This document shows positions 1 through 64,000 of a stretch of DNA of 64,000 nucleotides, in pieces. The notes beneath the pieces were generated by a model, which was given only the letters and a program-made list of their open reading frames with translations, was not told the DNA's origin and searched no databases. Position 1 is the stretch's first letter. Each line of letters starts with the position of its first letter. The position numbers were made by a program, and so were the translations under genes. Where the stretch lies: the NCBI RefSeq assembly GCF_014200395.1, contig NZ_JACHBS010000001.1:2232001-2296000 (forward strand), given 5' to 3'. The DNA comes from Microcella frigidaquae. GTDB taxonomy: Bacteria; Actinomycetota; Actinomycetes; Actinomycetales; Microbacteriaceae.

Positions 1-897
1 ATCCTGCTGGCGGTGCTCACGGTCGTGACGCTCGTCGGCCGCCTCGTCGACGACCGCGAGCTCCTCGGCGTGAATCTGTGGGAGAAGCCGCTCAAATTCG
101 CGATCTCGGGAACGATCTACGCCATCACCTGGGCCTGGATCATCGGTCATTTCACGCGCTGGCAGCGCGCCGCCTGGTGGGCCGGCACGGTCATCGCCGT
201 GACCCTCGCGATCGAGCTCGTCGTCATCGTCGGCGCTTCCGTGGCGGGCATCACCAGCCACTTCAACGTCTCCACCCCGCTGTCGACCACGCTCTGGTCG
301 ATCATGGCCGCGGCCATCACGACGCTGTGGGTCGCGACCTTCGTCGCCGGCGTCGCCCTGTGGCGCAACCCCGGCGCCGATCCGGCGCGGCAGGCGGCGA
401 TCCGCACGGGCGTCGCGATCTCGCTGCTCGGCATGGGACTCGCCTTCCTCATGACCGGGCCGACCGCCGAGCAGCTCAACGACTTCCAGGGCATCGCGGG
501 CGCCCATGCGGTCGGCGTCGCCGATGGCGGGCCGGGCCTGCCCCTGCTCGGCTGGAGCACCCTCGGCGGCGACCTGCGCATCCCGCACTTCATCGGCATG
601 CACGCTCTGCAGGCTCTGCCGCTGCTCGCGCTGCTGCTCGAGTGGGGCGCTCGCCGGGGCATCATGCCGCTGCGCGATGCGCTCGTGCGGCGCGGGCTCG
701 TGCTGACCGGCGCCGGCGCGTATCTCGCCGTTGTCGGACTCGTGACCATGCAGGCCCTGCGCGGTCAGTCGATCGTGGCGCCGGATGCCCTCACTCTGTC
801 GCTCGGTGCCGCCATCGCCGCGGCCGCTGCGGCCGCCACGCTCGCGGTGCTCGCCGCGGGAGCGCGGCGCGGCCGCGCGCTGCTCGCGGCCGGCTAG
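1..897 (+). CDS. multi-pass membrane protein, 5'-partial
   Basis: The reading frame is open from the first base, so the true start lies upstream of the window; a GTG at 13 is only an internal candidate. The visible 298 residues contain about seven hydrophobic segments with short basic loops, which suggests an integral membrane protein. A loop with several Gly and Pro residues is followed by the conserved-looking string HFIGMHALQ. I do not recognise the family and assign no function. Its stop shares bases with the stop of the convergent metallo-hydrolase gene. Membrane location is well supported by composition; nothing in the neighbourhood indicates a role. Confidence 0.75.
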   Translation: MLLAVLTVVTLVGRLVDDRELLGVNLWEKPLKFAISGTIYAITWAWIIGHFTRWQRAAWWAGTVIAVTLAIELVVIVGASVAGITSHFNVSTPLSTTLWSIMAAAITTLWVATFVAGVALWRNPGADPARQAAIRTGVAISLLGMGLAFLMTGPTAEQLNDFQGIAGAHAVGVADGGPGLPLLGWSTLGGDLRIPHFIGMHALQALPLLALLLEWGARRGIMPLRDALVRRGLVLTGAGAYLAVVGLVTMQALRGQSIVAPDALTLSLGAAIAAAAAAATLAVLAAGARRGRALLAAG

Positions 898-1541
898 TCG
901 ATCGTGAGCGTGTCGCCCGCGACGAGGGGCACGAACTCCCCGCCGTGCTGCTCCGTCACCAGGCGGATGCGCGCGTTCGCCATCGCGTTGCCCGCATCGG
1001 AGTTCACGCGCTCGTGCGTCGGGAACGTGCGCAGGGGCGCGACGGCCTCGACGTAGTCCATGACCTCCGCGACCTTCAGCCAGGGCGCGCTGGCCGGCAC
1101 CGCGAGCACGGGCACGGGGCCCTCCTCGGCGGTGCGCGGGGGGACGGTGAACGAGTCGCCCGGGTAGTACAGCGCGCCGTTGACCATGACGCCGACGTTG
1201 TCGATGACCGGGATCGTGCGGTGGATGACGGCGTGCTGCCCGCCCGAGAAATCGAGGGTGAACGGCCCGGCGGTGCGCCGGTCGCCCGCCTCGACGACCT
1301 GCCACGGGTAGCTCGGGTGGGCGGCGGCGACCCCGGCCGGCGCGAACAGCGGCACGGTCTGATCGGCGAGCAGGCGATCGAGGTGCTCGGGGGTGACATG
1401 GTCGCCATGTTCGTGCGTGACCACGATGGCGGCCAGGTTCTCGACCGCGAACGGGGCGGTGAAGCTGCCGGGGTCGACGACCAGGGCGCTGCCCTCGTGC
1501 TCGATGACGAGGCAGGCGTGCTCGCGCTTGGTGACGATCAT
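894..1541 (-). CDS. MBL-fold metal-dependent hydrolase
   Basis: A 215-residue protein of the metallo-beta-lactamase fold. The metal-binding signature HEHGDH is at residues 43-48, preceded by VDPGSF (23-27), a layout typical of UlaG/YcjY-like small hydrolases that act on phosphoesters or lactones. The substrate is unknown. The frame stays open further upstream, but the start at 1541 is chosen because the ATG is 6 nt downstream of a TACAGT -10 box (complement of 1548-1553), the leaderless arrangement seen at many genes here, and because the upstream extension would run through the divergent csoR promoter. The gene ends against the convergent membrane-protein gene. Confidence 0.8.
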   Translation of the reverse strand: MIVTKREHACLVIEHEGSALVVDPGSFTAPFAVENLAAIVVTHEHGDHVTPEHLDRLLADQTVPLFAPAGVAAAHPSYPWQVVEAGDRRTAGPFTLDFSGGQHAVIHRTIPVIDNVGVMVNGALYYPGDSFTVPPRTAEEGPVPVLAVPASAPWLKVAEVMDYVEAVAPLRTFPTHERVNSDAGNAMANARIRLVTEQHGGEFVPLVAGDTLTID

Positions 1542-1587
1542 GGGCACACTGTACTCAGCGGTCCCTGGAGGATCGGCGCGAGCATCC

Positions 1588-1616
1588 TTGACCTGAATAC
1601 CCCCCGGGGGTATTAT
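1588..1616 (+). promoter_or_regulatory. csoR autoregulatory promoter and operator
   Basis: TTGACC (1588-1593), a 17-nt spacer and TATTAT (1611-1616) form a good sigma-70 type promoter. The spacer is filled by a perfect 9-bp inverted repeat, AATACCCCC-C-GGGGGTATT (1596-1614), which matches the G/C-tract palindromes bound by CsoR-family sensors. The ATG of the sensor gene is 6 nt past the -10 box, so the transcript is probably leaderless and a bound repressor would cover the promoter. Confidence 0.85.
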
Positions 1617-1622
1617 GGCCGC

Positions 1623-1904
1623 ATGATCGACGACATCAAGAAGCGCGCGCTGCACCGCTCGCGCATCCTGCAGGGCCAGCTGCGCGGCATCGAGAAGATG
1701 ATCGAGAACGACGAGTACTGCGTCGACATCATCACCCAGTCGCTCGCCGTGCAGAAGAGCCTCCGCAGCCTCAACAAGCTGCTCGTCGAGAACCACCTGC
1801 GCACCCACGTCAGCGACATGTTCGAGGCCGGCGGCGACGAGCGCGAGAAGGCGATGGCCGAGCTCATGGCCGTCTACGAGCTGCAGCAGAACCGCGGCAG
1901 CTGA
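1623..1904 (+). CDS. CsoR/RcnR-family metal-sensing repressor
   Basis: A 93-residue all-helical regulator of the CsoR/RcnR/FrmR family (DUF156). It starts MIDDIKKRAL and carries the family core with Cys33 in EYCVD and His58 in ENHLRTH. Copper CsoR has a second Cys four residues after that His; here the position is His62, giving a C-H-H pattern like nickel/cobalt RcnR, although an RcnR-type N-terminal His is absent. The effector may therefore not be Cu(I). It probably represses its own promoter through the overlapping palindrome. No metal transporter follows directly: the next gene, 40 nt downstream, is a lipid kinase. Confidence 0.88.
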   Translation: MIDDIKKRALHRSRILQGQLRGIEKMIENDEYCVDIITQSLAVQKSLRSLNKLLVENHLRTHVSDMFEAGGDEREKAMAELMAVYELQQNRGS

Positions 1905-1944
1905 CCCGCACGCTCGCGACCCTCCGGGGCGCGATAATCAGCGC

Positions 1945-2892
1945 ATGACATCGTCGTCGAAGCGCATCGTCGTGGCCATCAACCCCCATGCCTCCTTCGG
2001 TCGCGGACGCGAGGTCGGCCCGGCCGTCGTCACCACGCTCCGGGCCCTCGGCCACGACGTGACGAGCCTCATCGAGCCCGACTTCCTGCAGTTGCTCGAG
2101 GCCGCCCGCGAGGCCGTGCGCACGAAGCCCGACGCGCTCGTCGTGGTCGGCGGCGACGGCATGGTCAACCTCGGTGTGCTCGCGCTCGAGGGGTCCCGCG
2201 TGCCCCTCGGCCTTGTGCCGAGCGGCACCGGCAACGACATGGCGCGCGGGCTGGGCATCCCCGTCGGCGACACCGAGGCGGCGATCGCCCACCTCGTCGC
2301 CGCGCTCGACCGGCCGCCCCGGGTCATCGACGCCGGGTCGATCGGATTCGACCTCCTCGACGTGCCCGCCGACTCGGTCGAGGTCGGGCGCGGCGGTCGC
2401 GGTCGCTCGCGCTTCGCGTGCATCCTCTCGGCGGGGTTCGACGCGCTTGTCAACGAGCGCGCCAACCGCATGACGCGCCCGCGCGGGCGCAGCCGGTACA
2501 CGATCGCGCTGCTCATCGAGCTCGCCACGCTGCGCCCGATCGACTACACGCTGACCCTCGACGGGGTCGTGCATCACGAGAAGGCCCTGCTCGTCGCCGT
2601 CGCCAACAACCTCTCGTTCGGCGGCGGCATGAAGGTCGCCCCCGACGCGCAGCTCGACGACGGCCTCTTCGACGTGGTGCTCGTGCGACCGCTCGGCCGC
2701 CTCGCGTTCCTGCGCATCTACCCGCGCGTGTTCGCCGGCACCCACGTGACCGACCCGCGCGTCGTCGTGCACCGCGCGGCCGCGGTGCGGGTCGAGGCCG
2801 ACGGCGTCGTCGCCTACGCGGACGGCGAGCGGATCGCCCCGCTGCCGGTCGACATCAGCATGGATGCGGGCGGTCTGCGCGTCGTCGCCTGA
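1945..2892 (+). CDS. diacylglycerol/sphingosine kinase-family lipid kinase
   Basis: A 315-residue protein of the YegS/DgkB lipid kinase family, which phosphorylates diacylglycerol or related lipids at the membrane face. The nucleotide-binding string GGDGMVN (69-75) replaces the usual GGDGTxNE, and PSGTGND (92-98) is intact. The C-terminal half has the beta-rich domain expected of the family, including a DGxxxYADGE stretch near the end. The ATG is 6 nt after GATAAT (1933-1938), so it is probably leaderless and independent of the upstream sensor gene. tRNA-Glu follows in the same direction. The Met-for-Thr change in the first motif is mild and probably tolerated. Confidence 0.85.
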   Translation: MTSSSKRIVVAINPHASFGRGREVGPAVVTTLRALGHDVTSLIEPDFLQLLEAAREAVRTKPDALVVVGGDGMVNLGVLALEGSRVPLGLVPSGTGNDMARGLGIPVGDTEAAIAHLVAALDRPPRVIDAGSIGFDLLDVPADSVEVGRGGRGRSRFACILSAGFDALVNERANRMTRPRGRSRYTIALLIELATLRPIDYTLTLDGVVHHEKALLVAVANNLSFGGGMKVAPDAQLDDGLFDVVLVRPLGRLAFLRIYPRVFAGTHVTDPRVVVHRAAAVRVEADGVVAYADGERIAPLPVDISMDAGGLRVVA

Positions 2893-2919
2893 GGCGGTGC
2901 GCGCCCTCGTCGGCCGGTT

Positions 2920-2948
2920 TTGTCGGCGTGTGTCGGCTGTGGCATACT
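2920..2948 (+). promoter_or_regulatory. tRNA-Glu promoter
   Basis: TTGTCG (2920-2925), 17 nt, then CATACT (2943-2948) places a start site about 10 nt before the mature tRNA. Confidence 0.65.
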
Positions 2949-2965
2949 CGTGTGGTTGCCAACGC

Positions 2966-3041
2966 GGCCCCATCGTATAGCGGCCTAGTACGCCGCCCTC
3001 TCACGGCGGTAACGCGGGTTCGAATCCCGCTGGGGTCACCA
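2966..3041 (+). tRNA. tRNA-Glu (CTC)
   Basis: A complete cloverleaf. The acceptor GGCCCCA pairs with TGGGGTC (one G-U), the anticodon arm CCGCC/GGCGG encloses loop CTCTCAC with anticodon CTC, and the T-arm has GGTTCGAATCC. Discriminator A3038 is followed by an encoded CCA (3039-3041). It decodes GAG, the preferred Glu codon here. Confidence 0.97.
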
Positions 3042-3072
3042 GCGCTCCACACTGGAGCACGGCAGCACGAGA

Positions 3073-3100
3073 AGCCCTCGCACTCGCGGGGGCTTTCCTC
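3073..3100 (+). terminator. intrinsic terminator after tRNA-Glu
   Basis: A 9-bp stem AGCCCTCGC / GCGGGGGCT (one G-U) with loop ACTC, followed directly by TTTCCTC. It ends the tRNA transcript. Confidence 0.8.
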
Positions 3101-3186
3101 GTCTGTGCTGATAGGTCGCTATTCCCGCCGTTACGTCGCCGTTCCCGCCGCGACGACATGGTTTCGGCCGCCACTACGCTGGGGGC

Positions 3187-3573
3187 ATGACCCGGTTGCG
3201 CATCCTGACCACCGCCGCTCTCGTCCTGACGCTGCTGGTCGGCACCACGGGCTGCGCGCAGGTCGCCGAGGTGCTCAACCCGTCGACCGGTGAGGAGCTC
3301 GTCGGCACCAGCTGGTCGGGCACCGACAGCGACGGCGACGAGTGGGGCTTCGAGTTCCAGAGCGGCGGCGGGGTCGCCCTGACCTTCAACGGCGACGAGT
3401 TCGACGACGACAGCGACGTCTGGAAGGTCGAGGACGGCGTGATCGCCATCGGCATCGCCTTCGAGACCGGGGTCGCCACCCTCACCGGCCCCTACTTCCG
3501 CGACACCACGGTGATCGAGCTGGAGGGCGAGCAGGGCGACGTGACCTGGACGCTCACCATCGAGAAGGACTAG
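3187..3573 (+). CDS. small secreted lipoprotein, function unknown
   Basis: A 128-residue protein with a lipoprotein signal peptide: basic MTRLR, hydrophobic core and a lipobox ending in Cys23 (VGTTGC). The mature part is very acidic (several Asp/Glu runs) and contains GTSWSGTDSDGDEWGF, resembling small beta-rich lipoproteins of actinobacteria. No enzyme motif is visible. ATG lies 6 nt after TACGCT (3175-3180), so a leaderless start is likely. It is monocistronic between the tRNA terminator and terC. Export and lipidation are well supported; the role is unknown. Confidence 0.75.
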   Translation: MTRLRILTTAALVLTLLVGTTGCAQVAEVLNPSTGEELVGTSWSGTDSDGDEWGFEFQSGGGVALTFNGDEFDDDSDVWKVEDGVIAIGIAFETGVATLTGPYFRDTTVIELEGEQGDVTWTLTIEKD

Positions 3574-3636
3574 CTCTCCGACGGGGGTCGGGCGGCGCGA
3601 GGGTAGACTCGCCGGGCATCCTCCTGAAAGGCTTCC

Positions 3637-4752
3637 GTGAGCGACTTCGTCATCCCCGCCTGGTTCGAGATCGGCTCCCTGGTCGTCCTCACCATCATCC
3701 TCATCGCCGACCTGCTCCTGGTCGTGCGTCGTCCGCACGTGCCGAGCCCGAAGGAGTCGGGACTCTGGGTCGCGTTCTACGTGACGCTCGCCCTCATCTT
3801 CGCCGGCCTCATGTACACCATCGTCGGGGCGCAGGCGGGCGGTGAGTTCCTCGCCGGCTGGCTGACCGAGTACAGCCTCTCGATCGACAACCTCTTCGTC
3901 TTCGTCATCATCATGGCCCAGTTCGCGGTGCCCAAGAAGATGCAGCAGGAGGTGCTGATGATCGGCATCATCCTGGCGCTGATCTTCCGCGGCATCTTCA
4001 TCCTGCTCGGGGCCGCTCTCATCGAGAACTTCTCCTGGATCTTCTACATCTTCGGGCTCTTCCTCCTCATCACCGCCGGTCAGCAGGCCTTCAGCGGTCG
4101 GGAGGACGACGAGGAGCGCGAGAACGCCCTCATCCGCTTCCTGCGGCGGCGCATCGCGATCACCGACGAGTACAACGGCATGAAGCTGCGCACCACCGTC
4201 GACGGCACGCGGGTCTTCACTCCGCTGCTCATCGTGCTCATCGCGATCGGCACCACCGACCTGATCTTCGCCCTCGACTCGATCCCGGCGATCTTCGGCA
4301 TCACGCAGAGTCCGTTCATCGTCTTCACCGCGAACGTCTTCGCCCTCATGGGCCTGCGTCAGCTGTATTTCCTGCTCGGCCACCTCGTCGACAAGCTCGA
4401 GTACCTCAAGTACGGCATCGCGTTCATCCTCGCCTTCATCGGCGTGAAGCTGATCTTCCACGCCATGCACGAGAACGAGCTGCCCTTCATCAACGGCGGC
4501 GAGTACATCGAGTGGGTGCCGGTCATCGATACGGTGACCTCGCTGCTCGTCATCGTGGCCGCGATGACCGTGGCCGTCGTCGCGAGCCTCGTCAAGCTGC
4601 GCATCGAGCACCGCTACGTGCCGACCGCGCTCACCGCGCCGGTCGCCGACGACGACGAGACGACGGCGACGGTGGCCGCCGGTGCTACGGCACCCACCGC
4701 CACCTCAGCCACCGACGGTGCGGCCGAGCAGGAGACCGGCGACCGGCCGTGA
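3637..4752 (+). CDS. TerC/Alx-family membrane protein
   Basis: A 371-residue integral membrane protein of the TerC family (Alx/YceF type), implicated in manganese export or metal homeostasis and in tellurite resistance operons. Seven to nine membrane spans are visible, with acidic residues inside them in SIDNLFVF and FALDSIPAI, the family's metal-binding helices. The last 50 residues form a low-complexity Ala/Thr/Asp tail. A GTG start at 3637 is preceded by GAAAGG (3625-3630), and TAGACT (3604-3609) is a plausible -10 box. The stop overlaps the start of the LOG-family gene (GTGA), so the two are probably translationally coupled. Confidence 0.9.
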   Translation: MSDFVIPAWFEIGSLVVLTIILIADLLLVVRRPHVPSPKESGLWVAFYVTLALIFAGLMYTIVGAQAGGEFLAGWLTEYSLSIDNLFVFVIIMAQFAVPKKMQQEVLMIGIILALIFRGIFILLGAALIENFSWIFYIFGLFLLITAGQQAFSGREDDEERENALIRFLRRRIAITDEYNGMKLRTTVDGTRVFTPLLIVLIAIGTTDLIFALDSIPAIFGITQSPFIVFTANVFALMGLRQLYFLLGHLVDKLEYLKYGIAFILAFIGVKLIFHAMHENELPFINGGEYIEWVPVIDTVTSLLVIVAAMTVAVVASLVKLRIEHRYVPTALTAPVADDDETTATVAAGATAPTATSATDGAAEQETGDRP

Positions 4753-5450
4753 TCCCGCACCCGACCGAGGAGCAGTTCCTCGCCGGCCGCACCTCGGCCG
4801 ACGAGAGCCGCGAGTGGGTCGACAGTGTCGAGCACGAGTTCGAGCACGCCTTCGCCACGCTCAACGGGCTGCGGTCCGGGGTCTCCGTGTTCGGCTCCGC
4901 GCGCATCGCGCCCGACCACCCGTGGTACGCGCTGGGCGTCGAGGTGGGGCGGCGCATCGCCGAGGCCGGGTACCCGGTCATCACCGGGGGAGGGCCCGGT
5001 CTGATGCAGGCGGCCAACCGCGGCGCCGCATCCGTCGGAGGACGCTCGATCGGCCTCGCCATCGAGCTGCCGCGGGAGGAGGAGCCCAACCCCTACGCCG
5101 ACACCGTCGTGCCGTTCGAGCACTTCTTCGTGCGCAAGACCGTGTTCGTGCGGTACTCGTGCGCGTTCGTCGCCCTCCCGGGCGGCTTCGGCACTCTCGA
5201 CGAGCTGTTCGAGGCGCTCACCCTCATCCAGACCGACAAGCTGCACGACTTCCCCGTGATCCTCGTCGGCACCGCGTTCTGGGGCCCCGTCGCCGAGTGG
5301 CTGCGCACGACCCTGGTCGACGCGGGCACGATCTCTCCGCACGACCTCGACCTGCTCACCGTCACCGACGATCTCGACGAGATGCTCCGGGTGATCCGCG
5401 CGTGCGTCGAGTGCCACACCCCGCCGCCTGGCGGCGTCGTGCCCCGGTGA
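4749..5450 (+). CDS. LOG-family (TIGR00730) Rossmann-fold protein
   Basis: A 233-residue lysine decarboxylase-like / LOG protein, related to cytokinin riboside 5'-monophosphate phosphoribohydrolases that cleave N6-modified AMP to the free base. GGGPGLM and PGGFGTLDE (144-152) are the family signatures for phosphate and catalytic Glu. The GTG start at 4749 overlaps the terC stop, and this start, rather than the long upstream open frame, gives the usual family length. Its C-terminus carries CVECHTPPPGG. The natural substrate in this organism is not known. Confidence 0.88.
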   Translation: MIPHPTEEQFLAGRTSADESREWVDSVEHEFEHAFATLNGLRSGVSVFGSARIAPDHPWYALGVEVGRRIAEAGYPVITGGGPGLMQAANRGAASVGGRSIGLAIELPREEEPNPYADTVVPFEHFFVRKTVFVRYSCAFVALPGGFGTLDELFEALTLIQTDKLHDFPVILVGTAFWGPVAEWLRTTLVDAGTISPHDLDLLTVTDDLDEMLRVIRACVECHTPPPGGVVPR

Positions 5451-5587
5451 TAGCCTGAACCGCATGCAGCGTGAGCGGCGGGACCTCCTTCGTCGCCGCG
5501 GCGAGTCCTGATCACCCCAGGTCGCATCCTCGCCGCGGTGTTCCGACGCGGCCGCTCCGACGTGAACGTACGAAGGGTGATTTCCCC
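5451..5587 (+). promoter_or_regulatory. leuC leader with possible attenuator
   Basis: TAGCCT (5451-5456) is a -10 box 7 nt before a short ORF. Downstream, CCGCGGCGAG (5496-5505) pairs perfectly with CTCGCCGCGG (5529-5538). CCTTCGT (5487-5493), which contains most of the two Leu codons of the short ORF, is complementary to ACGAAGG (5570-5576), the Shine-Dalgarno region of leuC. The two pairings partly compete, so ribosome position on the Leu codons could decide whether the leuC ribosome site is free. Confidence 0.5.
5464..5511 (+). CDS. putative leaderless leader peptide (15 aa) of leuCD
   Basis: ATG at 5464 opens a 15-codon frame, [15 protein letters not shown], ending at TGA 5509-5511. It follows a -10 box by 7 nt, like the leaderless genes in this window, and stops 76 nt before leuC. 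Two adjacent Leu codons (CTC CTT) sit in the stretch complementary to the leuC Shine-Dalgarno sequence. Actinobacterial leuA and ilvB genes are known to use leader-peptide attenuation. Only two Leu codons are present, and Arg is commoner, so arginine or general translation status could be sensed instead. No protein evidence exists; the call rests on position and complementarity. Confidence 0.4.
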
Positions 5588-7072
5588 ATGACAGACAGCT
5601 CCTCCGCCGCCCCGCGCCCCCGCACCCTCGCTGAGAAGGTGTGGGACGCCCACGTGGTGACCAAGGGCCAGAACGGCGAGCCCGACCTCATCTACATCGA
5701 CCTGCACCTGGTGCACGAGGTCACGAGCCCGCAGGCCTTCGACGGTCTGCGGATGGCCGGCCGCCCCGTGCGCCGCCCCGACCTCACCATCGCGACCGAA
5801 GACCACAACACCCCCACGCTGGCGATCGACAAGCCGATCGCCGAGCCGACCAGCCGCAAGCAGATCGAGACCCTGCGCGCGAACTGCGCCGAGTTCGGGG
5901 TGCGCCTGCACTCGCTGGGCGACATCGAGCAGGGCATCGTGCACGTCGTCGGTCCGCAGCTGGGCCTCACCATGCCGGGCATCACGGTCGTCTGCGGCGA
6001 CTCGCACACGAGCACGCACGGCGCCTTCGGGGCGATGGCCTTCGGCATCGGCACGAGCGAGGTCGAGCACGTGCTCGCCACGCAGACCCTGCCGCTCAAG
6101 CCGTTCAAGACCATGGCCATCACCGTGGAGGGCGAGCTCAAGCCCGGGGTCACCGCGAAGGACATCATCCTCGCGGTCATCGCGAAGATCGGCACCGGCG
6201 GCGGGCAGGGCTATGTGCTCGAGTACCGCGGATCGGCCATCCGCTCGCTGTCGATGGACGGCCGCATGACGATCTGCAACATGTCGATCGAGGCGGGCGC
6301 CCGCGCCGGCATGGTCGCGCCCGACGAGACCACCTTCGCGTACCTCAAGGGCCGCGCCCACGCGCCGCAGGGCGCCGACTGGGATGCCGCCGTCGAATAC
6401 TGGCGCACCCTCGCGACCGATGACGACGCCGTGTTCGATGCCGAGGTGTTCCTCGACGCGAACGAGCTCGAGCCCTTCGTCACCTGGGGCACCAACCCGG
6501 GCCAGGGCATCTCGCTCAGCCAGACGGTGCCCGACCCGGCGACGATCGTCGACCCGAACGAGCGGGCCGCGGCTGAGCGCGCGCTCGAGTACATGGACCT
6601 CACGCCGGGCACCCCGATGAAGGAGATCCCGGTCGACGTGGTCTTCATGGGCTCGTGCACGAACAGCCGGCTCGACGACCTGCGCGCCTTCGCCTCGATC
6701 ATCAAGGGCAAGAAGAAAGCCGAGGGCGTCGACGTCATCGTGGTCCCCGGCTCGGCGCGCGTGCGCATCGAGGCCGAGGCCGAGGGCATCGACAAGGTGG
6801 TCGAGGAGTTCGGCGGCGAGTGGCGCTTCGCCGGCTGCTCGATGTGCCTCGGCATGAACCCCGACCAGCTGCAGCCGGGCCAGCGCTCGGCATCGACGAG
6901 CAACCGCAACTTCGAGGGCCGGCAGGGCAAGGGCGGGCGCACGCATCTCGTCAGCCCGCTCGTTGCCGCCGCCACCGCTGTGCGCGGCACGCTGTCGAGC
7001 GTCGCCGATCTCGTGGCCGATGGCCATGAGGTGGATGCCCGCTACGTCTCGATCGAAGGGGCCACGGTCTAA
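5588..7072 (+). CDS. leuC: 3-isopropylmalate dehydratase large subunit
   Basis: A 494-residue LeuC, which with LeuD isomerises 2- to 3-isopropylmalate in leucine synthesis. The [4Fe-4S] ligands Cys357 (GSCTNSR), Cys417 and Cys420 (CSMCLGMN) are present, as are the aconitase-family strings [12 protein letters not shown] and [14 protein letters not shown]. The start at ATG 5588 follows AAGGG (5573-5577) and gives the N-terminus [24 protein letters not shown]; an upstream in-frame extension would run through the leader and is rejected. leuD starts 2 nt after the stop. Confidence 0.97.
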
Positions 7073-7074
7073 CC

Positions 7075-7671
7075 ATGGAGAAGGTCAGCACGATCACGGG
7101 CGTCGCGGTGCCGTTCCGCCGCAGCAACGTCGACACCGACCAGATCATCCCCGCCGTCTTCCTCAAGCGGGTCACGAAGACCGGATACGACGACGCGCTG
7201 TTCTCGGCGTGGCGGCAGGACCCGGAGTTCATCCTCAACCAGCCCGCCTACGCGAACCCGTGCATCCTCATCGCCGGGCCGGACTTCGGCACCGGCTCGA
7301 GCCGCGAGCACGCGGTCTGGGCCCTGCGCGACTTCGGCTTCCGGGCCGTGATCAGCCCGAAGTTCGCCGACATCTTCCGCGGCAACGCCGGCAAGCAGGG
7401 TCTGCTCACCGGGGTCGTCGACGAGCCCACCGTCGAGCGACTGTGGGCCGCGCTCGAGGCGAGCCCGGGCATGGAGGCGACCGTCGACCTCGAGGCCCGC
7501 ACCGTCACCGTCGGGAATGTCTCGGTGCCGTTCGAGATTGATGACTACACGCGCTGGCGCCTCCTCGAGGGTCTCGACGACATCGGCCTGACGCTGCGCG
7601 ACGAGCAGGCCATCACCGACTTCGAGTCGCGCCGCGAGGCCTGGCGCCCCACCACCCTCCCCGCTCGCTGA
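7075..7671 (+). CDS. leuD: 3-isopropylmalate dehydratase small subunit
   Basis: A 198-residue LeuD, the swivelling small subunit of isopropylmalate isomerase. It carries [20 protein letters not shown] at the N-terminus and the substrate-specificity loop [17 protein letters not shown]. It starts 2 nt after the leuC stop, so the pair is translationally coupled. Length matches the family. The next gene, murA, starts 35 nt later behind its own GAGGTC ribosome site and may be in the same transcript. Confidence 0.97.
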
Positions 7672-7706
7672 GGGGCGAGACCGACACCACCACCTGAGGT
7701 CAACCC

Positions 7707-9071
7707 ATGAATTCGCTCACCAAGGACTCGCAGAAGGCCGCCGCTCGCGTCGGCCTCACCTCCGACACCATCGTGATCCACGGCGGCAAGCCGCTGCGCG
7801 GGCGCATCGAGGTCCGGGGTGCGAAGAACCTCGTGACGAAGGCGATGGTGGCCTCCCTCCTGGCTGACACCCCCAGCATCCTCAAGGGCGTGCCCGAGAT
7901 CAGCGACGTCCACGTGGTCAGCGGTCTGCTCAAGGCGCACGGTGTCGAGATCACCACCCTCGAGCCGGGGGTCCTCAAGCTCGACCCGAGCAACGTGGTG
8001 AGCGCGCACTTCGCCGAGATTGATGCCCACGCGGGCTCGAGCCGCATCCCGATCCTGTTCTGCGGACCGCTGCTGCACCAGCTCGGCGAGGCGTTCATCC
8101 CCGACCTCGGCGGCTGCCGCATCGGCGACCGCCCGATCGACTTCCACCTCAACGCGCTGCGCGCGTTCGGGGCCACGGTCGACAAGAAGCACGAGGGCAT
8201 CCACCTGACCGCGCCCCAGAAGCTCAAGGGCGCCCTCATCGAGCTGCCCTTCCCGAGCGTGGGCGCCACCGAGCAGGTGCTGCTCACAGCCGTTCGGGCC
8301 GAGGGCACGACCGAGCTCAAGAACGCCGCGATCGAGCCCGAGATCATGGATCTCATCGCGATCCTGCAGAAGATGGGCGCCATCATCTCGGTGGAGCCGA
8401 ACCGCGTCATCGTCATCGAGGGCGTCGAGACGTTGCGCGGCTACCAGCACACCGCGATCTTCGACCGCAACGAGGTCGCGAGCTGGGCCGCTGCGGCACT
8501 CGCCACGAAGGGCGACATCACCGTCGGCGGTGCACGCCAGCAGGAGATGATGACCTTCCTCAACGTCTTCCGGAAGGTCGGCGGCGAGTTCGAGGTGCTG
8601 GAGGACGGCATCCGCTTCTGGCACCCCGGCACCCCGCTCAAGCCGGTGATGATCGAGACCGACGTGCACCCGGGCTTCATGACCGACTGGCAGCAGCCCC
8701 TCATCGTCGCGCTCACCCAGGCCGAGGGCGAGTCGGTCGTGCACGAGACCGTGTACGAGAACCGCTTCGGATTCACCGAGGCACTCAACGAGATGGGCGC
8801 CGACATCGTCGTGCACCAGTCTGGGCTCGCCTCGATCACGCGTCGGGTGCCGCGCCGCCCGCTCGAGCAGGCGGCGGTCATCCAGGGCCCCACGCCGCTC
8901 ACCGGCGCCTCGGTGCGCGTGCCCGATCTGCGGGGCGGCTTCAGCCACCTCATCGCGGGGCTCGCAGCGACGGGCACCTCGACGATCAGCAACGTCGGCA
9001 TCATCAGCCGCGGCTACGAGCTCTTCATCGACAAGCTCGAGACGCTCGGCGCCGACTTCGAGCTCGTCTAG
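7707..9071 (+). CDS. murA: UDP-N-acetylglucosamine 1-carboxyvinyltransferase
   Basis: A 454-residue EPSP-synthase-fold MurA, which transfers enolpyruvate to UDP-GlcNAc in the first committed step of peptidoglycan synthesis. The Lys-Asn pair of the active site is in GAKNLVTKAM. The catalytic loop has Cys137 in GGCRIGDRP, the fosfomycin-target Cys, rather than the Asp of mycobacteria. It lies between leuD and plsC, all on the plus strand. A 35-nt gap with GAGGTC upstream supports the ATG at 7707; the N-terminal 20 residues are a short polar extension. Confidence 0.93.
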   Translation: MNSLTKDSQKAAARVGLTSDTIVIHGGKPLRGRIEVRGAKNLVTKAMVASLLADTPSILKGVPEISDVHVVSGLLKAHGVEITTLEPGVLKLDPSNVVSAHFAEIDAHAGSSRIPILFCGPLLHQLGEAFIPDLGGCRIGDRPIDFHLNALRAFGATVDKKHEGIHLTAPQKLKGALIELPFPSVGATEQVLLTAVRAEGTTELKNAAIEPEIMDLIAILQKMGAIISVEPNRVIVIEGVETLRGYQHTAIFDRNEVASWAAAALATKGDITVGGARQQEMMTFLNVFRKVGGEFEVLEDGIRFWHPGTPLKPVMIETDVHPGFMTDWQQPLIVALTQAEGESVVHETVYENRFGFTEALNEMGADIVVHQSGLASITRRVPRRPLEQAAVIQGPTPLTGASVRVPDLRGGFSHLIAGLAATGTSTISNVGIISRGYELFIDKLETLGADFELV

Positions 9072-9109
9072 CGCGGTCGTCCGCGGAGCCGGGCAGTACC
9101 CTGGTCTCC

Positions 9110-9895
9110 GTGCCTGACGCCACCCCCGCCGAGCAGTCCGCCGTGTCGACTCCCGCCCCGCGCCGTCGGCGTCGAGAGAAGACGTTGCTCTGGCACACCA
9201 TCGCCGCGATCCTGCTGCCGCCCCTGACCGTGATGGCGCGGTACCACGTGGTCGACGGGCACAAGCTGCCGCGCACGGGCGCGTTCATCCTGGCGCCCAA
9301 CCACTACAGCGAGATCGACCCGGTCATCATGGGCCGCTACATGTGGAAGCTCGGCCGCGTGCCGCGGTTCCTCGCCAAGGCGAGCGTCTTCCGGGTTCCG
9401 GTGCTCGGGGCCGTGCTGCGCTGGTCGGGGCAGATCCCGGTCGAGCGCGAGGGGCGGGGACGGTCGGATGCTCCGCTCAAGGCGGCGCAGCAGCTCGTCG
9501 ATCGCGAGCTCGCGGTCATCATCTACCCCGAGGGCAGTCTCACCCGCGACCCCGACCTGTGGCCGATGCGCGGCAAGAGCGGGGCCGTGCGCATGGCCCT
9601 GCAGGCGGGCGTGCCGATCATCCCGGCCGCCCACTGGGGCACGCAGCAGATCATGGCCCGATACTCGAAGAAGATCAGCTTCTTCCCGCGGAAAGACCTC
9701 TACTGCAAGATCGGCGACCCCGTCGATCTCAGCGACCTGGCCGGGCGTCCGCTCGACCAGGCGACCCTCGCCGCCGGCACCGAGCGCGTCATGAACGCCA
9801 TCGCCGAACTGCTCGGCGACCTCCGCGGCGAGACGCCGCCGGCCAAGCGGTGGGACCCGTCGGAGCACGGCCAGAGCGAGACGGGGCGCCTGTGA
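9110..9895 (+). CDS. 1-acylglycerol-3-phosphate O-acyltransferase family protein
   Basis: A 261-residue PlsC-family acyltransferase acting in phospholipid synthesis at the membrane. The HX4D box is NHYSEID (His65, Asp70), and the second conserved block is YPEGSLTRDPDLW. The first 30 residues are basic and Pro-rich, followed by a hydrophobic anchor. GTG at 9110 follows TACCCT (9097-9102) by 7 nt, so a leaderless start is likely. The stop overlaps the GTG of gpsA (GTGA), which links acyl transfer to glycerol-3-phosphate supply. Confidence 0.9.
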   Translation: MPDATPAEQSAVSTPAPRRRRREKTLLWHTIAAILLPPLTVMARYHVVDGHKLPRTGAFILAPNHYSEIDPVIMGRYMWKLGRVPRFLAKASVFRVPVLGAVLRWSGQIPVEREGRGRSDAPLKAAQQLVDRELAVIIYPEGSLTRDPDLWPMRGKSGAVRMALQAGVPIIPAAHWGTQQIMARYSKKISFFPRKDLYCKIGDPVDLSDLAGRPLDQATLAAGTERVMNAIAELLGDLRGETPPAKRWDPSEHGQSETGRL

Positions 9896-10956
9896 GCGAG
9901 CATCCGCCGCTGACCGAGGCGGTGCGCCTGCCCTCGGCCGCCGCCCGCGACGGAGCGAAGCGCATCGCCGTGCTCGGCGCCGGGTCCTGGGGCACGACCT
10001 TCGCGAAGGTGCTCGCCGACGGCGGTTCGGATGTCGTGATCTGGGCGCGCCGGCGCGAGGTGGCCCACGAGATCACCGAGACGCACCGCAACTCCGGCTA
10101 CCTGCCGGGCATCAACCTTCCCGCCAACCTGCGGGGCCACGACTCGCTCGAGCACGTGCTCGCCGGCGCCGAGCAGGTCTACCTCTCGGTTCCGAGCCAG
10201 AGCCTGCGCAGCAATCTCGCCTCGATCCGCGACATCCTGCCCGCCGACGTGCCCGTCGTCAGCCTCATGAAGGGTGTCGAGCGCGGCACCGGCCTGCGCA
10301 TGAGCGAGGTCATCGAGCAAGAACTCCGCCTCGATCCGGCGCGCATCGCCGTCGTCAGCGGCCCCAACCTGGCGCTGGAGATCGCCAAGCGCGAGCCCAC
10401 CGCAGCCGTCGTCGCCAGCGCCAGCCGCGACACCGCGGTGGCCGTCGCCTCGGTGGCCTCGAACGACTACTTCCGCTCGTTCGTGAACACCGACGTGGTC
10501 GGCACCGAGTTCGGCGGCGTGCTCAAGAACCTCATCGCCGTCGCGGTCGGCATCGCCGACGGGGTCGGCTACGGCGAGAACACCAAGGCGTCGATCATCA
10601 CGCGCGGGCTCGTCGAGCTCAGCGCCTTCGCTGTGGCCTTCGGCGCCCGCCCCGAGACGATGATCGGACTCGCCGGCCTCGGCGACCTCATCGCCACCTG
10701 CGAGTCCCCGCTCTCGCGCAACAACACGGCCGGCCGGCTGCTGGGTCAGGGCTACGGCTTCGAGCAGGTCATCGCGCAGATGAACCAGACCGCCGAGGGG
10801 CTCGCCTCCGTCGGCCCCGTGCTCGAGCTGGCCGAGTCGAAGGGCGTCGCGATGCCCATCGTCGCCCAGGTCGGGAAGGTGCTCGAGGGCACGCTCGACC
10901 CGCGCGAGCTCGCCCCGCACCTCGCGACCGACTCCGACGAGCCGCAGGCGGAGTAG
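9892..10956 (+). CDS. gpsA: NAD(P)H-dependent glycerol-3-phosphate dehydrogenase
   Basis: A 354-residue cytosolic enzyme that reduces dihydroxyacetone phosphate to sn-glycerol-3-phosphate. The dinucleotide motif GAGSWG is at residues 29-34, the catalytic Lys lies in the NLIAVAVGIADG region, and GYGENTKAS is intact. A roughly 20-residue N-terminal extension precedes the Rossmann fold. The GTG start overlaps the plsC stop. The last codons and stop lie within a 28-nt tandem repeat that continues past the gene, so the C-terminal residues may be repeat-derived. Confidence 0.95.
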   Translation: MSEHPPLTEAVRLPSAAARDGAKRIAVLGAGSWGTTFAKVLADGGSDVVIWARRREVAHEITETHRNSGYLPGINLPANLRGHDSLEHVLAGAEQVYLSVPSQSLRSNLASIRDILPADVPVVSLMKGVERGTGLRMSEVIEQELRLDPARIAVVSGPNLALEIAKREPTAAVVASASRDTAVAVASVASNDYFRSFVNTDVVGTEFGGVLKNLIAVAVGIADGVGYGENTKASIITRGLVELSAFAVAFGARPETMIGLAGLGDLIATCESPLSRNNTAGRLLGQGYGFEQVIAQMNQTAEGLASVGPVLELAESKGVAMPIVAQVGKVLEGTLDPRELAPHLATDSDEPQAE

Positions 10957-11007
10957 TCGGCGTCGCGAGCCGCAGGCAGAGTAGTCGGCGTCGCGAGCCG
11001 GAGGCGG
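10939..11007 (+). repeat. 28-nt tandem repeat, about 2.5 copies, across the gpsA stop
   Basis: Copy 1 is 10939-10966, copy 2 is 10967-10994 with one change, and a 13-nt partial third copy (GAGCCGGAGGCGG) follows. The unit contains the gpsA terminal codons and its TAG. It lies exactly at the junction between gpsA and the hydrolase / Mur ligase / Ddl-like trio. Confidence 0.85.
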
Positions 11008-11035
11008 CCTGCCCGCTCTCGATAGGCTTGCACCC

Positions 11036-11785
11036 GTGATCACCTCCCTTGCCGGCGGCCGCGTGCTCGCCGAGAAGCACGGTGCGACGCCACCCCGGGT
11101 TGTCGCTCTGCATGGCTGGGGTCGTGACGGCGGCGACTTCGCCACGATCCTCTCCGGGCTCGATGCGGTGAGCATCCACCTGCCCGGGTTCGGCCCCGCG
11201 CCCGCCCCCGAGACGGTCTGGGGCACCGAGGACTACGCCGATCTTGTCGCGGAGGCCATCGCGGCTTTCGCCCCCGTCGTGATCGTCGCACACTCGTTCG
11301 GCGGCCGTGTCGCCGCCCGTCTCGCTCTCCGACGTCCTGAGCTGGTGCGGGGCCTGGTGCTGACGGGCGTGCCGCTCGTGCGGCTGGCTCCGGCGAGCCA
11401 GCCTCCGCTCGGCTTCCGCCTCGCGCGCTGGGCGAACCGGCGCGGCCTGCTGAGCGATGCCCGCATGGATGCCCTCCGCGACCAGCGCGGCTCCGCCGAC
11501 TACCGGGCGGCGCAGGGCGTGATGCGCGGCATCATGGTGCGCGCCGTCAACGAGACCTACGACGACGAGCTGGCGGCGCTCGCCGCGAGCACGTTCCCGC
11601 TGCGCTTCGTGTGGGGTGCCGACGACACGGCCGCTCCGACCGAGGCCGGACGCATCGCCGCCGAGCGTGCGGGTGCCCCTTTCCGCGTCATCCCCGGTGC
11701 GGGGCACCTGCTGAGCGGCGACCTCGAGCTCGCCGTGCGGGAGGAGCTGCTGGCCATGATCGCCGAGACCGAGGAGCCCGCGTGA
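11036..11785 (+). CDS. alpha/beta hydrolase, first gene of Mur-ligase trio
   Basis: A 249-residue alpha/beta-hydrolase with oxyanion-side HGWG (26-29), nucleophile Ser87 in AHSFGG, an acid in WGADDTAAP and catalytic His in GAGHLL near the end, so the triad is complete. There is no signal peptide; it should be cytosolic. GTG at 11036 is 7 nt after TAGGCT (11023-11028), a probable leaderless start that gives the trio its own promoter downstream of gpsA. Its stop overlaps the start of the Mur ligase (GTGA). Coupling to cell-wall ligases suggests an ester, thioester or small-peptide substrate, but nothing fixes it. Confidence 0.85.
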   Translation: MITSLAGGRVLAEKHGATPPRVVALHGWGRDGGDFATILSGLDAVSIHLPGFGPAPAPETVWGTEDYADLVAEAIAAFAPVVIVAHSFGGRVAARLALRRPELVRGLVLTGVPLVRLAPASQPPLGFRLARWANRRGLLSDARMDALRDQRGSADYRAAQGVMRGIMVRAVNETYDDELAALAASTFPLRFVWGADDTAAPTEAGRIAAERAGAPFRVIPGAGHLLSGDLELAVREELLAMIAETEEPA

Positions 11786-13356
11786 TCGCCGTGTACGTCA
11801 TCCCTTTCGCCCTCCCGGCCCTGCTGCTGGCGATCATCGCGGCCGTGCCGGTCGGCGCGCGCTGGCTGCGGGTCGCGCAGCGCGAGCACTACGTGCCCGG
11901 CTCGACCAGCTGGATGGCGTGGTTGTGGGTGCGGCGCGAGCCGCTCACCGGTCCGCTCGCGCTCGTCGCGGCGGGGGCTACGGTCGCCGCCGCCCTGTCG
12001 CCGTACTCGTGGCTGCAGGTGATGGCGCTCGTCGCCATCGTGCTGACGGCACTGCTGCCGTGGGGCATGCCGGTGCGCGGCACGTCGAAGAAGCTGGCGT
12101 TCACGCCGCGCCTGGTGCGGCTGGCCGTGCTGTGGGCGGTGCTGCACCTGGCTCTGGGCATCCTGGCCCTGTTCGTGCTCGGTACTGCGGGCCCGGCGCT
12201 CGTGCTGGTGCTCAGCGCCCCGCTCACCGACCTGGCGCTCGCCATCATGGCGCCGATCGAGAAGGCCGCATCGCAGCGCTTCGTCACCGCGGCGCAGAAG
12301 CGGCTCGCGCAGGTGCGCCCGCGCGTCGTCGCGATCACCGGCTCGTACGGCAAGACCAGCACCAAGAACTACGTCGCCCACCTGCTCAGCGGCACCTTCG
12401 CCACCGTCGCCAGCCCGGCCTCGTTCAACAACCGCCTCGGGCTCTCGCGAGCGGTGAACGACAAGCTCGTTCCCGGTACCGAGGTGTTCGTGGCGGAGAT
12501 GGGCATCTTCGGTCCGGGTGAGATCCGCGAACTCTCGACGTTCTTCCCGCCCGACATCGCTGCCATCACCGTCATCGGCGAGGCGCACCTGCAGCGGATG
12601 CGGTCGACGGACGTCATTCTGCGCGCCAAGACCGAGATCACCGAGCGCGCCGGTACCGTCGTGCTGCCGATCGACGACCCGCGCCTGGCCCGGCATGCCA
12701 CCCTCTGCGCCTCGCAGGGCAAGCGCGTGATCACAGTCAGCTGCGTCGCCGGCACCGAGGCCGACGTGGTGCTCGACCCGGTCGACGGCACGATCGTGAT
12801 CGGCCCCGGTGCGGCCCCGGTGCCGGTCACCGTCTCGGGCACTGGCCACGCGGTCAACGTCGCCGTCGCGGCGGGCATCGCCTTCGCCGCGGGGGTGCCC
12901 GTGGCGGGCATCGCGGCGCGGCTCGGTGACCTGCCCGGCTCGCAGCACCGCGCCGAGGTGCAGCAGGCTCCCAGTGGCGCGCTCGTGATCGACGACACCT
13001 ACAACGCGAATCCGGTCGGGTCGCTCCGCGCCCTCGAGGGTGCGGCATCCCTGGCCGCCGAACGCGGAGGGCCGCTCGTGGTCGTCACGCCCGGCATGGT
13101 CGAGCTCGGCCCCGTGCAGGTGGAGCGCAACCGCGCTTTCGGCGCTGCGATCGGGGCGGCGAACGGACTGCTGCTGGCCGTGGCCCGCACCAACCGCGCC
13201 GCACTGCTCGCCGGCTACGCCAGCACCGCCACGGCGGAGGCCCCCGGAGCGGTCGCGGTCGCTACCCGCGAGCAGGCCGTGCGCCGCGCGGTCGAGGCCG
13301 CGGGAGACCGGGGCGTTATCCTCTACGAGAACGACCTGCCCGACCACTACCCCTGA
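11782..13356 (+). CDS. membrane-anchored MurF-like Mur ligase
   Basis: A 524-residue protein. Residues 1-160 hold four or five hydrophobic segments, so it is a membrane protein at its N-terminus. The rest is a Mur ligase: ATP loop TGSYGKTST (186-194), SFNNRLGLSRAVN, AEMGIFGPGEI, and a C-terminal domain with DDTYNANP (Tyr407-Pro411), the MurF signature. The usual MurF N-terminal domain that binds UDP-MurNAc-peptide is missing and replaced by the membrane part. It probably joins an amino acid or dipeptide to a membrane-bound acceptor; this is inference. The GTG start at 11782 overlaps the hydrolase stop. CapB/PgsB-type ligases also combine membrane anchoring with a Mur-type ATP domain, but lack YNANP. 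Confidence 0.88.
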   Translation: MIAVYVIPFALPALLLAIIAAVPVGARWLRVAQREHYVPGSTSWMAWLWVRREPLTGPLALVAAGATVAAALSPYSWLQVMALVAIVLTALLPWGMPVRGTSKKLAFTPRLVRLAVLWAVLHLALGILALFVLGTAGPALVLVLSAPLTDLALAIMAPIEKAASQRFVTAAQKRLAQVRPRVVAITGSYGKTSTKNYVAHLLSGTFATVASPASFNNRLGLSRAVNDKLVPGTEVFVAEMGIFGPGEIRELSTFFPPDIAAITVIGEAHLQRMRSTDVILRAKTEITERAGTVVLPIDDPRLARHATLCASQGKRVITVSCVAGTEADVVLDPVDGTIVIGPGAAPVPVTVSGTGHAVNVAVAAGIAFAAGVPVAGIAARLGDLPGSQHRAEVQQAPSGALVIDDTYNANPVGSLRALEGAASLAAERGGPLVVVTPGMVELGPVQVERNRAFGAAIGAANGLLLAVARTNRAALLAGYASTATAEAPGAVAVATREQAVRRAVEAAGDRGVILYENDLPDHYP

Positions 13357-13388
13357 TCGGCCGCCGCGGCCATCGACCTGAGGTGACC

Positions 13389-14537
13389 ATGGCTTCCACC
13401 GCCCCCTGGGCCGTCGTCTTCGGCGGCCCGAGCCCCGAGCACGAGATCTCGATCCTCACCGGCCTGCAGGCCGAGCGGGTGCTGACCGCAGCCGGGCACG
13501 ACGTGGTGCCGATCTACTGGTCGCCCACCGGCGACTGGTTCCGGGTGCCGGCCGCGACCGAGGCGAAGGACTACCTCGAGGGCGCGCCCTCCGGCTCGAC
13601 GGTGCTCGAGGTGCGGGTGTCGGGGGAGCCCGGCATCTACCGGCGCAAGACCTTCGGCGCCGAGCGACTGGAGATCGAAGCGGCCCTGCTGTGCCTGCAC
13701 GGCGGTGTCGGCGAGGGCGGCGGGGCGGCGGCGGTGTTCTCGCTGCTGGGCATCCCCGCCACCGGCTCGACCCTGTTCGCGGGCGCTGTGGGCATGGACA
13801 AGCTCGCGTTCGGCGGCCTCATGCACGCCGCGGGCATCCCGAGCCTGCCGCGCGAGGCGGTGTCGACGCTCGCCGAGCCGAGCTTCGCCGGCCCGTACAT
13901 CGTGAAGCCGCGGTTCGGCGGCTCGTCGATCGGCATCGAGATCACCGACGACATCGACGCCGCGCGCGCGCTCGCCGCGACGAGCGTCCACCTGCGCACC
14001 GGGGCCGTGCTCGAGCCCTACCGCCCGGAGCTGGTCGACCTCAACATCGCCTTCCGCACCTTCCCGACCCTCGAGATCACTCCCCTCGAGAAGCCGTTGC
14101 GCGGTGACACGGGCAGCGCCCTCTACTCGTACGCCGAGAAGTACCTGGCCGGCGGTGCGGGCACGGATGCGGGGCTCACGAGCGCCCCCCGCGAGTTCCC
14201 CGCCCAGGTGCCCGACGCGGTCGCGGCGACCGCTCGCGTGCTGGCCGAGCGCGTCGCCGAGGTGACGCGCCTGACGGGGATCGTGCGGGTCGACCTGCTG
14301 CTCGACGAGTCGACGGGCGAGCTGTTCGTCAACGAGGTCAACTCGATCCCGGGGGCGCTCTCGCTGTACCTGTGGGCCTCGCTGCAGCCGGCCGCGACCG
14401 TGCTGGTCGATGCGCTCACCGAGGCGCGCGACCGTCGCGTGGTCTTTCCGCAGGCCGGCTTCGGCGGCGGTGCCGCGCTGCGGGCAGCGGGCGGCATCGC
14501 CGGCAAGCTCGTCGGGCTCGACGGTCCCCGCGCGTAG
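13389..14537 (+). CDS. divergent D-Ala-D-Ala ligase-like ATP-grasp protein
   Basis: A 382-residue ATP-grasp ligase of the Ddl family. It retains GGPSPEHEIS with Glu17 (Glu15 in E. coli DdlB), the HGGVGEGGG loop, IPATGS, SYAEKY and the metal-binding NEVNSIPG. The residue four before MDK, normally the catalytic Ser150, is Gly132 (AGAVGMDK). A different acceptor or a relaxed ligase is therefore possible. The start at ATG 13389 is preferred over GTG 13383 because GAGG (13380-13383) then serves as ribosome site. It follows the membrane Mur ligase by 32 nt and occupies the position that ddlA has next to gpsA in Mycobacterium tuberculosis. Confidence 0.85.
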   Translation: MASTAPWAVVFGGPSPEHEISILTGLQAERVLTAAGHDVVPIYWSPTGDWFRVPAATEAKDYLEGAPSGSTVLEVRVSGEPGIYRRKTFGAERLEIEAALLCLHGGVGEGGGAAAVFSLLGIPATGSTLFAGAVGMDKLAFGGLMHAAGIPSLPREAVSTLAEPSFAGPYIVKPRFGGSSIGIEITDDIDAARALAATSVHLRTGAVLEPYRPELVDLNIAFRTFPTLEITPLEKPLRGDTGSALYSYAEKYLAGGAGTDAGLTSAPREFPAQVPDAVAATARVLAERVAEVTRLTGIVRVDLLLDESTGELFVNEVNSIPGALSLYLWASLQPAATVLVDALTEARDRRVVFPQAGFGGGAALRAAGGIAGKLVGLDGPRA

Positions 14538-14546
14538 CGCCCCTGT

Positions 14547-14612
14547 GGCCCAGATCTGGGGCGGACGGGCCGTACCCGTTCCGCGATCAGCCCGTCGGTG
14601 GCCGATCTGGAG
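14547..14612. repeat. intergenic imperfect inverted repeat with AGATCT core
   Basis: CCCAGATCTGGG (14549-14560) is a perfect 12-nt palindrome inside GGCCCAGATCTG. GACGGGC (14564-14570) pairs with GCCCGTC (14590-14596), and a diverged second arm GGCCGATCTGGAGCC follows. It sits between convergent genes, so a bidirectional terminator is possible. The same GGCCCAGATCTG string recurs at 56840-56851 (inverted) and 56888-56899. Confidence 0.55.
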
Positions 14613-14617
14613 CCGGG

Positions 14618-15142
14618 TCAGGGAGTGGGGGTGGGCGTCGGGTTCACCGTGCCGCCGCCGAACACGTCGGTGGCCACGAGGCACCGGGCAGCCGCATCCC
14701 GTACCCCGACCAGCGGGCTGAGCTCGCGTACGGCATCGGCGCCGGCGATGTAGGTGACGTCGACGATGATCTCGGTCACCGGTGCACGGCCGTAGGTCGT
14801 GAAGACGTAGCGCGGCGCGTTGCTCTCGTCGAGCAGCCAGTCGACGCCCTCGATGGTGAAGCAGGGCAGGTCGCTGGGTCCCTGCTCGGGGAGTCCGCAG
14901 CGGTAGATGACGGCCGTCGGGTCGCCCCAGGCCGCCGTCGACTGGGCGTTCGTCGTGCGCCGGTCGAGTTCGCCGACGGTGTCGGGCAGGCGCACCATGG
15001 TCTCGGCGCAGGCGACGGCGTTCGACTCGGGCCCCGGCTCGAGCGGCACCGTGCCCGCGCAGCCGGCGAGCCCGACGACCGCGGTCGCCATCAGGGCGGC
15101 GGATGCGGAGCGCACGCGCGCGGAGGCCGATCGGGTCGTCAC
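14618..15142 (-). CDS. DUF3515 lipoprotein
   Basis: A 174-residue DUF3515-family protein, a conserved actinobacterial envelope protein of unknown role. The N-terminus is a lipoprotein signal with Cys28 (VVGLAGC); four further Cys in the mature part probably form disulphides. It ends in a Thr-Pro repeat tail. The GTG start at 15142 is 6 nt from TAGCGT (complement of 15149-15154), a leaderless promoter. In M. tuberculosis the DUF3515 gene also neighbours ddlA and gpsA, so the location is conserved. Confidence 0.88.
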   Translation of the reverse strand: MTTRSASARVRSASAALMATAVVGLAGCAGTVPLEPGPESNAVACAETMVRLPDTVGELDRRTTNAQSTAAWGDPTAVIYRCGLPEQGPSDLPCFTIEGVDWLLDESNAPRYVFTTYGRAPVTEIIVDVTYIAGADAVRELSPLVGVRDAAARCLVATDVFGGGTVNPTPTPTP

Positions 15143-15197
15143 GCTCCCACGCTAGCGGGCCGCGCGCTGGCGCGGGCTGGGAGCGTTGGCGCTCCGG

Positions 15198-15647
15198 CTA
15201 CATCGCCTGGTCGGTCGCGGAGAACAGCAGCGACAGCAGCATGAACCCGATGAACACGAGGCAGAACACGAGCACCACGCTCGCGAGCGACAGGATTCCG
15301 CCGACGCCGATGATCGTCACCGTGCGGTTCGTCGGCGCCATCTGCGTCAGCGATCGCACCATCGCGCGCCAGACCAGCATGTGCAGCCCGAGAACGAGCA
15401 GCGTCGGGCCGAGGAAGGTCAGGGTGAAGCCGGCGATCTCGCTGAGCGGATCGATGCCGAAGGCGCCGCCGGTCGCGACCTGCACCGCGAGGGCGACGAC
15501 GCTGAGCACGAGGCCCGCGACCGGCAGCACGATTGCGAGGCGCCCCAGCGTTCGGCGGGCGCGGGTGATGCGCTCACTGTCGGCCGGGCCGTACGGCGAG
15601 GCGAGAGACGGTTCCGGAGCGTCGTCGGGCCGCTGAGCATCAGTCAT
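15198..15647 (-). CDS. four-span membrane protein, paralogue of the adjacent gene
   Basis: A 149-residue protein with a polar Pro-rich head containing SPYGPA and four membrane segments, one including GLHMLVWRAMVRSL. Layout and the SPYGP and LVWRA strings match the next gene upstream (15697-16206), so the two look like a tandem duplication. ATG at 15647 is 6 nt from TACGGT (complement of 15654-15659), so it probably has its own leaderless promoter. No enzymatic motif is visible and the function is unknown. Similar short proteins are common in Microbacteriaceae. Confidence 0.75.
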   Translation of the reverse strand: MTDAQRPDDAPEPSLASPYGPADSERITRARRTLGRLAIVLPVAGLVLSVVALAVQVATGGAFGIDPLSEIAGFTLTFLGPTLLVLGLHMLVWRAMVRSLTQMAPTNRTVTIIGVGGILSLASVVLVFCLVFIGFMLLSLLFSATDQAM

Positions 15648-15696
15648 TCGTACACCGTACCATCGGCGCGGCGGGCGAGCGGGCCGCGCGCGCGAC

Positions 15697-16206
15697 TCAG
15701 GCGATCCCGTTGCCGAGCACCCCGAACGCGATGAACCACAAGAAGATCAGGACGGCGACGGCGAACCAGCTGGCCACGGCGAGGCTCAGCGCGATGATGA
15801 CCACGAGGGCCACCGCCTCCGTGCGGCCGCGCCGCGCGAGCCCGCGCAGCAGTGCCCGCCAGACCAGCAGGTTGAGGGCGATCACCGTGAGCACCGGCGC
15901 GGCGATCGTCGCCGTGTCGCTCAGCCAGGCCTGCGGGCCGACGCCGACGTCGCCGACGACCCCGCCGCCGTTCCCGGGGCGGATTCCGAGCACGGCGAGC
16001 ACGATGACGACCAGCGTCAGCGCGATGGCCAGCGCCCCGACCGCCGCGGCCGCGACGAGGAGGATCCGCCGTCCGCGCTCGACCCAGGCCGGCGCGGCGG
16101 GGGTGGGATCGGCGGGCGTCGCGGAGGCGGGCGTGCTCGTGTCGCTCTTGCCGCCCGGGGCCGGGCCGTACGGGCTCGACGGGGTCTCGGGTTCGGGCTC
16201 GCTCAT
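15697..16206 (-). CDS. four-span membrane protein, paralogue of the adjacent gene
   Basis: A 169-residue membrane protein. The first 50 residues are polar and Pro/Ser/Thr-rich with SSPYGPAPGG; four hydrophobic segments follow, with NLLVWRALLRGL before the third. It resembles the 149-residue neighbour in order and motifs. ATG at 16206 is chosen because it is 6 nt from TACTGT (complement of 16213-16218); longer upstream frames run antisense through thiL and are not credible. It is divergent from thiL. Function unknown. Confidence 0.75.
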   Translation of the reverse strand: MSEPEPETPSSPYGPAPGGKSDTSTPASATPADPTPAAPAWVERGRRILLVAAAAVGALAIALTLVVIVLAVLGIRPGNGGGVVGDVGVGPQAWLSDTATIAAPVLTVIALNLLVWRALLRGLARRGRTEAVALVVIIALSLAVASWFAVAVLIFLWFIAFGVLGNGIA

Positions 16207-16251
16207 GCCCCGACAGTACGACAGGCGCGGGCGCCGGACTAGCGTGGAGCC

Positions 16252-17322
16252 GTGACGCGCGACCCCGACCCTCGCCCTGCCGCGCCCGCCGACACCCTCG
16301 GCGCGGTCGGCGAGTTGGCCGCGCTCGCGCGCATCATCCCGCGGCTGCCCGGCAGCGACGCGACCGTGCTCGGCCCCGGCGACGATGCCGCGGTGCTCGC
16401 CGCCCCCGACGGGCGATACGTCGTGACAACCGACATGTTGATCCACGGTCCCGACTTCCGCACAGCCTGGTCGACCATGCACGACCTCGGCTTCAAGGCC
16501 GCGGCGACGAACCTCAGCGACGTCGCCGCGATGGGTGCGCGGCCCACGGCGCTGGTCGTGGCGCTCGCCGCGCCCGCCGAGACCCCCGTCGCCAAGCTCG
16601 AAGCCCTGGCCGAGGGGCTGCGCGATGCGTGCGAGGCGCTCGCGCCCGGCTGCGGGGTCGTGGGCGGCGACCTGAGCGTGTCGAGCGTGCTGACCATCGC
16701 CATCACGGCGTTCGGCGACCTCGAGGATCGCGAGCCGGTGACGCGATCGGGCGCGCGGCCGGGCGACTGGGTCGCCGTCTCCGGCTCGCTGGGGCTCGCG
16801 GCGGAGGGGCTGCGGCTGCTGTTCGAGCGCGCGGTCGATGCGACGGGGGCGCCGGATGCTGATGCCGCGGCTCGGCTGCGCGCCGAGCATCCCGTGCCCC
16901 TCGCCGCCCAGCTCACGCCGCACCCGCCGATCGCGGACGGCGTCGCCGCCGCCCTCGGCGGAGCGTCGGCCATGCTCGACCTGAGCGACGGCCTGGCGCT
17001 CGATGCGCGCCGCATCGCCCGCGCGAGCGGTGTCTCGATCGATCTCTCGAGCGCGCAGGTGCGCGAGGTCGCGCTCGCGCACGGGCTCGACCCGGCCGCG
17101 CCCGCGTCGGTGGCCCTGACCGGAGGAGAAGACCATTCCTTGCTGGCGACCTTCCCGCCCGACGTGGCGCCGCCGCTGGATGCTCTTCCCGGCGGCTTCC
17201 GCATCATCGGCCGTGTCGTCGCGGCCGACCGCCACGGGCCCGCGCTGCTCGTCGACGGCCGCGTCTTCGACGAGCGCGGTGGCTGGGACCCGTTCGCCGA
17301 GTGGAGCGGGCAGGCCGGCTAG
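16252..17322 (+). CDS. thiL: thiamine-monophosphate kinase
   Basis: A 356-residue ThiL, which phosphorylates thiamine monophosphate to the diphosphate cofactor. It has GPGDDAAVL in the N-terminal domain, SDVAAMGA, and LDLSDGLALD in the PurM-like C-terminal domain, all expected of the family. GTG at 16252 follows TAGCGT (16240-16245) by 6 nt, a leaderless start. The stop shares bases with the stop of the convergent rsmD. The position near DUF3515, recG and rsmD matches the mycobacterial order. Confidence 0.94.
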   Translation: MTRDPDPRPAAPADTLGAVGELAALARIIPRLPGSDATVLGPGDDAAVLAAPDGRYVVTTDMLIHGPDFRTAWSTMHDLGFKAAATNLSDVAAMGARPTALVVALAAPAETPVAKLEALAEGLRDACEALAPGCGVVGGDLSVSSVLTIAITAFGDLEDREPVTRSGARPGDWVAVSGSLGLAAEGLRLLFERAVDATGAPDADAAARLRAEHPVPLAAQLTPHPPIADGVAAALGGASAMLDLSDGLALDARRIARASGVSIDLSSAQVREVALAHGLDPAAPASVALTGGEDHSLLATFPPDVAPPLDALPGGFRIIGRVVAADRHGPALLVDGRVFDERGGWDPFAEWSGQAG

Positions 17323-17912
17323 TCCGTTGCCGTGCCGGAATCAGTGGGTTCCGGGCCGAGCCAGTAGACCGCGGTCTCGCCGTAGCGCGACACCTTGTCG
17401 AGCGCGAGCCCGGCCGGCCAGGCCGGAGCCGGGGAGCGTGATGAGCGCTCGAGCGCGACCACCGCATCCGGAGCCAAACGGGGCACGAGCCCCTCGAGCA
17501 CGTGGTCGAGCTCGAGCCCGCCCACCTCGTACGGCGGGTCGATGAAGACGAGGTCGAACTCGACGAGCGCCGACGAGAGGTATGACGTCGCGGGCTTGCC
17601 GATGACCTGGATGCTCGGCCTCGCGCCGCGCCCCGCCCGACCCTGCACGAGCGCGGCATTGGCCTTGCACACCTGCACCGCCGCGTGCGACTTCTCGACG
17701 AGCACGGCCGAGGCGGCGCCGCGGCTGATCGCCTCGAGCGCGAGGGCGCCCGAACCGGCGTAGAGGTCGAGCACGCGCATCCCGTCGATCGCGTCACGGG
17801 CCTCGAGGGCGCTGAAGATCGCCTCGCGCACGCGGTCGCTCGTGGGCCGCGTGCCCGCCGACGGAACCTTCAGCGTCAGCGAGCCCGCGAACCCGGCGAT
17901 GATGCGTGTCAC
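17319..17912 (-). CDS. rsmD: 16S rRNA (guanine(966)-N2)-methyltransferase
   Basis: A 197-residue RsmD, which methylates G966 of 16S rRNA. SAM motif I is VLDLYAGSGALALEA and the catalytic motif is DPPYE in FIDPPYEVGG. It begins TRIIAGFAGSLTL, the usual RsmD N-terminus, with GTG at 17912; a longer frame to 17948 is rejected because TAGCGT (complement of 17920-17925) lies 7 nt before this GTG and would fall inside the longer version. The gene is divergent from recG across a repeat-rich spacer. Confidence 0.93.
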   Translation of the reverse strand: MTRIIAGFAGSLTLKVPSAGTRPTSDRVREAIFSALEARDAIDGMRVLDLYAGSGALALEAISRGAASAVLVEKSHAAVQVCKANAALVQGRAGRGARPSIQVIGKPATSYLSSALVEFDLVFIDPPYEVGGLELDHVLEGLVPRLAPDAVVALERSSRSPAPAWPAGLALDKVSRYGETAVYWLGPEPTDSGTATD

Positions 17913-18279
17913 GGCCCTAACGCTAGTGCGCCGTCGTGCGCACTCCACGGCCTGCCGAGCCGGAGTGCGCGTGTCGCGCGCGACGTGACTGAGTCGGGAC
18001 CGCAGGCCGCAAGCTTCGGTGCCACGGTTGACCCCGATCGGTCCTGAATGGGACTGCGGCGTGCGCTCGACGGCGATTCGGGACCGATCGGTGCGCTCGA
18101 CGGCGTCGATCGGTCACTCGTTGCGGACCGTCCCGCGAACGTGCGCAACGAGTGACCGATGGATGGCCAGAGGCGCGGCGTCACTCGCTGTCGCCGCCGT
18201 CCGGCGAGTCGGCCCTGCTGAGAGGGCACCGTTGCGCCCCGGCGCGAGGCCGTCAGGCGGCGCGAGTAGCGTTGACGCC
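17913..18279. repeat. repeat-rich spacer between divergent rsmD and recG
   Basis: No credible gene is seen in these 367 bases. It contains CGTGCGCACTCC (17935-17946) pairing with GGAGTGCGCGTG (17962-17973, two G-U), CGATCGGTCC pairing with GGACCGATCG near 18034-18090, a 15-nt direct repeat GTGCGCTCGACGGCG at 18061-18075 and 18091-18105, and a perfect 17-bp inverted repeat ATCGGTCACTCGTTGCG (18109-18125) with its complement at 18144-18160. Both flanking genes point away from it, so these stems are not their terminators. Confidence 0.75.
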
Positions 18280-20532
18280 GTGAGCAGCCTGGCCCCTCCT
18301 GACCCGCTGAGCGCGAAGCTCAGCAGCGCGTTGGGCGACCGCAGCGCCAACGCCCTGAAGAAGGCGTTCGGGATGCTCACCGTCGGCGACCTGCTGACCC
18401 ACTATCCCCGGCGCTACGCCCGCCGCGGCGAGCTGACCGCGCTCAGCGAGCTGCGCGTCGACGAGTCGGTGACGATCGTCGCCGAGGTCATCGACGTCAC
18501 CGAGCGGCCGATGCGCCAGCGGCGCGGAAGCATTCTCGAGGTGCGCATCACCGATGGGCAGGGCATCCTGACCCTCACGTTCTTCAACCAGGCGTGGCGG
18601 GCCAACGACCTGAGGAAGGGCGTGCGCGGCATCTTCGCCGGCAAAGTCGGCGAGTACCGCGGCGCGCGGCAGCTCGCCCACCCCGACTACGAGCTCTTCG
18701 AGGCGGGCGATGAGCGCGACACCGGCCCCGAGGCGACGAAGTGGGCGATGCAGCCGATTCCGATCTACCCGGCGACGTCGACGGTGGCGAGCTGGCAGAT
18801 CGCGAAGGCGATCGGGGTGGTGCTCGACACGCTGCCGGCGCTCGACGACCCGGTTCCGGCGAGCGTGCGGGCCGAGCTGCGGGCGCCCGACGCCTCGGAG
18901 CACGACGACGCCCCCGACCTGCTCGAGCTCACGACGGCGTACCAGTACATCCACCGGCCCGAGAACGACGGGCAGTGGCGCCGCGCGCGCGACACCCTGC
19001 GCTTCCATGAGGCCTTCGTGCTGCAGGCGGCACTGCTGCAGCGGCGACACGCCCTGCGCGAGCAGCCCGCCACTCCGCGCCTGCCCGGCGCCGAGCTCGT
19101 CGGCTTCGACGCCGAGCTGCCCTTCACGCTGACCGACGACCAGCGGCTCGTCGGCGACGAGATCGCGCGCGACCTGGCCGCCCCCGTGCCGATGAACCGG
19201 CTCGTGCAGGGGGAAGTCGGCTCGGGCAAGACCCTCGTCGCGGTGCGGGCCATGCTGACCGTCGCGGAGAGCGGCGGGCAGAGCGCCCTGCTCGCCCCCA
19301 CTGAGGTGCTGGCCGCCCAGCACCTGCGCTCGATCGTCGCGACCCTCGGCCCCGACCGGGCGGCCCGGCTGCGACCCGTGCTGCTCACCGGGCAGCTGTC
19401 GCAGCCCGAGCGCCGGGCGGCGCTGCTGAGCATCGCGAGCGGAGCATCCCGCATCGTCGTCGGCACCCACGCCCTGCTGGGGGACAGAGTCCAGTTCGCC
19501 GACCTCGGTCTCGTCGTCGTCGACGAGCAGCACCGCTTCGGGGTCGAGCAGCGCGAGAGCCTCCGTCGCAAGGGTGCGGTGCCGCCGCACGTGCTCGTGC
19601 TCACCGCCACGCCGATCCCCCGCACGGTCGCGATGACGGTGTTCGGCGACCTCGACGTCTCGACCATCGCGACCCTGCCCGCCGGGCGCACCCCGATCGT
19701 CAGCCACGTCGTGCCGCTCGCGGACAAGCCCGGCTGGTGGAACCGCGTGTGGGAGCGCATGGGCGAGGAGCTCGCGCAGGGTCGTCAGGGCTTCGTCGTC
19801 GTGCCCGCCATCGACCCGGCCACGCGCGAGGACGACCTCGACGCCCTGGTGGATGGTCCGGCCGACGGCTCGGTCGACGACGGGCCCGACGGCAGCGGCG
19901 TCGACGCGATCGCCCGACCGCCCGCCACCGTCGCCGAGCTGACGCCCCTCCTGCGCCAGCACCCCGCCCTCGCCGGGCGCCGCATCGAGCCGCTGCACGG
20001 CCGCATGTCGTCTGACGAAAAGGATGCGGTGATGCGCGCCTTCGCCCGCGGCGAGATCGACGTGCTCGTGTCGACGACCGTCATCGAGGTCGGCGTCGAC
20101 GTGCCGAACGCCTCGACGATGGTCGTCGTCGACGCCGACCGCTTCGGGGTGAGCCAGCTGCACCAGCTGCGCGGCCGCGTCGGTCGCGGCGGGGTTCCTG
20201 GGCTGTGCCTGTTCGTGACCGCGGCGCTGCCCGAGACCCTCGCGCGCGAGCGCGTCGAGGCCGTGGCGGGAACGCTCGACGGCTTCGCGCTCGCGCAGAT
20301 CGACCTCGAGCTGCGGCGCGAGGGCGACGTGCTCGGGGCGACCCAGAGCGGCGGGCGTTCGAGCCTCAAGCTGCTGCGGGTGGCGACCGACGGCGACCTC
20401 ATCAGCACGGCCCGCGCGGCCGCGGCCGGGGTGCTCGAGGGGGATGCAGCGCTGAGCGGGCATCCGGCCCTGAAAGCCGCCATCGAGCGCCGTCTCGACG
20501 ACTCGGCCCGCGACTTCCTCGCGAAGAACTAG
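18280..20532 (+). CDS. recG: ATP-dependent DNA helicase RecG
   Basis: A 750-residue RecG, a branch-migration helicase that reverses stalled forks. An N-terminal OB-fold wedge region holds EVRITDGQGILTLTFFNQ; the helicase core has Walker A QGEVGSGKT, motif II DEQHRFG, ATPIPRT, and the motif VI region STTVIEVGVDVPNAS with LHQLRGRVGRG. The GTG at 18280 is selected because it is 7 nt after TAGCGT (18267-18272); a longer in-frame extension would translate the repeat spacer. A small acidic insertion of about 25 residues (DGPADGSVDDGPDGSG) lies in the second helicase lobe. Confidence 0.94.
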   Translation: MSSLAPPDPLSAKLSSALGDRSANALKKAFGMLTVGDLLTHYPRRYARRGELTALSELRVDESVTIVAEVIDVTERPMRQRRGSILEVRITDGQGILTLTFFNQAWRANDLRKGVRGIFAGKVGEYRGARQLAHPDYELFEAGDERDTGPEATKWAMQPIPIYPATSTVASWQIAKAIGVVLDTLPALDDPVPASVRAELRAPDASEHDDAPDLLELTTAYQYIHRPENDGQWRRARDTLRFHEAFVLQAALLQRRHALREQPATPRLPGAELVGFDAELPFTLTDDQRLVGDEIARDLAAPVPMNRLVQGEVGSGKTLVAVRAMLTVAESGGQSALLAPTEVLAAQHLRSIVATLGPDRAARLRPVLLTGQLSQPERRAALLSIASGASRIVVGTHALLGDRVQFADLGLVVVDEQHRFGVEQRESLRRKGAVPPHVLVLTATPIPRTVAMTVFGDLDVSTIATLPAGRTPIVSHVVPLADKPGWWNRVWERMGEELAQGRQGFVVVPAIDPATREDDLDALVDGPADGSVDDGPDGSGVDAIARPPATVAELTPLLRQHPALAGRRIEPLHGRMSSDEKDAVMRAFARGEIDVLVSTTVIEVGVDVPNASTMVVVDADRFGVSQLHQLRGRVGRGGVPGLCLFVTAALPETLARERVEAVAGTLDGFALAQIDLELRREGDVLGATQSGGRSSLKLLRVATDGDLISTARAAAAGVLEGDAALSGHPALKAAIERRLDDSARDFLAKN

Positions 20533-20580
20533 CGAACCCGCCTCGCCGATTCGTCGGCGGCCGATCGCTCGGGGGAGACT

Positions 20581-21279
20581 GTGCGGGTGAGAGTGATCTC
20601 GTACAACCTGCGCAAGCATGCCGCGCGCGGCGAGCTCGAGCAGCTGGTCGCCACGCACACGCCCAACCTGCTGTGCCTGCAGGAGGTCGACACTGACGAC
20701 CTGCCGCGCGAGCTCGGCCCCCTGCACCTCGCCGACGCGACGAAGCTCAACCGCCTCGGGCTGGCGATCTACTACGACCGCGAGCGCTTCGACGCGCTCA
20801 GCACGCGAGCGTTCCAGCTCAAGCGGTCGCTGCACGACATCATCGCCAAGCCCGCGCTCGAGCGCCTGCTGGGCACGCACTTCATCGACCGGTTGCACGA
20901 TCGTGAGCTGGTCATCGGCTGCTTCCACGCCGCGCCGCTCACCGCGCTGAACTCGCTGCGGCGCACGCAGATCCGGGCCGCGCACGAGGCGCTCGACACC
21001 TTCGGCCCGACCCTGCCGACCCTCATGGTGGGCGATTTCAACTACCCGGTGTTCAAGGACCACCTCTCCACGAGCGTGCAGGAGACCGGGCATGAGGTGA
21101 CCCTCAGCGATGCCCGCACCTACACCCGCTACAAGTTCTTCCGCGGCCACTTCGACTTCGCCACCTCGATCGGGCTGTCGATCACGCGCGTCACGACGCT
21201 GCCGCAGGGGGTCTCCGACCATCTGCCGATCCTCGTGACCGCCGATTACGCGGCATCCCGCTCCGAAACACTCCAGTAA
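20581..21279 (+). CDS. endonuclease/exonuclease/phosphatase-family protein
   Basis: A 232-residue EEP-superfamily (DNase I-like) phosphodiesterase. Metal and catalytic residues are visible as SYN (Asn9), LQEVD (Glu35), VGDFNYP and SDHLPI near the C-terminus. No signal peptide is present. The GTG at 20581 follows GGGGGAG; GTG 20587 is an alternative. Its substrate could be nucleic acid or a phospho-ester. It follows recG by 48 nt, so a DNA repair role is possible but only suggested by position. Confidence 0.85.
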   Translation: MRVRVISYNLRKHAARGELEQLVATHTPNLLCLQEVDTDDLPRELGPLHLADATKLNRLGLAIYYDRERFDALSTRAFQLKRSLHDIIAKPALERLLGTHFIDRLHDRELVIGCFHAAPLTALNSLRRTQIRAAHEALDTFGPTLPTLMVGDFNYPVFKDHLSTSVQETGHEVTLSDARTYTRYKFFRGHFDFATSIGLSITRVTTLPQGVSDHLPILVTADYAASRSETLQ

Positions 21280-21302
21280 CCGCGCGTCGGTAGGCTGGGA
21301 GC

Positions 21303-21794
21303 ATGAGCCGGATCGCTGTCGTTCCGGGGTCGTTCGACCCCGTCACCCTGGGGCACCTCGACATCATCGAGCGCGCCGCGGGCGTCTTCGACGCCGTGCA
21401 CGTCGTCGTGGTGCACAACCCCGGCAAGCAGGCCATGCTGCCGATCGCGCAGCGTGTCGCCCTGATCGAGCAGGCCATCGCCGACCGCGCGCTGCCCTCG
21501 AGCATCCTGGTCACCAGCTGGAGCGTCGGCCTCCTCGTCGACTACTGCACCGACGTGGGGGCGACCGTGCTGGTGAAGGGCGTGCGCAGTCAGGTCGACG
21601 TGGCATACGAGACCCCGATGGCGATCGTCAACCGCAACCTCGCGGGCATCGAGACCGTCTTCATGCTGACCGACCCGGCGCACGCGCACGTCTCGAGCTC
21701 GCTGGTGCGGCAGGTGGCGGCGCTCGGCGGCGACGTCGCGCCGTACGTGCCGCGCGCGGTCGCGGAGTTCCTGGTCAGCCAGAACACCGACTGA
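21303..21794 (+). CDS. coaD: phosphopantetheine adenylyltransferase
   Basis: A 163-residue CoaD, which makes dephospho-CoA from 4'-phosphopantetheine and ATP. The nucleotidyl-transferase signature [10 protein letters not shown] is at residues 9-18, with [13 protein letters not shown] and the C-terminal [16 protein letters not shown] at 21303 is 6 nt after TAGGCT (21291-21296), a leaderless start. It ends 48 nt before the convergent membrane protein gene. Confidence 0.96.
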
Positions 21795-21842
21795 CGCGGC
21801 GCTCGCCTCCGCATTCGACGTCGGATGCGGGCTCGCCGCCCG

Positions 21843-22532
21843 CTACCCGCCGAGCCCCTCGGCCCCCTTGCTGATGAGCACGACGCCGATGAGGAGCAGA
21901 ATCGCTCCGACCATCGCGGCATTGTGCGCGATGAGCCAGGCGCGAAGGCGGTCGAGCGGCCCGCGAATGCGGTCGCCGGCCACGAACGACACGATGACGG
22001 GGATGATCACCGGCAGCGCCCCGAGAAGCACGACAAGAGCGAGCGCGATGGCGGCCTCGCCGACGGTCGCGTCGGCGGCTTCCAGGGTCACGCCAACACC
22101 GATGCTCAGCAGGAGGTTCTTCGGCTTCAGACCGCCGATGAAGGCCCCGAGCGCGGCCGCCTTGCCCGGGGTCATGCCGTCGATCTTGGCCATCCAGCCC
22201 GGCACCTCCGGCACGGCCGCCGCGCCGTCATCCGCGGTGGTCGGGCGTGCGCGCCACTGCCGCACCGCGAGCACGACCGCGACGATGCCGAGGCCGATGA
22301 GAACGAACGGTGCCGACAGCGACCGGTCGTCGGCATCGTGCGGCAGCAGCGCCGCGACCACGTAGGCGATCGTGGCGACTGCGGCAACCGCTCCGGCGAA
22401 GCCGAGCAGAAAACTCAGGGTGGCCGCCTTCGCGTTCGGCGTCAGCAGCATCAGCACCACCGAGGCGACGGCCAGCGGGCTGAGGGCGATCGCGGCGGCG
22501 AGGGGCAGGGCGTCGGTGAGAGCGTCGAGCAT
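21843..22532 (-). CDS. GAP-family (Sap-like) membrane protein
   Basis: A 229-residue six-span membrane protein of the GAP / sulfolipid-1-addressing (Sap) family, distantly related to LysE-type exporters. The N-terminal hydrophobic repeat ALSPLAVASVVLMLL, the central loop TPGKAAALGAFIGGLKPKN and the C-terminal three spans fit the family. Mycobacterial members help lipid export, but the substrate here is unknown. ATG at 22532 follows a purine-rich GAGAAGAGA site; longer frames upstream are rejected as they run antisense through neighbouring genes. Confidence 0.8.
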   Translation of the reverse strand: MLDALTDALPLAAAIALSPLAVASVVLMLLTPNAKAATLSFLLGFAGAVAAVATIAYVVAALLPHDADDRSLSAPFVLIGLGIVAVVLAVRQWRARPTTADDGAAAVPEVPGWMAKIDGMTPGKAAALGAFIGGLKPKNLLLSIGVGVTLEAADATVGEAAIALALVVLLGALPVIIPVIVSFVAGDRIRGPLDRLRAWLIAHNAAMVGAILLLIGVVLISKGAEGLGG

Positions 22533-22632
22533 GGGTTCTCTTCTCGGAAAGGGGGCGGGAGCCGCGCCGATGCGCAGGCACTGCACAGTGAACACCGGTC
22601 TGGGGTGCGGCACCAGTGGCTAGGCTGGCGAC

Positions 22633-23040
22633 ATGGGAGCGTGGGGCAGCGGAGCGTTCGAGAACGACGATGCGCTCGACGCCGTCGACGCGCTCGTCGA
22701 TGGAACCTTCGAGCTGGACGACGTGCGCGCGGCCCTCGACGGTGGCTACCTCGAGGCTCCGGAAGGCTCGGTCGCCCTGGCGCTCGTCGAGGTGGCTCTT
22801 GCCGCGCTCGGCCGCATCGACCCGCCCGCCGCGCTCGACGAGGTCGACATCCGTCTGCTCTCGACGCAGCTTGACGACGAGGCCTACGAGGTGATCCTCC
22901 GCGCCGCCGACCGCGCGGTCCGTGCCGACGGCTCCGAGCTGTACGAGCTGTGGGAGGAGGCCGGCGAGGAGGAGCTCGCCGAGTGGCGCCGGGACGCCGT
23001 CGCCTCGATCGAGCAGCTGCGCGCCGCCCTCACCGACTGA
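22633..23040 (+). CDS. DUF4259 protein
   Basis: A 135-residue acidic protein beginning MGAWGSGAFENDDALD, the hallmark of DUF4259, a family of unknown function widespread in bacteria. It is mostly alpha-helical by composition with a C-terminal WRRDAVASIEQLRAAL helix. ATG at 22633 is 6 nt after TAGGCT (22621-22626), so it is leaderless. It is divergent from the GAP-family gene and 36 nt upstream of fgd, which has its own ribosome site; co-transcription with fgd is possible. Confidence 0.85.
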   Translation: MGAWGSGAFENDDALDAVDALVDGTFELDDVRAALDGGYLEAPEGSVALALVEVALAALGRIDPPAALDEVDIRLLSTQLDDEAYEVILRAADRAVRADGSELYELWEEAGEEELAEWRRDAVASIEQLRAALTD

Positions 23041-23076
23041 CCCGTTCCGCCCGTCATCCCGAACCGGAGGCCCCTC

Positions 23077-24099
23077 ATGACGCGACCCCTCACCCTCGGC
23101 TACAAGGCCTCGGCCGAGCAGTTCGACCCGCGCGAGCTCGTCGAGATCGCCGTCGCCGCGGAGGCGCACGGCATGGAGAGCGTCGCCGTGAGCGACCACT
23201 TCCAGCCGTGGCGCCACACCGGCGGGCACGCCCCGTTCTCGCTGACGTGGATGGCGGCCGTCGGCGAGCGCACGTCGCGCATCCGCATCGGAACCTCGGT
23301 GATGACCCCGACCTTCCGCTACAACCCGGCCGTGCTCGCCCAGGCGTTCGCGAGCATGGGCGTCCTGTATCCGGGGCGCATCTTCCTCGGCGTCGGCACC
23401 GGCGAGGCCCTCAACGAGATCGCGACCGGCTTCGCGGGCGCGGGCGATCAGGAGTGGCCCGAGTTCAAGGAGCGCTTCGCGCGCCTGCGCGAGAGCGTCG
23501 ACCTCATGCGGCAGCTCTGGACCGAGGACCGCGTGAACTTCCGCGGCGAGTACTACTCGACCCACGACGCCTCGATCTACGACCGCCCCGAGCAGCCGAT
23601 CCCCGTGTACATCGCCGCGGGCGGGCCCTTCGTCGCCCGCTACGCCGGTCGCGCCGGCGACGGCTTCATCTGCACCTCGGGCAAGGGTGCCGAGCTGTAC
23701 GTCGACGAGCTGATCCCCGCCGTGAAGGAGGGCGCCGAGAAGGCCGAGCGCGCGTTCGATGAGATCGACCGCATGATCGAGATCAAGATCTCGTACGACA
23801 CCGATGCGGATGCGGCGCTCGAGAACACGCGCTTCTGGTCGCCCCTCTCGCTCAGCAAGGAGCAGAAGCACGACATCACCGACCCCATCGAGATGGAGCA
23901 GGCCGCCGATGCCCTCCCGATCGAGCAGATCGCGAAGCGCTGGATCGTCGGCAGCGACCCGGACGCGGTGGTCGCCGAGGTGAAGAAGTACGTCGACTGG
24001 GGCATGAACCACCTCGTCTTCCACGCTCCCGGGCACGACCAGCGGCGGTTCCTCGAGCTGTTCGAGCGCGACCTGGCGCCGCGCCTGCGCGCCCTCTGA
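23077..24099 (+). CDS. fgd: F420-dependent glucose-6-phosphate dehydrogenase
   Basis: A 340-residue LLM-class enzyme that oxidises glucose-6-phosphate and reduces coenzyme F420, supplying F420H2. Similarity to mycobacterial FGD1 is extensive: [10 protein letters not shown] at the start, SDHFQPWRH with His41 and Trp45, [12 protein letters not shown], and [15 protein letters not shown] near the end. A strong GGAGG site precedes the ATG at 23077. The four F420 synthesis genes cofE, cofC, fbiC and cofD lie within the next 17 kb, so the cofactor is made and used by this cell. Confidence 0.96.
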
Positions 24100-24176
24100 G
24101 GGGTCCGCTGGTACTCTGGAGGGTCGCCGCCGTCCGCACAACGGGCGGTCGCCGAACCACCAGGGGGACCACGATC

Positions 24177-24914
24177 ATGCCCAAGCACCAGCATTCCGAC
24201 GCGCGTCCGGCCTTCCGCCGACACGGGTGGTCGACCGTCCGCACCGCCTTCGCCTCGATCGTGGCGGGCCTGCTGATCATGAACACGCTGGGCTTCAGCA
24301 CCCCCTCCGACGACGATCTGCTCGCCGCCTACACGGCCGCGAACGCGCAGCCGCTGGTCGTCGCCCCGGCCCCGACTGCGGACCCCTCTGTCGTCGCTGA
24401 CGCCGCGGGCGCGTCGGATGCCGCCGCGGACGCTGTCGCGACGGTCGCGCCCCTCATCGAGCGCCCGACCTACTCGGCGACTCCGGGCTACGAGACCCTG
24501 ATCTCCGGCGGAACGAACTACGACTGGGCGAAGCTGGTGCTGCTCAAGGGCGAGTTCCCGATGACCGACAGCAACGTCACCGTGCTCACGCGCTGGATGC
24601 GCCAGGAGAACTACGTGAACACCTGGTGGAACCGCAACAACCCGCTCAACAACGGGTGGGGCTCCGGCGGGGGCGGCGGCACCGGTCGCTACGTCAGCCT
24701 CGTGTCGGCGGCCGAGAACGCCGCGGAGGCGCTGCGCACCCTGCCGCGGTACAGCGGCATCGTCGCGGCGCTGGAGAAGTCGGTGCCGACGGCGCAGCTC
24801 GAGCGCGCCATCTGGTTCTCGGGCTGGGCCACGGGCATGTACAACAACGGCGCCCACTGGTCCTACGCCGAGGTGCCGGTCGTGAAGGCCCCGCCGAGCG
24901 CCTGGGGGCGATAG
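24177..24914 (+). CDS. membrane-anchored or secreted protein, function unknown
   Basis: A 245-residue protein with a basic head (MPKHQHSDARPAFRRHG), a hydrophobic segment at about residues 21-42, an Ala/Pro/Asp linker, and a C-terminal globular part with DWAKLVLLKGEF, RWMRQENYVNTWWNRNNPLNN and a Gly-rich loop. The NNPLN context resembles endolysin and glucosaminidase-like domains, but no certain catalytic residue is identified. TACTCT (24112-24117) and AGGGGGA before the ATG give a leader of about 50 nt, unlike the leaderless neighbours. An extracytoplasmic cell-wall role is a guess. Confidence 0.65.
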   Translation: MPKHQHSDARPAFRRHGWSTVRTAFASIVAGLLIMNTLGFSTPSDDDLLAAYTAANAQPLVVAPAPTADPSVVADAAGASDAAADAVATVAPLIERPTYSATPGYETLISGGTNYDWAKLVLLKGEFPMTDSNVTVLTRWMRQENYVNTWWNRNNPLNNGWGSGGGGGTGRYVSLVSAAENAAEALRTLPRYSGIVAALEKSVPTAQLERAIWFSGWATGMYNNGAHWSYAEVPVVKAPPSAWGR

Positions 24915-24947
24915 CCCTCCGACGCCCGACGGGGCGACCGCCGCGCA

Positions 24948-25217
24948 TCAGCGCGGTGGGAGAAGCAGCAGCGCGCGGCGCTGCCACTGTCGCTCGCGCA
25001 GGGCGGTCGAGCGCTTGAGCTGTGCTCGACGCTCCCGTTCGGCCCGGTCGTCGAGCAGGCGCGGGCGCCGGCTCCACGCGACGAGCGCGACGCCGACGCG
25101 CAGCGCGATGCGGTCGACGAGCCCGACCCGTCCAGGGACGGGCCGCGGTCGCGGCGGGACGCCCGCCGGACTCGGCGGGTGCTGCGCGGTGGTGACCGCG
25201 CGGGTGATGGTGGTCAT
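24948..25217 (-). CDS. small basic protein, function unknown
   Basis: An 89-residue protein, Pro-rich at the N-terminus, then a moderately hydrophobic RIALRVGVALVAW segment and an Arg-rich tail (about 20 Arg in total). ATG at 25217 is chosen because GAGGAG lies 8 nt upstream; the frame stays open to 25295 but has no comparable site. Two adjacent hairpins and a 21-codon ORF lie upstream on the same strand. It may be membrane-attached through the central segment. I do not recognise the family. Confidence 0.6.
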   Translation of the reverse strand: MTTITRAVTTAQHPPSPAGVPPRPRPVPGRVGLVDRIALRVGVALVAWSRRPRLLDDRAERERRAQLKRSTALRERQWQRRALLLLPPR

Positions 25218-25248
25218 GACAGAACTCCTCAGCGTGATTCGGGGGGCG

Positions 25249-25283
25249 CGCGCACGAATGTGCGCGTCGAAGCAGGGCTTCGA
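25249..25283 (-). promoter_or_regulatory. two abutting hairpins in the leader of the 89-aa gene
   Basis: TCGAAGC-AGG-GCTTCGA (25267-25283) and CGCGCAC-GAAT-GTGCGCG (25249-25266) are perfect 7-bp stems placed end to end between a microprotein ORF and the start of the 89-residue gene. Confidence 0.6.
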
Positions 25284-25332
25284 GAGCGTCGCCACCGGAT
25301 GAGCGGGTGGCGTCAGCGGCGCTGCGACCCGA

Positions 25333-25398
25333 TCAGGCGGTGAGGACGCCGACGAAGCCGGCGGTGGTGGGGATCATCCCCAGGGTGATGGTGAACAC
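25333..25398 (-). CDS. 21-aa hydrophobic microprotein or leader peptide
   Basis: GTG at 25398 opens a 21-codon frame ending at TGA 25333-25335. A perfect Shine-Dalgarno AAGGAGG (complement of 25405-25411) sits 6 nt upstream, among the best in this window. The peptide starts MFTITLGMIPTTAG and is hydrophobic with no charged residue, so it could be a small membrane peptide or a ribosome-stalling leader. It precedes the two hairpins and the 89-residue gene on the same strand. Confidence 0.55.
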   Translation of the reverse strand: MFTITLGMIPTTAGFVGVLTA

Positions 25399-25513
25399 GC
25401 TCGGCCTCCTTTCCTTGTTCGGCGCCCGAGAAACCTAGCCGCCCACGGACCGGTCGCGCAACCGTGCATCCCGGGCGTGTCGCAGATGGTGACCGATTCG
25501 TTACTGTGGCGGG

Positions 25514-25942
25514 GTGATGCCCGCAGAGCCTTCCGACCCCGAAGCGGTGTCCCAGGCGCCCGGCCGCCTCGCCCGCACGGCCCGTGCGCTCGCCCTGCCG
25601 ATCGGCGTGGTCGACCTCGCGAGCGGTTCGATGCTGCTCGCGCTCGCGAGCGGGCTCGGACTCGTAGCGCCACCGCTGCTCGGCGGGTTCGGCACCGCCC
25701 TCGCGGTCGGCATTGCGGGCGCTCTGACGCTCGGGTTCGCCCGAGCTCTGCTCGCCGCCGGGCTGACCCTCACGATCGTGGTCTCGGTCGCCCGTGTGGT
25801 GTCGATCGTCGGCCAGGTGCTCGTGCTGCTCTCGCAGACGGGCGTCGCGGCGGTGGTGATCGCGGCGATCATGAGCCTCGTGCTGACGATCGGCCTGCTC
25901 GTCGTGCTCTGGCTCCCGGTCGTGCTCGCCCGCCGACGCTGA
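25514..25942 (+). CDS. small membrane protein, function unknown
   Basis: A 142-residue protein with a polar head (MMPAEPSDPEAVSQAPGRL) and four hydrophobic segments, ending in the basic string LARRR. GTG 25514 and ATG 25517 are both possible starts; there is no clear ribosome site, and a short leader from a TACTGT-like -10 element (25502-25507) is possible. No motif identifies a family. It is divergent from the microprotein gene and 56 nt upstream of the oxidoreductase gene. Confidence 0.6.
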   Translation: MMPAEPSDPEAVSQAPGRLARTARALALPIGVVDLASGSMLLALASGLGLVAPPLLGGFGTALAVGIAGALTLGFARALLAAGLTLTIVVSVARVVSIVGQVLVLLSQTGVAAVVIAAIMSLVLTIGLLVVLWLPVVLARRR

Positions 25943-25998
25943 ACCCGCGCGGCGGTTCGCCGTTCCGCCTCCGTCGCTGATCGAGAATCGAGCTCACC

Positions 25999-27006
25999 AT
26001 GAGATCCGTCATCGCCGACTCCTATGGCGGCCCCGAGAAGCTGCGGGTCGTGGATGCGGAGCCGCCGCTGCCCGCCGGGGGCCAGGTGCTCGTCCGCGTC
26101 GCCGCCAGCTCGGTCAACCCGCTCGACACCCACGAGCTCACCGGCCGGCCCTACCTGGTGCGGATCGTCCGCGGTCTCCCGAGGCCGAAGCCGGCCAACC
26201 GGGCCTTGGGGTCCGACCTCGCCGGCGTCGTCGAAGCCATCGGGCCGGGAGTCACTCGACTTCGAGTCGGCGACCGCGTGCCCGGCTTCGGGCGCGCGGC
26301 CTGGAGCGACCGCGTCGTCGTCCGCGAGGAGGGTCTCGTGCTCGTCCCCGACGGGCTGCCCCTGCTCGATGCCGGCGGTGTCGGCGTCGCCGCCATCACG
26401 GCCCTGCAGGGGTTGCGGCGCGGCGGGCTGACTGGCCCGGCGACGTGGGGCCCCGGCGAGGTCGAGCCGATGCGCCCGCGCGTGCTCATCGTCGGCGCAT
26501 CCGGCGGCGTCGGCACCTTCGCCGTGCAGCTCGCCAAGCTGCTCGGCGCGCACGTCACCGCGGTCACGAGCACCCACAACGTCGAGCTCGTCGCGCGTCT
26601 CGGCGCCGACGACGTCATCGACTACACGACGACCGAGGTCACGGAGGGCATCGCGCGCTTCGAGCTGGTGCTCGAGCTCGCCGGAAGCCGACGGCGGCGC
26701 GACCTGGCGCGCATCCTCACCCCGACCGGAACGCTGATCGCGTGCGGGGCACCGCGCGGGCAGTGGCTGGGGCCGGTGGTCGGCCCGGCGTGGCTCGCGC
26801 TCGTCTCGCGGTTCTCGCGGCGCACCTACGCCTCGTTCCTCGCGAAGCGCGACACCGCCGATCTGCAGCGCCTGGCCGACTGGCTGGGGGAGGGGGCTCT
26901 GCGCGTCGTGATCGACGAGGTCTATCCGCTCGCCCGCATCGCCGAGGCCGTCGCCCACCAGCTCACCGACCACGCGCGCGGCAAGGTGCTGGTGTCGCTT
27001 CTCTGA
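25999..27006 (+). CDS. MDR-family NAD(P)-dependent oxidoreductase
   Basis: A 335-residue medium-chain dehydrogenase/reductase of the zinc-free quinone oxidoreductase-like group. The GroES-like domain begins [19 protein letters not shown] and includes [14 protein letters not shown] and [12 protein letters not shown]; the nucleotide motif is [15 protein letters not shown], which favours NADPH. The C-terminal region [10 protein letters not shown] is typical. Zinc ligands are absent. The substrate, probably an enone, quinone or aldehyde, cannot be told from sequence. It lies on the same strand as the dioxygenase gene, 59 nt downstream. Confidence 0.88.
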
Positions 27007-27065
27007 CGGCGGCGGCCACCTTCGCCGCGCTCGCCGATCTGACGCGGCGGCGCTAGCGTTGCGCC

Positions 27066-28049
27066 ATGAGCTCCGCCATCACCGTCCCGACCATCAGCAT
27101 CGACCGCGACCCCGCCGTCGTCGGCCGCGAGTTCGACGAGACCCTCCGCACGGTCGGCTTCTTCCAGATCGTCGACCACGGCATCGATTCCGCCGTCGCC
27201 GACGCAGCGTGGAGCATCGCGCGCGCGTTCTTCGACCTGCCTCTGGAGGACAAGCTCGCGGTCGAGCGCGCGCCCGGCGGGCTCTACGGCTACTTCCCGA
27301 TGCGCAGCGAGTCGCTCGCGGCCTCGCGCGGCGACGTCACCCCGGGCGACCTGAAGGAGTCGTTCAACATGGGGCCGGGCATCCGCCACGATCACGCGCC
27401 CGTCGACGCGACCGAGGCCGCGATCTTCACGGCGAACCTCTGGCCCGCGGCGCTGCCCGAGCTGCAGACTGCCTGGAGCGCGTACTACGCCGCGATGAGC
27501 GGCCTGGCCGACCGTCTGATGGGGATGTTCGCTCTCGGTCTCGACCTTCCCGCCGACTTCTTCGCCCGTTTCATCGACCGCAGCCCGAGCGCGCTGCGCG
27601 CCATCAACTACCCGGAGCAGACCCAGGCGCCCGAGCCCGGGCAGCTGCGCGCCGGCGCGCACACCGACTACGGGACCCTGACGATCCTGCGGCAGGAGGC
27701 CGGCCGCGCCGGGCTCGAGGTGCACGACGCGGCGACCGACGCCTGGCTGCCGATCCCGCCCGCGGAGGGTGCCCTCGTCATCAACATCGGCGACCTCATG
27801 GCCCGCTGGACGAACGACCGCTGGACCTCCACGCTGCACCGCGTCGTGAATCCGGATGCGGCGGCCGGGTCGACTGCCACCGCGAGCCAGCGCCGCCAGA
27901 GCATGCCGTTCTTCCACAATGCGAACTACTCCGCCCTCGTCGAGGCACTGCCGACCTGCGTGCCCGCGGGGGAGCGGCCGCGCTACGAGCCCGTCATGGC
28001 GGGGCCGCACCTGGCGGGCAAGACGACCCGGAGCGTCGCCGCCTCCTGA
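27066..28049 (+). CDS. isopenicillin N synthase-family 2OG-Fe(II) dioxygenase
   Basis: A 327-residue non-haem iron oxygenase of the DIOX/IPNS family. An N-terminal DIOX_N domain ([11 protein letters not shown]) precedes the double-stranded beta-helix with Fe ligands in AHTDYGTL and TLHRVVNP and the 2-oxoglutarate-binding Arg-Ser pair in [11 protein letters not shown] at 27066 follows TAGCGT (27054-27059) by 6 nt, so it is leaderless. The substrate is unknown; such enzymes are often in purine, hormone or secondary metabolism, and no biosynthetic cluster is adjacent. Confidence 0.9.
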
Positions 28050-28092
28050 CCCGCGCCGCCGCCCGCTCGGGCGGCAGGGCCCGAGAGACCCT

Positions 28093-28144
28093 CTTTCGCA
28101 ATGTGCCTCCCGCGGCACATGCCGCACGAGGCACACTGCGAAAG
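28093..28144 (+). terminator. long-stem hairpin after the dioxygenase gene
   Basis: CTTTCGCAATGTGCCTC (28093-28109) pairs with GAGGCACACTGCGAAAG (28128-28144) with one mismatch, and the 18-nt loop contains a further GCGGC/GCCGC stem. It is 44 nt past a stop codon and could terminate transcription, but it has no U-tract and resembles the other long-armed repeats in this window. Confidence 0.5.
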
Positions 28145-28235
28145 CGCGGGCTGCCGACACCGTCAGTGTCGTGCCGGTTCACGGCTCGCGCCCCCTCTGA
28201 TCGTGCCGACCACTCGCGCCCTCTCACGCGGCCAT

Positions 28236-28282
28236 GTGTCGTCGCCTTCAAAGACAACGACGACACGCTCGCGGGGGAGAAT
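28236..28282 (+). promoter_or_regulatory. cofE promoter with inverted repeat
   Basis: A perfect 9-bp inverted repeat GTGTCGTCG (28236-28244) / CGACGACAC (28258-28266) spans the expected -35 region, and GAGAAT (28277-28282) is a -10 box 6 nt before the cofE ATG. The repeat is well placed as an operator, but no regulator is identified. The rest of 28145-28235 shows no gene. Confidence 0.55.
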
Positions 28283-28288
28283 GGGCGG

Positions 28289-29080
28289 ATGGACGAGCTG
28301 CTGGTGCGGGGCATCCCGGGTCTGCCCGAGATCGGGCCCGGCGACCCGCTGCCCGCCCTGATCGCCGGGGCGGCGCGCGATGCTGGGGTCCAGCCGGGCG
28401 ACATTCTCGCGGTGACCAGCAAGATCGTCAGCAAGGCCGAGGGGCGCATCGTGCACGCGACCGACCGCGAGCAGGCGATCACCGATGAGACCGTGCGGGT
28501 CGTCGCGACGCGCGTTCGCGCCGACGGCGGCACGACGCGCATCGTCGAGAACCGCCTCGGTCTCGTCATGGCCGCTGCGGGGGTCGACGCCAGCAACACC
28601 GTCGAGGGCACGGTGCTGCTGCTACCGCTCGACCCCGACGCGAGCGCCGCCGCGATCCGTGCTGCGGTCGAGGGCGCTGTCGGCGCGCCGATCGGTGTTG
28701 TCGTCACCGACACGGCGGGCCGCGCGTGGCGCGAAGGCCAGACCGACATCGTCATCGGCGCGAGCGGCGTGCGGCTGCTCGACGACCTCCGCGGCACCTA
28801 CGACGCGACCGGCAAGCTGCTCGAGGTCACCGCGCCCGCGGTCGGCGACGAGATCGCCGCGGCCGCCGACCTCGTCAAGGGCAAGACCTCCGGGGTGCCC
28901 GTGGCGGTCGTGCGCGGCCTCGCCCGGCTGCTCGACGACCAAGCTCCCGGGGCCCGGGCGCTCATCCGCCGGCCCGAGGATGATCTCTTCTCCCTCGGCA
29001 CCGCCGAGGCCCGGCAGGAGGGGTACGAGGCGGGATTCTCGGCTCGCGCTCCGGAAGACCGTGCAAGAGTCGAGGAATGA
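28289..29080 (+). CDS. cofE: coenzyme F420-0:L-glutamate ligase
   Basis: A 263-residue CofE, which adds gamma-linked glutamates to F420-0. It contains [32 protein letters not shown] and the central beta-rich core of the family. Mycobacterial FbiB is a fusion of this domain with an FMN-binding reductase; here only the CofE part is present, so the reductase must come from elsewhere. ATG at 28289 follows GAGAAT by 6 nt, and a longer upstream frame that crosses the dioxygenase gene is rejected. The stop overlaps the start of moxR (ATGA). Confidence 0.92.
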
Positions 29081-30087
29081 GCATGACGACGACGTCCGCG
29101 GCCACTCCTGACTCCGCGCTGAGCGCCGAGGAGTTCGCCGAGCTCGGCGCGGGCATCCGCCGGGCGATGAACAGCGTTCTCGACGGCAAGCCCGACGCGG
29201 TGGATGCGGCGCTCACGGTCCTCCTGGCCGAAGGCCACCTGCTCATCGAGGACGTGCCCGGCGTCGGCAAGACAATGCTCGCCCGGGCCCTGGCCCGCTG
29301 TGTTGACGCGACGGTCTCGCGCATCCAGTTCACACCCGACCTGCTGCCGGCCGACATCACCGGCGTCAGCGTCTTCCGCCAGCAGCTGGGCACCTTCGAG
29401 TTCACGCCCGGTCCGGTCTTCGCCCACATCGTGATTGGCGACGAGATCAACCGCGCGAGCCCGAAGACCCAGTCGGCGCTGCTCGAGTGCATGGAGGAGC
29501 AGCAGGTCACGGTCGACGGCCGCACGCACCACCTCGAGAGCCCCTTCCTCGTCGTCGCGACGCAGAACCCCATCGAGATGGAGGGCACCTACGCCTTGCC
29601 CGAGGCGCAGCGCGACCGGTTCATGGCCCGCATCTCGATCGGCTACCCCGATGCCGAGAGCGAGGCGCTCATGGTGCGCGATCGCGAGCACGGCAGCCCC
29701 CTCGACCGCGTCGAGCCGGTCGTCGACGTCGCGGGCTTGCGCCGGATGATCGCGACCGTGCGCGAGGTCTACGTGAGCCCTGCCGTCGAGCGCTACGCCG
29801 TCGCGATCGTGCAGGCCACGCGCGACGACTCGGCCCTGCGCCTCGGCGCCAGCCCGCGCTCGACTCTGCAGCTCGTGCGCGCGAGCCGTGCGCGCGCCGC
29901 GCTCGACGGCCGCGACTTCGTGCTGCCCGACGACATCGACGCCCTCGCGACGACCGTGCTCTCGCATCGCATGGTGCTCGTGCCGCGCGCGCAGCATCCC
30001 GACGGCTCGGCGGTGCGCAGCGTCGACGAGGTCGTCGATCGCATCGTCGCCGCGACGCCCGTCCCGGTGCCGACGGCGCGCGACTAG
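29077..30087 (+). CDS. MoxR-family AAA+ ATPase
   Basis: A 336-residue MoxR ATPase, a chaperone-like protein that works with DUF58 and transglutaminase partners. Walker A is [12 protein letters not shown], Walker [11 protein letters not shown], and the sensor and lid regions include [19 protein letters not shown]. The ATG at 29077 overlaps the cofE stop; ATG 29083 has slightly better ribosome-site spacing and is an alternative. It begins the moxR / DUF58 / tgpA module, with a 9-nt gap to the next gene. Confidence 0.92.
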
Positions 30088-30096
30088 GGGCCCTGC

Positions 30097-31368
30097 GTGC
30101 CTCGACTGACGGCTCGCGGCATCGCGTTCCTCGTGGTCGCGGTGGGCCTCATCGCGCTCGCATACGTGCTCGAGCGGCCCGAGTTGCTGCCGATCGCGGC
30201 GATCGCAGGGGCGGCGCCCCTCATCGCGCTCGCGGCCGTGGCGAGCTCGCGGCCCCGCGTGCGGGTGGGCCGTCAGCTCGACCCGGTGGTCGCGACCGAG
30301 GGCGAGCCCGTGCAGGTGAGCGTGACCGTCAGCGGTCGGGCTCGGGCCGCCGAGTGGATCGAACACGTACCCATGGCCCCCGGCTACGCGGGCCCCGGGC
30401 GCCTGCGCGAGGTGACCGCCACGCGTCCGGGCAGTATCGGCTACCGCTACTGGCCCGCGCGGCGCGGCCTGCAGACCGTCGGGCCGCTGCTCATCGAAGA
30501 CCGCGACCCCTTCGCCCTCGCACTGCGGGTCACCGACACGCGCGCTGTTGTCGCCCAGCTCGTGCTGCCTGAGGTCACGCCGCTGCCCGCCGGCCCCGTG
30601 CCCGACCCCTCCACCGAGGCGGGGCCGCGCACGGCCCGCTCGCGTGAGCGCGCCGACGACGACGTCGTGACGCGCGAGTACCGCGACGGCGACGCCCTGC
30701 GCCGCGTGCACTGGCGCGTGACGGCGCGGCAGGGCGAGCTCATGGTGCGGCAGGGTGAGCCGCAGGCGGGTCCACACGCCCGGCTCGTGGTCGACGCGCA
30801 GTCGCTCGGGTACCTCGACGCGCGACTCGTGCGCGACGCGAGCGCCCGGTCGACGCGCACCTCCTCGAGCGCGACCTTCGAGTGGGTCGTGCGCATGGCG
30901 GCCTCGGCGGCGGTGCACCTCGCCGAGCGCGGCTACACGGTCGAGCTCGTGACGCCCACCCCCCGAGTCGCCGATGCGCCCGCCGCCGACGGCCCGGTCG
31001 GCGACGTGCTCGGTGAACTCGCTCGGCTGGCCCTCGGCGACCGTGCGGGCGACCTCGATGAGCGCTCCGCGCCCGGGGCGCCGCCCGTCGTCGCCATTGC
31101 GAGCGCGCCCGACGACCAGACGGTGCGCTGGATGCTCGCGCAGCGCTCCCCGCGCGCCCCCGCCGTCATCCTGCTCGCGGGCGCTCCCGCGCCGCACCCC
31201 GGTGAGCTCGACCCCGACCCCGTCCGCACCGCGTTCGAGCGCTCGGGCTGGACGACGGCGCGCGTGAGCATCGGGCGCACACCTGACGACGCCTGGCTCG
31301 CCCTGCTCGGCGAGCGGCACGACGCCCTGCCCGACTGGGCCATCGCGACGGGGGCGGGTCGTGGCTGA
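30097..31368 (+). CDS. DUF58 domain membrane protein
   Basis: A 423-residue protein with two N-terminal membrane segments (about residues 8-45) and a large cytosolic or surface domain. The DUF58 signature is REYRDGDALRRVHWRVTA; the segment after it resembles a von Willebrand factor A-like fold but lacks a clear MIDAS. DUF58 proteins pair with MoxR. GTG at 30097 follows moxR by 9 nt, and the stop overlaps the start of the transglutaminase gene by 8 nt, so the three are a coupled operon. Confidence 0.9.
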   Translation: MPRLTARGIAFLVVAVGLIALAYVLERPELLPIAAIAGAAPLIALAAVASSRPRVRVGRQLDPVVATEGEPVQVSVTVSGRARAAEWIEHVPMAPGYAGPGRLREVTATRPGSIGYRYWPARRGLQTVGPLLIEDRDPFALALRVTDTRAVVAQLVLPEVTPLPAGPVPDPSTEAGPRTARSRERADDDVVTREYRDGDALRRVHWRVTARQGELMVRQGEPQAGPHARLVVDAQSLGYLDARLVRDASARSTRTSSSATFEWVVRMAASAAVHLAERGYTVELVTPTPRVADAPAADGPVGDVLGELARLALGDRAGDLDERSAPGAPPVVAIASAPDDQTVRWMLAQRSPRAPAVILLAGAPAPHPGELDPDPVRTAFERSGWTTARVSIGRTPDDAWLALLGERHDALPDWAIATGAGRG

Positions 31369-33667
31369 GCGCGCTGAGGCCGCGCCGCGCGGCTCGTTCG
31401 CCCTCAGCGGCGTCGCGCTGCTCGCGGTCGCGGCGGCGGTCACGGGGTTCAGCGCGATCCTCGACGAGGGGCTCTGGGGGCCGACCGTGCTCGCCGTCGC
31501 TGCGGTCGCGGTCGCCGCGGCCGCCATCACGCGCCGGCTCGTGCGGCGCTGGGCCGCCGTCTGGGCCGCGGCCGCCGCGCTCGTCGCCGCCCTGCTCGCG
31601 CTCACGCTGCTCTTCGCGGCCGACACGGCACTGCTCGGCATCGTGCCGCTCCCCGGCACGGCGGCGCGCTTCGCCGAGCTCATCGCCGCGGGAGAGCTCT
31701 CGATCGCCGAGCAGTCGATCCCGGCGGCGGCCGACGACGGCATCCGCTTCCTCATGGCCTTGGGGCTCGCGGGCCTCGCGATCATGGTCGACGGCGTGCT
31801 CGTGCACAGTCGTCGACCCGCGTTCACCGCGGTGCCGCTGCTCGGAATCCTCGCCGTGCCGATCGTGCTCGCGCCCGGCGCCCTGCCCGTGCTCTCGGTG
31901 CTCGCGACCGCGGCCGCCTACCTGCTCGCCCTCGCGCTGCACCGCCCGGCCGCGAGCGGCGGGGCCGCCGCCGCTGGCCGTGCGATGTCTGTGGCGGCGG
32001 CGGTCCTGGTGGCAGCGCTCCTGGTCCCGCCCCTGCTACCCCCGGTTGTCGTGGGGTCAGGGCTGCCGGGGGTGGGTATTGCAGGTCTTGTTACAGGCAT
32101 CAATCCGGTGCTTGAACTCGGCAATGACCTACGACGAGATACCCCCGTCGAGGTGTTGCGCTACACGACAGACGCGGGGGGCGGACTGTACCTGACGCTG
32201 TCGCATCTTGCCGACTTCGAGGGGCAAACCGTTCAGCCCGTTGTCGGAGGAGAGGCCATCGTTCCGGGTCGAGTGGGGCCGCCGTTGTGGCTGGGTGACG
32301 ACGTTGCGACGAGAACCATCGACACAACCATTCAACTCCAAAACGTGCGGTCACGCTGGGTGCCCCTGCCGGCGGCGCCTGTTGAGATCACGGGACTCTC
32401 GGGTTCGTGGGTGGTCGACCCGCAGGGCATCACTGTCGGTGCCGTCGACGGAACGTTCCGAGGTGGAACATACGACGTCGAGAGCCTTGTCGCGGAACCA
32501 ACTCCCGAGCAATTGCGCGTTGCAACGGTCTCCGAGGAGGGACTGGACCGTTATCGTGTCCTTCCTCCTGAGCTGGAACCGTTCGTCGTTGACACCGCCG
32601 CCGCCATTGCCGCGAACGCCGAGGGACCGTCGCCCTATGACCAGGCACGAGCATTGCAACGGTTCTTCACCAGCGGCGACTTCGAGTACTCCGAGGAAGC
32701 GCCCGTTGAATTCGGGTACGACGGCACAGGGGCCGATATCGTCGCTGAATTCCTCAGGGTTCGTGCCGGGTACTGCGTGCAGTTTTCCACGGCAATGACT
32801 CTGATGGCGCGCTCCCTCGGTCTCCCCACTCGGCTCGCCGTGGGTTTCACTCCGGGAACGAGGAACCCAGAGGTTCCGGGTGAGTACGTTGTCACGACCG
32901 ACAATCTGCACTCGTGGCCAGAGATCCACTTCGATGGCATCGGCTGGGTGCGCTTCGAGCCGACGCCCTCGCGCGGCGCCACACCGGCATACGCGAGCGA
33001 CGACGTGCCGGCGCCGGGGGAGGAGCCCGCGATCGACCCCGAGACGGGCGAGCCGATCGAGCCGACGGCAGCGCCGTCGAGCCCGGCCGATCCAGCCGCC
33101 TCGGATGCCCCCGACCCCGACGCGTCCGATGCGGCCGACCCGCTCGACCTCATCGACGGCGGCTCCGACGGCACGCTCGACGGCCCGTCGGCCGGCGGCC
33201 TCGTTGCCGGGAGTGCGGATGCCCGCCCGCTCGCCGCGGCCCTGCTCGCGCTGCTCGTGCTGCTGCTCGCCGTTCCCGGGGTGTGGCGCGCGATCCGCCG
33301 CGCACACCGACGCCGCTCGCCGGATGCGCTCGACCGCTGGCGAGAGCTGCGTGACACGGCCCGCGACCTGGGGCTGGCCGCCGAGGAGACGAGCACGCCG
33401 CGCGCGCTCGCCGAGGCGTGGGCCGCGCGCTGGGTCGCGGATCCCGCCGCGCTCGCCGCGCTCGCCGCCGAGCGCGCGGCGCTCGAGCAGCGCGCCTACG
33501 CCGCCCCGCGGGGACGCGCCGCCGCCGCCGACATCGCGGTGCTGCTCGCGGCCCTCCGCGCGAGCGCGCCCCGCTGGCGCCGTGCGCTCGCGGTCGTGGC
33601 ACCGGTCTCGCTGCTCGACCGCACGCCCGCCGACGAGCGGCTGCCGGCCGCTCCGCTCGCGACCTAG
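31361..33667 (+). CDS. TgpA-like membrane transglutaminase
   Basis: A 768-residue membrane protein: about six spans in residues 15-240 (DUF3488/TgpA_N), an external domain with a transglutaminase core, a Pro/Asp-rich linker, one more span near residue 630 and a C-terminal DUF4129-like helical tail. The catalytic Cys472 is in RAGYCVQFSTAMTL, His517 in NLHSWPEI, and the acid is Glu533 in FEPTP instead of Asp. It is probably a cell-surface cross-linking or hydrolytic enzyme. The GTG start at 31361 overlaps DUF58. The middle third of the gene has distinctly lower GC (separate entry). Confidence 0.9.
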   Translation: MAERAEAAPRGSFALSGVALLAVAAAVTGFSAILDEGLWGPTVLAVAAVAVAAAAITRRLVRRWAAVWAAAAALVAALLALTLLFAADTALLGIVPLPGTAARFAELIAAGELSIAEQSIPAAADDGIRFLMALGLAGLAIMVDGVLVHSRRPAFTAVPLLGILAVPIVLAPGALPVLSVLATAAAYLLALALHRPAASGGAAAAGRAMSVAAAVLVAALLVPPLLPPVVVGSGLPGVGIAGLVTGINPVLELGNDLRRDTPVEVLRYTTDAGGGLYLTLSHLADFEGQTVQPVVGGEAIVPGRVGPPLWLGDDVATRTIDTTIQLQNVRSRWVPLPAAPVEITGLSGSWVVDPQGITVGAVDGTFRGGTYDVESLVAEPTPEQLRVATVSEEGLDRYRVLPPELEPFVVDTAAAIAANAEGPSPYDQARALQRFFTSGDFEYSEEAPVEFGYDGTGADIVAEFLRVRAGYCVQFSTAMTLMARSLGLPTRLAVGFTPGTRNPEVPGEYVVTTDNLHSWPEIHFDGIGWVRFEPTPSRGATPAYASDDVPAPGEEPAIDPETGEPIEPTAAPSSPADPAASDAPDPDASDAADPLDLIDGGSDGTLDGPSAGGLVAGSADARPLAAALLALLVLLLAVPGVWRAIRRAHRRRSPDALDRWRELRDTARDLGLAAEETSTPRALAEAWAARWVADPAALAALAAERAALEQRAYAAPRGRAAAADIAVLLAALRASAPRWRRALAVVAPVSLLDRTPADERLPAAPLAT
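31985..32945 (+). other. low-GC mosaic segment inside the transglutaminase gene
   Basis: Third positions here use A and T often (codons such as GTT, CCA, TTG, GGA, CGA), while flanking parts of the same frame are almost all G/C-ending. Hand counts give 71 of 120 G+C for 32461-32580, against 45 of 60 for 33121-33180 and 43 of 60 for 31801-31860. The edges are approximate. The frame is intact. Confidence 0.8.
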
Positions 33668-33676
33668 GCTGGCCGG

Positions 33677-34297
33677 GTGTCTGCGCGCGTCTCCCTCGTG
33701 ATCCCCGTGCGCGATGCGGCGAGCGCGAAGAGCCGGCTCGCGGGCGACGGCGGGGCCAAGGCGGATGCCCGGCGCGCCGCCCTCGCCGCCGCGATCGCCC
33801 TCGACACGGTGTCGGCGGCCCGAGGTGCGCGCGAGGTCGGCGAGCTCATCGTCGTCGGCTCGCTGCCCGAGGCGCTGCCGGGGGTGCGCGTGGTCGACGA
33901 CCCCGGCTTCGGGCTGCTCGTGGCGATCGGAGCGGGGCTCGCGGCGGCCGATCCGGCGAGCCCGACGGCCGTGTTGCTCGGCGACCTGCCGGCCCTGCAG
34001 CCCGCCGACCTCGACGCCGCGCTGGTCGCGGCGAGCGAGCACCACTGGGCCTTTGTGCCCGACGCCGAGGGCGCGGGAACGACGCTCGTCACGGCCGCCG
34101 CCGGCCTGCCGCACGCCCTGCGCTTCGGCGCGGGCTCGGCCGAGGCGCACCGCGACGCCGGCTACGTCGAGCTCGACGTTCCCGAGCGCTCGGGCCTGCG
34201 CCGCGACGTCGACACGCCCGCGCAGCTCGCCGCCCTCGCGGCGCTCGCCGCGGCGGGCGCGGTGCTGCTCGGGCCGCGCACGGCCGCCCTGCTGTAG
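33677..34297 (+). CDS. cofC: 2-phospho-L-lactate / phosphoenolpyruvate guanylyltransferase
   Basis: A 206-residue CofC/FbiD, which activates 2-phospholactate or phosphoenolpyruvate with GTP for F420 synthesis. It begins SARVSLVIPVRDAASAKSRL, the nucleotide-binding loop of this MobA-like family, and has LLGDLPALQPADLD. GTG at 33677 is 6 nt after TAGGCT (33665-33670), a -10 box whose first three bases are the stop codon of the transglutaminase gene. It can therefore be expressed independently of the module in front of it. Confidence 0.9.
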   Translation: MSARVSLVIPVRDAASAKSRLAGDGGAKADARRAALAAAIALDTVSAARGAREVGELIVVGSLPEALPGVRVVDDPGFGLLVAIGAGLAAADPASPTAVLLGDLPALQPADLDAALVAASEHHWAFVPDAEGAGTTLVTAAAGLPHALRFGAGSAEAHRDAGYVELDVPERSGLRRDVDTPAQLAALAALAAAGAVLLGPRTAALL

Positions 34298-34301
34298 CGG
34301 C

Positions 34302-34721
34302 CTACGCGGCGGGCGGGCCCTGCTCGGCGGCGGCCGGGTCCATCCAGAACGGGTCCCAGTAGGTGCCGTCCGGGTCCTGGAACGCTCGGCTGTACATGAA
34401 GCCGAGGTCGCGCGGCTCGAACGGGGTGCCGCCGGCCTCGACGGCGCGGGCGACGAGGGCGTCGACATCCTCACGGCTGTCGCAGCTGAGCGCGTACTGC
34501 GCGCCGATCGCCGCGCGAGCATCCGCCACCGCATGGCCGGGGATGAAGCTGCCGAAGAACTCGTAGGTCAGCAGCATGACGTAGATGGTGTCGCTCACGA
34601 CGATGCACGAGGCGTTCTCGTCGGAGAACATCGGGTTGAGGCGCCAGCCGAGCGCCTCGTAGAAGGCGGTCGCGCGAGCGACGTCGGTGACGGGGACGTT
34701 GATGAAGACCATGGTGGACAT
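34302..34721 (-). CDS. VOC-family (glyoxalase-like) protein
   Basis: A 139-residue protein of the vicinal oxygen chelate fold. It begins MSTMVFINVPVTDVARATAFYEALG and has the C-terminal block AFQDPDGTYWDPFW. Members include glyoxalases and metal-dependent resistance proteins; the function here is not known. ATG at 34721 lies 7 nt from GATAGT (complement of 34729-34734), a leaderless promoter. It follows fbiC on the same strand by 8 nt, so it may also be read from the fbiC transcript. Confidence 0.88.
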   Translation of the reverse strand: MSTMVFINVPVTDVARATAFYEALGWRLNPMFSDENASCIVVSDTIYVMLLTYEFFGSFIPGHAVADARAAIGAQYALSCDSREDVDALVARAVEAGGTPFEPRDLGFMYSRAFQDPDGTYWDPFWMDPAAAEQGPPAA

Positions 34722-34729
34722 GGCCCCCA

Positions 34730-37372
34730 CTATCCTCCCGATCGCACCTCGGCAACAGTCAGGGTCAGTCGACGGCCCGTCGCGGCGTAGCCCTGCTCGC
34801 GGTGCGCCTGGGCGACGGCGACCCGCTCGGGTGCGGGCGAGCCGTACGTCGTCGTACGCTGCCGGGCGACCCGCCCGATCGAGGCGGCGAGGGCCTCGAG
34901 CTCGGCGACCGTCTTCTCCGAGCCGTTGTCGGCGCCGGCCATGCGGCTGATCGTCTCCTCCATGAGGGTGCCGCCGAGGTCGTCGGCGCCGCCGCGCAGC
35001 ATGAGCCGCGTGCCGTCGTCGCCGAGCTTCACCCACGAGGTCTGGATGTGGTCGATGCGTCCGTGCAGCATCAGGCGCGCGACGGCGTGCACCGCGCGGT
35101 TCTCCTGCGGCGTCGGGCCGGGGCGGGCCACGCCCGCGAGGTAGATCGGCGAGCTCGCGTGCACGAAGGGCAGCAGCACGAACTCGGTGAAGCCGCCGGT
35201 GTCGTCCTGCACGCGCGCGAGGGTGCGCAGGTGGGCGACCCAGTGGGGCGGAGCATCCACGTGCCCGTACATCATGGTGCTCGATGACCGGATGCCCAGC
35301 CGATGCGCGGTGGAGACGATCTCGATCCACTCCGCGGCGGGCAGCTTGCCCTTGGTGAGCACCCAGCGCACCTCGTCGTCGAGAATCTCGGCGGCGGTGC
35401 CGGGGATCGTGTCGAGCCCGGCCTCCTTCGCCGCGGTGAGGAACTCGGCGAACGAGAGCCCCGTGCGGGCGGAGCCGTTGACGATCTCCATGGGGCTGAA
35501 GGCGTGCAGGTGGATGCCCGGCTGGCGGCTCTTCACCTCGCGGGCGAGGTCGAAATAGGCGGTGCCGGGGAGGTCGGGGTGGATGCCGCCCTGCATGCAG
35601 ATCTCGGTCGCACCGAGCGCCCAGGCCTCATCGACCCGGTCGCCGACCTGCTGCATCGACAGCGTGTAGGCGTCGGCATCGGTGCGGCGCTGCGCGAAGG
35701 CGCAGAAGCGGCAGCCGGTGTAGCAGACGTTGGTGAAATTGATGTTGCGGTTGACGACGTAGCCGATCTCGTCGCCGACCGTGTCGCGCCGCACCCGGTC
35801 GGCGAGGTCGGCGACCGCGTCGAGGTCGGCGCCGTCGGCCTGCAGCAGGGTCAGGTAGTCGGCGTCGCTGAGCCCGGCGGGGGCATCCTCTGCTTTGCGC
35901 AGCACGGCAGCGACGCCCGTGCTCACGGCGACCGTGCGGGTGCGGGCGTCGACCGTGCGCTCGCGCAACTCGGCCCAGTCGCCGTACACCTCGTCGACGT
36001 CGCTGCGGGTCTCGGTGCGCCGGCCCTCGGTGTCGATCGCGACGTGCAGGTCGGTGCGTCCCGTTCCGGCGCGGCTCGCCCAGTCGGGGTCGGGCTCCTG
36101 CCACGGGATGCCCCGCAGCAGGGCTGACTCGTCGGCGAGCCCGTCGGGGCCAGCGAGCGCGCGCACGTGCGGCACGATGCGCGGGTCGAGCCAGGGCTCT
36201 TCGGCGCGCACGTAGTGGGGGTGGGCGGTGAGCCGCTCGTGCAGCGTGAAGCCGCTCTCGGCGGTGAGGCGCGCGAGCTCGTCGATCTGCGGCCAGGGGC
36301 GCTCGGGGTTGACGTGGTCGGGCGTCAGCGGGCTGACACCGCCCCAGTCGTCGATGCCGGCACGGATGAGCAGCCCGAGCTCTTCGGCGTCGGTGAGGTT
36401 CGGCGGCGCCTGCACGCGCGCGCTCGGCCCGAGCACGAGGCGGCTGACGGCGACGGCGGCGATGTACTCCTGCAGGGCGAGATCGTCGGCGGCGCGCATG
36501 GCCGTGCGCGGCTTGGCGCGGAAGTTCTGGATGATGACTTCCTGGATGTGCCCGTGCCGCCGTGCGGTCGCCCGGATGGCGAACATGCCGTCGACGCGCT
36601 CGGCGTAGGTCTCGCCGATGCCCAGCAGCAGCCCAGTCGTGAACGGGATCGCGCTGCGCCCTGCGTCCTCCAGCACCCGCAGCCGCAGCTCGGGGTCTTT
36701 GTCGGGGGAGCCGAAGTGGGCGAGGCCGCGCGTCTCGAACAGGCGCTTGCTCGTCGTCTCGAGCATCATGCCCATGCTGGGCGCGACGGGCTTGAGGCGC
36801 TGCAGCTCCTGCCAGCTCATCACGCCGGGGTTGAGGTGCGGCAGCAGCCCGGTCTCCTCGAGCACGAGAATCGCCACGCTGCGCAGGTAGTCGAGAGTCG
36901 AGTCGTACCCGCGGGCATCGAGCCACTCGCGGGCGGCGGGCCAGCGGTCCTCCGGGCGGTCGCCGAGGGTGAAGAGCGCCTCCTTGCAGCCGAGCGCCGC
37001 GCCGTGGCGCGCGATCTCGAGCACCTCGTCGGGGGAGAGGTAGGGGGTCTTGCCCTGCGCGGCGAGCTGGTTGGGAGTCTGCACGAACACGCAGTAGTGG
37101 CAGCGGTCGCGGCAGAGGTGCGTGAGGGGGATGAACACCTTGCGCGAGTACGTGATGACGCCGGGGCGTCCGGCGCGCTCGAGCCCCGCATCCCGCACCC
37201 GCCCGGCGACGGCCAGCAGGCGGTCGAGGTCGTCGCCGCGGCAGTGCAGCAGCGTCTCGGCCTCGGTCGCGTCGAGCGTCACGCCGCTCTCGGCCCGCTT
37301 CAGGGCCCGCGAGATCGCCGAGGCGGTCGGCACGAACCCGCCGTCGGTTCCGGATGCGTCGCTCGCGTTCAT
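34730..37372 (-). CDS. fbiC: FO synthase (7,8-didemethyl-8-hydroxy-5-deazariboflavin synthase)
   Basis: An 880-residue two-domain radical SAM enzyme that makes the F420 chromophore FO from tyrosine and a pyrimidine intermediate of flavin synthesis. The first cluster motif is CRDRCHYC (Cys87, 91, 94; CofG part), the second CYTGCRFC (Cys550, 554, 557; CofH part). Length agrees with actinobacterial FbiC fusions. ATG 37372 is preceded by GAGGG and lies 12 nt downstream of a small membrane-protein ORF, so it may belong to a microprotein-fbiC operon. Confidence 0.96.
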
Positions 37373-37384
37373 GGAACCCTCACC

Positions 37385-37528
37385 CTACCCGCGCCCGCCT
37401 CCGTCGCCGCGCGTTCGCCGGTCGCGCCACCGCTGACGCACCCCGTGCGCGAGCCGCACGACCATGCCGATCGCGACCGCGATCAGGAAGAGGATCAGGA
37501 TGAACCGCAGCACGCTTCCGGCGTTCAT
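37385..37528 (-). CDS. 47-aa single-span membrane microprotein
   Basis: ATG at 37528 opens a 47-codon frame ending at TAG 37385-37387. It begins MNAGSVLRFILILFLIAVAI, then one membrane span to about residue 27 and an Arg-rich tail. GGAG precedes the start. It lies between another microprotein ORF (15 nt upstream) and fbiC (12 nt downstream), all on one strand. G/C-ending codons in this frame match the surrounding genes. Function unknown; an N-out, basic-tail-in topology is expected. Confidence 0.6.
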   Translation of the reverse strand: MNAGSVLRFILILFLIAVAIGMVVRLAHGVRQRWRDRRTRGDGGGRG

Positions 37529-37543
37529 CGGACCACTCCGCGC

Positions 37544-37669
37544 TCAGCGCTCGCCATCAGTCCTCGTCGTTCGTGTGCGCGCCGCCGTCACGAGCCGAAC
37601 GGCGATCCCGACCACCAGCACGGCGGCGAACCCGAGAGCCAGCAGGGGAGCGATCGCTCCGAATGACAC
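37544..37669 (-). CDS. 41-aa single-span membrane microprotein
   Basis: GTG at 37669 opens a 41-codon frame ending at TGA 37544-37546. It has a strong AGGGAGG site 6 nt upstream. It begins MSFGAIAPLLALGFAAVLVV, one span to about residue 26, then a basic RTRTTRTDGER tail. Size, topology and charge pattern match the 47-residue ORF 15 nt downstream, so the two may act as a pair. They form the proximal part of a transcript that reads into fbiC. Confidence 0.6.
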   Translation of the reverse strand: MSFGAIAPLLALGFAAVLVVGIAVRLVTAARTRTTRTDGER

Positions 37670-37735
37670 GCGTGGCCTCCCTCTGATCGGCGTTGCTGCG
37701 AGTCTTGCACGCGCGTATCGGCATTGTGTCTGAGT

Positions 37736-37796
37736 CCCTTCCAGAACTGCGGATCAGAACGAACCTTCTTCATCTGCATCCGCAGATCTGGAAGGG
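37736..37796. repeat. 19-bp inverted repeat between divergent genes
   Basis: CCCTTCCAGAACTGCGGAT (37736-37754) pairs with ATCCGCAGATCTGGAAGGG (37778-37796) with one mismatch and a 23-nt loop. Divergent genes flank it, so it is not an ordinary terminator. The stretch 37670-37929 contains no credible gene otherwise and is richer in A/T than its surroundings. Confidence 0.75.
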
Positions 37797-37929
37797 GCGG
37801 TCGGGGTTTGCCCTTGGGACGACCGCTCGGCCTTCCACGTCCCCTCCGCACCCTTCGCTCGCTCGTCTGGTCGGTACCGTCAGCCGTCATCGGGGCGCTT
37901 CGGGGGGTCGCTGCCCTCAGGCTCGACGG

Positions 37930-38442
37930 ATGCTCCGACGCCCGATCGACCCCGCTCTCCACCCCGAGGTGCCCGGGCCGGGGAGGCCGGCTCCGCCGGG
38001 CTACGAGTTCGCGGGGTTTCGGCGGTTCGAGCTCGTGCTGCGGCAGCTCGGCGGCATCGCGTCACGGCGGGAGCTGCTCGCGGCGACCGACGGCGACGAG
38101 ACGAGCTTCTGGTTCGCCCTGCACTATGGCTACCTCGACCGCGTCCGCACCGGCTGGTACGCCGCGGCGACGGTTCCCCCTGACGCGCGCGCTGCGTGGG
38201 CTGCCGGGGGCCCGCTCGCGTGCGTCAGCGCCCTCGTGCACCATGGCGTGCTCGACCCCGCTGACCACCGGATCGACGGCACACTGCACATCGCCCTCGG
38301 GCGGGGCGGCCATCGCTTCGTGACCGATCGCCCCGTCGTGGCGCACTGGGGCGACGAGGATCGCGCTTCGGGAACGCGGATCGCCGTCTCGCTCGAGACA
38401 GCGCTCCGGCAGGCGAGGTGGTGCGCTTCAGCTCACCAGTGA
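37930..38442 (+). pseudogene. truncated AbiEi-like / DUF559-type protein
   Basis: A 170-residue frame. Residues 25-75 (RRFELVLRQLGGIASRRELLAA, split here by the usual AbiEi winged-helix layout) resemble the AbiEi antitoxin N-terminal domain found in actinobacterial proteins of roughly 280-320 residues that end in a Vsr/DUF559 nuclease-like domain. Here the protein stops at ARWCASAHQ, before any such domain, and the stop overlaps the 3' end of the convergent HAD gene by 10 bp. It is therefore probably a remnant. The start at ATG 37930 is tentative; longer frames have no support. Confidence 0.5.
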
Positions 38443-39104
38443 CCGCGTACGCGCGGGCTCGTGGCGTGCAGGGAGATGGTCGCCCGCGTGTAGTCGGCGA
38501 TGCGGTCGAGACCGGCGGTCTCGGGGCCCGCGTAGTCGCCGCGCACCACGACGCGCGCGCCCGCCGCGCGACCGGCCCGCAGCCCGGCGCCGACGTCCTC
38601 GACGACGATGCAGCTCGCCGGGTCGACCCCGAGACGGCTGGCCGCGAGCAGGTAGCAGGCCGGGTCGGGCTTGCCGACCGCGACGTCGTCCGCCGTCACG
38701 AGCACGGGCGGCGTCGGCAGCCCGGCCGCGTCGAGGCGCGCGTGCGCGAGCAGGGCGCTCGCCGAGGTCACGATCGCCCAGGGTGCACCGAGCTCGACCA
38801 GTCGCTCGAGAAACTCTTGGGCGCCCGGCAGCGCGACGGTCTCGTGCACGAGCTCGAGCTCGCGCGCATCGAGCCAGGCGGCCGCCGCCGCTCGCTCGCT
38901 CTCGGGCAGAAACCGCGTGATCGTCTCATCGGCCCGCACCCCGTGCGCGACCGCGAGCACCGCCTCGGGGTCGACACCGTGATGCACGGCGAAGTCGTGC
39001 CAGGCCCGGTCGACCGCACTCGTCGTGTCGACCAGGGTGCCGTCGTTGTCGAAGAGCAGCGCATCGGCGGCGATCGGTGCCGCCACCCCGCGTCCGTCGC
39101 TCAC
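38433..39104 (-). CDS. HAD-superfamily phosphatase
   Basis: A 223-residue HAD hydrolase of the Gph/beta-phosphoglucomutase group. Motif I is DNDGTLVDT, motif II the Ser in AIVTSAS, the Lys of motif III in VAVGKPDPACYL, and the acidic motif IV in VVEDVGAG. A helical cap follows motif I. The GTG at 39104 overlaps the cofD stop (GTGA), so it is co-translated with F420 synthesis and might act on a pathway phosphate, though a sugar-phosphate role is equally likely. Confidence 0.88.
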   Translation of the reverse strand: MSDGRGVAAPIAADALLFDNDGTLVDTTSAVDRAWHDFAVHHGVDPEAVLAVAHGVRADETITRFLPESERAAAAAWLDARELELVHETVALPGAQEFLERLVELGAPWAIVTSASALLAHARLDAAGLPTPPVLVTADDVAVGKPDPACYLLAASRLGVDPASCIVVEDVGAGLRAGRAAGARVVVRGDYAGPETAGLDRIADYTRATISLHATSPRVRGHW

Positions 39105-40126
39105 GACGCGCTCCGACGGGCGAGCCCGGCCTGCAGGGCCGCCTCGGCGAGGGCGGCGGCCGAGTCGAGGTCGCGCATCCACAGCGGCACCGCATCCGTC
39201 GCGATGCCGTCGGCGCGCAGGCCGTCGACGACCGCCGCGTCCGCCTCGTCGACGAGCCAGGCGTCGAGCAGGCCCGGCTGCGCTGGCCCTGCGCCGACGG
39301 CAGCGCCGACGCCCGACCGGGGGCCGTACAGCCGGGCGACCGCGCCGGCATCCGTCGCCACGCCGATCGCCGCGAGGCACGCGTCGGCCATGCCGCGCAC
39401 CGCGGCTCCGGCGATGATCGGCGAAACCCCGACGATCGGTGCGGCGACAGCGCGCAGCGCATCGCGCATGCCCGGGATGCTCACGATCGTGCCGATCGAT
39501 ACCACCGGGTTCGACGGCGCGATGATCACGACATCGGCCGCCTCGAGCGCCGCGAGGGCTCCCGCCGAGGGCCGCGCCGCCGCGAGCCCGCGCTGCTCGA
39601 ACCGCAGCGCCGGCAGCTGGGCGCGGTAGCGGGTCCACCACTCCTGGAAGTGCAGGTCGTGCTCACCGCCCGCATCCGAGGCGACCCAGACGTGGGTGTC
39701 GACCTCGTCATCGGTGGCGGGGTGCAGGCGCACGCCGCCGAGGTCCCAGCGCTGCTGCAGGCGCGCGACGACCTCCGACAGCGAGGCGCCCGACCGCAGC
39801 CAGGCCGTGCGCGCGATGTGCGTGCCGAGGTCGAGGTCGCCGAGCGTGAACCACTCGGGCGTCACGCCGTAGGCCTGCAGTTCGGCCGCGACGCGCTCGC
39901 TCTCGCCGACGCGCCCCCAGCCGCGCTGCTCGTCGTTCTGCCCGGCGAGCGTGTACAGCAGCGAGTCGAGGTCGGGTGTGATGCGCAGGCCCCCCAGCCA
40001 CCAGTCGTCGCCCGTGTTGACGATCACGTCGATCGCGGCCTCGGGATGCCACCAGCGCACCGCTTCGCGCAGCCCGCGCACGAACCGCGCCCCTCCGACT
40101 CCGCCCGCGAGCACGACGATCCTCAT
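39101..40126 (-). CDS. cofD: 2-phospho-L-lactate transferase
   Basis: A 341-residue CofD/FbiA, which joins the lactyl or enolpyruvyl phosphodiester to FO. It has [19 protein letters not shown] at the start, [18 protein letters not shown] and the C-terminal [18 protein letters not shown] 40126 is preferred over GTG 40135 because TAGCGT (complement of 40134-40139) is a -10 box 7 nt upstream that overlaps the GTG. The HAD gene is coupled downstream. With cofC, cofE and fbiC it completes most of F420 synthesis. Confidence 0.93.
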
Positions 40127-40290
40127 GCGCTCCACGCTAGCGGCGGTCAGTTGTGCTCATATGTGCGTGTCGCTGTACCTCCGCGCAGAGCCGCCCTATG
40201 GTGTGCCTCACGCGTCACTGGGCGGAAACGAGCCGGAAACGCTCGTCCCGCACACTGGCCCCAGTTCAACGAAGAAGAGGGGAAGCATCC
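40127..40290 (+). promoter_or_regulatory. spacer before the pyrimidine-catabolism genes
   Basis: No gene is seen. It contains CATATG (40158-40163), CTATGG-like A/T elements, and ACGAGC/GCTCGT as a small stem around two GGAAACG copies near 40226-40250. GAAGAGGGGAAG near 40271-40285 is the ribosome site of the next gene. A promoter must lie here because cofD is divergent. Confidence 0.4.
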
Positions 40291-41139
40291 ATGAGCACCA
40301 TCCGTGCCGCCATCACCCAGACCACCTGGACGGGCGACAAGGAGTCGATGATCGCGAAGCACGAGCAGTTCGCGCGCGACGCCGCCGCGCAGGGCGCCCA
40401 GATCATCTGCTTCCAGGAGCTCTTCTACGGCCCCTACTTCGGCATCATCGAAGACGCGAAGTACTACGACTACGCCGAGCCCGCCGACGGCCCGACGGTG
40501 CAGCGCTTCGTGAAGCTGGCCAAAGAGCTGAAGATGGTCATCGTCCTGCCGATCTACGAGGAGGACATGCCCGGCGTCTACTACAACACCGCGGTGGTGG
40601 TGGATGCCGACGGCACGATCCTCGGCAAGTACCGCAAGCACCACATCCCGAACCTCGACCGGTTCTGGGAGAAGTTCTACTTCCGCCCCGGCAACCTCGG
40701 CTACCCCGTGTTCGACACGGCCGTCGGCAAGGTCGGCGTGTACATCTGCTACGACCGGCACTTCCCCGAGGGATGGCGCGAGCTCGGGCTCAACGGCGCC
40801 GAGCTGGTGTTCAACCCGAGCGCGACCAAGCCCGGCCTCTCGAACCGCCTCTGGGAGCTCGAGCAGCCCGCCGCCGCGGCCGCGAACCAGTACTTCATCG
40901 GCGCCAACAACCGCATCGGCACCGAGAGCGACGAGTTCGGCGACCTCGCCGTGACGTTCTACGGCTCGAGCTACTTCGTCGACCCCCGCGGCAACTACGT
41001 CGGCGAGGTCGCGAGCCAAGACCAGACCGAGATCGTCATCCGCGACCTCGACCTCGACCTCATCCGCGAGGTGCGCAACAGCTGGCAGTTCTACCGCGAC
41101 CGCCGGCCCGAGTCGTACACCGCGACGGTGAAGCCCTAA
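40291..41139 (+). CDS. nitrilase-superfamily amidohydrolase (beta-ureidopropionase-like)
   Basis: A 282-residue carbon-nitrogen hydrolase. The Glu-Lys-Cys triad is Glu43 (CFQELF), Lys116 (YRKHH) and Cys153 ([10 protein letters not shown]). N-carbamoyl-beta-alanine or a related N-carbamoyl compound is the likely substrate because dihydropyrimidinase follows 9 nt after the stop. The ATG at 40291 has a GAAGAGGGGAAG site. N-carbamoylputrescine amidase is the main alternative on similarity alone; the neighbouring gene argues against it. Confidence 0.88.
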
Positions 41140-41148
41140 GGAGGCCCG

Positions 41149-42612
41149 ATGACCACCATGCTCATCCGCGGCGGAACCGTCGTCTCCGCCACCGGCCGCG
41201 GCGCGGCCGACGTGCTCGTCGACGGCGAGACCATCGTCGCCGTGCTCGCGCCCGGCTCGACCCTGCTCGGCCACGACCTGACGGCATCCGTCGACACCGT
41301 CATCGACGCGACCGGCAAGTACGTGATCCCCGGCGGCATCGACGCGCACACCCACATGGAGCTGCCGTTCGGCGGCACCGCCGCGATCGACACCTTCGAG
41401 ACCGGAACGATCGCCGCCGCCTGGGGCGGCACGACGAGCATCATCGACTTCGCCGTGCAGACGGCCGGCCAGAAGGTGTTCGACGGGCTCGCCGCCTGGC
41501 ACGAGAAGGCGGGCGGCAACTGCGCGATCGACTACGGCTTCCACCAGATCGTGGGCGGCGTCGACGCCGATTCGCTGGATGCTCTGCCGAAGCTCATCGA
41601 CGAGGGCATCACGAGCTACAAGATGTTCATGGCGTACCCCGGCGTCTTCTACGCCGACGACGCGCAGATTCTCCGCGCGATGCAGGTGGCCGCCGAGCAC
41701 GGGCTCATGACGATGATGCACGCCGAGAACGGCCCCGCCATCGACGTGCTCGTGGCGCAGCTGCTCGAGCAGGGCAAGACCGACCCGTACTTCCACGGAG
41801 TCGCGCGCGCCTGGCAGATGGAGGAGGAGGCGACGCACCGGGCGATCATGCTCGCGCACCTCACCGGCGCTCCGCTCTACGTCGTGCACGTGAGCGCCAA
41901 GCAGGCCGTCGAGCAGCTCGCCGCGGCGCGCGACCGCGGCCAGAACGTGTTCGGCGAGACGTGCCCGCAGTACCTCTACCTGTCGCTCGAAGAGCAGCTG
42001 GGCGCGGTGAGCGAGAAGTACGGCGCGTTCGAGGGCGCCAAGTGGGTGTGCTCGACGCCGCTGCGCTCGCGCGCCGAGGGCCACCAGGACCACATGTGGC
42101 AGTCGCTGCGCACCAACGACCTCCAGATGGTGTCGACCGATCACTGCCCGTTCTGCATGAAGGGTCAGAAAGAGCTCGGCCTTGGCGACTTCTCGAAGAT
42201 CCCGAACGGCATCGGCTCGATCGAGCACCGCATGGACTTGATGTATCAGGGCGTCGTCACGGGCGAGCTGACCCTCGAGCGCTGGGTCGAGATCACGAGC
42301 ACCACGCCGGCGCGCATGTTCGGCCTCTACGGCAAGAAGGGCGTCATCGCGCCCGGAGCCGACGCCGACATCGTCGTCTACGACCCGAACGGCCACACCT
42401 CGATCGGCATGCCCGTCGACGAGAACGGCAACCCCACGGGCAAGAAGCACCACATGAACATGGACCACGCCGCGTGGGAGGGCTTCGAGATCGACGGCAA
42501 GGTCGACACGGTGATCTCGCGCGGCTCGGTCGTCATCCAGAACGACCAGTTCCACGGGCGGGCCGGGCACGGGCAGTACCTGCGCCGCGGCCTGAGCCAG
42601 TACCTGGTGTAG
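41149..42612 (+). CDS. hydA: dihydropyrimidinase (hydantoinase)
   Basis: A 487-residue cyclic amidohydrolase that opens dihydrouracil, dihydrothymine or hydantoins. Metal ligands are in DAHTHMEL, the carboxylated Lys in SYKMFMAYP, then VVHVSAK, and Asp in STDHCPF. The length is normal for the family. AAGGAGG lies just before the ATG at 41149. It is the second gene in a run with a nitrilase-type amidohydrolase, an F420-type oxidoreductase and an aminotransferase, the reductive pyrimidine breakdown logic. Confidence 0.95.
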
Positions 42613-42652
42613 CGACAACCGACAGCCCGCGAACGACGAGAGACGAGCATCC

Positions 42653-43668
42653 ATGGATTTCGGCGCTGTTCTGCAGACCAACCCGCCCGCCAGCCGCACG
42701 GTGCACCTCGCCAAGCTGGCGGAGCAGTACGGGTTCAGCCACGTCTGGACGTTCGACAGCCACATCCTGTGGCAGGAGCCGTACGTCATCTACTCGAAGA
42801 TCCTGGCCGAGACGACGCGCATCACGGTCGGGCCCTTCGTGACCAATCCCGCGACGCGCGACTGGACGGTGACGGCGAGCGTCTTCGCGACCCTCAACGA
42901 GCTGTACGGCAACCGCACGATCTGCGGCATCGGCCGCGGCGACTCGGCGGTGCGCGTGACGAACGGCAAGCCGACGACGCTCGCCGAGCTGCGGGAGGCG
43001 ATCCACGTCATCCGCGAGCTCGGCAATTCGCGGGCCGTCGAGTACAACGGCTCGACGCTGCAGTTTCCGTGGAGCCACGGCAGCGAGCTCGAGGTCTGGG
43101 TGGCCGCGTACGGCCCGCTCGCCCTGAAGCTCACCGGCGAGGTCGGTGACGGGTTCATCCTGCAGCTGGCCGACCTCGATATCGCCAAGTGGATGATCGA
43201 GACCGTGCGCACCGCGGCCGGCTCCGCGGGCGCGACCCGATGAGCGTGAAGTTCTGCGTGGCAGCCCCGATGTACATCGGCACCGACTGGGATCACATGC
43301 GCAACCAGACCCGCTGGTTCGGCGGCATGGTCGGCAACCACGTCGCCGACATCGTCGCGAAGCACGGCGAGAGCTCCGACGTGCCGAAGGCCCTCACCGA
43401 CTACATCGCGGGCCGGCAGGGCTACGACTACAACTCGCACGGCAAGGCGCACAACGACCACGTCGACTTCGTGCCCGACGAGATCGTCGACCGCTTCTGC
43501 GTGCTGGGGGATGCGAAAGACCACATCGACAAGCTCGAAGCCCTGCGCGAGCTCGGGGTCGACCAGTTCGCCGGCTACCTCCAGCACGACAACAAGGAGG
43601 AGACGCTGCGCGTCTACGGCGAGCACGTCATCCCGGCGCTGAAGGGCAGCAAGAGCGCTCGGGTGTGA
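42653..43668 (+). pseudogene. LLM-class F420-type oxidoreductase, frameshifted
   Basis: Residues 1-196 (42653-43243) run from [20 protein letters not shown] through FGHVWTFDS-like F420-binding strings to a premature TGA at 43241. The remainder (from about 43225 to 43668) continues in the next frame as RDPMSVKFCVAAPMYIGTDW to the normal end. The two parts together fit one TIGR03842-type protein of about 338 residues. Reading GGC GCG AC instead of an expected GGC CGC GAC near 43231 implies loss of one base. ATG 43240 overlaps the stop (ATGA), so a split, coupled pair is a less likely alternative. Sequencing error is possible. Confidence 0.75.
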
Positions 43669-43671
43669 TGC

Positions 43672-43698
43672 GCGGGATGCTCGCGCCGAGCATCCCGC
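43672..43698 (+). terminator. 12-bp hairpin after the oxidoreductase gene
   Basis: GCGGGATGCTCG (43672-43683), loop CGC, CGAGCATCCCGC (43687-43698): a perfect stem placed 3 nt after the stop. There is no U-run, as is usual for terminators in such genomes. Confidence 0.65.
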
Positions 43699-43731
43699 CG
43701 CCTCTCAGCCGCGGTGCCGCACGATGAGGGC

Positions 43732-44985
43732 ATGACCGCCGACGCTGCAGCCGCGTTCGAACCTACGCGGGCGGCCGGGCTCGCCCGGCTGGCCGACTTC
43801 GTTCCGCGTGCCGGGCGCGCCTATGCCGCCGAGCGCAATGCCGACCACGGGCCGGGGGATCGCACGAACGTGTCGACCCTGTCGCCCTGGGTGCGGCACC
43901 GGCTCGTCACCGAGCGCGAGATCGTCGCCGCCGTGCTCGAGCGGCACCCGCTGAGCGCCGCTTCGACGTTCGTGCAGGAGGTCTACTGGCGCACCTACTG
44001 GAAGGGCTGGCTCGAGCGGCGACCGAGCGTGTGGACGCGCTACGCCGCGAGCGTCGCGCCGACCCTCGACGCGCTGAGCGGTGCTGAGCGCGCGACCTAC
44101 GACGACGCGGTCGCGGGGCGCGTGGGGCTCGACGGCTTCGACCACTGGGCGCGCGAGCTCGTCAAGACGGGCTACCTGCACAACCACGCGCGCATGTGGT
44201 TCGCGAGCATCTGGATCTTCACGCTGCGCCTGCCCTGGCAGCTCGGCGCCGACTTCTTCCTGCGCCACCTGCTCGACGGCGACCCGGCGTCGAACACGCT
44301 GAGCTGGCGCTGGGTCGCGGGCTTGCAGACCGTCGGCAAGACCTACCTCGCCACCGCCGACAACATCGCCCGCTACACCGACGGACGCTTCCGGCCGCGG
44401 GGTCTCGCGACCGTGGCCCACGCCGTCGACGACGATGCTGCCGTGCCACCCGCCGGGCCGGCGCCCGTGCCCGAGCCGCTGCCGCGCGCGACGCGCGTGG
44501 CGCTGCTGCTGCACGAGGACGACCTGCACGCCGAGAGCCTTCCGGCACTGCCGCCGGAGGTGACCGTGGTCGGCGTCGCCGCGCCGACCGCGGGGGAGCC
44601 GCGCTCACCCCTCGCGGCGACGGCCGCGGTGCCCGCGCACTTCACCGCCGCGGCGCTCGCCGACGGGCTCGCCCGCGCCGCCGCGTACTGCCGCTCAAGC
44701 GGCACCGCGGCCCCCGCCGAGCACCTCCCCGACCTGCACCCCGACACCGTCATCGCCTGGCTGCGCGGCCTCGGCGCCGAGGCGCTGCTCACCCCGCATG
44801 CGCCGGTCGGCCCGACCCGCGACCGGCTCGACGTGCTCGCGGCGGCGCTGCGGGCGGAGGGCATCCCGCTGCATCGTCGGCTGCGGGGGTGGGATGCTCG
44901 CGCCTGGCCGCACGCCCACCGCGGGTTCTTCCCGTTCAAAGCGCGCATCCCTGCACTTCTGCGCGAGGAGCAGATGCTCGACTGA
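43732..44985 (+). CDS. photolyase-like FAD-domain protein with permuted domain order
   Basis: A 417-residue protein. Residues 15-235 match the FAD-binding domain of photolyases: STLSPWVRHRL, STFVQEVYWRTYW, YLHNHARMWFAS and HLLDGDPASNTLSWRWVAG. In normal photolyases an alpha/beta antenna domain precedes this. Here the N-terminus goes straight into the FAD domain, and a Rossmann-like segment (RVALLLHEDDLHAES ... WLRGLGAEALLTPHAPVG) follows at 255-417, as if the two were permuted. After WVAG the sequence is LQTVGKTYLATADNIARY, not the usual DNA-contact strings, so DNA repair activity is uncertain. ATG 43732 follows GAGGG. Confidence 0.8.
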   Translation: MTADAAAAFEPTRAAGLARLADFVPRAGRAYAAERNADHGPGDRTNVSTLSPWVRHRLVTEREIVAAVLERHPLSAASTFVQEVYWRTYWKGWLERRPSVWTRYAASVAPTLDALSGAERATYDDAVAGRVGLDGFDHWARELVKTGYLHNHARMWFASIWIFTLRLPWQLGADFFLRHLLDGDPASNTLSWRWVAGLQTVGKTYLATADNIARYTDGRFRPRGLATVAHAVDDDAAVPPAGPAPVPEPLPRATRVALLLHEDDLHAESLPALPPEVTVVGVAAPTAGEPRSPLAATAAVPAHFTAAALADGLARAAAYCRSSGTAAPAEHLPDLHPDTVIAWLRGLGAEALLTPHAPVGPTRDRLDVLAAALRAEGIPLHRRLRGWDARAWPHAHRGFFPFKARIPALLREEQMLD

Positions 44986-44990
44986 CCGGG

Positions 44991-44996
44991 GATAAT
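44991..44996 (+). promoter_or_regulatory. -10 box of the aminotransferase gene
   Basis: GATAAT starts 6 nt after the photolyase-like stop and predicts a leader of about 33 nt before the ATG at 45036. No convincing -35 element is seen. Confidence 0.5.
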
Positions 44997-45035
44997 GGGC
45001 GCATTCCCGTTCCTTCGACTCAAGGACTGATAGCC

Positions 45036-46403
45036 ATGACCGACACTCTGAACCGGTCAACCCCCGCCGCCCCCGCTCACGACCCCGCCGATGGCGTGCG
45101 GGCGTATGAGCTCGATCGTCAGTACGTCTTCCACTCGTGGAGCGCGCAGGGGGCGCTGAAGCCCTTCGTCGCCGCGAGCGCGCAGGGCAGCTACGTCTAC
45201 ACCTACGACGGCGAGACCTACCTCGACTTCTCGAGCCAGCTCGTCAACACCAACATCGGCCACTCGCACCCGAAGGTCGTCGCGGCGATTCAGCAGCAGG
45301 CGGCGCAGCTCGCGACCGTCGCGCCCTCGCACGCCGCCCTCGTGCGCGGCGAGGCCGCGAAGCGCATCGTCGAGAAGGCGGGCCCCGGGTTCAGCCAGGT
45401 GTTCTTCACCAACGGCGGCGCCGACGCGATCGAGAACGCCATCCGCATGGCGCGCCTCACCACCCACAAGCACAAGGTGCTCTCTACCTACCGCAGCTAC
45501 CACGGCAACACGGGGGCCGCGATCGCCGCGACCGGCGACTGGCGCCGCATGCCCAACGAGTACGCCTACGGGCACGTGCACTTCTTCGGGCCGTTCACCT
45601 ACCGCAGCGAGTTCTTCTCCGAGACCCCCGAGCAGGAGTGCGCCCGCGCCCTCCGTCACCTCGAGCGCACGATCGTCGCCGAGGGCCCCGGAACGATCGC
45701 GGCGATCCTGCTCGAGTCGGTGCCCGGCACCGCGGGCATCTTCGCCCCGCCGCCCGGCTACCTCGAGGGTGTGCGCGCGCTCGCCGACAAGTACGGCATC
45801 GTGTGGATCGCCGACGAGGTCATGGCCGGCTTCGGCCGCACCGGCGACTGGTTCGCCTGGCAGAACCCGACGATCAACCCCAACCGGGCCACCCCCGACC
45901 TCATCGCCTTCGCGAAGGGCGTCAACTCGGGCTACGTGCCCGTGGGCGGCGTGGTCATCAGCCCGACGATCGCCGAGGCGTTTGCCGACAAGGTCTTCCC
46001 GGGCGGACTCACCTACAGCGGGCATCCCCTCGCCGCCGCGTCGATCGTCGCCTCGATCGACGCGATGACCGACGAGGGCATCGTCGAGAACGCGCGGATG
46101 ATCGGCGAGCAGCACCTGGGCCCCGGCCTGCGGGCGCTCGCCGAGAAGCACGAGATGATCGGCGACGTGCGCGGCCTCGGCGTCTTCTGGGCGCTCGACC
46201 TCGTCACCGACCGCGCGACGCGCGAGCCCGTGAGCGTCGACGTCGTCAACCGCCTCAAGGCCGAGCTGATGGCCCGCAAGGTGCTGCCATTCGCGGCCGA
46301 GAACCGCATCCACGTCGTGCCGCCGTGCATCGTGACTCCCGACCAGGTCGCAGACGCCTTGCAGGCGTATGACGGCGCTTTCTCGGCGGTTGCGCAGAAG
46401 TAG
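45036..46403 (+). CDS. class III aminotransferase (beta-alanine type)
   Basis: A 455-residue PLP-dependent omega-transaminase. The cofactor Lys is in FAKGVNSGYVPVGG, the phosphate cup in TNGGADAIENAIRMAR, and IADEVMAGFGRTG binds the PLP nitrogen. It fits beta-alanine or taurine-type transaminases, which would remove the amino group of beta-alanine released from uracil. Its own GATAAT promoter lies upstream. It closes the cluster that begins with the nitrilase-family gene, and a strong hairpin follows. The exact amino donor is inferred from context. Confidence 0.9.
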   Translation: MTDTLNRSTPAAPAHDPADGVRAYELDRQYVFHSWSAQGALKPFVAASAQGSYVYTYDGETYLDFSSQLVNTNIGHSHPKVVAAIQQQAAQLATVAPSHAALVRGEAAKRIVEKAGPGFSQVFFTNGGADAIENAIRMARLTTHKHKVLSTYRSYHGNTGAAIAATGDWRRMPNEYAYGHVHFFGPFTYRSEFFSETPEQECARALRHLERTIVAEGPGTIAAILLESVPGTAGIFAPPPGYLEGVRALADKYGIVWIADEVMAGFGRTGDWFAWQNPTINPNRATPDLIAFAKGVNSGYVPVGGVVISPTIAEAFADKVFPGGLTYSGHPLAAASIVASIDAMTDEGIVENARMIGEQHLGPGLRALAEKHEMIGDVRGLGVFWALDLVTDRATREPVSVDVVNRLKAELMARKVLPFAAENRIHVVPPCIVTPDQVADALQAYDGAFSAVAQK

Positions 46404-46417
46404 CGGCCTAGCGTGAG

Positions 46418-46467
46418 AACGACCGCGGGCATCCCGAGCGATCGGGCGACGGATGCTCGCGGTCGTT
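46418..46467 (+). terminator. 17-bp hairpin after the aminotransferase gene
   Basis: AACGACCGCGGGCATCC (46418-46434) pairs with GGATGCTCGCGGTCGTT (46451-46467), with one G-U and a 16-nt loop that contains CGATCG. It is 14 nt past the stop, on the boundary to the yceD group. Confidence 0.65.
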
Positions 46468-46555
46468 GCACGTCCGGCCGCGTTTCCCGGCCCTGACCGA
46501 CGGTTCTGCGCCCTCCCGGCCAGACCACCGGGCCCGCCCGGTAGACTGACCGGCT

Positions 46556-47083
46556 GTGCCTGCCGCCTCGAACCCCTATCGCGTGAACGTGCGCGACCTC
46601 GTGCACCGCCCCGGCGAGATGCGCGAGAAGAGTCTGACGTTCGCCGTGCCCGAGCAGCTGGGTGCCGCCGTCGTCACCGTTCCGGCCGGCACCGAGCTCG
46701 ACCTCGACCTGCGGCTCGAGGGCCTGCACGACGGAATCCTCGTCACGGGCGAGGTCGCCACGACCGCCGTCGGCGAGTGCGTGCGGTGCCTCGACCGCGT
46801 CGAGCTGCCCCTCGAAGTCGAATTCCAGGAGCTTTTCGCGTATTCTCAGGACGACGCGTACGACTACCTGGTTCACGATGATCACGTGGATTGTGAACCG
46901 GTGGTGCGAGACGCGGTGGTGCTGTCGCTCCCGTTCCAGCCGGTGTGCCGCGACGATTGCCCGGGTCTCGACCCCGAGACGGGCGAGCGTCTGGCTGACG
47001 TCGGCCCGCGGGAGCCCCGAGTGGAGATCGATCCGCGCTGGGCGGCGCTCGAGGGCCTGGCCCGAGACGCCGACGAGAACTGA
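46556..47083 (+). CDS. yceD: YceD-family DUF177 protein
   Basis: A 175-residue DUF177 protein, a conserved partner of L32 and 23S rRNA processing. Zinc-type cysteines are in [13 protein letters not shown] and [15 protein letters not shown] at 46556 is 8 nt after TAGACT (46542-46547), a leaderless start. rpmF follows 61 nt downstream behind a hairpin, as in most bacteria, then rnc. Confidence 0.92.
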
Positions 47084-47101
47084 GCACCGAACCCCGACCT
47101 C

Positions 47102-47123
47102 ACCGGCGCGCAACCGCGCCGGT
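47102..47123 (+). promoter_or_regulatory. hairpin in the rpmF leader
   Basis: ACCGGCGCG (47102-47110), loop CAAC, CGCGCCGGT (47115-47123): a perfect 9-bp stem 21 nt before the rpmF start, between yceD and rpmF. It may act as processing site, partial terminator or translational control. Confidence 0.5.
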
Positions 47124-47144
47124 CTGACAGAGAGAAGAACCACC

Positions 47145-47348
47145 ATGGCTGTTCCCAAGCGGAAGATGTCGCGCTCGAACACCAACGCGCGCCGCTCGCA
47201 GTGGAAGGCGTCGGCCCCCACCCTCGTCAAGACCATCGAGAACGGCAAGGTCGTCTACAGCCTGCCCCACCGCGCGAAGGTCGTGGAGGACTCGGCCGGC
47301 ACGCCCCTGTACATGGAGTACAAGGGCCGCAAGGTCGCCGACGTCTGA
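47145..47348 (+). CDS. rpmF: 50S ribosomal protein L32, cysteine-free form
   Basis: A 67-residue L32 starting [20 protein letters not shown], the universal L32 head. The zinc-ribbon cysteines of many L32 proteins are absent; the C-terminal part reads [15 protein letters not shown] and GRKVADV. This matches the Zn-independent type. AGAGAGAAG lies upstream of the ATG. Position after yceD and before rnc is the canonical one. Confidence 0.96.
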
Positions 47349-47364
47349 GTTATCACCTCTCCCG

Positions 47365-48045
47365 GTGAGCACAGCAGCTCTCGAGCAGGCCCTCGGGGTC
47401 GCGCTCGATCCTGAGCTGCTTGACCTCGCGCTGACGCACCGGTCGTGGGCCTATGAGCACGGCGGCGTCGCGACGAACGAGCGCCTCGAGTTTCTCGGCG
47501 ACGCCATTCTCGGGCAGGCCGTGACGGTCATGCTCTACACGAGCTACCCCGAGTTGAGCGAGGGCGACCTTGCCAAGCGGCGCGCCTCGCTCGTGTCGGC
47601 CGTCGCCCTCGCCGAAGTGGCCCGCGCGATCGGGCTCGGCGAGCACCTCAAGCTCGGCAAGGGCGAAGAGCTCACGGGCGGCCGCGAGAAGTCGTCCATT
47701 CTCGCCGACACCGTCGAGGCCCTCATCGGCGCGACCTACCTCGACCTCGGCGGCGACGTCGCCACGGCCCTCGTGCTGCGGCTGATCGAGCCGCTGCGCG
47801 CCGACCCCGATCGCTTCGGTGCCGCGATGGACCCGAAGACCTCTCTGCAGGAGCTCGCGGCGGCGCTCAACCTCGGTCTGCCCGTCTACCAGGTGGCCGA
47901 CGACGGCCCCGACCACTCGAAGGTCTTCACCGCCACCGTCGTGCTGGCGGGGGATGCGGTTGCGAGCGGGTCGGGTACGAGCAAGAAGCAGGCCGAGATG
48001 GCCGCCGCGCTCGAGGCCTGGACGGTGCTGCAGGCCCGGCGCTGA
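47365..48045 (+). CDS. rnc: ribonuclease III
   Basis: A 226-residue RNase III, which cuts double-stranded RNA in rRNA maturation. The signature is ERLEFLGDAIL, followed by DTVEALIGATYLD; the double-stranded RNA-binding domain is at about 155-222 (PKTSLQELAAALN, SGTSKKQAEMAAALEAW). The GTG at 47365 lies 16 nt after rpmF. mutM follows after 19 nt. Confidence 0.95.
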   Translation: MSTAALEQALGVALDPELLDLALTHRSWAYEHGGVATNERLEFLGDAILGQAVTVMLYTSYPELSEGDLAKRRASLVSAVALAEVARAIGLGEHLKLGKGEELTGGREKSSILADTVEALIGATYLDLGGDVATALVLRLIEPLRADPDRFGAAMDPKTSLQELAAALNLGLPVYQVADDGPDHSKVFTATVVLAGDAVASGSGTSKKQAEMAAALEAWTVLQARR

Positions 48046-48064
48046 CCGGAGCCGCAGAACTCCC

Positions 48065-48994
48065 GTGCCTGAGCTTCCCGAAGTCGAGGTCGTGCGCCAC
48101 GGCCTGCAGCCCGCCGTCACCGGTGCGCGCATCGTCGCCGTCGAGGTGCTCGACGAGCGCTCGCTGAAGCGCCACGACGGCCCGGCGGAGGACTTCGTCG
48201 ATCGGCTGACCGGTGCCCGCCTGCTCGGTGCGGTGCGGCGCGGCAAGTTCCTGTGGCTGCCGCTCGAGGAGCGAGACACCGCCTCGGGCGGCGACCCCGC
48301 GGCAGAGCCCTCTGCCGCGCTCGTCACCCACCTCGGCATGAGCGGCCAGGTGCTGCTGCGCGACCCGACGGCCGAGGCCGCGCCGCTCACGCGCATCCGC
48401 TTCGCCCTGGAGCATCCGACGCACGGCCCTCTGCGGGTCGACTTCGTCGACCAGCGCATCTTCGGCTCGATGGCGGTGGACGCGCTGCTGCCGACGCGCG
48501 ACGGCGCGGCGGCCGGATACGGGCTGCCGTTGAGCAGCATCCCGAACCAGGTCGCCCACATCGCGCGCGACCCGCTCGACCCCGCGTTCGACGAGCGTGA
48601 CTTCCTGCGCCGGCTGCAGGGCAAGCGCACGACGGTGAAGCGCGCGCTGCTCGACCAGACGCTCGTCAGCGGCATCGGCAACATTTACGCCGACGAGGCG
48701 CTCTGGGCGGCGCGCGTGCACTACGACCAGCCGACGGAGACCCTCTCGACCCGGAAGGCGCGCGAGCTGCTCGAGGAGGTGCGCGTCGTGCTGCGCCGCG
48801 CGCTCGACGAGGGCGGCACGAGCTTCGACGCCCAGTACGTGAACGTCAACGGCGCCTCCGGGTACTTCAGCCACTCGCTGCGTGCCTACGGCCAGCAGGG
48901 CAAGCCGTGCCCGCGCTGCGGCCGGCCGATCGTGCGCGAGCAGTTCATGAACCGCGGTTCGCACTTCTGCCGCCGCTGCCAGCGCGTCCGCTGA
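48065..48994 (+). CDS. mutM: formamidopyrimidine-DNA glycosylase
   Basis: A 309-residue Fpg/MutM that removes 8-oxoguanine. The mature N-terminus PELPEVEVVRHGL follows the GTG start, with the catalytic Pro2 and Glu3. The helix-two-turn-helix region has SGIGNIYADEALW, and the zinc finger is PCPRCGRPI with HFCRRCQ at the end. A short insertion (TASGGDPAAEPSA) lies in the N-terminal lobe. The order rnc, mutM, smc matches M. tuberculosis. Confidence 0.96.
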   Translation: MPELPEVEVVRHGLQPAVTGARIVAVEVLDERSLKRHDGPAEDFVDRLTGARLLGAVRRGKFLWLPLEERDTASGGDPAAEPSAALVTHLGMSGQVLLRDPTAEAAPLTRIRFALEHPTHGPLRVDFVDQRIFGSMAVDALLPTRDGAAAGYGLPLSSIPNQVAHIARDPLDPAFDERDFLRRLQGKRTTVKRALLDQTLVSGIGNIYADEALWAARVHYDQPTETLSTRKARELLEEVRVVLRRALDEGGTSFDAQYVNVNGASGYFSHSLRAYGQQGKPCPRCGRPIVREQFMNRGSHFCRRCQRVR

Positions 48995-49006
48995 CCCACG
49001 CTGCCG

Positions 49007-50080
49007 TCAGCCGGCGAGGTCCTTCCGCCACGCGCCCTCGTAGACGAACGGCTCGAAGCCGAGCCGCTCGTTGACGTCGAGCATGTGCCGGTTCTCCTCG
49101 GCGTTGTAGGTGATGATCGCCGGATGCCCGGGCGACACCTCCTCGAGCCATTGCAGGTTGGCCGCCTTCAGCAGCAGGCCGAGGCGGTGCCCGCGGTGCT
49201 CGCGCAGCACGATCGTGTCCTCCTGCGCGACGGTGCGCTCGGGCTCGGCCGGCACGGTGAACTCGGTGAATCCGACCAGGCGGCCCGAGGGCACGTGCTC
49301 GACGGCCGTGACGACCGGGGTGCGCGGGCTCGACGCCTCGAGCGCCTCGTCTTCGAGCAGCCGCTCGACCGTCCACGGATCCTCGGGCTCCTCCAGCCCG
49401 GCGGTGGGGGCGTCGGTGCTCATGCGGGTCAGCAGGTGCGCGATGTCCTCCCGCCACTCCGGCGGGGTCGGCCCCGCCCAGGTGTGCACGCGGTAGTCGG
49501 GGCCAGCCGCCTCCTCGGCCGAGCGCCGCACCGCGGCGATGCCCGCGGCGGGCAGGGCGAGGCGACTGCCGCGCTCGACCTGCTCGAGCCGGTAGCCCAT
49601 GGTCTGCAGCAGCCGCACCTCGGGGGTGCCGGCGGGTACCGATCCGAAGCCGGTCGGGGCGGGGATCCGGATGCCCCCGCGCTTCCAGGAGGGGGCGTAG
49701 ACGATCGTGCGGGTGCGGCCCTCGCCGAGCGCGACCGCCTCGAGGTGCCGGGCGAGGGCCTCGCCGACGCCGTGGCCCCGGGCATCCGGAAGCACCTCGA
49801 CGTGCATCCACGCGGTGTCGGCGGCCTCCTCGGTGCGCGTCTCGTAGATGCCGCGCCCGACCAGTCGGCCGTCGAGGCGCGCGGCGAAGAGGCGCTTGGG
49901 TTCGAAGGCCGTCTTCTGCCAGCCGGGCAGCAACTCGGCGGCCGTGTAGACGTTGTCATCGCTGCCGGAGTCGTGACGGTTGACGGCGTTGCGCAGCTCG
50001 ACCAGCGCCAGAAACTCCTCCGCCTCGGGGGAGTCCAGGGTCTCCGGGATGCTCACCTCGGTGATCTCGATCGCACTCAT
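49007..50080 (-). CDS. GNAT-family N-acetyltransferase, two-domain
   Basis: A 357-residue protein with two GNAT-like halves. The first half has VEVLPDARGHGVGEALARHL and the second has VLREHRGHRLGLLLKAANL, each matching the acetyl-CoA motif (R/Q-x-x-G-x-G/A). The acceptor is unknown. ATG 50080 follows GGAGGCGCGGC. It is a divergent insert between mutM and smc, which are usually closer together. Confidence 0.88.
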   Translation of the reverse strand: MSAIEITEVSIPETLDSPEAEEFLALVELRNAVNRHDSGSDDNVYTAAELLPGWQKTAFEPKRLFAARLDGRLVGRGIYETRTEEAADTAWMHVEVLPDARGHGVGEALARHLEAVALGEGRTRTIVYAPSWKRGGIRIPAPTGFGSVPAGTPEVRLLQTMGYRLEQVERGSRLALPAAGIAAVRRSAEEAAGPDYRVHTWAGPTPPEWREDIAHLLTRMSTDAPTAGLEEPEDPWTVERLLEDEALEASSPRTPVVTAVEHVPSGRLVGFTEFTVPAEPERTVAQEDTIVLREHRGHRLGLLLKAANLQWLEEVSPGHPAIITYNAEENRHMLDVNERLGFEPFVYEGAWRKDLAG

Positions 50081-50210
50081 GCCGCGCCTCCGTCGCTATG
50101 GGGTCTGGCTCGTGACCAGCCCGCCAGACTAGCCGCCCTCGACCCGATACGGTAGACCGCAGCCGTCGTCACGGAGCCGTTATCGCCGAGCCGGGAGAGG
50201 GGGAGACCGC

Positions 50211-53200
50211 GTGCATTTGAAGAGCCTGACCATCAAGGGCTTCAAGTCGTTCGCGCAGCCGACCACCTTCCAGTTCGAGCCCGGCGTCACCTGCATCGTC
50301 GGCCCCAACGGCTCGGGCAAGTCGAACGTCGTCGACGCCCTCGCCTGGGTCATGGGCGAGCAGGGGGCCAAGACCCTGCGCGGCGGCAAGATGGAGGACG
50401 TCATCTTCGCCGGCACCGCCACGCGCGGTCCGCTCGGCCGCGCCGAGGTGCAGCTGACGATCGACAACGCCGACGGCGCCCTGCCCATCGAGTACACCGA
50501 GGTGACGATCTCGCGCACGCTCTTCCGCAACGGCGGCAGCGAGTACGCGATCAACGGCACGGCGTGCCGCCTGCTCGACGTGCAGGAGCTGCTGAGCGAC
50601 TCCGGTCTCGGCCGCGAGATGCACGTGATCGTCGGGCAGGGTCAGCTCGATGCGGTGCTGCACGCGAGCCCGGAGGATCGTCGCGGGTTCATCGAGGAGG
50701 CCGCGGGCATCCTGAAGCACCGTCGTCGCAAGGAGAAGACGGTGCGCAAGCTGGAGGCCATGCAGGCGAACCTGACGCGCCTCAGCGACTTGGCCGGCGA
50801 GATCCGGCGGCAGCTGACCCCGCTCGGTCGGCAGGCGGAGATCGCCCGCGAAGCCCAGACCATCGCCGCGATCGTGCGGGATGCCCGCGCACGGCTCCTC
50901 GCCGACGACGTGGTCGCCCTGCGAACCGCCCTGGCCGACCACGCCCGTAGCGAGAGCGAGCGCACGAGCGAGCGCATCGTCGTGCAGAGCCAGCTCGACC
51001 AGACCCGCCTGCGCATCCAGCGCATCGAATCGCAGCAGGTCGGCGATGCGGTCGACGGCGCCCGTCGGGTCGCCTTCGACCTCGAGCAGGTGCAGGAGCG
51101 CGTGCGCAGCCTCACCAGCCTCACCCAGCAGAAGCTGACCCTGCTCAGCCAGCAGGCCGAACTGCCGGGCATGACGACGACGATCACGCAGGCGCAGGTC
51201 GATGAGGCGCGGGCCGAGGCCGTCGCGCTCCGCGAGGGCGTGGCCGCCGCCGAGCAGCTGGTCGGCGAGGTCGCCGCCCGCACCGCGACCGCGCGCGCCG
51301 CACTCGACGCTCTCGACGAGGAGATCGCCGCCCAGAGCGCCCTCGTCTCGCAGCACGACCTGCAACTGGCCGCACTGGCCAGCCGCGTCGATGTCGCCCG
51401 GTCGACCCTCGACGCCGCGCGCGGCGAGCAGCTGCGGCAGCAGAACGCGCTCGAGGCCGCGCTCGCCCGCCAGGAGGCGACGCGGGCCGACCTCGCTGCC
51501 CTTCCAGCACTCGACGACGGCACGGGCGACGATGCCACGCTCGCCCTCGACGCGGCGCTCGCCGACGCCGATGCCCGGGTGGCCGAGCTGACCGCGCGCA
51601 TCGACACCGAGCGCGAAGCGCTGCACGCCCTCGAGCGCGAGCGCGACGCCCTCGCCGCCCGCGTCAGCGCGCTCTCGCAGGCGGTCGACGCCGGCGACGG
51701 CGCCTCCGAACTCGTGGGCTCGCGCGGTATCCGCGGTCTGGTCAGCGATCACCTGCAGGTGCGCGCCGGCTTCGAGGCCGCCATCGCCGCCGCTCTCGGC
51801 ACCCTTGTGGATGCGGCGCTCGCCGACGACCTCGACGCGGGCCTCGCTGCCCTCGAGCGCGCGCACGCCGCCGAGGCCGGGCGCGTCGACGTGGTGCTGG
51901 CGCAGATCGGCGGGGGAGCATCCGGCACGCTCTCGGCGGTCGGCGGGCTCACCGCAGCGACCGACGTCGTGACCGCGCCCGACGGCGTGCTCGCCCTGCT
52001 CGCCCGCACGTTCATCGCCGAGGACCTCGCTGCCGCCCGCGCGGCCTGGCCCGCCGTCGCCGCCCTGCCGGAGGCCGACACGGTCAGCGTCGTCACGCGC
52101 GCGGGCGATGTGCTGACCCGCTCGGTGCTGCGCGGCGGCTCGGGAGCCGGCCGCAGCCGCCTCGAGCTCACGGCCGAGCGCGACGCCGCCTCTGCCGCGC
52201 TGACCGAGGTGGCGACCGGCATCGAGCGCGCCCGCGGCGCGCTCGACGACACCCGCGCGGCCCTCGCCATCGCGAAGCAGCAGGCGGTCGACGCTCTCGC
52301 CGCCGTTCGTGATCAGGATGCCCAGCGCGCCGCCCGCAGCGAGCAGGTCTCGCGCGCGCGGGCGCAGGCCGAGGCCGCGGAGGCCGAAGCCGCCCGGCTC
52401 GCGACCGCACTGGACGCCGCCCGCGAGGCCGTGCGCGACGCCGAGCAGGGCGTCGAGCGCGCTCAGGCCGAGCACGAGGAGTTCGCCGCCCGGCCTCGGC
52501 CGATGCTCGACGCGAGCCAGCGCGACGCGCTCGTCGCCGAGCTGGAGGCGGCCCGCGCCGTCGAGCTCGAGCGCCGCATCGAGCTGGAGACCGCGCGCGA
52601 GCGCGTGCGCGCGGCCGTCGACGCCGCCGAGCAGCTCGACAAGCGCCGCATCGCCGAGAAGGCGGCGGCCGAGGAGGCCGCCCGCCGCGCCGTGCTGCGA
52701 CAGCGCCAGGTGGAGCGTGCCATGGCTGTCGCCGCCGCGTTGCCCGCCGTGCAGGAGGCCATCGACCGCTCGGTCGCCGAGGCGCGGGTGGCACTCGCCC
52801 AGCGCGAGAGCGAGCGCGCCGCCCAGAACGACGAGCTGCTCGAGCTGCGCCGCACCGAGAGCGCGCTGCGCGAGCGCCTGTCGGCGATCACCGAGGGCGT
52901 GCACGGCCTCGAGCTGCAGATCTACGAGAAGAAGCTGCACCTCTCGCAGCTGCTCGAGCGCGCGGGTGACGAGCTCGGGCTCGTCGAGGAGGTGCTGGTC
53001 GCCGAGTACGGCCCGCAGGTGCCCGTGCCCGACGACGAGGCCCTGACCTCGGCCGCCCAGGCCCTCGCCGACGCCGTGGCCGCGGAGGCGGCATCCCGCG
53101 TCAACCCTGACCCGGATGCACCGCTCTTCGACCCGACCTCCGACGAGGAGGCGGCACGGGTCGCGGAGATCGTGGCGCAGGCGGCCGTGCATCCGTTCGC

Positions 53201-53960
53201 AACTCAGGCTGAGGGTGCAGAAACGGGTCTCGACGGCGCACGTTCCGGCGTTCAGCCTGAGTTGCGAACAGATTCCACCGGCAAGCCGTTCGATCGCGCC
53301 GAGCAGGAGGCCCGGCTCGCGCGCGCCGAGCGGAAGCTCGCGCAGCTCGGCCGCGTCAACCCGCTCGCGCTCGAGGAGTTCGCGGCGCTCGAGCAGCGCC
53401 ACAAGTTCCTCACCGAGCAGCTGACCGACCTCGCGAACACCCGTCGCGACCTGTTGACGATCATCGACGAGGTCGACAGCACGATGCAGACGATCTTCGC
53501 GGCCGCGTTCGCCGACACCCAGGCCGCCTTCGACCAGGTGTTCCCGATCCTCTTCCCGGGCGGCTCGGGCAGCCTGACGCTGACCGACCCCGACAACATG
53601 CTCACGACGGGCATCGAGGTCACGGTGAAGCCCGCCGGCAAGAAGATCGAGCGGCTCAGCCTGCTCTCGGGCGGTGAGCGGTCGCTCGCGGCCGTGGCGC
53701 TGCTCATCGCCATCTTCAAGGCCCGGCCGAGCCCGTTCTACATCATGGACGAGGTCGAGGCGGCCCTCGACGACGCCAACCTCGGCCGTCTGCTGACGAT
53801 CTTCCGCGATCTGCGGCAGAGCTCGCAGCTGATCATCATCACGCACCAGAAGCGCACCATGGAGATCGCCGACGCCCTCTACGGCGTGAGCATGCGGCAG
53901 GACGGCGTGAGCGCCGTCGTCGGCCAGCGCGTGCAGACGCCGGACGAGCGTGCCAGCTAG
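50211..53960 (+). CDS. smc: chromosome segregation ATPase SMC
   Basis: A 1249-residue SMC, the core of the condensin-like complex with ScpA and ScpB. Walker A GPNGSGKS is at residues 31-38, the hinge lies around residues 490-660 (LVGSRGIRGLVSDHL), the signature LSGGERS is near 1151, and Walker B YIMDEVEAALDD near 1180. Long coiled coils join them. A 75-nt palindromic element in frame adds residues 995-1020 before the C-terminal ATPase lobe (separate entry). GTG at 50211 follows GGGAGAGGGGGAG. The stop overlaps the convergent pncB stop. Confidence 0.95.
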   Translation: MHLKSLTIKGFKSFAQPTTFQFEPGVTCIVGPNGSGKSNVVDALAWVMGEQGAKTLRGGKMEDVIFAGTATRGPLGRAEVQLTIDNADGALPIEYTEVTISRTLFRNGGSEYAINGTACRLLDVQELLSDSGLGREMHVIVGQGQLDAVLHASPEDRRGFIEEAAGILKHRRRKEKTVRKLEAMQANLTRLSDLAGEIRRQLTPLGRQAEIAREAQTIAAIVRDARARLLADDVVALRTALADHARSESERTSERIVVQSQLDQTRLRIQRIESQQVGDAVDGARRVAFDLEQVQERVRSLTSLTQQKLTLLSQQAELPGMTTTITQAQVDEARAEAVALREGVAAAEQLVGEVAARTATARAALDALDEEIAAQSALVSQHDLQLAALASRVDVARSTLDAARGEQLRQQNALEAALARQEATRADLAALPALDDGTGDDATLALDAALADADARVAELTARIDTEREALHALERERDALAARVSALSQAVDAGDGASELVGSRGIRGLVSDHLQVRAGFEAAIAAALGTLVDAALADDLDAGLAALERAHAAEAGRVDVVLAQIGGGASGTLSAVGGLTAATDVVTAPDGVLALLARTFIAEDLAAARAAWPAVAALPEADTVSVVTRAGDVLTRSVLRGGSGAGRSRLELTAERDAASAALTEVATGIERARGALDDTRAALAIAKQQAVDALAAVRDQDAQRAARSEQVSRARAQAEAAEAEAARLATALDAAREAVRDAEQGVERAQAEHEEFAARPRPMLDASQRDALVAELEAARAVELERRIELETARERVRAAVDAAEQLDKRRIAEKAAAEEAARRAVLRQRQVERAMAVAAALPAVQEAIDRSVAEARVALAQRESERAAQNDELLELRRTESALRERLSAITEGVHGLELQIYEKKLHLSQLLERAGDELGLVEEVLVAEYGPQVPVPDDEALTSAAQALADAVAAEAASRVNPDPDAPLFDPTSDEEAARVAEIVAQAAVHPFATQAEGAETGLDGARSGVQPELRTDSTGKPFDRAEQEARLARAERKLAQLGRVNPLALEEFAALEQRHKFLTEQLTDLANTRRDLLTIIDEVDSTMQTIFAAAFADTQAAFDQVFPILFPGGSGSLTLTDPDNMLTTGIEVTVKPAGKKIERLSLLSGGERSLAAVALLIAIFKARPSPFYIMDEVEAALDDANLGRLLTIFRDLRQSSQLIIITHQKRTMEIADALYGVSMRQDGVSAVVGQRVQTPDERAS
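53195..53269. repeat. in-frame palindromic element inside smc
   Basis: Perfect 18-nt arms GTTCGCAACTCAGGCTGA (53195-53212) and its complement (53252-53269) enclose 39 nt. The total of 75 nt is a multiple of three and is translated without a stop as SMC residues 995-1020 (PFATQAEGAETG... QPELRT). A small GTGC/GCAC stem lies inside the loop. Confidence 0.85.
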
Positions 53961-55300
53961 GCGGTCACGAGCGGCAGCGCCGGGTCGCCGGGGCTGAGTC
54001 GCAGGGCCGCAGCGGGCAGCTCGCCGACCGCGGCCGCGCAGTGCGCCCGCGCCGCGCGCACGCCCTCCGGGCCGAGCCACTGCGGATCGGGCTCGCCGTC
54101 GCGCATGAGCGTCGCGGTCAGCGGGCGCGCGGTGAGACCCTCGGCGCGCGCCGCGTCGGCCGCGTCCCGCTCGGGGATGCCGTCGCCGTCGTCGTCCACC
54201 ACCACGCGCTCCGCGACCGCGACCCCGTCGCGCAGCAGCCGCTCGGCCCGCTTCGCGCCGCCGACCGAGCGCTTGCCGACGGAGTTCTTGGCCACGGGCT
54301 TCCATGCGCCCCCGTCGGCGCCGGTGCCATCGCGACGCGCGACGAGCTTGTAGACGAAGCCGGATGCAGGGGCTCCCGCCCCCGTCACGACCGAGGTGCC
54401 CACCCCGAACGCGTCGACGGGCGTTCCGCGCAGAGCCGCGATGGCGTGCTCGTCGAGGTCGCTCGTCACGGTGATGCGCGTGCCGGTCGCGCCGAGCGCG
54501 TCGAGCTGCGCGCGCGTCTCGCGCACGAGCGTGGGCAGGTCGCCCGAGTCGAGCCGCACCCCGCCGAGCTGCGGCCCGGCGACGCGCACCGCGGTCTCGA
54601 CGCCCTGCCGCACGTCGTAGGTGTCGACGAGCAGCGTCGTTCCGACCCCGAGCGCGGCGACCTGGGCGCGGAATGCCTCCTCCTCCGAGTCGTGCAGCAG
54701 CGTGAAGGCGTGCGCTGCCGTGCCCATCGTCGGGATGCCCCAGGTGCGGCCCGCCTCGAGGTTCGAGGTCGCGCTGAAGCCGGCGATGTAGGCCGCCCGG
54801 GCGGCGGCGACGGCGGCGTGCTCGCCCGTGCGCCGCGAGCCCATCTCGGCGATGGGATGCCCCTCCGCCGCCGACACCATGCGCGCGGCCGCCGTGGCCA
54901 CCGCCGAGTCGTAGTTCAGCACGCTGAGCACGACCGTCTCGAGCAGCACGGCCTCAGCGAAGGTGCCGCGCACCGTGAGCAGCGGCGAGCCCGGCATGTA
55001 CACCTCGCCCTCGCGGTATCCCTCGACCTGGCCCGTGAACCGATAGTCGGCGAGATACGCGAGCGTGGCATCGTCGACGACGCGCTCGTCGGCGAGCCAG
55101 TCGAGCTCGGCCTGCCCGAACCGGAACGCCGTGATCGCGTCGAGCACGCGGCCCGTGCCGGCCAGCACGCCGTAGCGTCGCCCGCCCGGCAGTCGTCGCC
55201 CGAAGACCTCGAAGACGCAGTCGCGGCCCGCGCGTCCCGAGCGCAAGGCCGCCTCGAGCATCGTCAGCTCGTACCGGTCGGTGCGCAGGGCGGTCGTCAC
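53957..55300 (-). CDS. pncB: nicotinate phosphoribosyltransferase
   Basis: A 447-residue NAPRTase of NAD salvage. It begins TTALRTDRYELTML with GTG, has FEVFGRRLPGGRRYGVLAG, GSRRTGEHAAVAAARAAY and a phosphate-binding GVRLDSGDL, all typical. The GTG at 55300 is 6 nt from TAGGCT (complement of 55307-55312), a leaderless promoter. It is convergent with smc and divergent from the photolyase gene. Confidence 0.94.
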   Translation of the reverse strand: MTTALRTDRYELTMLEAALRSGRAGRDCVFEVFGRRLPGGRRYGVLAGTGRVLDAITAFRFGQAELDWLADERVVDDATLAYLADYRFTGQVEGYREGEVYMPGSPLLTVRGTFAEAVLLETVVLSVLNYDSAVATAAARMVSAAEGHPIAEMGSRRTGEHAAVAAARAAYIAGFSATSNLEAGRTWGIPTMGTAAHAFTLLHDSEEEAFRAQVAALGVGTTLLVDTYDVRQGVETAVRVAGPQLGGVRLDSGDLPTLVRETRAQLDALGATGTRITVTSDLDEHAIAALRGTPVDAFGVGTSVVTGAGAPASGFVYKLVARRDGTGADGGAWKPVAKNSVGKRSVGGAKRAERLLRDGVAVAERVVVDDDGDGIPERDAADAARAEGLTARPLTATLMRDGEPDPQWLGPEGVRAARAHCAAAVGELPAAALRLSPGDPALPLVTA

Positions 55301-55342
55301 GCGGTCAGCCTACGCGCGGCTACCCGCCGTAGTCTCGGGCGC

Positions 55343-56824
55343 ATGACGAGCGAACCGACCCGCTGGCTCACGGCCGAGCAGCTCGGGCCGACGTTCGACG
55401 ACGGCGGGCGCATCCTGCTGCTCGAGAACCACGAGGTGTTCCGGCGCCGCCCCACCCACCGGCAGAAGGCGCACCTCTACCTCGTGGCCCTGCGGCAGCG
55501 GGCACGGGAGCTCGGCGACCGCGGCGCGCTGCACCGGGTGCGCCGCTACCGTGACGCGCTGACGGATGCGGCGCTCGTGCCCGGCGAGCTCGAGGTGATC
55601 GACCCGCCGTCGTGGGCCGCGCGGCGCCTCGTGCGCGAGCTCGGAGCGAGCATCCTGCCCGCCCGGGGGTTCGTGACGGGCGAGGAGCAGTTCGCCGCGT
55701 GGGCCGCGGGGCGAAAGCCGACCCAGCTGGTCATGGACCGCTTCTACCGGGAGGTGCGCGAGCGCACGGGCATCCTCATGCAGGGCGGACAGCCGGTCGG
55801 CGGGCAGTTCAGCTTCGACGCCGACAACCGCCAGCCGCCCCCGAAGGGCGCCGTCAGCCTGGGGCTGCCCGACGCGTGGCAGCCGGTCGAGGACGACATC
55901 GACGCCGCCGTGCGCGCCGACCTCGACGCGCTCGAGGCGCAGGGCGTGCGCTTCCTCGGCCGCGACGGCCCGCGCCGGTTCGCGGCGACGCGCGCCGAGG
56001 CGCTCGCCGCCCTCGACGACTTCGTCGCGACCCGGCTCGGCGACTTCGGACCGTTCGAAGACGCGATGATGCTCGGCGACGACACGATGGCGCACTCGCG
56101 GCTGAGCGTGCCGCTCAACCTGGGGCTGCTGCACCCGCTCGAGGTCGTCGACCGCGTCGTCGCCGAGTACGAGGCCGGGCGCGCACCGCTGAACAGCGTC
56201 GAGGGCATCGTGCGCCAGCTCATCGGGTGGCGCGACTGGGTCTGGCACCTCTACTGGCACCTCGGGCCCGACTACACGCGGCGGTCGAACGCGCTCGCCG
56301 CACACCAGCCGCTGCCCGCGCACTGGTGGCGGCTCGACGGGTCGGCGACGGATGCCCGCTGCCTGTCGCACACCCTCGACACGGTCGGCGGCGCGGGGTG
56401 GGCGCACCACATCCCGCGCCTCATGGTGCTGGGCAACGCCGCCCTGCAGCGCGGCTACGACCCGGCCGAGCTCACGGCCTGGTTCCAGGGCGCGTTCGTC
56501 GACGGCACGCCGTGGGTGATGCCCGCCAATGTCGTCGGCATGAGCCAGTGGGCCGACGGGGGAGTCGTCGCGACGAAGCCCTACGCCGCGGGCGGCGCCT
56601 ACATCCAGCGCATGTCCGACTACTGCGGGTCGTGCCGCTTCGACCCGAAGAAGCGGCTCGGTGAGGATGCCTGCCCGTTCACCGCGGGCTACTGGGCGTT
56701 TCTCGATCGGGTCGAGCCGAGCATCCGCGGCAATCACCGCATGGCGCAACCCCTCGCGGGGCTGCGCCGCCTCGCCGACCGCGAGCAGGTCGTCGAGCAG
56801 GAGCGGGCCCGCGGCCCGCTCTAG
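55343..56824 (+). CDS. iron-sulphur cryptochrome / (6-4) photolyase family protein
   Basis: A 493-residue FeS-BCP/PhrB-type photolyase. The N-terminal antenna domain has LLLENHEVFRRRPTHRQKAHL, the FAD domain has SRLSVPLNLGLLHPLEV, GWRDWVWHLYWH and MVLGNAAL. Four Cys for the [4Fe-4S] cluster are visible: DARCLSHTL, then YCGSC and DACPF near the C-terminus. Members repair (6-4) photoproducts. ATG at 55343 follows TAGTCT (55330-55335) by 7 nt, a leaderless start; starts at other codons are rejected. Confidence 0.93.
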   Translation: MTSEPTRWLTAEQLGPTFDDGGRILLLENHEVFRRRPTHRQKAHLYLVALRQRARELGDRGALHRVRRYRDALTDAALVPGELEVIDPPSWAARRLVRELGASILPARGFVTGEEQFAAWAAGRKPTQLVMDRFYREVRERTGILMQGGQPVGGQFSFDADNRQPPPKGAVSLGLPDAWQPVEDDIDAAVRADLDALEAQGVRFLGRDGPRRFAATRAEALAALDDFVATRLGDFGPFEDAMMLGDDTMAHSRLSVPLNLGLLHPLEVVDRVVAEYEAGRAPLNSVEGIVRQLIGWRDWVWHLYWHLGPDYTRRSNALAAHQPLPAHWWRLDGSATDARCLSHTLDTVGGAGWAHHIPRLMVLGNAALQRGYDPAELTAWFQGAFVDGTPWVMPANVVGMSQWADGGVVATKPYAAGGAYIQRMSDYCGSCRFDPKKRLGEDACPFTAGYWAFLDRVEPSIRGNHRMAQPLAGLRRLADREQVVEQERARGPL

Positions 56825-56839
56825 CCCCACCCCACCTGC

Positions 56840-56899
56840 CAGATCTGGGCCAAAACGGCGCATGCCGCCCAGCGCATCAGCACATTAGGCCCAGATCTG
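56840..56899. repeat. inverted repeat with AGATCT arms upstream of murI
   Basis: CAGATCTGGGCC (56840-56851) pairs perfectly with GGCCCAGATCTG (56888-56899) across a 36-nt loop that includes a CGGC/GCCG stem. The right arm covers the region where the murI -35 box should be. A related GGCCCAGATCTG occurs at 14547-14558. Confidence 0.7.
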
Positions 56900-56927
56900 C
56901 CTCCACGGGCGGGCCTAGACTTGCCCC

Positions 56928-57782
56928 GTGAGTAGCGCGCCGATCGGAGTCTTCGACTCAGGGGTCGGCGGCCTCACCGTGGCCCGCGCGATCATCGACC
57001 AGCTGCCCCGCGAGCGGCTGCTCTACGTCGGCGACACCGCCAACGGCCCCTACGGTCCCCTTCCGATCGCCGAGGTGCGCGAGCACGCGCTGCGCATCAT
57101 GGACGAACTCGTCGACCAGGGCGTCAAGCTGCTCGTCATCGCCTGCAACACCGCGAGCGCCGCCATGTTCCGGGATGCCCGCGAGCGGTTCGAGCAGGGC
57201 CACGGCATCCCCGTGGTCGAGGTGATCCAGCCGGCCGTGCGCACCGCCGTGCGCCGCACCCGCAGCAAGCGCATCGGCGTGATCGGCACCGAGGGCACCG
57301 TGCGCTCGGGCGCCTACGTCGACGCGTTCGTGGCCGACCCCGAGATCGTCGTCACGCAGGCCGCGGCGCCGCGCTTCGTCGAGTTCGTCGAGGCCGGCAT
57401 CACGAGCGGGCCCGAGCTTTTCGCTGCCGCCGAGCAGTATCTCGCGCCGCTGAAGCAGGCGCAGATCGACACGCTCGTGCTCGGCTGCACGCACTACCCG
57501 CTGCTCGCCGGAGCCATCCAGTACGTCTGCGGCCCCGACGTCGCTCTCGTCTCGAGCGCGGAAGAGACCGCCTACGACGTCTACCGCCGACTCGTCGAGC
57601 ACGGCCTCGAGACCGCGGCGACGGATGCCCCCACCCACTCCTTCGAGGCCACCGGCCCCGACACCGCGGGCTTCCGGCAGCTCGCCCACCGTTTTCTCGG
57701 CCCCGAGATCGGGCACGTGGAGGCGTTTCCGACCGGCACGATCCCCGCAGTACCGTCCACCGCACCGAGAGGCTCCTCATGA
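56928..57782 (+). CDS. murI: glutamate racemase
   Basis: A 284-residue MurI, which makes D-glutamate for peptidoglycan. The catalytic pair is Cys73 (ACNTAS) and Cys187 (GCTHYP), with FDSGVGGLT at the start. GTG at 56928 is 6 nt after TAGACT (56916-56921), a leaderless start. The ATG of rph overlaps its stop (ATGA). The order murI, rph, rdgB is common in actinobacteria. Confidence 0.96.
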
Positions 57783-58540
57783 CCACGATCGCCGAATCCA
57801 CGGGCCTCGGCTCGACGAAGCGCGCCGACGGCCGCGCCGCCGACCAGCTGCGGCCGGTGACGATCGAGCGCGGCTGGAGCGCCCAGGCCGAGGGCAGCGC
57901 CCTCATCAGCTTCGGCGGCACGAAGGTGCTGTGCACGGCGAGCTTCACCAACGGCGTGCCGCGCTGGCTCACCGGAAAGGGCAAGGGCTGGGTCACGGCC
58001 GAGTACGGCATGCTGCCCCGCTCGACGAACGACCGCATGGACCGCGAGGCGGTCAAGGGCAAGGTCGGCGGCCGCACGCACGAGATCTCGCGCCTCATCG
58101 GCCGCAGCCTGCGGGCCGTCGTCGACATGAAGGCGCTCGGCGAGAACACGATCGTCATCGACTGCGACGTGCTGCAGGCCGACGGCGGCACGCGCACGGC
58201 GGCGATCACGGGCGCCTACGTCGCTCTCGCCGATGCGATCGATTGGGGCCGCGCGCAGGGCTTCATCGCCAAGAAGGCCACCGCCCTGAAGGATTCGGTG
58301 AGCGCGGTCAGCGTCGGCATCATCGACGGCACCCCGCTGCTCGACCTCGCCTACGTGGAGGACGTGCGGGCCGAGACCGACATGAACGTCGTCGTCACCG
58401 GCTCGGGCCACTTCGTCGAGGTGCAGGGCACCGCCGAGGGGGCGCCGTTCGACCGCGCCGAGCTCGACGCGCTGCTCGACCTCGCGGTCGGCGGCTGCGT
58501 CGACCTCGCCGCTGCGCAGCGCGCAGCTCTGGGGGCGTAG
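57779..58540 (+). CDS. rph: ribonuclease PH
   Basis: A 253-residue phosphorolytic exoribonuclease that trims tRNA 3' ends. It begins with a short polar head and has [32 protein letters not shown] and [14 protein letters not shown], typical RNase PH strings. The start overlaps the murI stop by 4 nt, so translation is coupled. The rdgB gene starts 3 nt after its stop. Confidence 0.96.
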
Positions 58541-58543
58541 ATC

Positions 58544-59164
58544 GTGCAGGTCGTCGTCGCGACGCACAACGCGCACAAGGTCGCCGAGCTGCAGCGCATT
58601 CTCGGCGCAGCCCTGCCCGGCCTCGAGCTGCTGCCCTACGACGGCCCCGCGCCGGTGGAGGATGCCGACAGCTTCGCGGGCAACGCCCTCATCAAGGCGC
58701 GCGCCGCCGCGGCGCACACGGGTCTGCCTGCCATCGCCGACGATTCGGGCGTCAGCGTGGATGCTCTCGCCGGCGCCCCCGGCGTCGACAGCGCCCACTA
58801 CTCGGGCGAGCGGGATGACGCCGCCAACCTCCGGCTCGTGCTCACGAACCTCGGCGACGAACCGAACCGTGCCGCGCAGTTCACCTGCGCCGCCGCGCTG
58901 GTCGATCCTGTCGGCACCGACCCGCTCGACGTCGACCAGTCGGGCGCGGCCTTCGAGCACGTCGAGCTCGGCATCTGGCCGGGCACGATCGGGCACGAGC
59001 CTGCCGGCGGGGGAGGCTTCGGCTACGATCCGATCTTCATCCCCGAGGGCTACAGCGTCACGAGCGCCGAGCTCTCCGCCGACGAGAAGAACGCGATCAG
59101 TCACCGCGGCCGGGCCTTCGCGGCCCTCGCGCGCGTGCTCGCCGAGCGCTACGGCGCCGCGTAG
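58544..59164 (+). CDS. rdgB: XTP/dITP diphosphatase
   Basis: A 206-residue Ham1/RdgB pyrophosphatase that cleans XTP and dITP from nucleotide pools. THNAHKVAELQ at the N-terminus, ADDSGVSVDALAG in the centre and GGGGFGYDPIFIPEG near the C-terminus are the family motifs. GTG at 58544 lies 3 nt after rph, so it is the third gene of the murI operon. Confidence 0.95.
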   Translation: MQVVVATHNAHKVAELQRILGAALPGLELLPYDGPAPVEDADSFAGNALIKARAAAAHTGLPAIADDSGVSVDALAGAPGVDSAHYSGERDDAANLRLVLTNLGDEPNRAAQFTCAAALVDPVGTDPLDVDQSGAAFEHVELGIWPGTIGHEPAGGGGFGYDPIFIPEGYSVTSAELSADEKNAISHRGRAFAALARVLAERYGAA

Positions 59165-59202
59165 CCCGAGCCGAGTGACCCCCGCGCTCTAGGCTGGCAG
59201 GC

Positions 59203-59886
59203 ATGCCAGGCAGTCCGAGCGCGAGCGCAGCATCCGCTGCCGCCGACGACTACCTGAAGACGATCTTCCAGTTCACCGAGTGGCAGCCCGAGCCGATCAC
59301 GCCCGGGCAGCTCGCCGAGCGGCTCGCGCTCGCCCCCTCCAGTGTCACCGAGATGGTGAAGAAGCTCGCCGCGGCCGGGCTCGTCGACCACCGGCCGTAC
59401 GGGGCGATCCGGCTCACGCCCGAGGGTGAGCAGCGCGCACTCGCGATGCTGCGGCGGCACCGGCTCATCGAGACCTGGCTCGTGCGGGTGCACGGCTACA
59501 CGTGGGACGAGGTGCACGACGAGGCCGAGGTGCTCGAGCACGCGCTCAGCGACCGCCTGCTCGATGCGATCGACGCGCAGCTCGGGCGGCCGACGCGCGA
59601 CCCGCACGGCGACCTGATCCCGGCGGCCGACGGCACGATCGTGCGCCCCGACGCGGTGCGGCTCGATCGCGCTCCCGTCGGGTTCGCGGGGCGCGTGGTG
59701 CGCATCAGCGACCGCGACCCGGATGCTCTCCGCGTGCTCGATCAGCTCGGCATCGGCCTCGACGAGCCGGTGAGCCTCTCGGCCGCCCAGCCGCCCGCCG
59801 GCGTCGCGCTCGTGCGCCGCGCGGGCACCGAGGTCGTCGTCGCCCCGGCGGTCGCGGCCGCCGTCTGGGTGGTGCGCGAGGACTAG
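59203..59886 (+). CDS. mntR: DtxR/MntR-family manganese-type repressor
   Basis: A 227-residue metal-dependent regulator. A winged helix at about residues 30-75 (LAPSSVTEMVKKLAAAGLV) is followed by a dimerisation region (HRLIETWLVRVHGY, HDEAEVLEHALSD) and an SH3-like tail. It is next to mntH and its operator lies at the mntH promoter. ATG at 59203 is 7 nt after TAGGCT (59190-59195), a leaderless start. Iron cannot be excluded as effector, but the Nramp neighbour favours manganese. Confidence 0.9.
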   Translation: MPGSPSASAASAAADDYLKTIFQFTEWQPEPITPGQLAERLALAPSSVTEMVKKLAAAGLVDHRPYGAIRLTPEGEQRALAMLRRHRLIETWLVRVHGYTWDEVHDEAEVLEHALSDRLLDAIDAQLGRPTRDPHGDLIPAADGTIVRPDAVRLDRAPVGFAGRVVRISDRDPDALRVLDQLGIGLDEPVSLSAAQPPAGVALVRRAGTEVVVAPAVAAAVWVVRED

Positions 59887-59918
59887 TTTTCGGTACACCG
59901 AAAACAGCGTGCTACTCT
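59886..59918 (+). promoter_or_regulatory. mntH promoter and MntR operator
   Basis: GTTTTCGGTACACCGAAAAC (59886-59905) is a 9-bp inverted repeat with a 2-nt centre. It covers the expected -35 region, and TACTCT (59913-59918) is the -10 box 7 nt before the mntH GTG. The first base of the operator is the last base of the mntR stop codon. Confidence 0.85.
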
Positions 59919-59925
59919 GCCTCGC

Positions 59926-61230
59926 GTGACCGACGCGCGCCCCGAACCGCCGACCTCGCAGAGCCCTGCCGACCGCCCTGCCAGCGGCACCGATGCGCGC
60001 ACGGTCGCCGCGCGCAGCGGCCTCGTCATCGTTCCGTTGCTCGGCCCGGCGATGGTCGCCGGCGTCGCCTACCTTGACCCCGGCAACGTCGCCGCCAACA
60101 TCACCGCGGGCGCACTGTTCGGGTACCTGCTCGTCTGGGTCGTGGTGACGGGCAACGTCATGGCCTGGCTCATCCAGTACCTCTCGGCGAAGCTCGGCAT
60201 CGTCACCGGACTGAGCCTGCCCGAGGCGCTCGGGCAGCGGTTCCGCCGCCGCCCGGCGCGGCTCGCCTACTGGGGGCAGGCCGAGCTCGTCGCGATGGCC
60301 ACCGATGTGGCCGAGGTCATCGGCGGTGCGGTCGCGCTGTACCTGCTGTTCGACCTGCCGCTCGTCGTCGGCGGCGTCATCACCGGTGTCATCTCGATGC
60401 TGCTGCTCGTCGTGCAGAGCCGCCGCGGCGGCGTGCGCATCTTCGAGCGGGTCATCACCGGGCTCATCCTCGTGATCGTCGTCGGCTTCTGCGCCGGGCT
60501 CGTGATCGGTCCGCCCGACCCGGCCGCCGCGGCCGCCGGGCTCGTGCCCCGCTTCGACGGCGTCGAGAGCGTGCTGCTCGCGGCGAGCATCCTGGGCGCC
60601 ACCGTCATGCCGCACGCGATCTACGCGCACTCGGCCCTCACGCGCGACCGCTTCGGCCAGGTCGCCGCCGGAGCGGGCCGGCGCACGGTGCTGCGCGCCA
60701 CCCGCATCGACGTGACGATCGCGCTCGTCATCGCCGGCTCGGTCAACGTCGTGATGCTGCTGCTCGCGGCCGCCAACCTGCAGGGCGTCGAGGGCACCGA
60801 CACGCTCGAGGGCGCGTTCGCGGCGCTCGCCGCCTCGCTCGGCCCGGCGGTCGCCGTGCTCTTCGCCATCGGGCTGCTCGCCAGCGGTCTCGCCTCGACC
60901 TCGGTCGGCGCCTACGCCGGCGCCGAGATCATGCACGGGCTGCTGCGCGTGCGCATCCCGCTGCTCGTGCGCCGCGCGATCACGATCGCGCCCGCCCTCG
61001 CGCTGCTCGCGTTCGGGGTCGACCCGACGCTCGCCCTCGTGCTCAGCCAGGTCGTGCTGAGCTTCGGAATCCCGTTCGCGCTCATCCCGCTCGTGCGGCT
61101 GACCGCCGACCGCGCGCTCATGGGCGAATCCGTCAACCGGATGCTCACCACGGCCGTCGCCATCGTGTGCGCCGCGCTGCTCATCACGCTGAACGTGACG
61201 CTGCTGGTGCTGCTCGCTCTCGGCGGCTAG
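59926..61230 (+). CDS. mntH: Nramp-family manganese transporter
   Basis: A 434-residue proton-coupled divalent metal importer with about eleven membrane spans. The metal-site motif DPGN is at 51-54, and the second is GATVMPHAIYAHS in the sixth span. The N-terminal 30 residues are polar. GTG at 59926 is leaderless from TACTCT. It would be shut off by MntR at the overlapping operator when metal is plentiful. A 14-nt G/C palindrome (61230-61243) lies at its end, between convergent genes. Confidence 0.95.
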   Translation: MTDARPEPPTSQSPADRPASGTDARTVAARSGLVIVPLLGPAMVAGVAYLDPGNVAANITAGALFGYLLVWVVVTGNVMAWLIQYLSAKLGIVTGLSLPEALGQRFRRRPARLAYWGQAELVAMATDVAEVIGGAVALYLLFDLPLVVGGVITGVISMLLLVVQSRRGGVRIFERVITGLILVIVVGFCAGLVIGPPDPAAAAAGLVPRFDGVESVLLAASILGATVMPHAIYAHSALTRDRFGQVAAGAGRRTVLRATRIDVTIALVIAGSVNVVMLLLAAANLQGVEGTDTLEGAFAALAASLGPAVAVLFAIGLLASGLASTSVGAYAGAEIMHGLLRVRIPLLVRRAITIAPALALLAFGVDPTLALVLSQVVLSFGIPFALIPLVRLTADRALMGESVNRMLTTAVAIVCAALLITLNVTLLVLLALGG

Positions 61231-61250
61231 CGCCGCGCGGCGCGCGGGCG

Positions 61251-62045
61251 TCAGGCGGGCGGCTGCTTCTCGTGCTTGCCGTCGTGCGGGCCGACGCCGT
61301 AGCCGGCCTTCGGGTAGGCGGCTTCGTGGCGTCCGTCGTGGGCTGCCTCGTCGACCCAGATCTCGACCTCGGGCACGGGCTCGCCGGCCGCGGCCGCCTT
61401 GGCCTCCTTGCGCTTCTCCCACTGCTCGTGGCCGAGGTGCCAGGCGATGCCCGTCACGGCCATGCCGATGACCACGAGGAAAACGATCTCGATGTACTCG
61501 GTGACGACGTCGGCGACGCCGGGAATGTGCGCGGCACCCCAGCCGATCAGGGGCAGGCCGACGCCCCAGAGGAAGGCGCCGAGCACGTTGTAGAACAGGA
61601 ACTTCCTGTACGGCATCTTGCCGACGCCGGCCGCGACCGGGGCGATGGTGCGCACGACGCCGATGAAGCGCGCGATGGTGACGGCGAACCCGCCGTAGCG
61701 GGCGAAGAAGTACTCGGTGCGCGCGACCGACTTCTTGCTGAAGAAGCCCGCCGACTTGCGCTCGAAGATCGGCGGTCCCGCCTTGTAGCCGATGTAGTAG
61801 CCCAACTGGTCGCCGAGCACGGCGGCGATGAAGATGCACAGCACCACGAGCCAGATCGGCTGCGGAATGACGCCGGTGAACGTCAGGATGCCCGTGATGA
61901 GCAGCAGGGTGTCGCCCGGTAGCAGGAAGCCGATGAGCAGCCCGGTCTCGACGAAGACGATCGCGCAGACGAGCAGCAGGCCCCACTGGCCGGCGCCCGT
62001 GATCCAGGCCTCGACGTCGAACAGGCCGAGATCCATCGGCATCAT
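61251..62045 (-). CDS. DedA-family membrane protein
   Basis: A 264-residue DedA / SNARE-associated-type protein, a family linked to lipid flipping and membrane homeostasis. GFLLPGDTLLLITGIL, FFARYGGFAVTIARFIGVVRTIAP and MPYRKFLFYNVLGA are the family signatures. A polar C-terminal tail of about 50 residues carries HDGRHE and HDGKHE. The start codon at 62045 follows GGAG. It is convergent with mntH. Confidence 0.92.
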   Translation of the reverse strand: MMPMDLGLFDVEAWITGAGQWGLLLVCAIVFVETGLLIGFLLPGDTLLLITGILTFTGVIPQPIWLVVLCIFIAAVLGDQLGYYIGYKAGPPIFERKSAGFFSKKSVARTEYFFARYGGFAVTIARFIGVVRTIAPVAAGVGKMPYRKFLFYNVLGAFLWGVGLPLIGWGAAHIPGVADVVTEYIEIVFLVVIGMAVTGIAWHLGHEQWEKRKEAKAAAAGEPVPEVEIWVDEAAHDGRHEAAYPKAGYGVGPHDGKHEKQPPA

Positions 62046-62114
62046 GGGCGGCTCCAGCGCTGGCAGGGTTGCGATTCCGTGCTCAGGCTACCTGCTCGTC
62101 GCGCGAATGACGCG

Positions 62115-62196
62115 TGCGGAAGGAGGGACTTGAACCCTCACGCCCGAAGGCACAGGAACCTAAATCCTGCGTGTCTGCCAATTTCACCACTCCCGC
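62115..62196 (-). tRNA. tRNA-Leu (TAG)
   Basis: An 82-nt class II tRNA. On the minus strand, acceptor GCGGGAG pairs with CTTCCGC, the anticodon stem CAGGA/TCCTG holds loop TTTAGGT with anticodon TAG, a long variable arm follows, and the T-arm has GGTTCAAGTCC. No CCA is encoded. It decodes the rare CTA Leu codon. Confidence 0.95.
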
Positions 62197-62238
62197 TGGC
62201 AGGGCCAGTCTAGAACCGCGGGTGCGACGGCCGTCGGG

Positions 62239-63432
62239 TCATACCCGCCCTGCCGCCTGCAGGGCCGCCCACACCTCGGCCCGGGCCGGGAAGGCATCGA
62301 GGTCGCGGTCGAGCAGCTCGGCGGCGCGCCGCAGGCGCGCCCTGACGGTGTGGCGATGGATGCCCAACCGCAGCGCCGCCGCCTCGGCCACCGCATCGCA
62401 CCGCAGCCAGGTGCCGAGCGTGCTCACGAGCTCGTCGCCGGTCTCGGCGTCGTGCTCGAGCAGCGGCTGCACGAGCGCGGCGGGATCGCCCGGAGCGGGC
62501 GGCTCGGCGACCACGGCGGGGGAGGGCTCGCTGGCGACGAGTGCCGCCTGCACGGCCGACCGCAGGGCCGCGAGCCGGGCGGCCGTCTCGGCGGCGGAGG
62601 CGGTGAGGGCATCCCGGTCGGTGACGCCGGCGAGGCCGGCCAGCGCGACGACGCTGGTGATGACCGCGCGCTCGGCATCGTCGTGCAGCGAGCCAGGGCC
62701 GATGGCGAGCACGCCGGTGAGGGCGGTGGCCGCGCCGACGGTCTGCAGACTCCAGTCGTCGACGGTGCGGGCGGCGCGGCGCCCGGCGCGCAGCAGGGCG
62801 AGGGCCTCGTCGAGCACGGTGCGCGGCGGCTCGTCGCCGAGCAGGTCGGGGCCCTCGTCGCCAGTGCGCGCCCCGGCTGCCTCGCGCACGATCGCGGCGG
62901 GGGCGCCGATGCGGCGCGCGAGCTCGGCGACGACCGCGCCGAGCCCGGCGGGCCGCAGGGCGGCGACGGCGATGGCGCGCTGCGTCTCGAGCGTCCAGCG
63001 CACGCGGGCGTAGCGCTCCTCCGCGTCGAGGTCGGCGACCGCGCGGGCGACGGCGATGAACGGCGTGCGGTAGGGCACTTCGAGCAGGGCTAGGCCGTGC
63101 GCGGCGCAGGCCGTCACGAGGGCATCCGGCGTGCCGTCGCGGATCACCTCGGTGCCGAAGCCGACGCCGGGAACCCCCGCCGCGGCGAGGCGCTCGACCC
63201 ACGGGGCGATGTCGTCGTCGCTCGACCACTGGGTGCCGGTGGTCAGCAGCGCGTCGCCGGGGGAGAGGAACGGCGTCGGGTCGGCGAGGTCGCTCGAGTG
63301 CACCCACGCCCAGGGCCGTTCGCGCGCGGCTTCGTCGGCCCAGACGAGCCGCAGCTGCAGCTCGCGGCGGGCGAGCAGGGTGTCGAGTGTGACCGGCACG
63401 GGCGTCCTTCCGTCGCGGGATGCGGGGCTCAC
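62239..63432 (-). CDS. PucR-family transcriptional regulator
   Basis: A 397-residue PucR-type regulator. The N-terminal PucR domain (residues 15-130) starts TLDTLLARRELQLRLVWA; the C-terminal helix-turn-helix is LRLGIHRHTVRARLRRAAELL, split here by its family layout at about 355-380. Such regulators control purine, ureide or amine catabolism. It is divergent from the gabT-like gene and probably controls it through the shared 125-nt spacer. The GTG start at 63432 is the best guess. Confidence 0.88.
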   Translation of the reverse strand: MSPASRDGRTPVPVTLDTLLARRELQLRLVWADEAARERPWAWVHSSDLADPTPFLSPGDALLTTGTQWSSDDDIAPWVERLAAAGVPGVGFGTEVIRDGTPDALVTACAAHGLALLEVPYRTPFIAVARAVADLDAEERYARVRWTLETQRAIAVAALRPAGLGAVVAELARRIGAPAAIVREAAGARTGDEGPDLLGDEPPRTVLDEALALLRAGRRAARTVDDWSLQTVGAATALTGVLAIGPGSLHDDAERAVITSVVALAGLAGVTDRDALTASAAETAARLAALRSAVQAALVASEPSPAVVAEPPAPGDPAALVQPLLEHDAETGDELVSTLGTWLRCDAVAEAAALRLGIHRHTVRARLRRAAELLDRDLDAFPARAEVWAALQAAGRV

Positions 63433-63515
63433 CGGTTCCGTGGATTCGGGAGTCTGCCCACACCCTACGCCCGCACTGTACGCGGTGTCGACTTGGAGCG
63501 ACCCTGCTGTACATA

Positions 63516-63551
63516 CCGTATACGGCTCTCCGACGCTGCGAGCCCTACGCT
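63516..63551 (+). promoter_or_regulatory. promoter and palindrome before the gabT-like gene
   Basis: CCGTATACGG (63516-63525) is a perfect 10-nt palindrome overlapping the expected -35 position, and TACGCT (63546-63551) is a -10 box 6 nt before the ATG. It is a candidate binding site for the divergent PucR-type regulator. Confidence 0.55.
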
Positions 63552-63557
63552 GACCGC

Positions 63558-64000
63558 ATGAGCATGACGATGGACGCCCCCGCCCTCACCGGCGGCCCCA
63601 GCCTGCCGCAGCGCCGCGAGCTCGTGACGAGCATCCCCGGCCCCAAGAGCCAGGCCCTCATCGCGCGCAAGCAGGCCGCGGTCTCCTCCAGCGTCGGCAC
63701 CACCATGCCGGTCTACGCGGCCGCCGCCGGCGGCGGCGTGATCGTCGACGTCGACGGCAACTCGCTCATCGACCTCGGTTCGGGCATCGCCGTGACCAAC
63801 GTCGGCAACGCCGACCCGCACGTCGCCCAGGCCGTCATCGACCAGGTGCAGCGCTTCACCCACACCTGCTTCATGGTCACCCCCTACGACGGCTACGTCG
63901 AGCTGGCCGAGAAGCTCAACGCGATCACCCCCGGCGACCACGCCAAGCGCACCGCCCTGTTCAACTCAGGCGCCGAGGCCGTCGAGAACGCCATCAAGAT
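63558..64000 (+). CDS. gabT: 4-aminobutyrate aminotransferase-like protein, 3'-partial
   Basis: The first 147 residues of a class III transaminase that runs off the window. It begins MSMTMDAPALTGGPSLPQRR and has SLIDLGSGIAVTNVGNADP and the cofactor-cup string FNSGAEAVENAIK. The pattern fits 4-aminobutyrate:2-oxoglutarate aminotransferase rather than the beta-alanine type at 45036. ATG at 63558 follows TACGCT by 6 nt, a leaderless start. The divergent PucR-type gene suggests it is induced by an amine or amino acid. Confidence 0.88.
   Translation, partial: MSMTMDAPALTGGPSLPQRRELVTSIPGPKSQALIARKQAAVSSSVGTTMPVYAAAAGGGVIVDVDGNSLIDLGSGIAVTNVGNADPHVAQAVIDQVQRFTHTCFMVTPYDGYVELAEKLNAITPGDHAKRTALFNSGAEAVENAIK

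What the first reader, a model, noticed from the sequence alone, without database searches (positions are those of the whole stretch)
53195..53269. A palindromic element inserted in frame within smc
Perfect 18-nt arms enclose 39 nt, the element is exactly 25 codons long, and it adds residues 995-1020 to SMC just before the C-terminal ATPase lobe. A protein-coding palindromic repeat recalls the Rickettsia palindromic elements, which also insert in frame. It would be a natural domestication or mobility event in an essential gene.
Basis: partly seen in the sequence, partly recalled or inferred. Interest (0 to 1): 0.8.

Follow-up and report, generated by a model that had tools for sequence, protein, structure and literature searches.

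The report
Nuclease-linked mobile palindrome inside smc
A 75-letter palindrome inside an essential chromosome-folding gene belongs to a family of small repeats that sit on both sides of a DNA-cutting enzyme gene and are scattered over the genome, which suggests a previously unlinked enzyme spreads them.

Summary
In detail: 53195-53269 is a perfect 18+39+18 nt inverted repeat, read through in frame inside smc. It is the only 18-bp inverted repeat in the window; none of 16 bp or more arose in 20 simulations. The genome carries eight more two-armed copies. In 23 congeneric smc genes the same linker holds this type or a variant (11), an unrelated palindrome, type B (5), or neither (7); G000 (type A) and G170 (type B) are sisters.

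The main finding is the partner. In 77 loci of one nuclease family (AbiEi_4 + REase_MTES_1575/DUF559), palindromes lie beside 47, against 0 of 63 windows farther out and 5 of 52 other genes. Different nuclease lineages carry different palindromes, and scattered copies tend to go with the lineage. The nuclease domain is closest to the homing endonuclease I-Bth0305I.

I read this as a REP/RAYT-like arrangement with an unrelated enzyme. That the enzyme binds, cuts and spreads the palindromes is inferred, not shown. Of 79 elements examined, 7 lie in a real coding frame, all smc, so this is not an RPE-style coding family.

The parts
53195..53212 (+). left arm of the palindrome, GTTCGCAACTCAGGCTGA (type A arm)
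   Evidence: repeated across the genome
53213..53251 (+). 39-nt loop, variable between copies; TTCG to CGAA is 73 nt in 7 of 7 smc copies picked up and 74 in 31 of 39 intergenic type A copies of the genus (73 in the other 8)
53252..53269 (+). right arm, TCAGCCTGAGTTGCGAAC
50211..53960 (+). smc, 1249 aa, carrying the element in frame at residues 995-1020
   Evidence: relatives
53001..53279 (+). hypervariable 93-aa linker of SMC (AEYGP to the residue before GKPFDR) that receives the palindromes
   Evidence: low-confidence coil at residues 994-1027

Best explanation
The smc palindrome is one copy of a mobile, non-autonomous palindromic element (type A, about 76 bp: two 17-18 bp arms around about 40 bp). 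Its partner is a two-domain protein, AbiEi-like winged helix plus an EDxHD/Vsr-type nuclease (REase_MTES_1575/DUF559), whose gene lies between two type A palindromes at 2.01 Mb. Proposed mechanism: the AbiEi-like part of a dimer binds the two arms, the nuclease part cuts or nicks at or beside the dyad, and break repair or strand transfer copies the palindrome into other sites. Insertions survive where they do little harm: between genes and, exceptionally, in the SMC linker, where only lengths in phase are kept. SHOWN: dispersed copies, filled and empty sites, two unrelated palindrome types at one smc site, the nuclease gene flanked by matching palindromes, different palindromes for different lineages, conserved acidic/His nuclease residues and the predicted fold. 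INFERRED: binding, cutting, the copying route, dimerisation, and that the linker is disordered.
Against: No cutting, binding or movement was observed. No target-site duplication is clear at the menB site. G169 and G170 keep type A copies without an A-lineage gene among the matches, and G152 and G158 have a variant in smc without one. G171 and G153, whose A-lineage genes are broken, have no copies beyond those next to the gene. Two of the four B-lineage genes contain a stop. B and C lineages were labelled by their flanking arms, so those tests only ask whether such genomes have further copies. 30 of 77 genus loci show no palindrome at the threshold; phylum-wide only 5 of 26 against 0 of 23 (p=0.05). 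Far windows are mostly coding; the fairer gene-flank control is 5 of 52, not zero, and 1 of 24 random windows also passed. Type A clustering near its own gene is only a trend (p 0.10-0.28). Arm-protein agreement among close orthologues is partly plain descent of the flanks. G160's smc holds the A2 variant although its gene is flanked by A arms.
Confidence: 0.7

Rival explanations
1. The palindromes are operators: the AbiEi-like nuclease is a regulator, the flanking copies autoregulate it and dispersed copies form a regulon.
For: AbiEi antitoxin fold at residues 1-187; base conservation is dyad-symmetric, while pairing over the whole element is little above shuffled.
Against: Copies behave as inserted blocks with empty sites; one lies in the smc coding frame; the downstream flank also carries one; type C copies crowd round their gene.
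Confidence: 0.13
2. Another enzyme (a RAYT/IS200-type or other transposase) moves the palindromes and the nuclease gene is a passenger caught between two copies.
For: No enzyme activity shown; palindromes persist without an A-lineage gene in G169 and G170; RAYT genes were not searched for.
Against: A passenger would hardly be flanked by a different matching palindrome in each lineage across a family.
Confidence: 0.13
3. The smc palindrome is a functional hairpin of the smc mRNA or gene, kept by selection and unrelated to mobility.
For: Among three smc copies the arms are nearly frozen (86-100% identity) while the loop is at 46-64% and the flanks at 79-93%.
Against: The same arms occur between genes; 7 of 23 congeners lack it and 5 carry an unrelated palindrome.
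Confidence: 0.03
4. Rickettsia-type palindromic element family (RPE): protein-coding palindromes spread through many genes.
For: In-frame insertion of a palindromic unit in a gene for a chromosome protein; Di Nocera 2013 (PMC3733652, abstract and passages seen) reports intragenic REPs, many in replication and repair genes.
Against: Only smc among 79 elements examined is in a real coding frame; RPE sequences were not compared.
Confidence: 0.01

Closest known systems
REP/REPIN palindromes with RAYT (TnpA-REP) genes, 'REPtrons'
   Same: Short palindromes scattered over a genome; a gene flanked by the same palindromes; repeats commoner where the gene is present (PMC8049555, passages seen); enzyme groups co-evolved with their palindromes (PMC8266576, abstract seen).
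   Different: Enzyme has a predicted EDxHD/Vsr-type nuclease fold with an AbiEi-like domain, not HuH; palindromes are about 60-110 bp with arms of about 12-22 bp, type A without a GTAG end tag; type C copies crowd round the gene.
CGTC-tagged REPs (PMC3733652, abstract and passages seen)
   Same: Palindromes, some inside genes, for which that paper found no dedicated transposase.
   Different: Small units with 8-9 bp stems and a CGTC end tag; no sequence comparison was made here.
EDxHD homing endonucleases (I-Bth0305I) and Vsr
   Different: Extra AbiEi-like domain; flanking palindromes and dispersed copies; whether an intron is near was not examined.
AbiEi antitoxins
   Different: Fused to a nuclease; an AbiEii partner was not looked for.
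Rickettsia palindromic elements
   Same: Palindrome inserted in frame in a gene.
   Different: Here, in what was examined, confined to one gene.

Membership tests
REP/RAYT (REPtron) | Enzyme of the HuH/Y1 transposase family | tested here: not met
   P0001 matches AbiEi_4, REase_MTES_1575 and DUF559 only at E up to 1; predicted fold is Vsr/EDxHD
REP/RAYT (REPtron) | Gene flanked by copies of its own palindrome | tested here: met
REP/RAYT (REPtron) | GTAG tag at one end of a 20-40 bp palindrome | tested here: not met
   type A consensus and length
REP/RAYT (REPtron) | A RAYT gene in the genome | not tested
EDxHD homing endonucleases | Nuclease fold with conserved E, D, H, D residues | tested here: inconclusive
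EDxHD homing endonucleases | Cleaves a long target and spreads its own gene by homing | not testable with these tools
   needs biochemistry
Classical MITE | Terminal repeats shared with a full-length transposon plus target-site duplication | tested here: inconclusive
   arms occur mostly as about 75-bp pairs; no clear duplication at the menB site
Rickettsia palindromic elements | Inserted in frame in many different genes | tested here: not met
   7 of 79 elements in a real frame, all smc

The most novel reading that the evidence does not exclude
A categorically new class of mobile repeat system, widespread in Actinomycetota: AbiEi-EDxHD nucleases (now named 'DUF559 domain-containing' or 'very-short-patch-repair endonuclease') are palindrome-spreading enzymes, each lineage recognising its own long dyad, seeding tens to over a hundred copies near and far from its gene, and repeatedly invading the same SMC linker. 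It would give a function to a large group of unexplained DUF559 proteins.
Probability: 0.5. Interest if true: 0.92.

Novelty: new variant of a known kind. Interest (0 to 1): 0.85.

Why it matters
If true, a common protein family now named only by domain (DUF559, 'very-short-patch-repair endonuclease', AbiEi antitoxin-domain protein) is the engine of a REP-like repeat system built on a homing-endonuclease fold. It would show that the partnership of a flanked gene with a palindrome population arose with an unrelated enzyme, and offer many lineage-specific enzyme-site pairs for testing recognition and copying. The smc case gives a natural series of filled, differently filled and empty sites in an essential gene.

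Tried and rejected
Rfam: nothing credible at the element (best E 0.38). Folded-strand selection: over the whole element 76.0% of cells pair against 73.9% in shuffles (reached by 5 of 500) and the covariation score is reached by 13 of 500, while pairs with changes on both sides are no commoner than shuffled (146 of 500); slid controls pair only 27-37%. RNAalifold kept 10 pairs, none with a change on both sides. Read as dyad recognition rather than a conserved RNA fold, weakly. Target-site duplication: a 7-base repeat in G151 against G152 looked possible but the ends do not fit; not claimed. Three open frames spanning menB-upstream copies (L175, L364, L370) were rejected as frames that merely run on upstream of menB. 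Literature: no paper found linking DUF559 or MTES_1575 with palindromes (searches, listings; passages of PMC3710099, PMC12907096, PMC3943268, PMC4155686, PMC8049555; abstract and outline of PMC8266576; abstract, outline and passages of PMC3733652); the library lacks most subscription journals. NCBIfam gave no match for P0001, PADLOC only weak ones. SMC model: mean pLDDT 60.4, pTM 0.25, from 19 close sequences, so poor as a whole; its lowest stretch, model residues 197-230 (SMC 994-1027), is coil and covers the element. Foldseek was never run as a job of its own; only the VIA-align second look was.

Selections and drops. One search used 77 of the 87 rows (left out: 3 second pieces of a gene already taken, 7 short partial matches); far windows could be cut for 63; 28 loci of other genera, of many more rows. 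One search dropped 3 of 29 loci at contig ends. One search was given only the 31 intergenic type A copies of 74 nt (8 of 73 nt left out). One search picked elements by a loose pattern from fetched loci only; it also caught some related longer palindromes, and missed several smc copies with weaker arms and the type B ones in smc. In one search the copies flanking each gene were left out, positions were typed, some neighbouring hits were merged by eye, and single contigs were taken as circles; its gene-copy test for type A still counted flanking arms and is replaced. Type labels of smc (A, A2, A3, B, neither) and lineage labels of genes are mine, by arms and eye. Tests on 26 related genomes ignore shared descent. 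That the smc type B stretch belongs to a nuclease palindrome was looked for on purpose but not noted beforehand.

Full report
What is there. smc (50211-53960) contains a perfect inverted repeat, arms 53195-53212 and 53252-53269, gap 39, 75 nt in all, read in frame as residues 995-1020. It is the only inverted repeat with 18-bp arms in the 64-kb window, and 20 simulated windows gave none of 16 bp or more. The window lies in a 2.55-Mb genome, G000. The closest named SMC relatives are Microbacteriaceae such as Salinibacterium; close relatives of the nuclease below are named Microcella, so the genus is probably Microcella.

A dispersed family. One arm with up to 2 mismatches occurs 18 times in G000, 0 times reversed. 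These form nine two-armed elements, smc included, and one half element. Of the intergenic type A copies of the genus caught, 31 of 39 measure 74 nt from TTCG to CGAA and 8 measure 73; 7 of 7 smc copies measure 73. In 150 genomes of the family, 13 (G000 included) have an arm at up to 1 mismatch; some are single chance-looking matches, others carry their own variant in pairs. The 31 copies of 74 nt show both arms conserved plus an inner TGTG...CACA pair of blocks.

smc as a repeatedly invaded site. In 26 congeneric genomes smc with this region could be read in 23 (G160 from a fragment): 11 carry type A or a variant of it, 5 carry a different stretch (GCACGAACGTCTGCAGAA..., type B, in G170 with two changes in the core), 7 carry neither. 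On a tree of smc without the linker these states need at least 6 changes, and G000 (A) and G170 (B) are sisters with full support. The linker varies in length and sequence across Microbacteriaceae, and in an otherwise poor SMC model residues 994-1027 are the least confident coil. Among three type A smc copies the first arm is identical and the second 86-95% identical, the loop 46-64%, the neighbouring smc 79-93%. Either the arms are held by selection or copying, or different copies went in.

Empty site elsewhere. Upstream of menB, of 25 genomes aligned, 8 have type A, 14 have no palindrome, and 3 hold others: an A2 palindrome in G162, another type in G151 (its close relative G152 has none) and a partial one in G158. 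So several palindrome types visit the same place.

The partner gene. Two type A copies about 1.06 kb apart enclose one gene, P0001, 300 aa; the downstream copy overlaps its stop codon. Pfam: REase_MTES_1575 2.7e-10, AbiEi_4 7.6e-8, DUF559 5.9e-6. All 26 congeners have homologues, 87 rows in all. Flanks of the best 30 loci showed that different lineages have different palindromes, though five loci had none at that threshold. Type B, first seen only as the odd stretch in smc of G164-G166, G169 and G170, is the palindrome next to a nuclease gene in G165, G166, G169 and G170 (two of these genes contain a stop).

Controls. Best inverted-repeat score 13 or more within 330 bp on either side: 47 of 77 nuclease loci, 0 of 63 windows over 1 kb away. 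Both sides 11 or more: 29 of 77 against 0 of 63; a shared 13-mer on both sides: 47 of 77 against 2 of 63. Other genera of the family: 17 of 28 against 0 of 27, and 1 of 24 random G000 windows. Flanks of other genes: 5 of 52, both sides 1 of 52, shared 13-mer 5 of 52. Phylum: 5 of 26 against 0 of 23, shared 13-mers 9 of 26 against 0 of 23. In four class-level relatives of one genus (g91) a palindrome arm seen beside nuclease genes of three of them occurs 12, 51, 6 and 167 times at up to 1 mismatch, reversed control 0, and 0 times in four other genomes, one of which had one control match.

Copies tend to follow their gene. With copies next to the gene left out: type A, at least 4 arms in 9 of 14 genomes with an A-lineage gene, intact or broken, against 2 of 12 without (p=0.02; rank test p=0.004); type B, at least two exact arms in 4 of 4 against 2 of 22, the two being drafts 71 and 81% complete; type C, 10 of 11 against 3 of 15, those three 71-75% complete. 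B and C lineages were named by their flanking arms. A palindrome of matching type in smc goes with a matching-lineage gene, intact or broken, in 13 of 16 genomes, against 2 of 7 without one in smc (p=0.03). Type C copies crowd within 100 kb of their gene in G000, G155 and G156 and not near the A gene; for type A this is only a trend. Palindrome and protein similarity go together (Mantel r 0.74), with the caveat that close orthologues also share flanks by descent.

How it may work. A dimer could hold both arms of the dyad through its AbiEi-like parts while the nuclease parts cut or nick nearby; I-Bth0305I is described as a dimer on nearly 60 bp (PMC3943268, passages). Copying by break repair or strand transfer would seed new sites, preferentially near the gene for type C. 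These steps are inference. The arrangement resembles REPINs and RAYTs, whose genes are single-copy and vertically inherited (PMC8049555, passages); here too the A gene was seen near glpK and/or trpS in the four loci examined for it.

Membership. It works like a REPtron but is not one: the enzyme is not HuH and the palindromes lack the GTAG tag. It is not an RPE-type coding family: among 79 elements, 7 lie in a real frame, all smc. Intragenic REPs in replication and repair genes are known (PMC3733652), so an in-frame smc copy alone is not unprecedented. What is new is the enzyme link, for which no paper was found in the searches listed under Tried and rejected.

Noticed in passing
window 37693-38442: ORF whose latter half matches the AbiEi and middle parts of the nuclease family but stops before the nuclease domain (row 2270062-2270436): probably a relic.
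   Followed up: partly
window 18109-18160: Perfect inverted repeat of about 17 bp with a gap near 18; perhaps a terminator or another palindrome type.
   Followed up: no
G322 contig 1, e.g. 900626/902316, 4357733/4359415, 196832/198514, 632911/634604, 1225059/1226741: Single palindrome arms about 1.7 kb apart in five places, as if one insertion element sits inside these palindromes.
   Followed up: no
L328 (G000 near 1.10 Mb): Inverted repeat with arms over 30 bp containing GACGGAGA, which also occurs in palindromes beside nuclease genes in L312 and L316.
   Followed up: no
L380, L382, L385 (menB upstream): Different palindrome types at the same intergenic spot in different species: a shared hotspot.
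   Followed up: partly
G000 20-82 kb (L321 holds the gene): Nine of the 14 type C palindromes of G000 not next to the gene lie within about 33 kb of it.
   Followed up: yes
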